Assembly (NCBI GenBank): GCA_019787685.1
Contig: JAHNUO010000027.1
Location: 186,001-250,000, forward strand
Reading direction: 5' to 3'
DNA: 64,000 nt
From: Chiua virens
Taxonomy: Eukaryota > Basidiomycota > Agaricomycetes > Boletales > Boletaceae
Under the pieces are notes generated by a model. That model saw nothing but the letters and a program-made list of their open reading frames with translations, did no database searches and was not told where the DNA came from. Position numbers and translations under genes: made by a program. Positions 1 to 64,000 of the stretch are shown one piece after another (position 1 is the stretch's first letter; each line of letters opens with the position of its first letter).

Positions 1-565
1 AGCTTCCTGAAAGAGTGCCAACGTTTAGAAGGCATTAATGGCGGTACGTGTCTTAACGCATGTTAGACGCATCTGTCAGTCAGATTGACCTGCCGATTAG
101 TGGGCCTTGTACGCAAGGTGTTGAAAGACTTCGCCTTTTCAGACGGTACGGTTGTACCGAAAGGGGCAACGGTCGGCGCGGCCAATTGGTGTATACACCG
201 CGACGAAGCGTTCTATAAGAACCCGTTCGCTTTTGAACCGTTCCGTTTTGCCGACTTGCGTGAGGAGGATGGTGAGAGTGTGAGACACCAGTTTGTCTCT
301 GCTTCCCCGGAATATTTACCGTTCGGACTCGGTCGACATGCGTGGTACGTTCTTTGTCTCAAACGGCGAGGAGAAATACTGAGGGCTTGCTAGCCCGGGA
401 CGGTTCTTTGCCGCCAACGAGATGAAATCCATGTTGGCACATCTTGTGGTGACGTATGATATCAAATTTGAAGACGGAACGACGCGCCCGCCGACGATAC
501 AGTTCGGGACGGTGCCAGTACCTAGTCCGACCGCTAAGATGATGATCAGAAAGAGGGTCCACTAA
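1..565 (+). CDS. Cytochrome P450, C-terminal part (5' end outside window)
   Basis: This is the end of a haem-thiolate monooxygenase of a fungal P450 family. Visible parts are the K-helix ExxR (FLKECQR, bases 4-24), the PERF-type region (FEPFRF) and the haem loop FGLGRHACPGRFFA. Exons are 1-43, 101-344 and 394-565, and the stop is at 563-565. The last intron splits the haem-ligand Cys codon (TG|C), so an unspliced reading appears to end in GRHAW. The reading frame is open throughout. It is closely similar to the next P450 downstream (start 1318), including the RRRV/RKRV tail, which suggests a recent tandem duplicate. N-terminal completeness cannot be judged here. Confidence 0.9.
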
Positions 566-1317
566 TTGTTCCGTCGATTGTACGTGTGTACCATGCGTGT
601 TCTATTGTGTTTGTAAAACTTTACTACTGGAATTTGGTTTACTGGGTTTATTATCGTGAGGAGTCATCGGAGTAGCTCGGTTGCAGCTGCTAGATTTATG
701 GATCTTAGAAGTGTCACTATAACGTCGTGAGCGAATGTGGCTGTACAGTCAATTCAGCTACTATGACGTTGCCGAGTTTGTTCCACGTATACAATCCAAT
801 ATATGGCTTCGCTGGCAGCGCTTGCGATAGACCATCGATACGATCGTTCATTAACACCGGCATCGTCAGTTCGTGATGATCGGGGGAACATACCATCACT
901 CGCTAAGACCATGTCTGCACCGAACAAAAGTGCGACAGGGACAAGGAAAGTTTGCTATGTTGCCCAGCAGTCGCACTCATGATGGTTGATTATAAACGCA
1001 TCTTCAGGTCGCCATCTTTTCTTTCGACGAAGGTCGACTTTTTATCTTCAAGTTGATTTAAAGGAGCTGCATACATTGCCCTCATGCAACCGTGATCCCT
1101 CCAACTGCCAGCACAGATCGCACTAATGGAGAAATTCGCAGTTACCCCATATGCAAATCGTGTGAATGACGGTGATTATAATCCGTCACAAACCATATAT
1201 CCAGTTGGGAAAGTGAACAAATCTAGAATCTTTGGATCATGTCCGGTGCAAATGGACCCCAGGGCTTTATAATGACAAGTAATCCACCTTGGGGGTTGAG
1301 AAACGTGTCTGTCTGTG

Positions 1318-3422
1318 ATGAATTCCCGTCTACTCGACCTATCAGTGGGTGTCCCTGGTTATGCGGTCGCAGGCATTGCTGCTGCCCTTGTCGTCGTCGT
1401 AAAGCTATCCCAGCCTTCCAAGGTGAGCATGTTCATCGAGTGTACCCATTCTCTGCAATCTCGGAACACTTTCCCAGTTCGATGCAATACCCACAGTAGG
1501 TTCAGGTTCCTGGCTTGGGTCGTGGTGGGATGGCCTGACGTACTTGTCCAACGTAATGGACTTTGTGAAAGAGGGTTACAAACAGGCACGTCTGGACCAT
1601 CAGTTATTTCATGCGTGCTCACACCACGTTTCAGTACAAACCTAAGCCGTTCAAAATTGCTAAGTTTAACGAATGGGTTATTATTGTCAGCAGCCGCGAG
1701 CTGATAGATGAAATACGGCGAGCACCCGATGATGCGCTATCCTTCTTGGAATTCGTAAACGAGGCAAGTAGTGTTTGTCTCCACTTTGACTAATTCGTTC
1801 TGAACGTGGGATAGGAAGTTCAAGTCACGCACACATTTGGTCACGAAATCCATCATAATCCCTACCATATTCCGATTGTGCGTTCACGACTGACTCAAAA
1901 TATCGGATCCTTGTATCCAGAGATAAGGAACGAAATAATCACGGCCTTTGATGATGTCTTCGCTCTCAACGGAAATGGTGAGCGCTGTGCCCTGATTCGC
2001 GTCGCACTATCTCTAAATGTCTAGGACTTGCAGATTGGAAGAGTGTGCCCGTGCTTAGCAGCATGCAAACAATGATCTGCAGAACGAGTAACAGAGCATT
2101 TGTCGGGTTACCACTATGTGAGCCTTCCAAATCATCGTCATCCTGTCTTAATTGATGCAAATTTTCTTAGGCCGCGACCCTGACTGGATTGATCTCAACA
2201 TTCAATACACCCTCGATGCTGACACTGGTGGTGCCCTCGCGAAGATGTTCCCGGCCTCGTTGAGAAGGTAAGTTATTTACGATCTGCTGTCCCAAAAAAC
2301 GATTTTCAACGTAGAAATAGTTTAGTTGTTCGCTTATTTACCAGGCTTAATCAGGCCAAGCAACGTGGAAGGAAACTTCTTGGTCCAGTCATCAAAGAGC
2401 GTCAACAACGCCTAAGTAAATATGGGGATCAGTGGGCCGACAAGCCAGTTCGTCGAGTCTTTTTGTAGATAGTATGGACTTATTTCTGAATTTTGACAGA
2501 ACGATTTTCTGTCGTGGTTGATGGAAAAGGCCGAGGGCCCAGAGTCGACGATGGAACGTTTGACAAATCGTATCCTAGCGCTCAATTTTGCGGCTGTCCA
2601 CGTACGTGTCCACGTTTTCTTCTAGCATCAATTGTCTCAGTTTCTGGATTAGACAACTTCCCAAGTATGTTCCGTCCGCGAATGTTGCAACCCTACCGCG
2701 ACGAATTGATGTCACACCATAGAGCATTGCTCATGTCATTTTATATCTTGCAGACAATCCTCAATACATTCAACCTCTTCGTGAAGAAGTCGAAGCTATC
2801 GTTGAACGGGAAGGATGGACAAAGGCTGCACTGGGAAAGATGCGAAAAGTGGACAGCTTCCTGAAAGAGTGCCAACGTTTAGAAGGTATAAACAGCGGTA
2901 CGTGTTTTGACGCTGATCGGACACATCCACCATTCGAATTAATCCACCAATTAGTGGGTCTTGTACGCAAGGCGTTGAAAGACCTCACCTTCTCCGACGG
3001 CACGGTTGTACCCAAAGGCACAACGGTCGCCACGGCCAATTGGTGTATACACCGCGACGAAGCATTCTATGAGAACCCGTTCGCTTTTGAACCGTTCCGT
3101 TTTGCCGATTTGCGTGAGGAGGATGGTGAGAGCGTGAGACACCAGTTTGTCTCTGTCGCACCGGAATATTTACCGCTCGGACTCGGTCGACACGCGTGGT
3201 GCGCACTCCGTTGCAGTTACCAATGACCAGAATGAATAACACCTTGTTAGTCCAGGACGGTTCTTTGCTGCCAACATGATGCAATCCATGTTGGCCTACC
3301 TCGTGGTGACGTATGATATCAAGGTTGAAGACGGAACGACGCGCCCGCTGACGATACAATTTGGGACGTTACCAATACCGAATCCGACCGCAGAGGTGAT
3401 GATCAGACGGAGGGTCTACTGA
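1318..3422 (+). CDS. Cytochrome P450 monooxygenase, apparently intact
   Basis: Full-length P450 gene of about 12 exons. The ATG at 1318 starts an N-terminal membrane anchor (GYAVAGIAAALVVVVKL), as expected for an ER-bound enzyme. Conserved parts follow in order: the WLGSWW motif, the C-helix region, an I-helix segment in which FAAVH joins TTSQ from a 12-nt exon (2653-2664), the K-helix SFLKECQR, the FEPFRF region and the haem loop CPGRFFAAN. The Cys codon is split by the last intron. The introns at 1586-1634 and after FVNE appear to use GC donors (GC-AG). I could join all exons without a stop. Substrate is unknown; family clustering suggests secondary or xenobiotic metabolism. The gene is convergent with the next P450, 455 bp away. 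Confidence 0.85.
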
Positions 3423-3877
3423 TCGATTCTGTCAATTGTACGTGTACCATGCGTGTGCCATCAATTGTGTATGTCCAACTGTACTATTGCAATCTGGTTT
3501 ATCGGGTTTATTATTGCCGCGGCGTGAGGAGTACCGGAGTAGCTCAGCCGTGGTTGTAAGATTCATGGATCTGAAGTACGTCAGTGTATGAGACAACTGT
3601 AGCAAGCTGCGACTCATACACAGCGACGTAAGTCGATGCATCGACAAAGCAGTTTCACATTCCAAATGGCTCTCAGATAGTAAACGATCCAGTCATTCAA
3701 ACGACAAGCATTAATAACTCATTCACATGGAGACATGTAATGCAATTAGGACTCCCCGAGATCCAGATCTCAGATACCAACTTCTCAAATCAACAATACG
3801 CCAAGGAAGTATCGTATCCCAAATCGTGTCCATGCGGCACAATTACGCGAAGAACAGCACGTGAACTGTGTCTCTCG

Positions 3878-6002
3878 TCAACGCTGCCTGTTTCTGAACA
3901 TAACCTTCGCACGCTGGTTGGCTCCGATCGCAGTGGCAATATGCAAGTTCTGCGGGAACGCTTCGTCCTCCAGTTTCAAGTCGTACGTCACGATGACATG
4001 GGCCAACATAGATTTCAGCTCGTTCGCGGCAAAGAAACGACCAGGGCTAATAACTTAGATCCAGTCACGTTGAAAGACGCAGAGGAAAGAAGCATACCAT
4101 GCATGTCTACCAAGTCCAAAGGGCAAATACTCGGTCGACGTCGAAGCGAAGTGGTGTTTAAAACCTTCAATTTTGCCATCCGTCTTTCCCATGTTTGCGA
4201 ACCTGAACGGCTCGAATGATCCGGGATTGTCGTACAGATTGCCATCGTGGTGCACCGACCCTGTGGCTGCGGCGATCAGCGTCCCTTTCGGTATGAATGT
4301 TCCATCCGAGAATTTGAAGTCTTTCATAGCCTTGCGTGAGATACTCGCTAGGTAATGAATGAGTGATCAAAATTCCCCTGCTATGTAAATGAACGCGGGA
4401 ACAACTACCTGTGTTGATTCCTTCGATGCGTAAGCATTCCTTAAGGAAGCTGTCGACCTTTCGCATCTTTACCAATGCAGCCTTCGTCCATCCATCCTTC
4501 TCCACGATACGTTCGACTTCCTCACGGAGCGGCTGTACATATTGAGGGTTCGCGGCAAGATAAAAGAGCGCCTGAGTGAAAGACTAAAGCAGTAATCTGA
4601 TAAGCAAGGTGAAAATCAGTGCCACACGGACCACCACGTACGTTGGAGGACGTCTGGGCGCAAGCTGAGCATTATCTCAAAAGGATATTGTTCACTCACA
4701 TGAATAGCTGCGATGTTGATACCCAGAATACGTATTGTCAATTGTTCAACGGTCAGATCAGAACCTTTGGCCTCCTCCATCAACCATGACAAAAGGTCAT
4801 TCTGTCAAAAATCGCAATGAGGATTCCTTCTCACGAGCAATGAGGCAACGAACGGGCTTATCATCCCAATCTATTCCGTATTCGCTCAGATATCTCTGTC
4901 GCTCTTCGATTATTGGGCGAAGAAGCCGCGCGCCACGCGCAATGCACTGAGGTACGTTTGTAAGGAAACGCGACGCGAGCCTTTCTCCGCATGTCAATGG
5001 TAGATTTGGGGGAGCTGAATTATAGGGACTTACGGTCTAATAAATCTAGGAAATAGACCTATTATGACCCCGCCTGTCATGACGTCAAAAGTGCATCGGA
5101 GGTTAAGATCAATCCAATCAGGATTGCGACCTGGAATGATGCAAGTAAGAGCCGCAGAACACTGGATGTGCAGGGAGCATACACAAGGGGAGGTTGACAA
5201 AGACTCTGTTGCTTGTCCTGCAGACGACTTTTTCGACGATGCCTAGCGCTGAAAGGCTCATCCATTCTGCACCGTGCTCTCAGTATATGACGGGAGACTT
5301 CTCAAATAGGGTCCTCACCATGCCCTTTGAGATCCAGGACCTCTTCGAATGATGTTACGATCTCATTTCTGATATCGTTATACAGGGCATCAATGTTTCG
5401 AGTGAGCTGGGAACGAATGATCGGAATGTGATAGGGATTCGTGCGAAGTTCGCTTCCCAGCATCTCTTCGATGTGAAGTTGCTGCCAATGACATCGAATG
5501 TGACGACTAACAGAGGAACGACATTGTTGCTCACGTCATTGATAACTTCTTCGATCGAAAGCTGATCATCGGATGCTTTTGCTAGTTCTTCCAGGTGTCC
5601 ACGATGGCTTACAACGACTGTCCAACAAAGAAGACCCGGGATCTTGAACGGCGCGGACCCGTGCTATATGAAGCGGAATTACCACAAAATTATTATCCGA
5701 TGGGCACGGAATGCTTGCCTTGTCGTAACCCTCTTGTATGAAAGTCTGGGCGTGCGTCAGATACTTGAAACCAGCCCACCAGGAGCCCAGCCAACTACTT
5801 GACCCCACGCTTGGGAACGAGTCAAGCTGGTGAAAGCTATGTTTAGTCGGAGTGCACCTGTTACGTCCAACGTTACTGAGCTCACATTTGGACTATGGGA
5901 CAGTTTCGCGATAAAGATCACTGCGGCAACGAAGCCCGCGACACCATAGGCGACACCTGTTGAAATTGTTGCGAAGTTTGGCAGTGGCAGTTGGAAATCC
6001 AT
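3878..6002 (-). CDS. Cytochrome P450 monooxygenase, apparently intact
   Basis: Complete P450 on the minus strand. The first ATG in frame is at 6002, starting MDFQLPLPNF followed by a hydrophobic anchor (VAYGVAGFVAAVIFIAKL). Exons can be joined through WLGSWWAGFKYLTHAQ, RTNPYHIPIIRSQLTRNI, WMSLSALGIVEKVVCRTSNR, the 12-nt exon TSSN (4642-4653), SFTQALFYLAANPQY, FLKECLRIEGIN (ExxR), FEPFRF and GRHACPGRFFAANELK, ending at the TGA at 3878-3880. A GC-AG intron (5664-5718) sits at the same place as in the paralogues. It lies tail to tail with the P450 at 1318 and head to head with the pseudogene starting near 6640. No disruption was found. Confidence 0.87.
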
Positions 6003-6639
6003 GACTAAACTTGGCACTTCAATGAGGGAGGCGAAACAGTCCTATTTGGTTCAAACGTTTCAGTCTCTAATATAAGAAACTCGGCGTCCGAGTTACTCAC
6101 CGAAAACGCGTGTTCTAGTACCGCCTTGCATTGTTGCAATGTGTTCATTCACATCCTCAATAAGACACGAATAGTTTGTTGAGCGCTGGCCATTCATATC
6201 AGTATTTTATCTAAATCGTGTGACTCGTGTCGTAGTCACGGAACTTGGAGAGCGACCCTGCCAGCATGACCCTCTGAGATGCATCCCGCTCTAAGGAAGA
6301 ACTGGTAACGACTGACTTTCATGATTCAGTAAGCATGTCAGTGCGCAATAGCGAGAACAATATCATGAGGACGTAACATCACCAGCATTTCCGAGTCCGC
6401 ACGCGTATGAGCGGATGCAGTAAAAACCACACGCTGAACGCATGTCTCCATCTCGAGCTCGTGCGCGTGGCCTCATGAGAGAATCAATGATCGCAAACTG
6501 TCCATGTCAGAAGCGACTTTCCCAGGATTTTCTCGGTAGAGCCATCATTTCAACTACTATGTAAATGAAACCGCTTTGAGTCAGACTTGCTCGGGTCCGT
6601 GCACTGTCAGAAGCGCTCGAATGAGTTTTCACTGGCATC

Positions 6640-8735
6640 TACCAGAGTCACTACTAGCGCAAATATCCCAGCGGTCACTTATGGCGCTCTTTCCTTCGTT
6701 ATTACCATCGTCCTGATCGTGGCGAGCCGTCCCCGAGGTCCCAGTGTGAGCGTCTTCCACCGCTCCACGGTGTCGCTTGGCTCAACTTTCACCAGTTGAA
6801 CCATTTTCCAGCTGTCGGCCCAACTAGTTGGCTTGGCTCCTGGTACGCTGGTCTCAAGTATCTGACGAATGCTCAAAGTATCTTACAAGAAGGATATGAC
6901 AAGCATGTATGGCATTATGCACTGAACAATTACACATGCTGTAATTCTCGACCTCGTAGTACAGGTCGGCGCTATTCAAAGTCTCAGAACCCTCCAACTG
7001 GTCGGCCATTCTGAGCAGTCGCCAGCACCTGGAAGAACTGACGAAAGCGTCCGACAATGAGTTCTCTTGGTGGAGGCCATGGATGACGTGCGTAATTTCA
7101 TTTTCATTGAAAGCTACCCTCATGTCAAATGTTAACAGCAAAGTCAGCTGAGATGTAAACTAGGCTAAGAGGCCATTAATAATTCATATCACGAGGGAAT
7201 TGTTCGCTCCTAGCTTACCCGAAATATCGAAATCCTCACATTGGAGACGAAGTGGCCTCGCCTTTCGATGATGTGCTGAATCTCCAAGGGAATGGTAAGT
7301 GATGTAAGCTAACAAGTATTTGCTATGTGCTAAGTGTACATAGACTGGAAGGGTATACCAGCTTTACGCGCCATTGAGGAGATTGCTTGCAGGGTAAGCA
7401 ATAGAGTTTTTGTTGGTGTCCCGTTATGTACAACGTCCTTGCGTCCTGTGGCCTTTCCCCTTCTTACTTGATCACCCTAGGCCGCGATTCCGAGTGGATT
7501 GATATCAACGTTTGGTATACTATCGACATCACCAAGGGAGGAATCATAGTGGGACTGTTCCCTAGATTTTTGAGACTGTAAGCCCATCACGCGGTCTCTC
7601 AGACATAGGTCTTACTGCAGCACCAGACTGGCTACGCTCGGATACCTGACAAATGTCCCTAAGAGCATCATGCGTGGCGTGAGGCTACTTCGTCCAATAG
7701 TTGAAGAAAGGCAACAATATTTGAAGGAATACGGCTCAGAGTGGGATGATAAGCTTGTTCGTTTCCTTTGTCATTAACGATAGCGGGCTTGTTTTGATTA
7801 TTGACAGCATGATTTTCTATCCTGGCTAATGGACGAGGCAAAGGGTTCGGAAATTACCCCAGAACGCTTGACGATTCATCTACTGGTTGTCAATTTTGCA
7901 GCTGTTCATGTGAGTAAAGCCATGGTTTTGACAACGGAGATTCAACTCTGTGATTCATGTTGCAGACAACCTCGAATGTACGCTCGGATCCTTGCTGTAG
8001 TTTGACTGTTGGTTAACATTCCCTCACTAGTCTTTCACTCAAGCTCTCCTTTATATTGCCACAAACCCTCAATACATTCGATCTCTTCGTGAGGAATTGA
8101 GGGAGTCGTCGCGAAAGACGCGAAGGTAGCGCTGGGAAAAATGTGCAAGGTTGATAGCTTTCTTAAGGAGTGCCAATGTATCGAGGGAGTGACTGTCGGT
8201 AGGATTCCAGTTTTTACTTGTGTGCGACGATCACCTTGATTGATACTATATTAGCAACACTCTCATGCAAGGGTTTAAAGGATTTCACCTTCTCAGATGG
8301 CACTTTCATACCAAAAGGAACTTCATTATTTGCAGCCACGCGAGCCCTTCACTACGACCGGAATCTGTACAGGGATCCTGAAACGTTCAATTCATTCCGG
8401 TTTGTTGACACGGGCAATGAGAGTGGGAAAGATGTGACACACAATCACTTTACTTCGACATCGACCGAGTATTTGCCTTTTGGACACGGTAGACATACCT
8501 GGTAGAGTCTCTTGCTTTCCATTCTTCCAGCTGAAATATGAAGCTCTGACTGCGCTCATTAGCCCGGGACGCTTCTTTGCCGCAAACCAGATGAAAACAA
8601 TGCTGGCACACGTTGTGACATACGATGTGAAACTGGAGGACTATACAAACTTCCCGCCGAGCTTGCGTATCGGCACTTTTCATCTCCGTTGATCCTCACG
8701 CCAAGGTCATGTTCAGAAATTGGCACTGTTTGACC
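6640..8735 (+). pseudogene. Cytochrome P450 pseudogene (all domains, many lesions)
   Basis: All exon blocks of the local P450 family can be recognised in order, including the anchor (TYGALSFVITIVLIVA), WLGSWYAGLKYLTNAQ, the 12-nt exon 7966-7977, SFTQALLYIATNPQYIRSLREE, and the haem loop with its split Cys codon. The gene is dead: no in-frame ATG precedes the anchor, a base is missing near 7060, two stops lie in the exon near 7150-7215 (a TAA and a TAG replacing Gln), sequence is lost near 8125, and an extra T near 8680 truncates the C-terminus. It is closest to the pseudogene starting at 9134. Confidence 0.9.
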
Positions 8736-9133
8736 TCGTGGGTATCTTGTACACGCCATACGAATATGCAAGCTTCCTGTGTTTCAGAACCTGCATTGGT
8801 CCACTCTCGAAAGGATGTCTGCGACGACTGATGTTCTGAACGGCGATTGGCAGCAGCTCTGACTTTATGACTCACTCAAAGCATGGTGCGCAATGGCGAG
8901 TATACAGACAATGAGCAGCACCAATGCTTCCGAGTTCAAGTTCACGCGTTGGAGCGGATGTAATAAAAATCACATGCCTGGCATCATCCTGATAGTGAAG
9001 TTTCCATGTGAAGGATGAAGCTCTGCGGTCTGGGTGTAACCAGTTAGAGAAGTTGACTTTTTAGATGCCACTCGTAATCCACATCGCTCGCTCGCAACGA
9101 CCTTTTGTCTACCCGAGCCATTAGTAGCAGTAG

Positions 9134-10622
9134 ATGTTCCCGCGGCGCTCCTATGGCGCGCTTGCTTTTGTCGCCGCTGCTATTATCCTAATCGGCACCA
9201 GACGGCCTTAAGGCCTCAGGGCCTCAAGCTCCGGACGCGAGCACTTCCGACCGTGGGATAATATCGATAAATACCCGTTGCTCGTCTAAGCTGGACCATT
9301 TTCCAGCATTCCAGCCAGCTAATTGGCTTGGCTCCTGGTACGATGGTCTCAAGTATCTGACAAATGCTCAAAGTGTTTTTACAAGGCTGTGACAAGGTAT
9401 GCCAGTGTGTGGCGCACTGAATTGTCATAAAATGTGTTGTAATTCTCGATCACATAGTACAAGTTGGCGCCGTTCAAAGTGCGGAACCCTCCAACTGGTC
9501 GGTTATTCTAAGCAGGAGCCAGCACCTGGAAGAATTGACGAAAGCGTTCAATGATGAACTCTTGCTGGTGGAGGCTACGGATGACGTGCGTAATTTGATT
9601 GTCATTTGAACGCTGCCGAGGCTCATATCAAATGTTTGGCTGCAAATTCAGCTGAGATTCGCGCTAGGCCATGAGGTCATTGACAATCCCTATCGAGGGA
9701 ATTGTTCGTTCTCAGATATCTAAGAAGAATTTATTTCACATCGAGTATACATAGAGTGTAAGAGTTTTTGTTGGTCTCCCAGTATGTACGGTGTCCCTGC
9801 TTCCTCTTCCTTCGCTTCTCACTTGATCACCTCAGGTCGCGATCCCAAGTGGATTGATCTCAATATTCATTACACTGTCGACATCATCAATGGGGGATAA
9901 TAGTAGGATTTCTTTCCAGATTTTTGAGATCGTAAGCCAACTACGTTTTCTCAGGCATAGGTTATATCAAATCACCAGACTAGCTGCGCGATCCCTGACA
10001 AATATCCCCAAGAGCATCCGCGGTGTAAAGCTACTTTATCCGGTAGTCGAAGAAAGACAGTGATATTTGAAGGAATACGGCTCAATAAGTCTGTTCGTTT
10101 CCCTTGTCATCAGCGATGGCGGGCTCATTCTCAGGCTGATTGATGAATCCAATGGTCCAGATATGACTGCAGAACGCTTGTCGCTTCGTCTACCAGTTCT
10201 TAATTTTGCAGTCGTTCATGTGAGTGAAAACGCAATCTTGAATGCCGGATGCTCAAATATCTGACTCATATCACAAACAACTTCGAATGTATGCTCGGGC
10301 TCTTGCCGTAGTTTGACCGTGGGTTAACATTCCCTTCTGGTCTTTCGTGAGGAAGTTGAAGGAGTCGTCGCAAAAGACGGATGGACGAAGGTGACATTGA
10401 GCAAAACGTAGAAGGTTGATAGCTCCATAAGGAGTGCCAGCGTATGAAGCTTATCAGTCCAGGACGTTTCTTTGCCGAAAGCGAGCTGAATCAATGCTGG
10501 TACACGTCATCGGGACGTACGATGTGCTGGACAATACAAACAACCTGCCGAGCTTGCGTATCGACACTTTCATCTCCGCAAACCTTCACGCCAAGGTCAC
10601 GTTCAGAAATTGGCACTGTTGA
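9134..10622 (+). pseudogene. Cytochrome P450 pseudogene with internal deletions
   Basis: A shortened, broken sister of the pseudogene just upstream. It starts MFPRRSYGALAFVAAAIILI and keeps WLGSWYDGLKYLTNAQ. A base is lost near 9480, most of the following exon is missing near 9710-9750, and the SFTQ...NPQY block near 10340 is deleted. The whole stretch from ExxR to the haem loop is deleted near 10440, so the text jumps from ECQR directly to PGRFFAESEL. The acceptor before the 12-nt I-helix exon (10277-10288) has mutated from AG to AA. It therefore lacks the PERF region entirely. Confidence 0.9.
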
Positions 10623-10904
10623 TGCATCTTGTATATGTCAATACGCAAATTTCTATTGACATTTTTTCACATGTACTTACAGAGACCTGCAGTGCCCCTC
10701 CAGTCTAAAGGGAAGTTAGCAGACGTATTTTCGTTCAACTCATCTCCGGTAAGTCTAAGTCAGACAGAATATAAGTACGTGGCACGCAATGGGCATTGCC
10801 ACGCAAAGATGTAAGTTTCAGGGTAGGTTTCCTGATGTAACCGATGTCATATGCTTCAAGTTTCCTCCCGGGCTATAAACAAATAATCGATAAAATAGGC
10901 TTGT

Positions 10905-13068
10905 ATGTGTCTCGTTATCATGGGACTTCAACTGCCAGAGCTACCGGAAGAAATCTCGACCGTCATCTACTATGGTGTTATCAGCATTGTAGTTGCCCTC
11001 ATCGTACTTGCGAAACGGGGTCAAGGCCCCAATGTGAGTAAACCTCACGTGAACATACTATCCAACTCAAACATTTTGTGCCTTGTCCCCCAGCTTGATG
11101 CATTTCCAACTGTGGGCTCAACCAGTTGGATTGGCTCGTGGTGGGCCAGCTTCAAATTTCTGACGAATGCTGCAAGTATCATACGAGAAGGGCACGGGAA
11201 GGCAAGTGCGGTTTCGTCGAAGGCTATCATTTATTTATATCCAGTCAAACCACAGCACAGTTCTGCACCCTTCAAAATCGCAGAACCGTTCCATTGGACA
11301 GTTATCCTAAGCGACCACGGACACCTGGAAGAGGTGGCAAGGGCTCGTGAGGATGAATTTTCGTTATCGGAGGCCATGAGGGATGTGAGTCATGGTTTGT
11401 TCGTATAAAAATTGGATTCGCGTTACTGAAATAGCACCGGTAGCTGATTCAGACCAGGTACACAATTGGCCCCGTGGTTGATCAACAGCCCAAACATCAT
11501 GTGGCAATCCGCGGCCCACTTACTCGCAACATTGAAGTCCTCTTTTCTGGAGTTCGAGACGAGATCATCACATCCTTCGACGATATCCTGGAACTGAGAG
11601 GATATGGTAAGTAATTCTGTGAGTACCGTACATTATATCTGCTGAGCCAAGGACTCTAGAGTGGAGGAGTGTAACGGCAATGAGCTTCATCAAACAGGTC
11701 GTCTGTCGGGCATCAAACAGAGCATTTGTCGGCCTCCCGTTGTGTAGGTTCTTGGTTCGTCGACGTTTATCTCGGTTTCTTAGCCGATCACTCTAGGCCG
11801 CGATCCTGATTGGATTGATCTCAACATACGATATGCCTCTGATATCGTCATGGGTGGGGTTATAGTTGGGTTTTTCCCTGAGTTCATGAGACCGTAAGCC
11901 GTGATTTACCACCTCATCTAGGGGTTTGTTTTAATAGCCTGACAGACTGGCTACTCGTTTCCTCACAAATATCCCCCGAAGCCTTACACGTGGCATAAAT
12001 CTGCTTCGGCCAATAATCGAAGAGCGGCTAAAGTTTCTGAGTGATCACGGATCAGAGTGGGACGATAAGCCTGTTTGTCTTCTTTGATGCAAATGTGAAA
12101 TCATTGACACGAAAAGCTGACAGAATGACATTTTATCGTGGCTAATGGACGAAGTAAAAGGCCCGGATTTTAGCATAGAGAACTTGACGGTTCGTGTGCT
12201 GGTGATGAATTTCGCAGCTATCCAGGTAAGTACCATCAAGAAGTCGTCTCAGTGGTGAATGCTCAGCCTGTTCTTTGATTTGTACTTCAGACAACCTCGA
12301 ATGTTTGTTCGAGTCCCTGCCGTCGCTCGATCGCAGGTTAATATTTCCGAGTAGTTCTTTACACAGGCCCTGTTTTACCTTGCCGCATACCCTCAGTACG
12401 TGCCGCTGCTTCGCCAGGAAGTTGAAGATGTCGTCGAGAGAGACGGATGGACGAAGATTGCAATGGGCAAGATGAGGAAAGTAGACAGCTTCCTGCGAGA
12501 GTGCATGCGCATGCAAATGACCAATGGTAGTGGCTTTCGGATGTTATACATCTGCTGACTGTCCTGATCATCAGCCCCATAGCTGGCCTTTCACGGAAGG
12601 TTGTAAAAGGCTATAAATTCTATGATGGAACTTTTGTTCCCAAGGGAGCCATGATCTATGCGGCGTCTCAATCACCTTTGCACGACAGGACTCGGAACCT
12701 CGATGAAGATCCTAAAATATTCGAGCCATTCCGATTTGTCGACATGAAAGAGTCTCGGGAAGATGGAAAATATGGAAAATATCAGTTTACATCGACTTCA
12801 CTCGAATATTTGGGGTTCGGATACGGTAGACATGCTTGGTACGTTTTGCACCTTCTGCATATTTGACCTGATAATTTGATTGAATTTTAGCCCGGGACGT
12901 TTCTTTGCTGCGGTCGAACTCAAAACAATATTGGCCCATATCGTCCTGAATTACGATGTGAAACTGGACAGTACAACTAGTGGGGTTCCGCCGAATTTGT
13001 GTATTGGCACTTTTACAGGGGCCAATCCGCACGCAAAGGTCATGTTTAGACGCAGGCAAGATAATTAA
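10905..13068 (+). CDS. Cytochrome P450 monooxygenase, apparently intact
   Basis: Complete P450 with N-terminal anchor (VIYYGVISIVVALIVLAKR). The ATG at 10905 or the in-frame one at 10920 (MGLQLPELPEE) could be the start. Recognised parts are WIGSWWASFKFLTNA, a GC-AG intron at 11202-11255, LTRNIEVLF, CRASNRAFVGLPLC with a split Cys codon, the 12-nt exon TTSN at 12291-12302, FFTQALFYLAAYPQY, the K-helix FLRECMR, FEPFRF and GRHACPGRFFAAVELK. The TAA is at 13066-13068. All joins stay in frame. It is more diverged from the other cluster members than they are from one another. Confidence 0.87.
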
Positions 13069-13370
13069 TCACGATACAGGACGACGATACAGGACGACAA
13101 CACGTGTTCCTTTTTTATTTATTTAAAAAATCCCTCTTTCAAAAGACAGGGGGAATAAGGTACTTCCAATCAGGTCATTCCCCTTCGAGTTGAGACACAT
13201 ATGCAGCTATTATATAGTAAATAGCTTTGGCTAGATCAGACTTTTCAAAAATATATCGTTGTTTATTGTCCTGCGGGGCTGGGCCTCATGTCAGACATTA
13301 CATATGACGCGTAGTTCGTTTAGATGATAATATATACCAAGTCCATCTGATACCAGCTTGCCAGGTCAGA
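13069..13370. other. AT-rich intergenic stretch
   Basis: No coding signal. It begins with a doubled 13-bp word (GATACAGGACGAC) at about 13073-13100 and continues as AT-rich DNA that may hold the 3' processing signals of the P450 just upstream. Confidence 0.5.
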
Positions 13371-13384
13371 TTGAACGACCCGCG

Positions 13385-14300
13385 CTCGTTAGCGTGAACC
13401 AAAGCAACATTAGTCACCTGCTTTCCGCGTCCCGAGCTTTGGCATCAAGTACAGCTTGCTACGTAGCAACGACGGTCCCTGCGAGTTCGAATTCCAACTT
13501 TGGTAGACGACCAAGGGTTTTCTTGTGCTCGTTCTCGCAGTTCTCCTGACTCTCCTTCAACTCTAGGATTCCCATCTCCAATCCAAAGACCTTGGCTGCG
13601 CTCTCTTCTTTTCGTCTATCTGAGTAGTGAGAGCGACGATCTCAGCTACGCGCTGTTGTGGTTCCCGGGACCTTGTTTCAGCATCTTGAACAGCTTTGTT
13701 GTATCCAGTTCTATGACTGTTCACTTCTGTATTGGCGGTTTCAACGTCAGCCTTAGGCCGGAGGAAAGCTTCACACTCCATCTGAGCAACGACCGCGGCT
13801 TGAGCGGATGACTGGTCACTCGAAGACCGGAGTGGCCCGAAATTCTCTCGGGCAGCCACGACAGACGCACCGAGCCCTTCAACTTGCGCCTGAAGGGTTC
13901 TGGTGCCTTCGGCTTCCCATTCTCTACGGGACGCCTCACATTGCGAATTCAGCTCGGCAGTGACTTCACTTCACTTGGCTGAGAGCCCCTCGTTAGCCTC
14001 CTTCAACTGCACCGGAAATGAATACCATACTTTTTCTCGGAAGTGTGCGAGGAATTTTCATCGTCGCGAACCTCCCTATAGAGGGGGCTGACCCATTAGA
14101 CGAATTGGGAGGTGACCTGCGGAGGCGATAGAGCGACGGGAAGCAAACTCTGTGTTGAGCTGGATGGCGACCTCTTCAAGTTCACAGCCTCCGAAACAGC
14201 GGAGTTCGTGACTTCGGCGCGGGGCCCCAGCGGGAGCATAGCATAGACAACCTTCTGCCGTGCGGAGCGGGACCAGAAGTTGACCCTCTAATGATGCCAT
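13385..14300 (-). pseudogene. Broken coiled-coil protein gene
   Basis: On the minus strand a heptad-like, Glu/Gln/Ala/Arg-rich reading runs from about 14015 to 13400 (QLKEANEGLSAK, SEVTAELNSQCEASRREWE, ESQENCENEHKKTLGRL). This looks like a coiled coil of the filament or SMC-like kind. An in-frame TGA follows GLSAK and a frame change near 13580 is needed to continue, so it is not functional as it stands. An ATG at 14300 begins MASLEGQLLVPLRTAEG and may be the former first exon. I do not recognise a specific family. Confidence 0.45.
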
Positions 14301-15031
14301 GGCCGTGCTCTTGGTTGGTAGCGTCTTGGAGAGATGAGAGGGAGAAGAAATCATAATGTAGCGGCACGCTCCGCTTGTGTTGGCGAAACGTGGAAGGCGA
14401 GTGCGAGTGTGAAAGGGGAAGGTGACTGAGCCGGTAGATGGTTTGTTGAGTGTGCGAGAAAGAGTGAATGCGTCCGTGCGTAGAGAGAGTCGGAGAACGT
14501 GCGGAATCGGGAGACTCGGAAGGCGTGCGGAACGTCGGAATACTTCGGATTGAGCTGAAACGATCGGGATTGGACTCTTAGACTGATTATTATTGATGTT
14601 TGAGACGAACGTACAAGGAGGCTTATATACGAAAGTGAAAAGGCTATGAAGTGTATGGTAAACAGAGAGCTTAGAAACGACTGAATAGTGCTGAATAACG
14701 CTGACAAATAAAATGAAAAGGCAGTGGTCGCTCGGACCAGATCTGTAGCCGGATGCGTAGCAATCCTTACAATAACCTTGGCCTTTCCAACGTGGCGCCT
14801 GTCCAGCACACGGTTGATATGAAGTAAGCGTGTACAGAAAACACTGCAAATGCAGCAAGGTCCTTTTTGTCTGTTGGGGTGGATGAATAGATAGATTATG
14901 GATTGTCTACTAGTAGTAGCAGTTCAAATGGGTTGGGTACAGCCACTACGGATGAAGCCGGAATTGTTTTTTTTCTATTTCGAACAGCATTTCTTTAGCT
15001 AGTCCTACCCATTTCTTGTCCCCCGACCAAC

Positions 15032-15544
15032 ATGCGCATCGTTTCCTCCGTCCTCCGCGCGCGCCCCACTGTAACCCTTCGTCGCGCCGCACCCGCCCTC
15101 CCAACTAGGGTCCGCTTTTCGTCTTCGGATGCACACAGCCAAGAGACCTTTGAAGCCTTCTCGGACCGCTACGTCGCCTTCTTCCAAGGCGCAGAAGACC
15201 TCTTCGAGGTCCAGCGTGGCCTGAACAACTGTTTTGCCCACGATCTCGTTCCCTCTCCTAGCGTCGTCGAGGCTGCTGTCCGTGCGGCACGCCGCGTGAA
15301 TGACTACGCGACCGCTGTTCGCATATTCGAGGGTGTCAAGGAGAAGGTGGAGAATAAACACCAGTACCAGGCGTACTTGGAGGAACTAAAGCCTCTTCGG
15401 GAGGAATTGGGTATGTCACGACGCATCCCTTGTTTTCTTCTTTCCTTTTTTGTTTTGTTTTCTTGACTTTGTCATGTACTAACGCTGGAATTCTTTCCAT
15501 TTGTGCTAGGCATCGAGACAAAAGAGGAACTGTACTCTTCATGA
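15032..15544 (+). CDS. COX6: Cytochrome c oxidase subunit Va (yeast Cox6 type), mitochondrial
   Basis: Nuclear-encoded subunit of respiratory complex IV in the inner mitochondrial membrane, facing the matrix. Residues 1-33 form an Arg-rich presequence (MRIVSSVLRARPTVTLRRAA). The mature part carries family hallmarks: ETFEAFSDRYVAFFQGAEDLFEVQRGLNNCFAHDLVPSP, written here only as a description of the ExF..RY..FF and GLN..F..DLVP motifs, then ARRVNDYATAVRIFEGVKEK and YLEELKPLREELGI. Exons are 15032-15410 and 15510-15544. The 99-nt intron interrupts the Gly codon of EELGI and the second exon adds only ETKEELYSS. Length (about 137 aa) fits the family. It looks like an intact single-copy housekeeping gene. 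Confidence 0.96.
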
Positions 15545-16930
15545 TTAGTTGTTTGTTGGAGGGAGGGTTAGACGGACGCGTTGAGTGAGTACATTTGCTT
15601 ATGATTTTTTTCTTGTGGGTCGGATATTCATGTCTGAAAGTGATAGATGGAGATTTTGGACAAGTATTGTCGCATACTTTCCCTCATTTAATCCAAAACG
15701 TTGCGACCGGGCGTTTGAGGTTACGAGTTGGCTATAAAATATCACCAACCTTGAACCCAGATGTTGCATTCCTCGAGATTCGGCAGCACTTTGAAATTCG
15801 TCTGTGTCAGGGATATCATTTGACTTGTTCCTGAAAGCGCGGTGATCGTACGGCGACACGCCTAGTTATGCCATCCTACATCGGAAGACCCTTCCCCCGG
15901 CGGAATTATGTGCGTGATGATACCTTTGGGCGTGGGTTGTTCATGGTATGTTCGTTCGGAGGTTGAATGGTGCAACCGACGACCTTGTGAGCTGGATGCG
16001 GTTTTTCCCTGTCCCTCCCTTGTGTGTTTGTTCTTCATATGGTGGCATCTATACCGAACACCTTATTGCCTTGTTTACGACCCATTTGTCCGCCTCGAGG
16101 TAGGCCTTTGAATATCAGCACATTGCTATTCATTAAAACATGTGACCGGGATATTCCATCAGGGATGCTGTTGACATGTGTGTTTTCCTGAGGTGTTTGT
16201 GCGGATTCAGAGGAAGGCAAAGTTGGTCGCTTCCCGCCGTCTCGTTATCAGCGACTTTCGCCAAACTGCGTTAAACTGCTTCAGTCATTTCAAATTTCAG
16301 TTTTTGGATCCCGCATGAGGGGTTTGCGGGAAGTTCACATCAAAATTCCTTTACAAGGGCAAGGTCACAGATAGAACCCACATTTGGCATTAAGGACTTA
16401 CCTGCAACTTTCCAGTAACTCGGAAGCGCAGCTTGGATTTACTCACCACTAACCACCGCTTCCTCTAGGTTCTGCTAATGGATATGCGCATAACGGTGCA
16501 AGTTCCTCGGGGTTTAGACGCTCTCGCCTGTCCAACGGTAGGTGCAACATTCACGGTGTCACCGAATCGCGTAGTTTAATATTCTCAGTCCGTCGAAACG
16601 TACTGCTGCTTGATGTTGACAACCGACATCCAAGTCAGTTGTATGTAAGTACAACGTTCTCATCTCACGAAGTCAATACGATCGGGCAGACTTGTAGCAA
16701 GCGATTGAGAAAGTTATTGGGTCCATGACGTCGCACGTACTTACATTTTTGCAGGTTCACTTCTGCTGTCGTATTGTACGTAAACTCCGTTCAAACGAGA
16801 ACGCCACGTCAGTGACTGCCAGAGTCGACTTCATAGCGGGGTTTCGTATGCCGCAGTGCCGCGTACGCTTTTGCTCTCTTCCTCGTGAGCTGTCAGGGAA
16901 TGTCACCTCAATTCATTCACTTACGGCGTT
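15545..16930. other. Intergenic, no gene recognised
   Basis: Short ORFs only. I see no conserved protein motif, tRNA-like fold or repeat in this stretch. Confidence 0.5.
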
Positions 16931-18225
16931 TGATAGGCATACGTATTCGTGACACGCCAATTCCCTATTCTTGTCGCCGTGTTGCGGGCCCCTATTTACG
17001 TTCTATCCGCGAAGTCTGGACGGTCGGATGATAAGGCTGCGGGTTCGCTCGGTTCGAACGTCGAACCGTTGCACACCTTGCTTGCATGACGGGAGAAAGG
17101 AGAACGACACATGTCTGGCATCACATCGACATCGAATACGGCGGATCCAGGGTCGAGAATTCTGTAACAAAGGTAGATACGATATCGTTTCGTCTTTTCG
17201 TGATGGGCCAAGTGATCGAACACGCACGGAAAAGGCGGGTAGATGCGATGGATGTGCTTGTTATTCTCGTGAGCGTTGACCGTAGTATCTCTGGTGCATT
17301 GGTATCTTATGTTATCGAGGTCGGGAGAATTTCAGTGATCCGTCGTGGTTGCCGTCGGCTTTGATGGCGATATTCGGCGGCCGCGGTCCAAGGACTCGGG
17401 TAAACTGATAAAGTGTGATTTTATCGGCTGCGTTTTTCGTATGCAGGTACGGAACGGACATCCCGTATATATTTGTGGTATGATATTGAAGGAACGGGAC
17501 TTTCGAATCTGGACCTAAAACTGGCTGTTAATATTGGTATTGTAGGTCCGTGCTCAGTGTTCCCGAAGCGCCTCATCCGGCAAGTGCCTTGGTCATTCAA
17601 ACGGTCATTAACGGTCATTTTCGGAACGCATACACTCGGGGAAAAACCATGGGAGATCTGGGCGATCATATCGCCGTGTCCCTCCATGGCAGGTTCGCTG
17701 TTGTTACGCACCGGTTTGGATCATTCACTAATCTTTGGGGTTTCAAATTTTCGCCTTTAAAGTTCCAGCTTGAAGAATGAAGAGGGTTTGGGTTGCTCTC
17801 TCTGAGTTAGCATCCATAACATCGACTATAAGCCCTAGTAGAGCTTGTTGTCATGCACATTGTAGCTGGGATCGCAATTGCATCCAAGGTTCCCATATAT
17901 AAACTGAATTGTTTGCACCCCGATCAATATTTCAATTCGTATTACTATTACAGCTAGATGGAGACTCGTGACTTTTTTTTGCTTCCAAGTTTGGGTGCCC
18001 CAAATTGGTGTCTCATGCGCATGCGCTATCTTATCTCCCGACTTCCAGCCACACGCCCGATCATATGAGTCAAAACATGGCGACCGAAAACAATACGTAT
18101 GACAAGCAAGTTCTTTCAATTTTGAGTCTGACAGACCTCACTAGTACCGTGACGCATACAGTCGTGAAAGAAGGTCCTTTCACCCTCATTTATGAGACCT
18201 GACCATCGTCAACCAGTCTGTTTTC

Positions 18226-18427
18226 CCAACGCGAAGTAAAATTTACTGGAACCACTGGGATCAAGCGATCATGCCCTGCTACTGACAGCGATATCGAAGG
18301 CTCAGACTTGGACAACACAGACGATGTCACTCTAGCAGCCGACACTGATCATGATGAGCCTGAGCCTGAGGCACCGGCCAAACTTGAATTACCCGAAAAA
18401 AAAATTGGACCCAGGCCAAGACCGTGA
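18226..18427 (+). pseudogene. Acidic, low-complexity coding remnant
   Basis: One frame stays open with an acidic, disordered composition (GSDLDNTDDV, DHDEPEPEAPAKLELPEKK). It has no ATG of its own and ends at a TGA. It lies inside the extra DNA of repeat copy 1, next to the transposase fragment. It could be part of a captured or decayed exon, and no family is recognised. Confidence 0.25.
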
Positions 18428-18559
18428 CAATGGACAGAGGTCAACATCACTGGCAGTGACACCGTGCCAGCGGCTGCCGAGCTTGCCTCCGCCGAGATCA
18501 CTCATTCACGCACGGCGCTGTTCTTGATTCACTCACTGGCTAGTTTTTGGAGTACTTTG

Positions 18560-18932
18560 CACGTTAGACAGCTTCGATTAGGTTATACAAGAGAGTACTG
18601 ATGTCGAGATGCTGATGTTGTGTACGAGAGGGGCCGAGCAAGCCAAGTGACAACTTCATCCAGGTAGAGGTCTGATTCGTTTGCAAAGGGTTCCTCACAG
18701 GCAGTGAGAAGTGCGCAAGTAAGGATCCGAGTAACTTAGGCCATAAATATGATTTGGAGGCCGGACTACGTCGCCGTACACATCGTTTCAAATTTGCTCG
18801 CCAACGGTAGAAGCCGGAGCGTGAAATGCCCAGCGCAAGGCAGATGTTGTCCACCTGGACCACCTCCCATCTGAGATTCCAGAGCTGAATCTCACGTTCT
18901 TTTATGTCCTTGCTGACCAGACGACTGGGCAT
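18560..18932 (-). mobile_element. Remnant of a Tc1/mariner-like DDE transposase (N-terminal HTH part)
   Basis: The minus strand starts MPSRLVSKDIKEREIQLWN and continues with a homeodomain-like helix-turn-helix (ICLALGISRSGFYRWRANL). After frame changes near 18785 and 18735 it reads TACEEPFANESDLYLDEVV, matching the second DNA-binding region usual in basidiomycete DDE_3 transposases (TAC..Y....YLDE). The catalytic DDE domain is absent and the reading stops after about 120 codons. It is therefore a dead N-terminal fragment. I saw no terminal inverted repeats. Confidence 0.7.
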
Positions 18933-20540
18933 TGGTGGTAGATAACTTATTTAGACTGCTAATGTACTACCCTCCCGATTTGGAACCGACAAACAAACTA
19001 TAAAAGTCGCGAGTCGCCATCTACTTGGGAGGCGCTGTACTTCCATGCTAGCACATGTTCAGTAAGGAGCCACCTCGTCAGCAATCCACCTTCAAGGATC
19101 CAACTTCACGGTCTTCACCCGTGCAGATCATATCGGGACTAACTTGAACTGCGATCGACGGGCCGCGATCAGACCCGTGTTTGCTGGTGCACAGAGAGGT
19201 AATACGATACCAGGGGTTTGGCGCAAGACAAGAAGTTGATTTTAGTGACTGAAACCGAAGAATTTTCCAGAAGAGGAAACCAAAGAACATGTATATATTC
19301 ATTTCAGTGCCCGGGTCAGCTGCGCCGCGGCATGCAATATCCTCCACTTCATCCTGACTCCTGAGGTCACCGCGCCCATTGCACGAGTGGATGTCTGCGG
19401 AGATAAATTATATTATTGTTCCATCTTCTGCCAGTCACGGTGCCAATGTCTCCGACTCGGAGTAAGCATCTGCCACAATGCCATGGTCCGCAGCAATCCA
19501 AACATAGATACACACATCCCCGCCGCTCGCATTTGAGATCACCAGAGAACATGATATTGTATCTCATACGGTACCTTGAGCGCAGGTAACAAATAAAATG
19601 AGCCTTACGACCATCATAGCGCGCATGGCCTGTCCGTGGGTCAGACTTGACACTTCGCAGGGGCATAACTAGCGCATAAAAGGCCTTGGGCTTATCTGGT
19701 CCGGACAATGCCGGTGTATCGTACTTAGGCGCATTTGTTTTGGGCATCAGTACTCAGTGTCCGATAGGATCGTGCACATACACAGAGAGTAGTCCGTCTG
19801 CGGCTCCCTTGTGGACGTCGAGAACCCTCACCGCTGGGATGCTGAGCGGGAGCCAGACTGTCGGGTTGCCAAGAGAGCGTGCCTGCCGAAGGAGGAGGTT
19901 CTCGAATATGCCACACTGTGTGTGAACCAACCTGCTCTGAGACAGCTGATACAGTACATGGCTAATTTTGAGGGAATCAATTGATCATGCATATGTCTGA
20001 ATATCAATGCGTAAGAATACATTTAGGACTAGCGAGCTCGAAAGTCTGGAAGCCTGTGCACGTGTGAATTAATCTGAAACCATGCAAGGCGATCCGAAAG
20101 TTGGGGTATCGTTCAATTCGATTATGTATTACTTGGCATTGACATGAGCCATGGCAATTGCGAACCTCGGAGGTGGAAGATTTGTAGATGGGCCCGAAGC
20201 ATGACATTGCGCATGTGTTGTATACAATCAACTGCGGCGTCATATGATCACCAAGCACCCAAATTGTCCACGACTCGTGGCAGAATATTCGGACATTGGT
20301 CATCTGCGCCTGTTTCTTCCTCTCTAGTTCTATAGAGCCGCAAATAATCATGTTCGCCGGCCAGAGCGGGTCAACTTTTCAGCGGGATTTCCAATTTAGG
20401 TCGAAATCGTTGCCTTGATCTAGTGGCAGCCGTGCCGCGTCGTTTTTACTTTCTTCCCTCGCATGCAGTAGGTTTGTCGTCCGTTCTTGTTCCTTCGTAT
20501 GGGCTGCGGAGGATCGCCGCATCTATTTACTCTTACGGGG

Positions 20541-22400
20541 TTTGATAGGCACATATTTTCATGACACGACAGTCACGGTTGCCCATCTTTGGCGTGCCTT
20601 ATTGCCGTCTTGTGGGAGACTTTATTTGTACGCACTGGCATAAACAGACTCTGGGCGGGCGTCCTCGGGTCGGACAATCAAGTTACGGGTTTACTCGGTT
20701 CGAACGTGGAACCGTTACACGCCGTACTCGCATGACGGGAGAGGATGCTGGCCCACCATTCCCTTTCTCTCATTCCACGCATGCTTTGTAAGTAACTCCG
20801 CGTCGACGTCGAACCGGCGGGTTCGAGAGTTGAGGGTTTCGTAACAGACATGCATAAGATATTGATATCATTCGTCTTTCGATGACGAGCCAAAGTGATC
20901 AACGCGTATGAGACTCGTAAACACGATGGACGTGGTTGCTCCCGCCTGTGTTAGCCACAGTAGTCTCTGGTACATTGGATGTTTTGATGAAGGCCGGGAT
21001 GCACAGGGTGATTAGGCTGTGGTCACCGTGACCCGGGGTTGATGGCGATGATTGAAGATCGGGGTCGATCGGGTCCAAGGGGAAGGACTCGGGACTCGAA
21101 TGAATTAACAAGGTGCGATGTTGTCGGGCCTCGTTTTTCGCATGTAGGCTTATCGTACGATACGAAGGACACGGAACCCCCCAAATTTGACCCTCGAACT
21201 GATTTACTTAATAAATGTTTTAGGTCCGCGTTGGCTGGACAATGAACGGAGAACAATCTGTTCTTTTCTGTCAATGTGAGTCAACATTCCATAAGCAAAA
21301 ACACGTTTTCTGAAGCTCTTGGTAAACTGCTAGTTGCCAAGATTGTCACCCACGAGCTGGAAAACGATTGTATTCAAGTTTCTCGCTTGCAGACTCAGAA
21401 AGTGTGTGCCATGCAGCTCGGCCGATTGTTTCTGGTCACGATCTCAGGCTTCGGTGCTGGCAGATGTGACTTGCAATGAAAAGAGACAGAATCCTTGCTC
21501 CACCGCAAATCCTTTGAACGTGCAGATTTGATCGCGATCGACGTGGCCGCGACGAGACTAGGGTAACAAACGTGCTGGTTCTGAATGAGGAAGTCTCCAG
21601 AAGAAATCGAAAAGAACGCACATTCCACCCACCTCATTCATTCCACTCTAGTGAGGCGACCACCATGACGCCCATATAGATAGATGCACGCGGAAACGAA
21701 TTGCACTCAAGTTGGTATGACGGGTTCGACTTGGCCCAAACAACCACTTCCTCCGTCTGATAGTGCAACAACATGACAGACCCCGATATCATGTAACTGG
21801 CCTCATGATCTTCATAATGATGTCGTGCCATTCCTCCGTCTCTCAGTGGCAGCAGTCCATACGCACACTGACCGTCAAACCCCGTTTGCGTTCTAGACCA
21901 CAACAGAAGTTCGTGATCTTATCTATGCTATCCACATTCATCTCCGAAATGCCATCGCGTCTCATGATGATAATGACTTGAGGCAACTGAGTGCGGATAA
22001 CAATGGATGTATGTGATTGTATCATGATATACACGTCCTATGCACATCTTACATTGAGCTGGGATCCTTGGAAGGAGTGACTCACAGATGAGTTTGTTGC
22101 GGTATCGATATTAATGTCGGATAGGATCGTACGCACACGGAGGGATCGGACCGTGAGTGCTTTCCATGGATGTGGAGGGGGCCCTCTTCACGCGCTGAGA
22201 AGGGTGTCCGGAGTATGTGCGAAGATTATATGGATCATTCCACCTGTAACTTGGAGATGCGAGAGCGAACCTCGGGGTGGCACAATTTGTATTACAGACG
22301 CGGCAAGGCGTTGCGCATCAGGAATTGAGATGATGATGGCAGGGCGGATATGACAGTGGGAGGATCCTGGATATGAGACATCCCAGCGTCTGAGACGAAG
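20541..22400. repeat. Decayed duplicated module, copy 2
   Basis: Partner of 16931-20335, with the blocks in the same order and direct orientation but without the 1.5-kb insertion. Minus-strand readings such as MNVDSIDKITNFCCGLERKR (near 21955-21900) and SLSHLQVTGGMIHIIFA (near 22265-22215) hint at a former protein gene, but stops interrupt every frame. Function is not recognised. Confidence 0.55.
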
Positions 22401-22684
22401 GGAATTGTACCTGACAACGTAAATGAAGATATTCAAAACAGAGACGACAATACCTCTAGGAAATGACGAACGACAGTATCGTGGGAACAAAAGGGTCATT
22501 TTCAATTGTAGAAGATGAGAAGGGCAGGAAGAAGCAAGGATGCGATGTGATAACGGCGGGGTGACGTTGAGTCCAGTTGGGATCAAGGATGATCCAGACA
22601 GTGGCCAGATACGAGGCTCGAGGGGCGACCCGCGAATGGCCGGTAGGACTCGGAAGTGTGGCTATCAGAGAATAATAACATTAA

Positions 22685-22953
22685 AGCTTAGGTCTGGATG
22701 AGTCCATTGTGGGGGTTTCCATATAAGGATTCGTGTATGATCGAGATCTCGGACTCGGGCGAGTCGGACGAGAGGCTGTTTTACGCATATTTATGTGCAG
22801 TCAACTAGTCATGGTCCACTGCCCCGGTCCTCAAAGCCACAGACCTCAGCGTTCGAACGTTAACGTTCAACCCTCTTGACTGTTAACTCCTTCTCTACTA
22901 GTAGTCTGTATCTCTTGCTATGTTTGCCACTTCGTTGCTGACGTCGCCAACAG
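22685..22953 (+). promoter_or_regulatory. Upstream region shared with the paralogue at 32306
   Basis: The 5' flank of the gene at 22954 contains blocks also found at 32070-32305: GTCTGGATGAGTCCA, a GTGGNGGTTTCCATA-type block and GATCGAGATCTCGGA, in the same order. The duplication that produced the two genes therefore took the promoter along. The shared blocks are candidate regulatory elements. Pyrimidine-rich DNA precedes both start codons. Confidence 0.6.
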
Positions 22954-24850
22954 ATGTCCGTCGTGCGATGCACTTTCTCTGACGAGCGCGGTCCTGGAAC
23001 GTTCCACTCTCTGGGCGTTCTCCCAAAGAGAATACATCATGACAATCAATCACGAATGTCTTCCGTTTTCCACTTCCTTCAGGACAATGACAACGATAAC
23101 ACTTCCCTCGACGAACGTCCTCAACTACCCACTGTACCTCTTTTTCGCTCTCCCTCTCCTCAGTCCCTGGCCCAGTCTCCTCGCTCCTGTGCATTTCCTC
23201 CCCGTCCCAGTGCTCCTCCGCAGCTTCCAAAAGGGGTGACTACTCCCGTTCTCCTCTCAAACGGAAAGCCTCTCAAGTCTTCCCTCAAATCTTCTCGCTC
23301 CATGTCAATGCCACCTCAGCGTAATCATAATCATAAGCATTCCCGTGTTAATTCAGAACCATCCACTCCAATTTCCACTCCAAAAACTGTCCACTTCCCC
23401 GAAAAGGATGATGGTCTTACGACCGTCCGTATTTATAATCGCTCCGCTTCACCGGATGCACTCAATAATCCACCCAACAGCAATGGTGACGGGACTGAAA
23501 CAGATGTGTACGATCCAGTCCTCGGGCGCTTTTCATTCCCATCCTATAACCTCTATGAAATCGACTCCACAAAGTCATCCCCTATCCCTTCCAAATTCTC
23601 CCCTCACGCAAATCTACTCCTCGAATCCCTCGGTTTAGCACCATCGTCATCCCCAAATACTGCCACGAAACCCTTCCTCACAGGATTCATCCTTGTTCGA
23701 AATCTGGCATTCGAAAAACAGGTTTCTGTCCGCTTTACCCTCGATGACTGGGAAACGGTCAGCGAGGTCAGTGCCCACTATGTCGAGTCCCTCCCTCATT
23801 TGCCGTCTCAAATTTGTTCCATGGCCTCCGATTCAACCCGGAACGATTCTGCTCTTCGAAGGGGGAGGGGTTGGGATCGATTCGCCTTTATCATACATCT
23901 TGAGGCCTATGCCTACCCACTGAGTAGTCGCATCCTGTGGCTGGCCACCCGCTATCGGGTCAACTCGACTTACCCGGAACCTGGTTCCGCTCAGTACGGC
24001 CCAGGTGGTGAATGGTGGGACAACAACAACGGCACTAATTATTGTGTCGAATTCAAACCTGCTGCCTCTGAGTCGGCTTGCCTGTCTCCCCGAGGCAGGC
24101 CCCGCTGTGAATCTTTCTCTGGTAAGTATGCATGTTCCCTGTTCATCTCGTCCACAAACCCATACTTATGCGCCCGAGTCAGCACTGATCACGTCAAGGC
24201 ACACCCAACCTCCATCTCCCATGACGTGCAGGGAGCAAGCGTTGGGTACAATGGCATCGTCCGATCCTAACAGCGAAACACCGCCCGTGCGCCAAACTGA
24301 GGGACGTTCGACGCTCCTGTGCTCTGGGGTCAGAAGACTCAATCTATGCAATTACGTACCCCCTGCAGTGCATGCCAAGTTGTCTGTCTCAGTCCCCTCG
24401 GAGAGCTTCTCTCCAAATTTGTCACCACCAGTTACGAATCCACAGTCGTTATCCTCGGAAATCCTGGGATCACCATCTGAGGAAGACAGTCCCTCGTCTG
24501 TCTCCTCGACCCTCTCCACCCCTCCGGTGTCGCCTACGATAGCACCACGCGTGATCATACACGAACAGGTCACGATGTCCACTGGTCTCTCCAGTGAAGA
24601 CGGAAATGAGGACGACGAGTTCAGATCCTCTAGATACGTTGCGAATTGGGATTGGTCAGCTCCTGCAAAGCCACCGGTCGAGGGGCTACCCGACCGACAC
24701 GTCGACCTCTCGTCTGTCTCGGTACCTCTTACATTACCAGATGGAAACGGTGTCACCGACAGTAATTCACTTCTTGACGCCTTTGTCAAGCAGTGGTGTT
24801 TTGCGCAGGGCCCTTCTCCGACGCACGGTGGTGATAGGATCCTGGTGTAA
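22954..24850 (+). CDS. Glycogen-targeting regulatory subunit of protein phosphatase 1 (CBM21), paralogue 1
   Basis: Predicted 611-aa protein of the Gac1/Pig1/Pig2 type that brings PP1 to glycogen, where it would activate glycogen synthase. Exons are 22954-24121 and 24183-24850. Residues 1-140 are Ser/Pro-rich and disordered. The PP1-docking RVxF motif is KTVHF at 144-148. The CBM21 carbohydrate-binding domain spans about 242-348 (LVRNLAFEKQVSVRFTLDDW, then WDRFAF and GGEWWDNNNGTNYCVEF). The C-terminal exon is acidic and Ser-rich and ends with a conserved LLDAFVKQWCFAQGPSP tail. I chose the acceptor at 24182 because it alone joins the two open frames, and the paralogue splices identically. Confidence 0.9.
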
Positions 24851-27800
24851 GCTGACTGCTTCTCCACCGACATACCTCACAACGTTCTCTCCGCGTATTT
24901 CAAGTCTAACTTCGGACACTCCCTTAGTCGATATATTACATCTATGCGGTGTGCGCCCATTTGCACTTGTATTTTTTCTCCTCGCTTGCAACCACGGTTC
25001 TTTAGGTTTGATTTATCTTGGCTCATCCCTTTTCTCTACATTCCACATCAGGTTCTTTGATCTGGTCGATCGTATCCTTTCTTTCGATTTCCCAAAGTAC
25101 CCCATAATATACATACATCTCAGTCGTCATCCACGCATATTAATGTTGCTAAATGGTCATCATCTGACCTTTTCCTTTCTTTATTGGGTTTATGCACAAG
25201 TGCAATTGTCGATTCCTCCTTCAAAGCTCCAACCTTGTAACTTATGATGAAGTTTACTCGTGTATGTACATCATGGTCGTGTAAGGTCCACAATTAAACT
25301 CGTCGTGTATTACTATGCTCATACTATTTATTTGTGACAGAACACTATGTGTTAGTTTGAATAAGAAGTAATGCGACAAGGTCACGGTGGGGTGGTGTGA
25401 ATTAACTGATGCTGACGCCACCCGGTGTGATGGCATCTTTGCCTCGAGCTCGGACACACAATCTTAGTATAGTCTTTCCCTGATTCTCACACCAACCGCT
25501 GAGTAAATTCTGACTTTTATTACAGTACCTCAACTCAGGTTGGCGGGTCCACAAGAATGTCGCGAGAAAAGGACAATGATTCATGATCCGCAACAAGGCT
25601 ACTGTCGTCGGTAAGAGGAGGACCAGTGGCGGAACCCGACTCGGACGCATGGGCCTCTGAGAGGTGCCTTCAATTGTCATTGTGCTGGGGCCATCCTTCT
25701 TTCGCGCTTCATGTGCCACGTAGACTTCGAAGTGGCGTACTATTCGGGGAATCGGAGGTACTGGCGGAGACGTTCACCAGGTCCTTGCGGAGGCTCTCTG
25801 GAAAAATGACAAGTCAGTATTGAACCTGTCATTCACTTCGTGGCACGTCACTCATACATTGTCCAAGCGCAGGGTTGGGAGCTCAACATTCCTAGGTTGA
25901 AAGTTGGTCCTCACATTCGTTGTACACTCGAAAGAAAAACAACACTCACCCGCCTGACCCACTTGCCATCGACCAACCAAATCCTATCCCATATTCCACC
26001 TGGCGCCAATTCTGATGAGTCGTCGTCTGCATGCGATGACGATGGCCCTTTTCGTTCGATGTGGCTGTGCGCATCAGCTTTGCCCTCCTTCACAGTCACC
26101 GCACCTCCAAGGGCGGAATCGTAGCAACGAACATCATGGCGTCGCCAAATCCTTCATGGTCTGCATGGGTATAGCGTGATTCAGCGAGCATGAAGATTGA
26201 TGGAGTGGTATTTCTCGCACGTCGTGGCCTCACCAACCGTATTCTTTCGTCTAACGCCGATGGTCATGGCAACTCGCCCTAATCGAGTTTACCGATGCGG
26301 GCTATCACGCGATCATCCATGCCAAAGGTCCACAGGACACCTTGTTGATGTCTCGCTCGCGACAGCAGGGAGATGCAGTGGTTCGCTCTGCAATTCGAGC
26401 GATACAATGCGTCTGTCGGGCCGTACAAGGTTTTTGAATATGACTTGTTTTGCTCATGTGATCACTTTGGTCAAGCTGTTCTAATCGCAGTGTAGGTGGA
26501 CAAGCTCTGATGTATCTCTCTTGGATCGTGATTAGCTTGCGTTAGGGTTTGAAGGAGTTCCGAGCTACTGACGCAGTCAGTTATGGTAGCTCCATCTCCG
26601 CTCGCGGCCGATGCCGTCGGAACTCGGTGCGAGGGAATGGAGAGATCGCCGAGGACGCCAACAATGAAGATAAGGCTGGGAAGCATCCTAATCCGTTTGA
26701 GACATAACCACCGATGAAAGGCTTCGAATGGTACAAAGAACTATCAAAACTCGGGAATACTACCTGGTCGGGAGACCGTGACCAGATTAGGACTCTGAAG
26801 AAATATAGGCTCAATGGCCTCAGGCTGTTCCTATGTCCTCCACAAGTTCACGCGGCCACAAGTGCACCACTGTTTTGTCAACAGATGCGGTATATACGCC
26901 TATGCGACGAATTCCTCGGGTTTACACGCTTGCCCCGTGCGCTATAACCTACACGACGGCAGGGTCAACTGTTACAGCATTCAACGTTTCAACCGTTGCC
27001 ACTTCCGAGAGTTACACGTTTGTTTCCCCCTGCAGGTTCCCAGTTTACTCTAACCTTTTGTTCGCTTGACGGTGAAACCAGTGCGAGACATGATGGAGTA
27101 TGATATAGGTTATAAGTTGCTATGTATCATAATGTATGTGAGTGATGTGACTACACACGTTCCTTGTCTCACATTCATTTAGTCGAATCATTACCCAAGT
27201 ATCTGTTTGCCTGGGCGCTGGCGGTCATCTCGACAAGGTTCAAGTTGAAGCCATGTAAAACGTGCGTGATGCCGCGCGCGTAGTACACCCGCCGTTTCAA
27301 ATTTGTTGCACCCTATCAAGTTTAATTATGTTCTCAAGTCCGAATGTGATTATACTGTCAGACGGCTCGCATTAACAGCCTTATCTATGGTCTTTGTGTT
27401 TCTTCCACCTCCCTAGGACCGCATTCGCCGTTCAGAGCGAACTCAGCCGAGCTATATTTTTACGTGAAGGTAATATCATCCGCGTCCCGTTGATATCGAT
27501 GTGCCATGACACAACCATACGATGGCTACTTATCGAATATGTTTCTCGCTTTTATGACCCAAGAGGGTTCTTGGTGACGGTTGGAGACGAAATGTAGTCC
27601 TGTGCGAAAAGCATCAATATCCGATATCGCTCTCATCGTTTGGCTGACTCTGAAAACGCGTCGTGATGCAAAAAAATGACCACAGCGGATCTTCAGCTGT
27701 GGGTGGTGATATGACGACTAGAGAGACGGATGGTGTCATCAGGGATGATAATATCGTGAGCGACTTGCATACGTTATTGTTTTCATGACAAAGTTGCGTC

Positions 27801-30800
27801 TTCCTTTTTTCTCTAGGGAACCACAGCGCTCGTGAAAATTTCGATCATTTTGCGGCGTCTGACAGGGATCACGATATAGGTATGTTACCCATCTTGGGAC
27901 GGCTTCTCGACCGAGGACAGCCGTGTCGTCATTGTATCGTGTCTTTTGTTTTCCCTCGGAATTTGTGGGTACGGCTAACTGGACGCTTGAGGCGCTTGAT
28001 TTAACTCGACGAAACCAATCATGACTTGAAGCGATGGATCGGCGGTCATGGACACAGGTCCGCACGTCCGGGGCGTGGGTCCATCGGACGGCGTGATGTC
28101 GTGTACACCGAGCCGTAACCTCAAGCCCCTGTCACATCCGTGAAGAAGGTCAGGGATCCAACTTGCTGTGAAGGAATGACGATACCTGTCGTTTGGGCCT
28201 TATCGTCGCGGTAAACTTGTACGTACGTCGCGGGAATTCGACGATTGAATCTGATGGACGTCGTCATGCGTTGACAACTTGAACAATCATCGCGGGATCG
28301 TTTGACGTAGAAAAGACGTACGTGCTTGATTTCTGAAGACACGGAATCACATGCCACTGCCAGGTCGACGTCGTGTTCGTTCAACGTGGTCGGTCAATAA
28401 TGGTGATCGTCGCCACACGCATATGTGATCGACGATCGATCGGTTGCGATCGGGGAGTGAACGGAGGAATCGAGTGTATTGTTTTGGTCTGGATGCGAGG
28501 GTGTCGGTGCCGCTCCGACCGTGATTTGAATCGTATATTTGATGGTGGCGCATGGCGCATATGCATGGAACGGATGGTGTGTCCCGGATTGTACGGAATT
28601 CAGGTTCCTTGGCAGTGGCTGTTTCACTTGCCAACGATGTAGTTCGTCGAGTTGGAGAATACGAGGGATATACCAGCGACGGACGAGTGATTGCATTGGA
28701 CTGTGGTTTTGGTATCCAGAGTAGACCAGACTCTACTCTGGACCAGTACGGTTACTACGGTACCAACAAGTGCGGCATAGTATCTGCCTCAGGTTGCGTG
28801 TTGATCCGGTCGAGTGGGTGTGAAAGCTGTGTCCGAGATAGCTGTACTAAAAGACGCGCATCGGGATATCGAACGATATCGAACGACGTCCTTCAAATTC
28901 CGGTCTAGAATCTGAATCATTTCGCACCGCAGTCGAAGTATTTTCGGACACCAAATGTGGCGGTGCCATGCGCTTCCGAAAGGCCGAGCCCGGCAAGCAC
29001 CGAAGAAGTCCTTCGTACCGTCGACCTCCGGAATGCATAGGTCCAGATTCGACCCATGTGAACGAGGGAAAAATAACTGGGGATCGTGCCTGGAATGGAC
29101 TGTCCCTATGATACGATCACCGCCGTGTCGAAAATAGCCAAGGTCGGAAATAGACTCGGATGGATAGCTTTTCCTCGTTGACATTGGTAGTGACAGATTC
29201 GTTTGGCATCCGAGTCGATAGTTCGGATTGTTCACCGAAGGGACTCACTGGGTACCGGCCACTCGCTGTGTCAAAGGAGATTCAACGTCATCCAAGTTCC
29301 CCGTGCATGTGAGTCAGGTACGTTGATTCGTCTGACCACGAGGCTCGCGTCCTTTTTTGAGAATACGAGTTGCCAATGTCGTCGGTATGACGGTACCACC
29401 GAAAACAACGGTCTTATTCGTGAGAGCCTTTCCTAGCATTGATCGTCACACCATTTTCTGAGGTATGACGAAACCCCTTCTCATCTCGCACGTTTTCCGG
29501 ATTACTTGTAGATATCAGTGATATGGCGAACTGGGGACGCCAAAGTCATTTGATTCTCGCTTGCAGCGGTCCAACGTGAAAGCCGAACAAGTCATCGAAC
29601 CACATGATACTCAATGGTTTGCTGTACGGCCGTGATCGTACGATTATCAACAAATGATGATGACTTGGGGGAAGAAAGACGAACGTTGCAGACTCTTATC
29701 CATCTGGGCCTGTGTTCAATCTACTCCCGGAGCCCAATGAAGGCGTTACGATCGCATCACGGTCAATCTTGATCGTCATCAATGTGTCCGTTGATAGGAC
29801 GCGTTTGGGGGGTGCGCCGAGAGACCTCATAGTATCGGCAGAATCAAGGCTCAGTTCTTCAAAGGTCAATGTTCACGACATGGCGGGGTAGGATTGTGGC
29901 GCACAACGAATGGAAGACGTTATCGGATGACGTCTGATCGTTGGTCCGAACGAAGGGGTTCCCGATGACAATGACAAAGAAGGGCAACAAGACCTGCACT
30001 CGCACGACTGAAAACATCAGAGGTTCACATAATTATGATATACTATACGTCCGTGCATCGATGATCGCGCTTGTATGAGCGTTTGCGACGATCGCATTGA
30101 TACGAGGGTATTCGAAACCTGGCTCAAGCGATCGACTCCACCGTCAGATAGAACATTTGTCTGGAGGAGGGTACGTGAGAAAGATATACTCCTTCCGTCA
30201 TGTATCGTTCTGATCTTCTCCATCTATCTGGCGCACTGGTAGCGACTCGAACACCCACGCCATTTGCGTTCGCGTTCTGGGCCATCAGAGAAGCTTGAAA
30301 CACTTATCAAGGTTATCGATTGAAATGCAATCGTGTCGTATATGGTAAGTTGAGGCGACTGAGCGCGGGTAACGATGGACCCATAAGTCGATTCTTGTGC
30401 GCCCCGTCTCAGGCTTGGGGACAAAAGGGGACAAAATAACATCGTGGTGATAGGGTCGGTCCGGAAATCACATAATTGTGCTCATTTGATGGGCTTATGT
30501 TGCGCCATCAATATCGGGATGGTGTATATACGGAGGACAACTGGTGAACGCGACGTGCACATGTCCGAAATTCTCCGAATTGAACTTCTGTATATGGCCC
30601 CGTTTATACTCGATGCTGCGGACGTCATGAGGTGTCGGTCAAAGGACATGTTGCTATTTGTGCGGACCCACTCGTTGAATTAACTGTTCTTTACCCTCCT
30701 TTCTCCCAAAAGGGTGCGAGACTCGGCCGCCGAGAAGTAGTTCAACGAACCAGTTGATCGGATCGCCAAGAGATTGAGCTGGCGCGCACCGGGGATAAGA

Positions 30801-32069
30801 TGTAAGCTGTGCGAAAAGCATCGGTATCCGATGTCGCTCTCATCGTTTGGCTGACTCTGAAAGTGCGTGGTAATGTGGAGACCAAGCGTTCCTCATGCAT
30901 CGGAACGAATTCATGACCAGTGAAGGAGATGGAGCTCGGAGTTGAAGGAGTAGGAGTGCGAAAGTGGAGCTTCATCTCGGAATGAGAAATACCTGTCACA
31001 TCTGTCAGTTATCGTTGAAATACGGACGTTTTCGTCACTGGCATTTGCGCACTTTGAAGTGGGGTAATTTGTAGATGTTGAACGGGGCATTGGAGCTGCG
31101 TATCTGGGATGATTTACAAATCGATCAATGAGGGCCAAAGAAATGTGGAGAGGATAGTACGTGCACTAGCAAATAAGGGATTGATTTATCATAGGCGGCC
31201 CAAACACTTTGGCTGTGGAGTGCTGCGGAGCACTCCATAGCTCCAATAGCTGCCCTAGCTGCACTTTTGATTTTCTGATGCGGCGGCTGGTTGGGAGGTG
31301 GAGTTGGCATACGATGACTATAGGAGAAAGGGGGATTCGCAGATGCAGAACGCATCGTGATGGCAAGGAAGCACGATCATCAACCATCCGGGTGTCAATC
31401 GGAAGAAGTGGGGGGTTCATCTCGACCATGATGAAGCATTTGGATATAACATGGTCATGAGGCTACTCGAGATTTGGCGGCAAGTCGGATGCAAGTCAGA
31501 TATTGTTTCCGAGTGGAACGCGCACACGCGGCTAAGTACGTACGATGTGAGTGAGCGCCTACACATACGGTCCCTGGAAGGGCGGCGGTGATGAGAGTTA
31601 CGTAATATAGCAAGGTAACGTAGGCACCGATAGGCGTCACACGGTCGCAGTGAAAATAGAGGTGGTATGGAATGAGCGTGGGAAGCTGTTTCAAGTGTTG
31701 AGGGACTGAGATGGGATGTCAGAGCGGGGGGAGAGCGCGGGAGGGAGATAAGTACTGGGAGGAAGGTAAAATACCCAAATGTCAAAGACAAGTGGAGCTA
31801 CGCCGACGCTGTCATTGAGGTGGATACAGGGGTTGGGGGACAAAGCATAGTGCTAAGGTCAGAATAGCACCGAAGGCCCGTAGACTTGGCAATTATACAA
31901 GGAAGATCGCATTCAGTGATATAAAATGCGAAAGACGACGTCATGGTGACGAGCGGGCCCCACTTCGAAGGCGTATAGCGGGGAGGGATCGCGAGGGTGG
32001 TCCAGGCTAGGCCGATAAGAAGACGAGTTAGTGTGAAACTGAGAATGCGCGATAAGAGACAGCAAGGCA
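24851..32069. other. Long gene-poor stretch
   Basis: More than 7 kb with many short ORFs on both strands but none I can tie to a family. A 65-bp word is repeated at about 27600-27665 and 30808-30873 (shared core TCTCATCGTTTGGCTGACTC). Minus-strand readings near 25911-26099 (GGIWDRIWLVDGKWVRR) and plus-strand readings near 28600-28680 look faintly protein-like but are short and broken. Most likely this is decayed repeat-derived DNA. Confidence 0.45.
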
Positions 32070-32305
32070 CGTGTGATTGGAAAAGGAGATCTGGATGAGT
32101 CCAAAGTGGAGCTTTCCATAGAAGGAAATATCGTACATGAGCCGGTTCGGGGATCGAGATCTCGGAACGAATGGCTGATTTATGGAGAGATCGCATATTT
32201 TATATACTTGCACACACTCCATCACCGTCTCGACGGTCCTCTCCCGCTCTCAAGTCTGTACATCTTTTTTTCTCCAATACGCCACTGATCTCACACTAGA
32301 TTGTA
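32070..32305 (+). promoter_or_regulatory. Upstream region shared with the paralogue at 22954
   Basis: Carries the same ordered blocks as 22685-22953 (TCTGGATGAGTCCA, TTTCCATA, GATCGAGATCTCGGA) about 200 bp before the start codon. The conserved blocks within otherwise diverged flanks are candidate promoter elements of the two PP1-targeting genes. Confidence 0.6.
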
Positions 32306-34252
32306 ATGTCGGTCTGTGCTTCAGTGCGTCGCACTTTCTCTGAAGAACGCGGTCCTGGCGCATTCCACCCTCTTGGTCACCTACCAAGGAGAAAACAAGA
32401 CGCTCCACAACGGAAACCTCCCGTATTCCACTTTCCTCATGACGACGACGACGACGACCACTCTTCCTCTTTCGACGAACGTCCTCAGCCACCCGCCAAC
32501 TTGAATGTCCCCTTTCCTCGCGCTACCTCCCCCCAGTCCCCGTCCTTTCCCCGATCCCCTTCGTCCCCTTCTTCATTTACTCCCCGTCCCAATTCTCCTT
32601 CCTCCCAGCTCCTGAGAGGTGCCTCGGCCCCTATTCTTCTTTCAAATGGAAAACCTCTCAAATCATCACTCAAATCGTCTGCCTCCTCTCCCTCCATGTT
32701 AACCCCCCTTACACATACCCATCTTCGTGCCCGTTCAGCACCCACCTCCCCAGTTGCCACCCCAAAAAATGTCCACTTCCCAGAAAAGGACTACGGTCTT
32801 GCCACCATCCGCGTTTATAATCGCTCCGCTCGTCCCGCTGCGCTTAACAATCCTCTCAACGGCAATGGTGACGAGACCGAAACGGATGGAGAGGAGCAGC
32901 CTCTCTCACGATTCCCCTTCCCTTCCATGCCTCCTGCCATCAAGTATGAAATCGACCCAACAAAGTCCTCTCCCGTCCCGGGAAAATTTTCCCCTCACAC
33001 AAATTTACTCCTTGAATCCCTCGATCTGGCTCCTTCTTCGTCCTCTACTATGGCTGCGAAGCCTTTCCTCACAGGTTCCGTCCTCGTCCGCAATTTAGCT
33101 TTCGAAAAACATGTCGCTATCCGCTTCACTCTCGACGACTGGCAAACTGTCAGCGAGGTCAGTGCACGCTACGTCGACTCCCCGTCAATATTACCGTCCC
33201 ATCTCCGTTCCCTGGTCTCTCCTTTCACCTCTGATGACACGACTCTTCAAAGGGGAAGAGGATGGGATCGGTTCGCCTTTACCATCCGTCTCGAAGACTA
33301 CGCCCAGTCTCTAAGTACTCGCACCCTGTGGCTGGCTTCCCGCTATCGGGTCAACTCCACTTACCCAGATTCTGACTTAGCTCAGCACGGCCCGGGTGGT
33401 GAATGGTGGGACAACAACGGCGGCGCGAATCACCGCGTCGGGTTCAGAGCCGCCGTTGTCACTTCCCCGTCTCCCCGAGGTAGACCGCGTCGTGAGACGG
33501 TCTCTGGTGAGACTATTTCCTGTCCCCGTTCGCGATCAGCAACGCTTATGTGATCAATTTAAGCACCCATCACTCCAAGGCAGACCCAGCCTCATCCCCC
33601 TATCACGAACGAGGAACATGCGCTTGGGCTGATGCTCCCGTCTGTCCCAGACAGGACAATACAACCCATAAACGTAGCTGAGAGACGCTCGATGTTACTG
33701 CGCGTGGGGGCCGGAAAACTCAATCTCTGTAATTATGTGCCCCCCACCGTACGTGTGACGTCGTCTGTCTCAGTTCCGCCGGCGGGTTCTCCTACAACTT
33801 CGTCAGCATCTCCAATTATAAGTTCACAGTCGCCGTCCTCGGCAACGCTGCGGTCATCATGTGACGAAGACAGTTCGTCGCCCGTTTCCTCCACCCTTTC
33901 TACCCCCTCGGAGTCGCCCACGATGACGCCGCGCGTAATCATAGGCGGACAGCCCGCAACCTCCACCAGTCTCGATGGTGGAAGTGAGAAGGACGAGGAC
34001 GAGTTCCGAGTCAGGGCACCCAGACCTGGACACATTGCAGACTGGGATTGGACAGCGCCCGTCAAGCCACGGATTGAGGGGCTCACTCGTGAACGCGTCG
34101 ACTTTGTGCCTGTCTCGGCGCCTCCTATGTTACTGGGTGGCGAAAATTTTGCCGACAGCAACTCACTTTACAATGCCTTCGTCAAACAGTGGTGTTTTGC
34201 GCAGGGACCCTCCCCAAACCAAGGCTACGGCGACGGTGGGATCATGGCGTGA
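32306..34252 (+). CDS. Glycogen-targeting regulatory subunit of protein phosphatase 1 (CBM21), paralogue 2
   Basis: Predicted 629 aa; exons 32306-33506 and 33564-34252. Architecture is the same as in the gene at 22954: a disordered Ser/Pro-rich start with an acidic run (FPHDDDDDDHSSS, residues 43-55), the RVxF motif KNVHF at 154-158, a CBM21 domain at about 255-382 (VRNLAFEKHVAIRFTLDDW, GGEWWDNNGGANHRVGF), and the same LYNAFVKQWCFAQGPSP tail. One intron sits at the identical position and phase (phase 1, after ETVS). Both copies keep open frames and the key motifs, so both may be functional. Direct tandem orientation with about 7.4 kb of decayed DNA between them suggests an old duplication. 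Confidence 0.9.
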
Positions 34253-36119
34253 TCAATCACTTCCTCACCCGCTCAATTTCTCGTCCGATGTATTCCATAT
34301 CACGGCCGTTTCGCGACACGTTCGTCATGTATCACATCTACGTGGGTGTATGTAATTCGCACTTCACTTGTATTTTTGTTGTCTCGGCTACTACTGTGAT
34401 AACAGTCCGAGTTCCCGTGATTTATTTCATCCTATTCATGCTTTTTCTGTACTTTACACATCACTTATGCGGTCCCTTGTTCGGCTCTTATCCGTCTTTC
34501 GATTTTTGTCTACTAGCATCTCTCCTACATTCCATCTCTGTCCTCAACACGGACAGACTCGTCATAGTCATCAATCGGACTACAATTTACTCACTTTTCT
34601 CCTTCTCCCCTTCCCCCTTTTTTTTGCTTTCTTGGCATAGGTAGTTTGAATGCGAAGTGCTGATTCTCTCTCATGACATGCTTTCGCCGAAAAACGTGCA
34701 ATCAAATTTCTTTTTGTCGTAGATCACGTCGTACATGGAAGCTTGTCCTCTACTAGATTCGCTTATTCGTAGGGACATCCTCTGGTTGATTCAAATGGGA
34801 AACATGCGTTCGAAGCTTCTGCCAGCTCGATCGAAACAAGGCACCGATGATACTTGGTCGACGTTGAATATGATGGCATGTTGTGATGGTGTCAAACGGT
34901 TGACGTTGACATTTGGGTGCCGGTGATGCGCGTCGCGATTTGAAAAACGCCGTCGTCCTCCGTCGTCAAGAATCGATGCAGACGCCGCAGCCAGGTACGA
35001 TTAGAGTTGGATGAGTAAGTCGTCTGGAAACGTGGTGATACACGTCGGTCCCGATGAGGAACGGAAATGTGCTGGCACTCGGACCGATGCAGATACGAGG
35101 TTGATTGGATGGGTTTATCAGCTTGAACGGCGGAGGAAGCGAACGAGAGCATCTCACTTGCTGGACGTGGTCCGTTGGAACATGGGTGAAAGCCGCGGCG
35201 TGGTGGTTGGTGACGGTGAGTTGAGGTGAACTTTTGTTGCTTCGGGCCGAGAATCCAGAGGTGTGGGAAAGTTTCTAGCGGAGGCTTCCTCTTCCGAATC
35301 AGAACTTGGTGCGTCTCCTTCGAAGTTCGATGGCGCATCGGTCCCTAGCATTATCTTCTCGACTCTCAGCATCATCTTCACAATCACTCGTTCAGATTCT
35401 AGCCGATGACGACCAAGTTGTAATGTTCACAATCAATGATTGGAACCTTTCCAGGTCAGGGTCTCTTGAAGTGTTTTGTGAAAAGCTTGTTTTGACGCTG
35501 AACAACTGAACAGGAGGACCATCTCTACTAGATCACCTCCACTCCGATGAGAGATTGATGTTTAACCGCAATACAAAAGCGGTATTCTTAACATGGGACT
35601 GCCTTCGCCCTCGCCCTCGGGGTATGCGACATACTTGACAACGTATTTCGAACCCAGTATTCTTGAGCATTCAAATCTCTGACACGTTCGATTACTGTAC
35701 AGTATCATCTACGAAGCTTCTGTGGCAGTCTCAGCGCCTCGAAAAATAAACTAAAGACGCAGAAGAGGAGGAAGATGTGGTCGAATCCCAAGTGGGCGAG
35801 GGTTCCATCGCCGCTGATGGACGCACGACAACTTCGTGCGCTTTCACGTCTGCAGCAGCGGAGGGAAAGAAGGGTACCCAATCGCCTTGGTCGGTATCAC
35901 CATCGAGCTAGATCGTATATTCGCTCATATGGCCCAACTGGGTAAAGGAGCTCTGCGGAACAAGGAAACGACGTAACCACTGTGGGCAATGGGCTGCTCG
36001 AGGAGTGGATAAAGGTGATCAAAGAACTGAAATAGGCCGGAATCAAGGTAAGGGCAGTTTCTTTTGACCCGTTGGGTGACATGGTGATACCGCCGAATCT
36101 CTTTACTTTGGTATTTCCC
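34253..36119. other. Intergenic, no gene recognised
   Basis: Contains 3' flank of the CBM21 gene (pyrimidine-rich to about 34640) and short ORFs without recognisable motifs. The minus-strand acidic stretch DAPSSDSEEEASARNFPTPL near 35310-35250 resembles disordered protein but is isolated. Confidence 0.4.
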
Positions 36120-36430
36120 ATAAATTCACCATTCTGTCGGCGTTGTCAACGATGAGGTTGAATCAGAACAAGTCAGTACTTGTTAAGCAGTCGAGGGAAG
36201 AAATAGATGTGGCTGACGACCTTTGCGCACGCAGAGACCCTTTACCCCTACCCACATGAATCCGCAGTGCATGTTCAGGAGCCTTTCATTGCGAAGATGG
36301 TGTGTGAGAAGTTCACATGTAATACGTCGTACGTGCATCTCGTCCCAGCGTTGTCTTGACCTACTCTCACGCGAGCGTCTCCGCGCAGCTTGAGCGTTGA
36401 ATACCACAGCGAGCAATGGATCCGACGACA
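36120..36430 (+). pseudogene. 3' fragment of a histidine acid phosphatase gene (decayed copy)
   Basis: Aligns by eye with the last exons of the intact gene ending at 51589: CACCATTCTGTCGGCGTTGT matches CACCATCCTGTTGGCGTTGT at 51133, and THMNP plus the FTC-(N/D)-TS exon end with GTACGTGCATCTCG matches 51340-51360. Extra bases disturb the frame and everything 5' of the catalytic His-Asp region is missing. It is one end of a duplicated block that continues into the aminopeptidase copy. Confidence 0.8.
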
Positions 36431-36996
36431 GTATGACACAGAATGAAGCCTGTAGCCCAGCGACACCTTTTCGTTGCTCAATCTTTGGATCCCTTCTGTT
36501 GTACGTGGTATACGACCACTCGCGAGACTCAGAGACTTATAAATGACGTTTGTACTTATGAATGAATATGGGTCATGCGAAGGTGTCCTCTTCTGATGCA
36601 TATGTCTTGCGCGCTCCATCTCATGAGTACTAAACATGACCTTGGCTTGACGCACCTAACTCACGTCATGACGAGTGATGTTCAACACTTTCATATTGTC
36701 CGAGCAAAACCCAAGTACCTGAATTACCGATCATGAGGTATCTGTTAGATCACATCGTGCAGTTGTCTATGGATTATCTGTTCGAGCACGGTTACGCCTG
36801 CTTTGACAAACGCGCATACTCAACCAACGCGCTAGAAGAGGTGAATAGATCACTGAGTAATGGCTCGTCGCACATACAGAAACAAGAAAAATTTACTGAC
36901 AGGATGATCCGTCATGTCCTTTTCTTGGTATGGTATGCCAAAGGTCAAAGGAGCTGTCATGGGGTCACACAGGCGTTGGAATAAATAAGACAACGT

Positions 36997-38110
36997 TTAA
37001 TTGCCACACGCCTCCATCGAGTCGACAAGAATGGGATGAGCCCATTTCACAGCGGACTGTCCTTCATCCTCCTTTGGCTCGATCTCGTCAACGAACGCTT
37101 TGAAGAACAACCCAGCCTTCCGTGATCTACCAGGTTTGTCACCTTCCTAGGGAAAACGAAAAAGCATCTTAGACGGACAAAGAAGAATTACGTGCATGAT
37201 GGCGATGCAGGTTGTATTGATCAATGCTAGAGGAATAAGCTTGCGGGCCATAGCCCCCGTCTAGTGCATAGGCCAGAAGCGTAATTTGACAGGTTCAATG
37301 GTAGCTTTGGTCACGGAAAGGCATGTTCGCTACACGGAGAATAAACACATTCGATCCACAATAAACTTGACTGACCGGACCTACCATCCCCTTGCCAGCA
37401 GCCCAAGGCAAAGGAAATATTAGATTTAGAAGGAATATGGCACATATATCGATCGTACCTTTGTCACGGGCAATGGCCTCGACATTGTCAAAGCCTGAAA
37501 GCCTCTTCATGGAAAAGCTGTTGCAACGAGCTCCGAATAATCATAACTCAACTTATTGTGTCATGGGCGTCACAACGCTGACAAGCAACTCCATGAGCTG
37601 GGAATGTGAACGATTACATAGGCACGAGTTTGAGAACTGTCAACGTACTGCGAGCGAGGTTTCGAGCATTGGCATGCGCTATACCGCGATCCCAGTCTGC
37701 TGATTGACGGGTTTCTCAGAAGTGAACTGGTTCAGGCGAATGTCAAAAGGAGAGAGTAGTAACATCTTCAACATGAAGTCATACATCAATCAAAATACAT
37801 ACTTGCATGGAGCACCTCGAGAGTCGGTCGGGGTGCGACGTCGATGATCGCTTCCTGGAAGCCTTCCGTGAGCGCTCTTTCGGACGATCTCGCGAGGCGC
37901 ATCGCCCTTCTTGGCCCCGAACGAGTCGTCAAGGGACACAACTCCATTGCGTTCAGTCACTCGCGCCATACAAAAGAGGCGTGAAGTGCCTACCTTTGCA
38001 GGCTTCTTGGAGAGCGGAAGGGTGTTCCGGAAGGTAGCAGCTGCAGGCGTTCTGGCTTGGGTTGGCTGGGTCGAGCGGGACGAGCCTGGGACAGCGTAGA
38101 CTAATTTGAC
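36997..38110 (-). pseudogene. Leucine aminopeptidase pseudogene (internally deleted copy)
   Basis: A decayed copy of the gene at 52126-54323. The 3' end (about 36997-37270) and the N-terminal exon (LPLSKKPAKVGTSRLF, SLDDSFGAKKGDAPREIVRK) are recognisable. About 950 bp of the parent, including the metal-binding and catalytic core with NTDAEGR, is absent: the sequence jumps at about 37290 from the C-terminal exons to the middle of the gene. Frameshifts occur in the rest. It cannot encode an active M17 peptidase. Confidence 0.85.
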
Positions 38111-38295
38111 ATGTTCTTGAGGTTGAACGGCCGGGGAAACTGTGTAGAAGTGAACGAGATCTTGTTGGGCTTGGCCATTGTCGTTGTCGACGTCGAGAAC
38201 GAAGATGGTATGGGGGCGTAACTCGGTTATGGCGGTGACGCGCTGAGTGCACCTCCCAAGGAGGGGTCGACCGAACTCGCCCTCATACCACGCCA

Positions 38296-39370
38296 ATGCT
38301 ATCGAATTTCTGGCTCGTGTTGTTGTTGTCGAGCTCAATTCTGGCTCAAAAGAAACCCTACATCGTTCATGACAGTGACAACAACTACTAGGTGTGTTTC
38401 ACGCACACGTCATATTGCACTTGCTTAGGGAATCTCAGCAAAGACTACGAGTTCCAAACCGACGGCGGACACACAGTGTACCTCAATATATGCGGAATGG
38501 TACGCACAGAGCCTTGGAACACCGGGCTTGACGTAAGCAAGGTCGACATTGCTGGGCTCGTGAGTGCCAACGTGATTTTGCCATCAGGTCAGTCCAATCA
38601 CGAATTCGTACTACTTGAAATCGGTACTTAATCTGTCAGACTCGTCAATACGACGCTCGAGGTGAAAGGCGGCGGTTTATTGCTCCGCCAGTCACAAGGA
38701 TCCTCGTGTCTGGGAATGGACGACGAGCGGGGCAGCTCTACCATCCTCTTCATATGTGACACGTCCGTTTATTCCGCAGGTTTAGCATCGGGCTGTCAGA
38801 AACCCCATCAGTCAGCTCATCTATCTTCTTGACAGGGAAACCTGTCCTTCTCGCATATTGGCCTTTGGAAGAAGAGCGAGCCTGCCACTACGAATTCGAA
38901 TGGCGGACACATGTGAGACATTTCCATCCTCTCAACACGTATGGCTCACCATGTTCACAGTATGCATGTCCGATTGGTGAACGGGGTCTCTTGGGAGGAC
39001 TGATCGTCTCCCTGATTATGTCGTACGTGGATCAGATCACCGTCCTATCTTGGCTTGATATTGACTACAGTACATGCCAGCCATGATCCTCTTGATGGCC
39101 TTTATTGTCATCAGCACCGTCTATAATCGTTTCGTACTTCGTCAGAGGGGCTTCGACCAGCTACCCAAGTTCACGATCGCACACGCGCGTGAGATTTGGG
39201 AGGTCTGCTCAGAGTTCCTCTGCTCTTTGGTTGACTATATCAGCGCGGCTTGGAATACCCGGACGAGAGGGTTTGGGAACATCAACACGACCTCGCATCA
39301 TTGGACGTCAAGAGAGGAGGAAGCGCTGAGGTCTGCTGAACCTGAACCAGACCACGCACGAGGCACTTAG
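38296..39370 (+). pseudogene. MRH-domain type I membrane protein (Mrl1-like), probably damaged
   Basis: Starts with a clear signal peptide (MLSNFWLVLLLSSSILAQ, ATG 38296). An MRH (mannose-6-phosphate receptor homology) domain follows: SKDYEFQTDGGHTVYLNICG, NTTLEVKGGG, FICD and the YEFEWRTH block. Then come a transmembrane segment (MILLMAFIVISTVYNRFVL) and a cytoplasmic tail with SHHWTSREEEAL, which is typical of fungal Mrl1-like sorting receptors that cycle between Golgi and vacuole. Problems: TAG at 38389-38391 ends the first exon just before its best donor, and the phases around the introns near 38388 and 38590-38640 do not fit without losing a base. It may be a young pseudogene or use unusual splice sites. 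Confidence 0.6.
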
Positions 39371-40933
39371 TAATTGATAGGCTACTAAATCTGGTGTTGA
39401 CTCGATATCTGTAAGTCAGTAAAGACGTCGACCTTCTCCACGTATCTATTCCTGAGGCGCATCGTCATACCTTTGAATCATACTAACAAAATTATTATTT
39501 CCTCAGGTGATATGGACAGTATGGTGTGCTCGTGCTCTCGCAGACGTCTCGCTGTTTGATGAAGCAACCCGGCTCGGAGCAAGACCATTCGACACATAGC
39601 TCGGAATACAATTAACCCCAGAGATGAAAGGACGTACTGAAAACGAGGTTGAAGTATTAAACAACGATGAAGCTGTTGAGGGTGAGGAAACATGGTACAA
39701 ACATCGAAGGGTGTGACAAGACATCTGCGGATATAATGAAGGCTATATGATACGGTCAACAGCGCATATCCACGTAGCATTACGTCAGGATACTTCGTCT
39801 GAAATGCTACCACATTGGTAACACACTATCCACACTGGAATCGAAAACTTGAATGTAACTCTATGGCTATGTCTTGTAGCAGGCTGCTGATCCTGACCCG
39901 CTGTCCTGGGTCTTTCAATATGACCTCGAGAGTGTATGCTCACCATCATGGGAACCACACTGCTCACAGGTTGAGCCAGATTGTTGCCAGGAAGTGGCTA
40001 ATGCAATGTCAGCTACAAGAGAAGACTCACTAAAAGAAAAGTGACATACACTGGAAGCTGCTTGATTTTGAGCTCTCTTGGCATTAGTAGCATGAACAAA
40101 ATTTATCAGCAAATCATATGGGTTCGGAATTGCATTGGTTGTGATCCCCCATCAATGGAAAACATGAATGAAGTGAGTCTTTCTCCAGGTTGTGTGACAC
40201 ATCTTTGGTAGTAATGCCATGAGATATGTTGCACATTGAGCACTTGTCATAAAAGACAATACTTACAGGGTTCCATGCAGGTGCTACTAATTGTCAAATG
40301 CTGGTAGTGAGGATGATTCCATGATGGTGATGGTGTGCAGGCTGGATTGGAGGGTGAACTAGGGATTGGCTCCAACATGGGATGGATGACTTGGCATAAA
40401 TTCTCCTTCTCCATATGAGAACAGATGGATGATGTGGGTGACAGCGGCTGTAGCAACATTAGTGTGCATACAGTGAAGAGTGAAGTGGCCACAGACCTTG
40501 TCATGGTCAAACACAGGAACTATAATAGCAATGTGAGAATTCATGTAGAAACAGATATAGATCAAGGAGACTGACACTGGCATCATCTCTACTCTGGGTC
40601 TGTTCATTATGGTTACTAAGATGTTGAAGGGGTGTCTGCAAAGGCTGAATATTGAATGATGACAGTCACAAATAGGACTGTGTGTCTATCATTCAGAATC
40701 TTTCAAAATATCATATGATGGATATTCCATTTGAGAGTATGCTACAATTCAATAAGTCATGAATATACTTTGTTTTCCCACAACTTGTGGTATTTTATTT
40801 AGCCTGATCCTTTGCACACTTGTGACCTTTGGTCTTCAACTACTGTACATGGGGTGGTTCCAAGACAACTCAACACACTATATTCTATCAGAGCACACAC
40901 AAGCACATTGTAAGCCTTGCAAGAGTCACTATT
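39371..40933 (-). other. AT-richer stretch with splice-like signals, unresolved
   Basis: Composition is AT-richer than the surroundings and resembles the neighbouring GTPase gene. On the minus strand several open, splice-bounded pieces can be read (for example LLINFVHATNAKRAQNQAAS near 40110-40050 and ADIALATSWQQSGSTCEQCG near 39995-39940). I cannot join them into one gene or name a family. It may be a second intron-rich gene or old exons. Confidence 0.25.
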
Positions 40934-43900
40934 TCACTTGGTGATGTTTGTAGCTAACATGATTTCAAAAGTTGTTCACAAAGACCAAAACAGTGGTGGA
41001 TGACTTACAAATAAGATTCTTAGAGATCAGATCCAAAAGGAGTTCTATCATTTTCTCTCCATCCTCAAAGTCATATTGAGGAATAAGCTCAGAGACTGCT
41101 GTCTTGACTTTGTGCATTGTTTCAGATGATTCATAAAGCTGAGTTGCTATCATGATTGGGTCTTGAACACCTTGCTGGTGTAAAAAGAAAGAATGTTCCA
41201 GGATAATGGCAATGCCTACAAATGTTAGTGAAGATAGTTACTGAATTTCACATTCAGAAAACTGACCAATGCCTAAATGAAGTGCTGTGTGCCATGCAGT
41301 ACCATCTTCTAAAGGAGACTAAATTATGGAATAAAACACTAGGCAGACTGGCACTATGAAATCACTGTACTCACAATGAATGTGCATTTTAAGGCTGGTG
41401 CACTTTCAACAGGAATAGAGGGCTAAGGATATTGTAAATGGATTGAAAAGAATAAAATTAGAAGGATAAAATGGATCAACCTACACTTGAAGCCTGCATT
41501 ATCTATGAAGTTGATGTCATTATTTGTACTGCAAAATCTAACAGAGTACAAACTGCCTATAAAGAATAAATCAAATGAAGTAAAGATTAAATTTACTCAT
41601 ACCTGCTATGAATTGAAATAAATAAGAGTCAAAATATTTGACAATTAAAAGGCATGTAAATGCTCACATCCTATAGAATGTTAAAATAATAAACAGGGTT
41701 AAATATAGTAGAATACATACAAGCTGTGATAGACATCATAAAGGAAGTTATGGCAAGTAGTATAGATCAGTAGCACATTTAAAATCAGAGCACTTACTCC
41801 CTATGAATGGCAGAACAGGGGCAAGGACAGAGAGGCATGAATCAGCATCCTTCTGGAAGTCCATTCATAATCAGAGCACTTACTTCCTATGAATGGTAGA
41901 ACAGGGGTAAGGACAGAGGGGCATGGATCAGCATTTTCTGGAAGCCCATTCACAATCAGAGCACCTACAAACTATGAATGGCAAGATAGGGGCAAGGACA
42001 GAGGGGCATGGATTAGCATCCTTCTGGAAGCCTATCCACAATCAGAGCACTTACATACTGTGGATGGCAGGACAGAAGCAAGGACAGAGGGGCATGGATC
42101 AGCATCTTTCTGGAAGCCCATTCATAATCAGAGCACTTACTTCCTATGAATGGCAGGACAGGGGTATGGACAGAGGGGCATGGATCAACATCCTTCTGGA
42201 AGCCCATTCACAATCAGAGCACTTACATACTATGAATGGCAGAACAGGGGCATGGACAGAGGGGCATGGATCAGCATCCTTCTGGAGGCCCATCCACAAT
42301 CAGAGCACTTACTTGCTATGAATGGCAGGACAGGGGCAAGGACAGAGGGACATGGATCAGCATCTTTCTGAAAGCCCATCCACAATCAGAGCACTTACAG
42401 TCTATGAATGACAGGACAGGGGCAAGGACAAATGGGCATGGATCAGCATCCTTCTGGAAGCCCATTCATAATCAGAGCACTTACTTCCTATGAATGGCAG
42501 AATAGGGGCAAGGACAGAGGGGCATGGATCAGCGTCCTTCTGGAAGCCCATTGACAATCAGAGCACTTACAGTCTATGAATGGCAGGGCAGGGGCATGGA
42601 CAGAGGGGCATGGATCAGCATCCTTCTGGAAGCCCATTCATAATGAGAGCACTTACAGCCTATGAATGGCAGAACAGGGGCATGGACAGAGGGGCATGGA
42701 TCAGCATCCTTCTAGAAGCCCATTCACAATCAGAGCACTTACAGCCTATGAATGGCAGGACAGGGCAAGGACAAGGGGCATGGATAAGCATTCTTCTGGA
42801 AGCCCATCCACAATCAGAGCACTTACATACTATGAATGGCAGGACAGAAGCAAGGACAGAGGGGCATGGATCAGCATCCTTCTGGAAGCCCATTCATAAT
42901 CAGAGCACTTACTTCCTGTGAATGGCAGGACAGGGGCAAGGACAGAGGAGCATGGATTAGCATCCTTCTAAAAGTCACAATCAGAGCACTTACATACTAT
43001 GAATGGCAGGACAGGGGCATGGACAGAGGGGCATGGATCAGCATCCTTCTGGAAACCCATCCACAATCAGAGCACTTACAGTCTATGAATGGCAAGGCAT
43101 TGGCAAGAACAGAGGGGCATGGATCAGCATCCTTCTGGAAGCCCATTCACAATCAGAGCACTTACATACTATGAATGGCAGGACAGGGGCAAAGACACAG
43201 GTGCATGGATTAGCATCCTTCTGGAAGCCCATTCACAATCAGAGCACTTACAGCCTATGAATGGCAGAACAGGGGCAAAGACACAGGGGCATAAATCAGC
43301 ATCCTTCTGGAAGCCCATTCATAATCAGAGCACTTACATACTATGAATGGCAGAACAGGGGCAAGGACAGAGGGGCATGGATCAGCATCCTTCTGGAAGC
43401 CCATTCACAATCAGAGCACTTACATACTATGAATGGCAGGACAGAGGCAAGGACAGAGGGGCATGGATCAGTATCCTTCTGGAGGCCCATTCACAATCAG
43501 AGCACTTACAAACTATGAATGGCAGAATAGGGGCAAGGACAGAGGGGCATGGATCAGCATTTTCTGGAAGCCCATTCACAATCAGAGCACTTACAGCCTA
43601 TGAATGACAGGACAGGGGCAAGGACAAAGGGGCATGGATCAGCATCCTTCTGGAGGCCCATTCACAATCAGAGCACTTACTTCCTATGAATGGCAGAACA
43701 GGGGCAAGGGCAGAGGGGCATGAATCAGCATCCTTCTGGAAGCCCATTCACAATCAGAGCACTTACATACTACGAATGGCAGAACAGGGGCATGGACAGA
43801 GGGGCATGGATTAGCATCCTTCTGGAAGCCCATTGACAATCAGAGCACTTACAGTCTATGAATGGCAGGGCAGGGGCATGGACAGAGGGGCATGGATCAG

Positions 43901-46238
43901 CATCCTTCTGGAAGCCCATTCACAATCAGAGCACCTACTTCCTATGGATGACAGGACAGGGGCAAGGACAAAGGGGCATGGATCAGCATTTCTGGAAGCC
44001 TATTCATAATCAGAGCACTTACTTCCTATGAATGGCAAGACAAAGGCAAGGACAGAGAGGCATGGATCAGCATCCTTCTGAAAGCCCATTCACAATCAGA
44101 GCACCTACTTCCTATGAATGGCAGGACAGGGGTAAGGACAGAGGGGCATGGATCAGCATCCTTCTGGAAATCCATCCACAATCAGAGCATTTACAGTCTA
44201 TGAATGGCAGGACAGGGGCATGGACAGAGGGGCATGGATCAGCATCCTTCTGGAAGCCCATCCACAATCAGAGCACTTACTTCCTATGAATGGCAGGACA
44301 GGGGCAAGGACAGAGGGGCATGGATCAGCATCCTTCTGGAAGCCCATTGAAAATCAGAGCACTTACATACTATGAATGGCAGGACAGAGGCAAGGACAGA
44401 GGGGCATGGATTAGCATCCTTCTGGAAGTCCACTCACAATCAGAGCACCTACAAACTATGAATGGCAGAACAGGGGCATGGACAGAGGGGCATAAATCAG
44501 CATCCTTCTGGAAACCCATCCACAATCAGAGCACTTACAGTCTATGAATGGCAGGACAGGGGCAAGGACAGAGGAGCATGGATCAGCATCCTTCTGGAAC
44601 CCCATTCACAATCAGAGCACTTACAACCTATAAATGGCAGGACAGGGGCAAGATTAGAGGAGTATGGATCACCATACTCATGTTGGGAACTCATTTACAA
44701 TCACAAGAATGCCTTACCTTTCATGAATTGGACAAGAATTTCTTTCACTGTAGATCTCATTTGCACTGCATAGAAATTCACCCACCTCAGTATGTGGAAA
44801 CCATGATCCAATTACTTCCACCATTATCTTCTGGGCAGTGTCTGTCAATGGTTGCTTGTTCTTATGTATACCCTTAATGACATGTATCAGGAACCTGAAA
44901 AATGTTTTAATACATATACTCCATAGTCCATAAACTCCATATCACTTACATCCTAAAAGCATACTCAATGCAAAGCAACATGTTTGTGTGTTGTGTAGTC
45001 ACAAGTAGCATCTGCAATGCTTCTTCATTCAAGGCCCCCACAGTCCTTTTCAAGAGAAGTCTACACCCCTCATTGGACTTGTGCAGTTCTATGTACATTT
45101 AAAATCAGTTTGACCATCAGAGACATGTATATGAACATACCTCTCAACTCCACATATGCATTTGGTGGATACATCATCTTCTGTACCCTCTCCCATGTGG
45201 GATTCCCTTTCAGCATTCTCTCAGCATTCTGCCTTCCAATTACAATCCTTCTCGCTTGGGGAAGGTTTTGTTCCTCAGGTGTCAAGGCTGCCATGCCTTG
45301 TATCAGAAGTGCATCACATTTTGTGAATACAAGTACCACAGGCACTGCAAATAGTCAGAGAAAAAAGAAATCATACATACATAAGGAGAGCTTACCACTC
45401 CCTGTGTCACATTCGTTGAAAAACTTTTCCTCGGCAGCCAAGACAGCCCGGTGGTACTGGTCCATTGGAATACAGTACCTATTCAATCACACGTCAGTGT
45501 CAGTGTCACGTAAATGCTGCTATTTCTCATCACCAGATGGCATGGATTCGCTTCTTGAGGTGTGTTGTCTTTGCACGCTCTGAAACAAACTCCTTCATCT
45601 GTTCAAATTCTCCTATGCTACCAGCTTCGAAGCCCTGCGAGTCGTGAAAGATAAAATTTGGGTTGCTTCGAAAGACCAATTCGTTCTTGATATTATGCAT
45701 TCCGCGCTTGAGACAGGTTAGCAAAATGTTAAGGCCTTCACGGTAACCAGTTAACTCACGTCCTGGGATTCTTGGATCTGTGCTAGATCGACCTGCTCGC
45801 AGACCATCAGTGCGCCCGCATCATCACAGACATTTCATTTAAGCATACCTCATTCCCATCTCCGTCACAGATCACTGGATCTTCCGTAGAGTTGCAGATT
45901 TGCTTCAGTATCGTAGTCTTCCCGGCGTTAGCCCGGCCTATGATAAGGATTCTGAAGCGCCCGAATTTCTCTCTGATACCGTCCATCTCCATAATAGGTT
46001 CCGCGGATGATTCTTCAGGAAATTCGGCGGAAGGTCCTGCGAGTGGTTCTGCGAGTGGCTCTGTGAGAGGCTCTGCGGGTGGCTCTGTGAGAGGTTCCGC
46101 AGGTGGCGCAGCGAGAGATTCTGTGGACGGTTCCGCAAGAGGTTCCGTGGGTGGCTCTGCGAGAGATTCTGCGGAAGGTCTCGTGGGAGCCTTGGAGCGA
46201 AAGAACGGGAAACGAGCGCGAGCTATAAACCTTTTCAT
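40934..46238 (-). CDS. P-loop GTPase-family protein with an array of single-codon exons
   Basis: My exon model joins about 50 exons into 529 codons with phase kept throughout. Seven ordinary exons come first: 46238-45849, 45792-45760, 45706-45534, 45478-45396, 45344-45141, 45088-44950 and 44894-44786. Next come 34 exons of 3 nt within the 86-bp array, four more 3-nt exons at 41721, 41668, 41603 and 41554, then 41502-41485, 41422-41375, 41318-41267, 41215-41009 and 40953-40934. The N-terminus (residues 20-75) is a Pro/Glu repeat. The G domain has G1 GRANAGKT (101-108), G3 DSQG (163-166) and G4 TKCD (234-237). It resembles the fungal family with HAIWYCIP and a helical C-terminus (ALHLGIGIAIILEHSFF). 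The G domain is secure. The array splicing is inferred from sequence only. Confidence 0.8.
41554..41723 (-). other. Four single-codon exons between unrelated introns
   Basis: Just 3' of the array on the gene strand, four further triplets each sit between an AG and a GT. They are CTT (41721-41723; CACAG|CTT|GTATGT), GAT (41668-41670; CTATAG|GAT|GTGAGC), CAG (41603-41605; TCATAG|CAG|GTATGAG) and GCA (41554-41556; TTATAG|GCA|GTTTGT). The introns between them are about 45-75 nt, AT-rich and unlike one another or the array. They join in frame with the exon at 41485-41502, giving GLDQAIMQASS with the last array codon. Confidence 0.65.
41798..44715 (-). repeat. 86-bp tandem array: 34 units of intron plus one codon
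   Basis: Units are 86 bp, with a few of 85, 84 or 81 bp caused by deletions that never touch the junctions. On the gene (minus) strand each reads triplet, GTAAGTGCTCTGATTGTG..., TGCTGATCC, pyrimidine tract, CCATTCATAG. The intron part is normally 83 nt. Plus-strand start positions and gene-strand triplets in gene order: 44625 GTT, 44539 ACT, 44453 TTT, 44367 TAT, 44281 GAA, 44195 ACT, 44109 GAA, 44023 GAA, 43939 GAA, 43853 ACT, 43767 TAT, 43681 GAA, 43595 GCT, 43510 TTT, 43424 TAT, 43338 TAT, 43252 GCT, 43166 TAT, 43080 ACT, 42994 TAT, 42913 GAA, 42827 TAT, 42743 GCT, 42657 GCT, 42571 ACT, 42485 GAA, 42399 ACT, 42313 CAA, 42227 TAT, 42141 GAA, 42055 TAT, 41969 TTT, 41884 GAA, 41798 GGA. Confidence 0.95.
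46015..46180 (-). repeat. Short in-frame Pro/Glu coding repeat in GTPase exon 1
   Basis: A degenerate tandem repeat of 12-24 bp with core (G/C)CAGA(A/G)CC(A/T)CTC on the gene strand encodes repeats of the form EPLAEPP/TEPLTEP. It lies at residues about 24-70, before the G domain, and is probably disordered. The opposite strand carries an open Gly/Ser-rich reading that is only its shadow. Confidence 0.8.
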
Positions 46239-46429
46239 TGTACTTAGTTGCTGCTCGCTCGGTGTCGACTATGAGAAAGATTCTGAGAGAGGCCGTGTCA
46301 ACAACCCACAACACCGTTGAGCCACTTCGATCTGATATTCTATACTACTTATTGGTAAGACTTTGGCGACACCGACACCGTCCATCCGTGTCCGTCATGC
46401 AGATGAAGTTCCTCCAGCGCTGAAACCGT

Positions 46430-49350
46430 ACATCCACCACTTCATCTTCCCTCTCGAGACCCGTACCGGTGATCGACCACCTTGACCCGTGACACCTTGA
46501 CATATCCACACTCAATGAGTATCAGATACCACCGCACCCGCTCCTCGCCTCTCAGTAACACTAACGGCAGCCGTCCGCTCCACACTTCAGCCACTACGAA
46601 CCCGTCCAATGACTGTAGATCCATCAACACACTAGTCTCGATCACCGCCGACTGACTCGCGTCCTGGTTCCGTCATCGGAGTGCGATGACCGTGTGTCGG
46701 CGAGAGGTCCGTGCCGTCTCCGGGACCAATAGGACCGTTGGGACAGTGATGGTCCGGCCAGTGGCTTTCAACGTGGATGAACGATAGGTCGTGTATGAGG
46801 AATAGTCATAGTAACTTGTGCATCTGAGTGGTTAGCAGGCAGGGGTCACGGCTCGCTCTGTTACCGAGATAAGTTTGATCATCAATTCCAAAGCCTTGTT
46901 CGTCCTCGGGAAACAGCACGTATTGTGAGTTAGCTGTCACAAATGCGCATCAGCACCAACCTCGTTCCGCAAACGAGGAAGAGACCTACCAGAGGATGGG
47001 TACTCCTGTCACACTGTTCTACCAAATCAGCAACCTCGCGTATCTAAACTTCAACACGTCTTTGATCATACCCTTGTAGTGCTCATACGCTCGCGGCGGT
47101 GTCGACGTGCGTATGTGCTCGAAAGGCGAGAATACACCAATGCCATAATACCTCGCAAGCATCCCGGATTCGGGGTTACCAAGGAAGATTGAGAAGCGTG
47201 TTAAAAATGCCAGCTGGGACATTCACCTGCAAACGCCACTCCAGCGAACCCATTTGAAAGAACCATCTCCACTCTTCCTGCCACGTGCCAAGGTTGTCAC
47301 CAGTCCACATTGCCGCGAAATATTGGATATCGGCATAATAGGCACGCGTGAATACAAGGGGAGTTTGGGAGAGTCCGAATGGTGATAGACGACGTAGGTT
47401 TGATTGGCCTGATGAAGACGAGCGCAGCAGTGAGTAAAATCCAGAAGACCGATGTGGACACTTACATGGGGCGTGTCATTGATGTTTTGCACATCTCGGT
47501 GCTCCCCACTGACTCCACCCTGGTTATCGAGATCTCGGGACCGTTGATCACCGAAGGCTCCAGTGAAAGACCTTAAAAATCGAGCTCCAAATCGGAAAGA
47601 AACAGCTAGAAAGGCGACAAATCACATTCGTGTTGTTCCAGATACACACGTTCTCCGAACTCTGCGTCCATGCTCAAGGGCCATCGGTACTCTTGGTCTT
47701 CGATAATTTAATCCACGAATCCCAGTTGTTTGGGTTGAAGAAGTCGATCCATGAGGAATATCCGGGCCAACCTTATCTAAGACACGCGTATCGGTTGTCA
47801 CGACGAGTCAGAGCGAAAGCACCACTGACCCCGTATTCACCTTCACCCGACTCGGAATTCGCAAGCACGCCGATATCAGACCCAATCAGGATAGTCGGAC
47901 TCGCCTTCGAGATGGGGTTTGATGATAATGATTGTCTGTGTGTCTACTTATTGAGACCCATCAACACCCCGATCACTAAAACGCACCTTTCGTTTCTTGC
48001 CCTTGACGTCTGCAACCATCTCGACCGAATCAGGGAACACCTTCTCGTCTCACATAGAGTACTGTGTCCGCCGGCATACTCGATATCGAACCAAGACGTC
48101 CATATTCGCTCCATCGAGCCGCTTCAAGACACCAGCGACATTGGTTATACGTGATAGAGGACAACTGGGAGGTATGGGTAAGGCCCGCATAGAGAAAAGA
48201 CGAAGACAGGGTTAGGACCAGAGGAATGAACACGTCAAGAATGTCAGATGCATCGATCCCGTGCGCCTTCGTGTCGTTTCGCTTTCCGATCTTGATCTAT
48301 ATATGTTGCCAATCACTGGCATTGAACACGGCGACGGGAGAATCTCCGAGGTATTTGAGCCGTCAGAGTTCAAGTTGTGCAGTTGATAAGGGTCCGAATA
48401 AGCAACGTTAGGACTAGTCGTAGAGGGAATGGACATGTTGGCATGTAGTGTACTCGGGAATGCCGTAGACATGGATATGAGGGTTGCCAGGAAGGGTAAT
48501 GTCGAGCGAGGGATTCAGAACCTAGAAGCGACCGCGTCAGTCGTGATGAGAGACTTAAAATGTGGTACGGTGACCTACCCTTGAGCTTCGGAGTATCCGA
48601 GTGGACTGCTTGGATGAGTGAAACTGCTAATCTGACTGCGAGTTCGAGGCTGGAGGAACGACTCGGTTTTTCGACTTGCAGAGGAGAACTGAGGTGGTCT
48701 GATTGGGATCTGTCGACCGCTCAAAGTGCCATTCATGTGCGATGTGATCGGTAACACGTACCTTTGTAGTTGACCATTTGCTCACCTCTTCCAACTTCAC
48801 GTTCTTCCGCCCGTTGGGGTAGTGGTTCAGAGTCAAGCGCCTTCGTTTTCGTGCCGGATGATGTGAGAGGTTTCATTGCTTTCTTGATGCCCAGGGAAGC
48901 AGAGGAAGGCGCGAGTGTATAAGCCATACGCCTTCCCATCGCCTCATGATGTCACCACATTCCATACTGACGATGACGCACTTGCAGTTCGAGGACATTT
49001 CTTTCCCTCTGTTCTCTCCCGTAATCATACGCTCATCCACGTTCCGTTTCTGTGTGAGGGCTTCTTAGTTTCCCCCGTTCCCCAACAAGGTTCCAGAGTG
49101 GTGCAAAAGGCCGTCCAACTTGAACGTGCTCGTGCCTGAAAAGACATCAGACCATCAATGGGACGACATAGGCACATACCTCCTTCCGTCGGGACAGAAG
49201 GTGACGGACATAGGACGCAGGGGTGAACAGTGTTCTGGACGAGGTAACCCTCGAAGTATGGTATGGTGCACAAAGGCATCGACACGGAAAAGTGAGCGAC
49301 ATCACCGGTAAAATGTACACTGACATCAAGCTCAGCCACCATACAACCTC
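46430..49350 (-). pseudogene. Glucosidase II alpha subunit (GH31) pseudogene
   Basis: Scattered blocks of the ER enzyme that trims glucose from N-glycans appear in the right order on the minus strand. They are LNPSLDITLPG...HVYGIPE (about 48520-48440), YSDPYQLHNLN (about 48400), YNQCRW (48149-48132), GWPGYSSWIDFFNPNNW (about 47775-47725), IWNNTN (about 47650-47632), AYYADIQYFAAMWTGDN (about 47345-47295), FRAHTHVDT (about 47124-47098) and EDEQGFGIDDQTYLGN (about 46915-46868). The nucleophile motif WNDMNEP has become WNNTNVI, losing the catalytic Asp. Stops and frame changes separate the blocks (for instance TAG just before GWPG and TGA before AWTQ). The N-terminus is uncertain beyond about 48800. 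Confidence 0.85.
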
Positions 49351-49841
49351 AATCGAAGCTTCAACACGGTCTGTGTCTCTGGTCAATGATCCGATCCGAC
49401 TTTTCAAGTTCCACTAGAGGGTCAATTTAAAACCTGTGTTCGCTTCCGCGAATTCATGCCGGCACAGCGACCCGCCGGCGGATGACCCATTCCCCGCATT
49501 CAAGGTTTTGATCTGGGGTGTCATTCAGGTCTCTTCATTTCCCTAGGGAGGACGGTGATCCGTAGACTGCTCCGAGTCTGTCGAGTTGCCCTTGAAAGGA
49601 TGGGTTCTCCATGCCAACCGGTCGAATCGTCGGCAGCACAAGTGGCAAGAGTTACTTTCTGACTTTCGAGGGCTTGGACTTTCGGAAGACGAATACCCCA
49701 GCCGGATGCTTCGATTTGACGGAATCATTGACGCCCTGCATGAGAGTACGTTACTTATGTACGTATTCACCTCGGGTCGCATACATAAATGCTTGCACGT
49801 CCTTCACTCAGTCTTCCCTCATCGATCATCAGCGAGTCGAA

Positions 49842-51589
49842 ATGTACGTTCCACTCTGGTCCTCTTTTCTTCGTTTTCTTCAGCTCCCTCTCTCGCTGTC
49901 GGGTTCTGAACCAACAGTCCAACAACATATTGTCGCGACCGACGAACAACACCTAGGGCATTGTCACTGGTGCGAAGGCTCGAAAGAGCTCCTAGGCAAT
50001 CTTTCGCCGTATCATGATGCCCCCGCTTTTCGTGGGGTGACTGCCGACTTGCCCGGCGACTGCAAAGTGGATCAGGTCATCGTGGTAAGTTGTCCTGTCA
50101 GCCACTCGCTGTCCGCCAAATTGACGTTGACCTCGCACTCAGGTACATCGCCACGGCTCGCGTGGTCCCACTAACGAACAGCAATATATCCTCGGGCTTG
50201 TTGATACCCTCGACAATGCATGGGACATCATTCAAGATGCTGACCTCCCCTCATCGCTGGAATTCCTGAGAGCTGGTTACAAATACGAGCTCGTCCCTGA
50301 GGAACTCACCATCGTCGGACGCCAGCAACTATTCGATCACGGAGTCCAGTGCGTATCTCTCTCAGAATCAACAACATGCATATGCGAATGTTTCCTCACA
50401 GATTCGCCCTTCGCTATCCGGGGTTCTCGACGGATCACGTCGTGTCTACTTCAGTTCAAAGGGTCATGGACTCTGCGTACTTCTTTTCTCAAGGCCTCTT
50501 CGGCCTCGACATCGACGACGTGACCTGCTTGACGACGGACGACTTTGACGATCCGGTGTCTTGGCTTGACCCATGGAAATCCTGTCCCAAGTTACCTTAC
50601 GCCGAGGCTTACAAGGTAACTCTCCTTCATTCAGTCACGTCGAGCCATGCTGAACGCGCACGCAGACCGCTCAGGTGTGGGCAGAGGAGTATATCCCGTC
50701 CATCGTCGATAGACTCAACGACCTCATTCCCGGCATCGCGTTCTCTTCCGACGACATCCACGGCGCCTTGTACGCATGCCCGTACGATCTTGCGGCTCGC
50801 GACACGTCTCCTTGGTGCGACGCGTTCACCAAACGCGAGCTACGAAGTTTTGAGTGAGTTCAAATTGACGCTTGGCACTGGTGGGGCTTACTTTGACTCG
50901 ACGTAGATATGAACTGGATCTGTTGCTGGACGGCATCACGGGACATGCTTCCACAGGTGCTCCAAATCCAGGCCCACTTGTCGGTGCATTCTACATCAAG
51001 AAACTCATCCAACGGTAAGCGTCGGCTCAGAGGACACGCGAGAACGAGCATTCACGAGCACTCGAATATGGTAGTTTGACCGACGAAACGGAGTACGCCG
51101 AACCTCTCTACCTGGATTTCGCACATGATTTCACCATCCTGTTGGCGTTGTCGACGATGGGATTGAACAAGTCAGTGCTGGTCAGGCTTTCGGAGGAAAA
51201 GAGAAATCCCACTAACGACGTTCGCTTGCAGAGACCCCGAGCCGCTTAGCCCGACACACATGAATCCGCTCCGCAAGTTCAGGAGTTCGTATCAGGCGCC
51301 GTTTGCTGCCAACATGGTGTGGGAGAAATTCACATGCGACACGTCGTACGTGCATCTCGTTGAAGTGTCGTAGACATGCTCTCACGTTCCAACGTCTCGG
51401 AGCAGCTTCGATGGTCCCCAAGTCCGCCTCCTCCTGAACGGCGCGACGTTCCCTCTGTCCATCTGTGAGGCGTCCGAGGACGACAAGAGCTACGGCACAT
51501 GTTCGCTGGACAACTTTGTGAGTGCCAACGAGTTCAGCTTGAACGTTGCATACCACAGTGCTGTCTGGAACGCTACTTGCGAGCTTTGA
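49842..51589 (+). CDS. Secreted histidine acid phosphatase (branch 2; phytase / inositol-polyphosphate phosphatase type)
   Basis: Predicted 450 aa. Exons: 49842-50084, 50143-50348, 50402-50615, 50666-50853, 50907-51014, 51075-51170, 51232-51345 and 51406-51589. The ATG at 49842 begins a signal peptide (MYVPLWSSFLRFLQLPLSLS). The catalytic motif HRHGSRGP (start of exon 2) supplies the phospho-accepting His, and FAHDFTI (exon 6) supplies the proton-donor HD pair. Paired Cys residues (CHWC, CP, CDAF, CEASEDDKSYGTC) fit a disulfide-rich extracellular enzyme. The protein probably releases phosphate from inositol phosphates or other monoesters, though substrate is not fixed by the motifs. It lies tail to tail with the leucine aminopeptidase gene, as in the decayed copy at 36-38 kb. 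Confidence 0.92.
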
Positions 51590-52125
51590 CCGATCCGAAC
51601 ATGATGTCAGAGTGAAGCTTGAAGTTCGATAATCCCTTTCCGTTGTTCATACCTTACTCTTGATGTGGCTGGTATACGACCACTGGCAAGAAACTGTAAA
51701 AAATCTTAGTACGAGCCATGTAATAGCATCCTCTTTTGACGACACACTGTCGGAGTACCCTGCTTTGACGTACTTAGCTTGATGCTCAATACTTTCATAA
51801 TGTCCGAGCGAAACCCGAGTACCGGGGTTACAGATCATGCGGTATATGTTAGATCACATTGTGCACCAAATCGACATCTAGTAGATCGCTGTCTATTGGT
51901 TATCTGTTCGACCACTACGCCTGCCCTGACAAGCGCCTCGCATACTCGACCAACGCGCTAGCAGAAATGAATGCACCAATGAGTAATGGCACGTCCCACA
52001 GGACAGAAACGATAAAGCTCACCGCACAGGACGTCCCGTCATGCCCTTTTCTTGGTATGCCAAAGGTCGAAGGAACTGTCGTGGGTCACACACGTCAACA
52101 GAGGGCATCATAAATACGCCAATGT
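51590..52125. other. Shared 3' flank of two convergent genes
   Basis: No gene seen. The stretch is also present in the decayed copy (36430-36990), where blocks such as GTTAGATCACAT, CCAACGCGCTAG and TTTTCTTGGTATG are recognisable, so the duplication covered this interval too. Confidence 0.6.
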
Positions 52126-54323
<2,198 letters not shown>

Positions 54324-54608
54324 GTCGGGATTCGGATGCTAAAGTTGAAACTGGAGAGACCAAAAACAAGTACAAACACCAGCTGATCATTGCACCGCAC
54401 GTAAGCTGATGTATTTCAAGATGTGTTCATCTCCTAATCAGTGATATTTCCGAGCCTGGAGATAACGAATCGACTGGCAAATTGTTATCCTGCAAACAGG
54501 TAGGTCCAAGAGATTGAATGGCAGTACAAATGTCGCTGTCCAACGTCCACAACTTGTGGCCACTACCACCCACATCAAAGCATCGCCCTGCTGTGGCACA
54601 ATGGAACA

Positions 54609-55864
54609 GTGTCCACAAAACGCAGAAAGACGAGCCTCCACCATACCACACCTTGCTCGAGTCAGCCTGATAAAAGGGCTCGACTAGGCGACACAACCTC
54701 TCATCCTTCGACCCGCTTGAGCACACTGCCCATATCCGAAATGTGCGACACGTCCGATGTACCATGCGATTCTTTCATAGTACCCGAATACGATGATCCA
54801 TCACCCGAATCATTATCCCGTCCAGGAACGCCCCTTCCAGACGACTCTCGCACGCTGCCCAGGACTGCATCATATGCATCCATCAAGACTGTCCACCCTC
54901 GAGTCAACCAAGGCATCCGTCGACGCATCGCCGAGATAGCAAAAGTTCTGCAACAAAAGTCCGCCAAGAAGCAGAAGGAGGATTTTTCGACCCAGGGCGT
55001 TCCGGAAACTGACGTCCGTGATGCTAAACATGTGTCCACGAGCAAGGCACCAAAGTATAAACGGAAAGTCAAGACGCCTTTGCAAATCTCATTGCGCCAA
55101 TCTGAGGAGGGGGACGTCGCTATCCACGATACCCTCTATAGTGGGATTCCCTCTGCTCGAGATGTGCCTTCGACGGCCCTGCTTTGCAAGTCAGATTCCC
55201 TCTTCGGTGAAGTCCCTCTAGAAGACGGTGGCTTTCCCATATCATGTGGACCGCACGTCATCACAGAAAGCGAAGACGTTCCACTCATTCTCAGGGCTGG
55301 CTTTGAAGACGTCGAGCTCGAAATCCGGCCGTCCGAATCAGACGTAACCATCTGGGATGGATTACAAGCGTCAGTGTCTTCAATCTCGGTGGATATTTCT
55401 TACTAACAACAGGCGTTCTGCCCTACAGTTCTCAACACGTATTCAAGTGTCGTCTCTATCTCCGATGTAGGACACATCCATTCAACGCTGTTATCATGCC
55501 GGACGTCCGCCGCATTGAGATGACCTGCACCACTCACCCCACCGGATCGCGTTATGCCCAACCGCCTGTGCTCCTGGCGACTTACGCAGGTCGCGCTTGC
55601 GGTATAAATAAGGATGGCTCACTGCATGTGGACCTCGAGACGGGGATCGAAATTGACTTATGCTGGCGCACGGTACTGGATGAAGATGACGATACGTGGG
55701 GGTGGTACAAAGAGGTGTCTGTCCCTCTCTCCCCGAGGCTCTTTGACAAGATGGAGTACCGCGAATTCAAGCTCGTCGGCCAGGCGTGGATGGGAGAGGA
55801 TTGCGTAGAAAGCGAGCTGACTTTCGGAATCTCAATGTTACTTCGGGGGGTGGATATGATGTGA
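54609..55864 (+). CDS. Protein of unknown function with basic N-terminus and compact C-terminal domain
   Basis: Predicted 398 aa; exons 54609-55369 and 55429-55864. The acceptor at 55428 is the one that joins the two frames. The N-terminus (MSTKRRKTS) and the stretch RRRIAEIAKVLQQKSAKKQK are basic and nuclear-localisation-like. Residues 30-190 are Ser/Thr/Pro-rich and probably disordered. The C-terminal 180 residues look folded and beta-rich (FKCRLYLRCRTHPFNAVIM, WGWYKEVSVPLSPRLFDKM, REFKLVGQAWMGEDCVESE). No known domain is recognised; it may be a basidiomycete-restricted family. Confidence 0.75.
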
Positions 55865-56415
55865 ATGAATGGTCGAGAATGTGATTCAGATATTACGCAC
55901 GGTGTGTAGTCTTTTTTGTTTCGTTTTCCTCTATTGAAAATTTGTTATTTAATCATGGAATCCATGACTGAACAGAGAAGGAGGATAGAAATTGTAGGAT
56001 CCGGGAAGAGGCACTGCATATACGTCAAGTATGTTGTAATAGGTACATCATGCCGTTATATGCCATCTGCGTCCAATGGCAAAGTCATCGAATACTCCTT
56101 CCTCCACACCGCTGCCTAACGCCAACAAGGCCTACCATTGTCACGCGGCGGAGAGCCGGGATGTCATGAGGTCAACTTATGGCACACTGTTTCGCTGTAT
56201 AGACGTACACGATTGACGCGTTAACGTTGAAATTCAGAGTACATCCACGCAATAATCAATATAATTGGTGTTTGACCATGACCTGCCATGCAACGACTCT
56301 CCAAGTTCAACTTGCTGAACTTGAACAAACGTTGCACATGAAAGTATCAGAGCAGCGATGGAAACCAATGCATATGACAAAGAGAGACATCAAAGGGTCC
56401 TGCGCGACGCGTTAT
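55865..56415. other. Intergenic
   Basis: AT-rich 3' flanks of two convergent genes. Nothing else recognised. Confidence 0.5.
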
Positions 56416-57973
56416 TCACAGCCAAAGTCTGCGAACTGGTTCCCTACTTTCAACCCCCGCCCCGAACAGAGTGTCCACGATCAGAATGTTATCGGTGGGT
56501 TCTCTCACCCAAGTGTTCTCGAAATGACGAAGAAGATAGCACACGTAGGATTTCCCTCCTTCGATACTCCCGTATTCTCCCGAGTTTGACGCCACCAAAC
56601 GATAGTTGAGGATGCCAATCGCCCATTCTTTGTCTTCGACTTCGACGCCAGCAGACGATCGAACATGGATGGTCGTAAACGTCGGGCCAGCATAGTTTTC
56701 CTTGACGGTGAACTCGTAGCTCGTCTGACCTAGCGAATCCACCTGGGGTCCCAGGTCCCCGATAGCAACCATGACGCTGAGCTGCAACCCCTGGCGAGAT
56801 AGCGTGAACTCGGTGTCCCCGTGAACCTTCTTTCCGTTTTCCTCGGGAAAGCGGTCGACATTGATGCTATGGTAGCAGGCGGGCGACTGAGGGATTGCGG
56901 TTGTTCGGCTGTGGTGTGTGGACTGCGGCCCTGCCCATGCAAAGATGCCCCACTCATCGCATCTGTGGATGATGACCTCCATCAATCGATGGAATGCCCA
57001 AGTGCCCTCTCCATATGCGATCGGCAGGTTCACATCAAAGATACCGATGAGGGAGTATGCGATATCTTCCGTGCGCGTTGTCGTTCTCCTAGATGCCCAC
57101 GACATTCTCTCGCGGATGCGGTTGGTGCCAGGTTTGAAATCACGAAGGTCGGAAATTGGGATATTTGTGACGCGGGATACGCTCGTCATGAGTTCGTTGT
57201 GAGTTTTGTCGTTGTCCATATCGGTGAGCTCCCTCCAGTTCTTTCCATAAAACTTCATCCGCTTCGGCGCAAGCAGTTCCTGTAACGTCCACCCGCGTGT
57301 GAACCACACATCTCCTTCCAGGTCCTCAAACGAGATGCTGGTTGCGTCTGAAAGATGCACGATGCAAACGTGTGCTAGACGATACCAGTTAAACATCGAC
57401 CTGATCGCTTCGTCGAGCTCCGCGCTGCTGGTTTTGTCGATGCAGCACGTATCAGACCAAGCAAGTCTGCATCCAAACTGTGACGCTCTCTTGCAAAAAT
57501 TGACCAACTTGTCATAGCCTCTGGTGAATGGACGACGGGAGTCCACAACGTGATACGAGGGCTCTCCCCCCTGGAACCATCGATGGGACAATATGGCGAA
57601 TCGAAGGAGATTTCCAAGTCTCTTCCGGATTTCGTCCTTGGACATGCTGGGATTTTTGTCAAGGCGAAGGATGCTGCGCAACTCGGATTCAAAGAGCGAG
57701 GGAAGCTGGGATCCGGACACGATCTCGATCTCGAGATCTTCAGAGTCCGTTTTTCCTGGTTTAACATGCAACAGGTGTCGGGGCAGGTGGTTGTAGACAA
57801 ACTCGTCAAAGATCGCCTTGACAACGAGGTCATTTCCTCACAATTCTAGATAGCGCAACACTGAACTCACTCGTCTTTCGGGTGGGAGAGGGTCTGGTGA
57901 CCGTGAAGGGGTTGTCATTCTTGTGCAGGAACGAACGAGGTTGCACGATGAAATTCTTGGTGCGCTGTACCAC
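56416..57973 (-). CDS. HET-domain protein (heterokaryon incompatibility type), 5' end unresolved
   Basis: Main exon 57836-56416, with an upstream exon 57973-57871 that joins in frame (phase 1) to give NDLVVKAIFDEFVYNHLPR. The HET domain shows FAILSHRWFQGGEPSY, then LAWSDTCCIDKTSSAELDEA, WYRLAHVCIVHLSD, WFTRGWTLQELLAPK and RTEDIAYSLIGIFDVNLPI-AYGEG, the standard order for the family. In fungi such domains trigger cell death on non-self recognition, and in basidiomycetes most family members are of unknown role. The start codon lies in upstream exons I could not define (to about 58300). Confidence 0.88.
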
Positions 57974-60018
57974 CTACAATTATCGCTTCGTATCAGATAG
58001 ACGCCGACTGACCATCGAGCGTGTGGGGCCTGCAAGCCACTATATGAACAAGATTTCCTCTACAGGACTTGAATCGTCAGATCCAGGGAAAATTATCTGC
58101 CCAAGAAATAGTGAGCGCCGATTGCCGTGGATGAAGTAAACAAACAAACACCTGACGAAGAACAGCACACGTGGCCACACAGAGTCTATGTGGTCCTGCT
58201 CGTTCTCAGATCTGGGACACCAAATCCAGGAGAACACGAAGGATACCCTAGATTTCGTATCCACATCATGGCAGGACACGAGGCATGGAGCAACCTTCAT
58301 ATCAAACTATATGAAGCGGAGTAATTAACACCAAGCCGAACGGAAGAAAAAGAGCTCTGGGTCTATTGCCATTCAAAGCATAGCCTAGAAGCTCTTCATA
58401 TCGGCTATTCTACATACGACCGCCTTGATTAATGTGGCCATGAGTTCGACGCGGTAAGGTAATGCTGTGATGAGACAGACCTTCAGTTTTCCGGAATCGG
58501 ATAGAATATACTACACCCGAAGAAATAGGGTGATATACAATGACATCACGGAGACTTTGAGGAGCGAAGACCAGCAGGGACGTATCGTGAGCTCGAGATC
58601 TGCATGAGTCTAACATCAACGATCATGTACATGGGGCTAAATTGATCGGATGTCAGAATAATAAATTCTCATCGTTCATTACCTAATACATTCATTAATT
58701 CTTACTTTCATTATACCTTACATCTTACATAACCACTACGTCATACCCATGACATACCCTTCTCTAGATCTATTCCAGATCTATATACCCTTCTCAAGAT
58801 TCATCTCGAACATTACATTACATTTCTTCTTCATTCCATTCCTATCAATTGCCCTTACATCCCATCCCATCAGATATCAAACCTTCGTACATTCTAATCT
58901 TTCTATCATATTCCTTTACATTCTACAAAACGATACAAAACCCTTTACAATACCTTTACCCTTCTCCAATTCTTACCTTACTTAGAAATACCTTTTATAT
59001 TTACTTGGTCCGTGCTCTCGTTCTCAAACCTATATAAGTAGTTACAAACCATGTATTTACTTTAGTCTTGAAATTGCTTTTCATTCCTCTTTCTAAGCTC
59101 GTCCGACAACTCCTACATTACCAAAAAGACATAGGGATTATTTGTTTTCCTTTTGTTTTGGTTCTAACATTGGACCTACACGCCATGTCTACATACCCAT
59201 TTTCACTGACGCCGTGGAGAACCCTGTTTCAGATTGGAGCAGAACTGGCCCTTGCAGAGGAAACATCGCTGAAGAGTTCCTACCATCTGTCACGCCTGGT
59301 CGTATTCCAGGATCTTTCCCATTGTTCAGCATGTGGTGTTCGCCACCAAGATAGGTGCTGAAAGTTTGCAAACGACGATGAATGATTCGGAAATGAAAGA
59401 TCGAGACTTAGATGACATGACAGCTTCGGTATTGTGAACAGTACCCCATGTGTTGGGTTGTCTTTACCAGCCATCACCGTCTAATTCTAATCCATCGGTC
59501 GTTTTCTGGACGCATGTTAATGAAACAGAACCATGGAGACTGTTGAAAGCTCTTACAAAGATGTTAACAACCAAAATACAAGTGAGAGACGATTGGCACA
59601 GCGAGGTCAGTGGACGGCGAGGGAAAGTGGCGCATACAGTTACACGAGTAAAATACCCATGCAATGCTTTGGTCCTGTGGTGACAAAGAGTCCTAGAATA
59701 CCCGTACAAAGGCAGCACAGAGTGGAACGTATTGCAATACTTGTGCAAACTTGATCGAGGGGGCTGGTTACCAGCAGTTTGGCATTTTGTCTCTCTCAAA
59801 CCAATTGGATCAAGACGGATATGCGAAAGAAGTCAGAAGGGTCAGTTGTTCTTCGAGTACAGTGGCAAACAACCAGCAAACAATGAGAGGAAGTAACATG
59901 AACCCAGGGGTGAAATGACCTTCAGTAAGGCACTTGTCGTCATCTGCCAAGGCCTTTATGCGTTCAAACCTGCTCAAATTCCTTGGCACTGGCGTTCCAT
60001 TATACTATACAGATATAT
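57974..60018. other. Intergenic, with pyrimidine/AT-rich tract
   Basis: 58640-59160 is a long C/T/A-rich tract on the plus strand (repeats of TTACATT, CATCCC and TACCTT-type words) with a palindromic TCTAGATCTATTCCAGATCT near 58763. No convincing exon was found. 59060-60000 has short ORFs only. Confidence 0.45.
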
Positions 60019-60802
60019 TCAATCAAACTTGATGGTGCCATCGATCATATATACTACGCCGTTCTCTCCCTGCGGTGACATTAGTTGGTCAATCAGAATG
60101 TGGGCAGCCTCTCACCTCTTTCATCTCAATGATATGTACGCCATCTTCAAGTGTCACCCTTGACCAGTCCGGCGAGTTCTTCCCGCCGGGGATGAGAATA
60201 AATGAAATGGATTTGCCGTCCAGCAATGTATCATATATCACTGGTGGGTCGGATAGCGAGATACGGAACTGGGATTGTATGAGTCGGCGCAAAATACCAT
60301 CATATTTGTTGCTTAACTCACGGGAATGATGTGTGCAGCGACCCAACGCTCGACATTTTGCTTGGACTGCTCATCAAATTGCTCTTCCGATATCTTGACT
60401 CCCGGCTCAACAGCAGGTCCTTGATGTCTACACCATCATGAAAAACATTCGACGTTAAATTATTGGTTATTATTTGAGTCAACATGACAAGAGGTGTGCG
60501 TACGGTTTCCTCCTGAGAGCCATGATAGCTTTGTTTGTTGGGACAAGTAAAGTCCACTGATTGTCCGTTGCATTGAACTCCCTCGAGAACTCTGTCTCTC
60601 GCGCATAAGAAAAGTAGATGCTCGCCGATGACTCGATGGTGAGCAGATCTGCCAGGCTAGGTTTGTTGGTGGTTACCGGTGTGAATATCGTATTCTTGGA
60701 AGGCTCTTGTTCCATGACTAGAGGTGATAATACTTCCTGAGCGCCAAGTGACGCTGATGCAAGGAGTGGGAAGGCCAAAGCAAGAAGAAGGGATGCTCTC
60801 AT
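60019..60802 (-). CDS. Secreted fasciclin (FAS1) domain protein
   Basis: Predicted 202 aa in four exons: 60802-60504, 60427-60322, 60268-60116 and 60069-60019. All phases agree. The start at 60802 gives a signal peptide (MRASLLLALAFPLLASASLG). A single FAS1 domain follows, with SLADLLTIESSASIYFSYAR, the H1-like NQWTLLVPTNKAIMAL, WVAAHIIP, the H2-region DGVHIIEMKE and the final NGVVYMIDGTIKFD. FAS1 proteins act in cell adhesion at the cell surface. I see no obvious GPI signal after the domain. The gene is divergent from the neighbour at 60901 with 98 bp between start codons. Confidence 0.92.
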
Positions 60803-60900
60803 AGCTGGTAGATGCACTACTGTAGTTCTCGTTTGAGCGGTGCGAGCAGTGCCACTGCCGGTAGTTGCCGGGACCTACAGATGTCCACTTCTCCACGGAT
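60803..60900. promoter_or_regulatory. 98-bp divergent intergenic region
   Basis: Lies between the opposed start codons of the fasciclin gene (60802, minus) and the unknown gene (60901, plus). If both starts are right, both promoters and 5' leaders must overlap here or in the neighbouring coding DNA. Confidence 0.5.
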
Positions 60901-62565
60901 ATGGCACCTGATATGGACGGTGTCCCACCCCAGCATATATACGCGACCAACCTGCAGCAGAACATTGGTTATCCTTTGTGCGATCCAAAGCCAGACGATG
61001 AACGCGGTAGCCCTTATATTGACCAGGGTTTCCAAGTTGGGGATGTTGGTTGGGTCAAGGATAACGGTGAATTTAACCTCCTTTTCAATATATACTTCCC
61101 TCCCAGCAATCTTTGTACGGGAGCCACGAATTCTTTGAACGAATCTATCAAACACTCTCAACGAGACATCCGAGTCAGCCAAGGCCTTGATCCTGACACA
61201 GTAATCATGGGTGGTGTCACGCACATGTCGGGGGATCCGAGGTACTTCACGCTAGAACAAATACACAATTGGTCTAACTTAGTTTTGAGTGTCGAGGGAG
61301 GTTACAAATTCACTGCGACCTCCACGTCGGGTGCCATGCTTATCCTCCCGAACGGTGCTATTGTTTCCGAGCTCAAGGAGAAGTACTTGGAGGACCTCCG
61401 GGAACTTGCCATAAAGTCTTTACTTCCATGGTGCAAATATGCCAAGTGAGACGCTCTTTATTTGGTTACTACCATGTATACAACGAAGGCTTGGACCCTG
61501 GGTGCGTTCTACAACGGTTTTCTTGATGGAAATATCACTGTCTGCCATCGACCCCCCGATGATACCCACAAGTATAAATGGTTATGTCAATTCAACGTGG
61601 ATCACAGGCAGTCACCCAAAGATAACTGCGATATCAACCAAACGGTTTTCATCAAAGGTTTCAAAATGACAGTAAGATGGAAGTGGCTTCCTGTGGTACA
61701 GGAGCTGCACAAGACGGAACGGAGGTTCGCCCGGATCCTCGCCACGCTTCGGTCAATCATGCGGTCTCGGGAGTGGTTGTTCAGAAAAGGTGAGTCACAT
61801 TTTCCCGTCATTGAACATTATTATGACTACTTATCGACCTGGATGGAGCAGATATCCAGCATTTCCCATCCCAAACTTTAACTCAGGTTTGTCCGTTGCT
61901 AGCATCGTGATTATGTGAAATGCTAAGCTATCGTTAAGCCCCATCATGCCTTGGACATAATCAACTGCGTCTTATTAGACAAGGTGTGTGATGAATGCAA
62001 AGCACGTATAGTATTCAACCTTGCCAGAATCCCGAGGCTGACGTGGCCGTTGCGCACGATAATGACTGGATAGAAATGTTTGATAAGAAGGTACCTTGTC
62101 ATGTCGGCATTTATCTATTTATTGATGTGCGTGCAGGAACTGTCCTTGGAGAACCTAATGAACGAGAATGCCCTTTGTGACATCATAGAACAAAAATACA
62201 CCGCGAACTCGAACTCCAACAATAGCAAGTCATTTGTCGGTGTGATCACAACATGCGTTACTAACCTTTCCTAGGGGTCGTCTATTTGTGAAGAAACCAG
62301 TTTGTTTTCTCTCACCTTTATGTTCTGGCCGATAACCGAGTTACTTGATAGGGAGAGGGCTGGCGACGAACACGGATCAGCAGGTGATCCTAGTGAGGGC
62401 ACGGGCGCTGATCGCGAAGATGTTCCTTGTTTTGAAGACAATAAGAGTGCCAATGATGATTGTGAGACGCGCAATCTCGAAGATTCGTCTCCTTTACCTT
62501 CAAGTGACGATTCGCGGCTCGTTATTACAAGTATGTATCATGGACCCATGTTGTTTCTCTGAGGC
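60901..62565 (+). pseudogene. Basidiomycete protein of unknown function, interrupted by one in-frame TGA
   Basis: Begins MAPDMDGVPPQHIYATNLQ and carries blocks I associate with a large, uncharacterised mushroom family: GYPLCDPKPDDERG, VGDVGWVKDNGEFNLLFNI, FTATSTSGAMLILPNGA and LYLVTTMYTTKAWTLGAFYN. Further exons follow after 61789, including NPEADVAVAHDNDWIEMF (about 62029-62085) and an acidic C-terminal exon from about 62275. A single TGA at 61447-61449 interrupts an otherwise continuous frame between WCKYAK and DALYLVTT. I could not find an intron that removes it. It may be a young pseudogene, a sequencing error or a readthrough site. Confidence 0.65.
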
Positions 62566-63281
62566 ATTCTGATGTCTCGAAGATATACGGCTTGAAAGTT
62601 TTGATGTCGAGCCTATCGATGCAGGGGTATGTGTCACACGAAACTCATTTTCCAAGGCCTGCTTGTTACAATCACGTTTCACATTATTCTTTTGCCTTCC
62701 TACTCAACATTCTCAACCACTATACAAGATACTCAATATCTATTACGGCATATATTGCCTCATGCCAAGGCTATACTCAGGACCTTATCCTATTGGCCAT
62801 TCCTTTATGACTCACTATGATTCATTATTAGACACGTGTTATCACACGATGTCATAACCCATGCACAACACACATGTATTCACACATTATCTCTTATCTA
62901 TGATTCCCTATAACTCATATCTATTATTAAAGCAGTGCTTATCTCTTAACATGCTTATACCGCATTGTTTCAGCATTGTTTCCTCATGTCTTTATCTATG
63001 ACTCACATACATGCTGATACCTCATGTTATCTCACCTTATCTACCAATCAGGACACTCATACTTATCTATGTATTCATACTCCGATTGTAGCTCCGATTG
63101 TATTTTTAGTATATAAGACTTGAATGCAGCACCAAGGGAACTCTAACAAAGTTCACCTTTGGTTTTCCTCCATTGTCTCTCATAGACGGATCACCTCTGT
63201 AGTTCTCGCCTCACTCGTTAGACTCACTTGCATTCAACCTTACACTGACCACTACAACCACTCGCAAGTAACTCATAGTCT
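62566..63281. promoter_or_regulatory. AT/pyrimidine-rich upstream region of the C2-TPR gene
   Basis: 62690-63110 is low-complexity, rich in words such as CTTATCTATG and CTCACAT. A TATA-like box (AGTATATAAGACTTG, about 63107-63121) lies about 165 bp before the ATG at 63282. Confidence 0.45.
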
Positions 63282-64000
63282 ATGTTTGTTCTAGGTTGTT
63301 ACACTGCTGATCTGGAGGTCAATGTTGTAGTTTGCGGCATTTTCCAGCTGGGTTCAATCCTGGGAACTCGAGAAATCACCACAAGACAGATAGTCAATAC
63401 CGCTAGTTTGACTAGCAGTATTCACAGTAAGTATCATAACCCTTCCGAGATGCCGACGATTAAGGCCAGTCAAGAGCTCAGGCTTCCTCTCGGAAGTGCA
63501 GGATCTTGTTCTTCGTTGTTAATCACTCTTGGACGACTTTTCTCAGGCGATGAACCCCAATTGAGTCTTCATGTAAGGCTTACATAGCTGTATATAACCT
63601 CTGTCACTGATAGTACTGTGACATTGCATGCAGGAAATATCCAAATTTGAAGACAAGACGACTCGGGGATTTAATGCGCTCTACACTCATCGCGACGAAC
63701 CTGAAGGAGGATATCTTGAAGTTGCTGTTGAATGTTTCCGATCTGCTGTAGACGAATGTGATGCCCACTCTCCTGATCGCATCACCGCACTCTTCAACCT
63801 CGCCTCATCAGAATTCATCAGATGTCATGCCAATGGGACATACTCCGAGCTCAGCAGTCCCATTAAACTATACCGAGAACTTGGAGTGCACCCCTTGCTT
63901 GACTCTGATCACCCAGACCGCCCCGCGACATTGTTACTCTTAGCTCAGGCGCTCTTGTTTTGCTACGGTCAGAGCTACGATGAATCCATCGTCAGAGAAA
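63282..64000 (+). CDS. C2-TPR protein, probable CHAT-family N-terminal part (runs off window)
   Basis: The first part looks like a divergent C2 domain (LGTREITTRQIVN, QELRLPLGSAGSCSSLLITL). A GT-AG intron (about 63583-63632) follows QLSLHV. The next exon reads EISKFEDKTTRGFNALYTHR and then two TPR-like repeats with the motif SPDRITALFNLASSEF / HPDRPATLLLLAQALL. In mushroom genomes this arrangement usually precedes a C-terminal CHAT protease domain, which would lie beyond the window. Exon structure upstream of 63420 is uncertain. Confidence 0.75.

Follow-up and report, generated by a model that had tools for sequence, protein, structure and literature searches.

Tandem single-codon exons predicted between near-identical introns in a GTPase gene family of the bolete Chiua virens

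Introner elements are families in which one intron has been inserted into many unrelated genes. Micro-exon genes (MEGs) are defined by micro-exons of varied length that form much of the gene. Aphid bicycle genes also have many microexons, and we know of no tandem array of identical introns in them. The bicycle genes are described as a rapidly evolving family that was found by its gene structure (PMC9168663). The schistosome MEGs are described with exons of 3-81 bp, many per gene, and with 10 to 20 short exons that differ in length, between introns of 100 to almost 5000 bp (PMC10526429). A 1-nt exon is reported in APC11 of Arabidopsis (PMC4674806) and in CYP621A of Fusarium (PMC12940212), and a 3-bp exon is reported in hth of Drosophila (PMC7392893). 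Finally, the HNWD family of Podospora (het-d/het-e/het-r), which belongs to the fungal NLRs, is described as having tandem repeats of high internal conservation under concerted evolution; fungal NLR repeats have variable positions under positive selection and are polymorphic in repeat number (PMC2873952, PMC4986451).

Here we describe a gene of Chiua virens in which 34 consecutive exons of one codon each are predicted. The observation is real and beyond chance, and it shows one part of a system that extends through the genome and that we could not assign to any known kind; no other tandem run of single-codon exons was found in the open-licence literature, which omits most subscription journals. 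In our view the array is likely to be a minisatellite within a GTPase gene, in which the constant part of each unit is intron-like and the variable part is one codon, and splicing is predicted to turn it into a hypervariable peptide. This peptide is predicted to sit between the GTPase domain and a conserved C-terminus, assembled one residue per exon.

The GTPase gene and its array in the window

The window (the whole 64,000-nucleotide stretch of DNA that was analysed) carries the gene on its minus strand. Its predicted features are listed in gene order with what they are based on; P0006 is a related protein from another fungus.

45849..46238, minus strand, exon 1 (predicted): repeat-rich N-terminus, then IREKFGRFRILIIGRANAGKTTIL with the P-loop; open frame, donor GAG/GTATGC
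45760..45792, minus strand, exon 2 (predicted): frame and splice sites; joined protein aligns with P0006
45534..45706, minus strand, exon 3 (predicted): joined protein aligns with P0006
45396..45478, minus strand, exon 4 (predicted): joined protein aligns with P0006
45141..45344, minus strand, exon 5 (predicted): joined protein aligns with P0006
44950..45088, minus strand, exon 6 (predicted): joined protein aligns with P0006
44786..44894, minus strand, exon 7 (predicted), the anchor exon: ends ...SWFPHTE in phase 0; matches at 50 genome places
44628..44785, minus strand, 158-nt intron between exon 7 and the array: diverged array intron in its 3' part (44717-44628)
41798..44627, minus strand, array of 34 predicted single-codon exons: introns mostly 83 nt; predicted peptide VTFYETEEETYEAFYYAYTYEYAATETQYEYFEG
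Array exon starts 1-12, minus strand: 44627, 44541, 44455, 44369, 44283, 44197, 44111, 44025, 43941, 43855, 43769, 43683
Array exon starts 13-24, minus strand: 43597, 43512, 43426, 43340, 43254, 43168, 43082, 42996, 42915, 42829, 42745, 42659
Array exon starts 25-34, minus strand: 42573, 42487, 42401, 42315, 42229, 42143, 42057, 41971, 41886, 41800
41721..41723, minus strand, single-codon exon CTT (Leu), predicted: TTT, CTT or CTG in paralogs, read by eye
41668..41670, minus strand, single-codon exon GAT (Asp), predicted: GAT chain in 11 of 18 long loci by a pattern in which GAT is fixed, and in 3 more by eye
41603..41605, minus strand, single-codon exon CAG (Gln), predicted: CAG, CAT, AAG or GAG in 10 matched paralogs, the codon being free in the pattern
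41554..41556, minus strand, single-codon exon GCA (Ala), predicted: GAG in 10/10 matched paralogs, the codon being free in the pattern
41485..41502, minus strand, 18-nt exon IMQASS, predicted: length set by the pattern; P0006 counterpart VIPSSQ
41375..41422, minus strand, 48-nt exon PSIPVESAPALKCTFI, predicted: frame and splice sites
41267..41318, minus strand, 52-nt exon SPLEDGTAWHTALHLGIG, predicted: aligns with DGWRKVLKAGIG of P0006
40965..41215, minus strand, last exon read, IAIILEHSFFLHQQG...SKNLI..., to the first in-frame stop: P0006 alignment; splicing after SKNLI possible

A pattern scan of the window finds 34 array units on the minus strand, each consisting of AG, one codon and GT in phase 0, with the first triplet at 44627-44625 and the last at 41800-41798. 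The units are mostly spaced by 86 nt, with spacings of 85 (two), 84 (two) and 81 (one). The triplets are GAA (9), TAT (9), ACT (6), GCT (4), TTT (3) and GTT, CAA and GGA (1 each), with no stops. This exact recount agrees with the original prediction in units, spacings, triplet counts and the absence of stops. Tandem Repeats Finder (TRF) places the array at 41772-44675, with a period of 86, 33.9 copies and 88% matches. The array can be ruled out as an uninterrupted coding sequence, as all three frames contain stops, and a scan of the window for Rfam families and tRNAs gave no match.

An in-frame GT directly after WFPxx[E/K/Q] ends the anchor exon in 39 of the 40 loci examined, L048 being unmatched by the pattern, and this bears out the earlier claim that phase 0 runs on from the exon ending FPHTE. 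The frame of exon 7 also stays open as far as a second donor at 44718 (...CATGAAAG/GTAAGG), use of which would put the triplets in another phase. We rejected it: class B paralogs have a frameshift in the corresponding stretch, and the in-frame donor of the 39 loci speaks against it. The one-codon exon that would precede the intron at 44717-44628 is lost in the window gene, where acceptor meets donor (AAAG/GTAAGG), and some paralogs retain it, as AG/GGT/GT in L029 and as AG/GGA/GT in L032 and L037. The AAAG/GTAAGG junction itself might be a zero-length exon.

Downstream of the array, GT-AG sites accompany each of the CTT, GAT, CAG, GCA and 18-nt exons. A pattern for this chain, which fixes GAT, the exon length of 18 nt and part of the donor letters and leaves the other codons and the introns free, matches 11 of the 18 long loci, the window included, and none of 300 shuffles of the window stretch. 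It misses the class B donor GTAAGC, and the chain was read by eye in L050, L052 and L053; L039, L049, L051 and L054 are unmatched. The introns of the chain in the 10 paralogs are 0.58-0.80 identical to those of the window, compared with 0.55 for shuffled introns.

The P-loop GxxxxGKT and the G-domain fold make the window protein a TRAFAC GTPase (MMR_HSR1-like), and the P-loop GRANAGKT is invariant among the 10 relatives compared. In Pfam, the window protein up to exon 7 gives sub-threshold rows for G-alpha and MMR_HSR1 at E up to 0.001 and no row for NACHT or NB-ARC at that limit. MMR_HSR1 is above the cut-off in the relative P0113. A search with P0006, P0113, P0116 and P0164 at E up to 0.1 also has no NACHT or NB-ARC row; its other weak rows are ABC_tran, ATPase_2 and Apolipoprotein. 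The predicted GTPase matches no chain in a PDB sequence search. A structure model of P0006 (ten sequences, mean pLDDT 73) has a G domain and a helical C-terminus, with the hypervariable part (305-308 and 310-342) unmodelled at pLDDT < 50. Its best structural matches include IRG proteins of the IIGP1/Irga6 type and BDLP, with Arf-like, septin and EngB chains scoring about equally; the matches span mainly residues 1-253, cover mainly the G domain and barely reach the C-terminal part.

Several other features lie around the gene. A coding repeat of 12/24/48 bp (SAESLAEPPTEPLAEP-like) lies within the N-terminal GTPase exon, at 45996-46175, and two Chiua proteins, P0001 and P0002, differ in it. On the far side of the GTPase start, the flank at 47600-49600 in the window recurs beside many GTPase copies at 81-91% identity, so the gene is duplicated along with this neighbouring stretch. 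An open reading frame at 47567-48154 (plus strand, 195 aa) has no Pfam match, and 50131-50906 (plus strand) holds pieces of a histidine phosphatase (branch 2) gene that are below the Pfam cut-off.

The array family in the Chiua genome

The 48.3-Mb genome (136 contigs) contains at least 1189 matches to the 83-nt intron. The exact junction pattern CATTCATAGNNNGTAAGTGCTCTGAT occurs 814 times in it, and the reversed control does not occur. A search with the anchor exon gives 56 matches (E up to 10, the weakest at 0.27), which we count as 50 places because six of the rows are second pieces of a place already counted. The number of genes would be lower than 50, since some of the places are probably alleles on separate contigs. 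Forty of the 50 places were examined as L009-L048; L001-L008 were excluded because they overlap and show a single array. An array, strong or decayed, is present in 39 of the 40, and five or more full intron bodies are present in 36; the bodies are mostly diverged in L031, L034 and L035. L039 is the only one of the 40 with an anchor exon and no array.

Spread of the intron to unrelated genes, in the manner of introner elements, was considered. Among 100 junctions listed of the 814 (contigs C1-C5), 98 lie, by eye, on the same strand as a GTPase anchor exon and about 3.2 kb or less downstream of it, which argues against such spread. The two exceptions among the 100 (C3:645379 and C3:645553) are about 9 kb from a GTPase exon.

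An intron profile was built from the body only, with the splice letters excluded, and 651 of its 759 hits are full length. The letters next to these bodies are GT at 649 of 651 donors and AG at 646 of 650 acceptors. Neighbouring introns are separated by exactly 3 nt in 583 of 587 cases, so that the exact 3-nt spacing claimed for the window gene holds across the family. Fifteen diverged loci have body columns that average 0.885 consensus; 117 of 198 bodies have a deletion relative to the model, many of these deletions being common within an array class, and 26 have an insertion (125 partial bodies of 323 were dropped). The same loci have GT in 197/198 cases, AG in 197/198 and 3-nt gaps in 136/137. 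Splice letters and 3-nt exon length are kept where intron bodies decay. L040 has two array exons of 5 and 2 nt instead of 3.

Stops were counted in 35 loci, the near-duplicates L017 and L030 having been dropped, and compared with triplets whose letters were shuffled among the units within a locus. Phase 0 has 2 stops in 553 triplets, whereas the shuffled mean is 58 and the minimum 41 in 5000 trials. When each triplet type is taken once per locus, there are 2 stops in 197, compared with a shuffled mean of 20.5 and a minimum of 9. Phase 2 has 44 stops, and phase 1 also has only 2; therefore, the reading phase rests on exon 7. The two stop triplets are TGA in L046 and TAA in L048, and another TGA is at C2:2553683 among the 100 junctions listed of the 814. 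L046 and L048 might either be pseudogenes or skip these exons.

Variation is concentrated in the triplet. In 314 standard-length units, the entropy of its three positions is 1.84, 1.91 and 1.25 bits; 72 of the 83 intron positions are under 0.4 bits and the highest is 1.22, with the values of the first ten and last two intron positions biased by the search pattern. The last letter of the triplet is A or T in 298 of these 314 units and C in one, a bias for which we have no explanation.

We propose that splicing by intron definition would proceed sequentially, unit by unit, and would include every codon. Because fungal introns are short, a 3-nt exon would need no exon recognition, and the removal of each intron would add the following codon in phase 0. 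It is possible, if rather doubtful, that the exons are real and that each transcript uses a variable subset of them, which would give many protein lengths per array. Such use of subsets is compatible with the minisatellite reading. Nearly all of the exons are 3 nt, so any subset stays in frame, and differential splicing of schistosome micro-exon genes was reportedly described by DeMarco in 2010. However, the splice sites are nearly all alike, with the donor GTAAGT in 550 of 582 counted units, and so there is no obvious cue for choosing a subset.

Turnover of codons and introns

Comparison of paralogs and probable haplotigs extends to the whole family the earlier suggestion that the array varies in length and sequence. 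C8 and C26, as well as others, are taken as haplotigs from their collinear places. For example, the upstream flanks of L018 and L021 are 99.57% identical and their codon strings diverge after three shared codons; those of L010 and L011 are 98.9% identical and the codon strings differ. Complete arrays also differ in length: L051 and L052, again with upstream flanks 99.57% identical, have 54 and 36 units, respectively, before a shared L-D end. L053 has 27 units with codons of 8 types, and its introns are letter-identical in 26/26 cases, an identity that assembly polishing could have produced by flattening them. L054, whose upstream flank is 99.86% identical to that of L053, consists of 30 units, and only one of its 29 introns carries a variant, of a single letter. 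The two arrays are partly collinear, with a codon identity of 0.62 that none of 200 shuffles equalled. In L055, 31 of 33 introns are identical and the codons are varied.

Eight pairs of arrays were compared. The three pairs with more diverged introns (pi 0.04-0.18) have codon identities of 0.88, 1.00 and 1.00, and four of the five pairs with homogeneous introns (pi 0.00-0.05) align no better than shuffles. Intron homogeneity goes with codon turnover, as a trend from eight pairs and not a law; some of the pi values are close (L045/L046, 0.062/0.042; L049/L050, 0.045/0.035).

Plain block duplication does not account for the codon strings. Among 26 arrays, the longest repeated codon block exceeds shuffles in L052 only (P 0.024), with L010 (P 0.052) and L033 (P 0.058) near the threshold. 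In 5 of 18 informative arrays, units with the same codon share intron variants at P <= 0.04 on at least one side; with two sides tested per array, one or two such arrays are expected by chance. The five are L011, L012, L018, L033 and L052, and the association is strongest in L018 (0.007 and 0.003). Of the other arrays among the 26, three have identical introns and are uninformative, and five were unscored for having too few 83-nt introns. Rare block repeats and linkage in 5 of 18 arrays are not predicted by simple duplication of units. Either much exchange would be needed, or targeted change would be favoured.

We propose the following. Identical introns would provide 83 nt of homology between any two units, both within and between arrays. 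Unequal exchange, conversion or template switching within the introns would add, drop or swap codons and leave the frame unaffected. Selection for diversity would keep the codons different as the introns are homogenised, and arrays with decayed introns would tend to be frozen. The 26 identical introns among 27 codons of 8 types could hardly come from uniform mutation and whole-unit copying, and an extra process would be needed: either selection for codon diversity combined with exchange on a very fine scale, or mutation directed at the triplet.

The second of these, in which codon diversity would come from triplet-aimed mutation and not from recombination in introns, seems to us unlikely. It would readily explain L053, and the scarcity of block repeats and the limited association of codons with introns are also in its favour. 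However, L016/L017 and L029/L030 have decayed introns and identical codons at similar flank divergence, which argues that the triplet is not hypermutable as such, and we know of no triplet-aimed mutator in fungi. Exchange within the introns is somewhat favoured, since codon turnover is linked to intron identity.

Relatives, possible role and known systems

Several relatives are represented by contigs of 1.0-2.6 kb (sources jgi and lgn) that have a single open frame through the exons. The coding region in the window spans about 5 kb with tens of introns, and so these contigs are presumably spliced. The proteins from such transcript-type contigs all come from fungi other than Chiua and are known from contigs, not from genomic arrays. 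P0006 (438 aa, from a 1529-nt contig) reads ...LWFPHSQ-ERFEVFREFVFEFAN-LDRA-VIPSSQ..., and its counterpart in the window gene is ...SWFPHTE, the array, LDQA and IMQASS.... The peptide at the joint is YHLEYHHREEEEYHHHHHYLEYEEYL in P0116 and ELRELERHNELFRNEEELNKHARARAREELREELERNNEEEKEEKE in P0164. Up to WFPNTK, P0062 and P0061, a gene model of Pisolithus tinctorius, share 353 of 354 residues; P0062 then continues into the Q/E/Y-rich DLPPYEQPQYQQQEGETREQWYERRYQEEQEQEQQHEQEYQEQQ (DLPPYEQPQYQQQEGETREQ...), whereas P0061 goes to LSLEVV instead and lacks the string. Contigs of related boletes that appear to be spliced thus carry a peptide where the joint is predicted, in many cases built from few letters. 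In 14 transcript-type segments, which we chose to take as 28 residues after the motif (15 for P0006), seven are the least complex stretch of their own protein, four are in its lowest 8%, and three (P0013, P0014 and P0063) are ordinary.

These peptides bear on another explanation, in which splicing removes the entire array as a single large intron, or skips most codons, and the triplets go unused. The annotation of P0061 joins across the site in this way. Of 10 public Chiua gene models listed, the five examined end at or before the array and contain no array peptide, and a protein search with the array and C-terminus as query gave 467 candidates, none at E <= 1. However, the avoidance of stops, the splice letters and 3-nt length kept in diverged arrays, and the peptide at the joint in transcript-type contigs speak against this explanation, which we regard as very unlikely. 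It is scarcely credible that the array is a neutral satellite resembling introns or an assembly artefact, as it recurs at tens of loci in one gene family and one phase with stops avoided and splice letters kept, even though tandem arrays are hard to assemble and polishing may flatten introns.

Returning to the spliced minisatellite, the peptide might serve in recognition, perhaps of non-self, within a GTPase whose mode of action is somewhat like that of an IRG or dynamin-like protein, and this is the step of which we are least confident. A recognition role is a guess by analogy with the recombining repeats of fungal allorecognition proteins. Tentatively, and with more doubt than confidence, we suggest that dozens of GTPase genes, each having a string of one-codon exons of its own, might have their proteins rewritten codon by codon, that the identical introns would be recombination handles absent from the message, and that the outcome would be haplotype-private peptide barcodes that could serve non-self recognition.

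If the reading of the array is correct, no exon-intron architecture known to us would be as extreme as this one, with tens of consecutive introns separated by one codon each and over a thousand intron copies in one genome. Introns would also be put to direct evolutionary use, as long identical recombination handles that add nothing to the protein. The array makes testable the passage of the spliceosome through 35 to 55 one-codon exons without loss. In addition, it points to a large hypervariable gene family in boletes, which gene models miss because 3-nt exons are hard to place.

The known systems each share some of these properties. The P0006 model counts IRG and dynamin-like GTPases (IIGP1/Irga6 and BDLP) among its best structural matches, but the match is mainly to the G domain, and Arf-like, septin and EngB chains score alike. 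Unlike introner elements, the Chiua intron family stays with one gene family at 98 of the 100 junctions listed of the 814. The MEGs resemble the Chiua array in having very short exons, many per gene, and are reported to vary their proteins by splicing. However, ordinary exons encode the Chiua GTPase, its array exons have one codon each (3 nt in 583/587) and its introns are copies of one another, whereas MEGs are not described as a tandem array of one intron in PMC10526429.

The tiny exons of APC11, CYP621A and hth indicate that exons of 1-3 nt can be joined by a spliceosome, including that of a fungus; they are single conserved exons, one per gene, whereas the window gene has 34 in a row and they are hypervariable. 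The array family shares with the fungal NLR repeats homogenised tandem units, hypervariable positions and polymorphism in repeat number. However, the fungal NLR hosts are NACHT or NB-ARC proteins and the Chiua host is a GTPase. Furthermore, the conserved part of the NLR repeat is protein (WD, ANK or TPR), whereas the conserved part of the Chiua unit is an intron, and only the variable residue is predicted to reach the protein.
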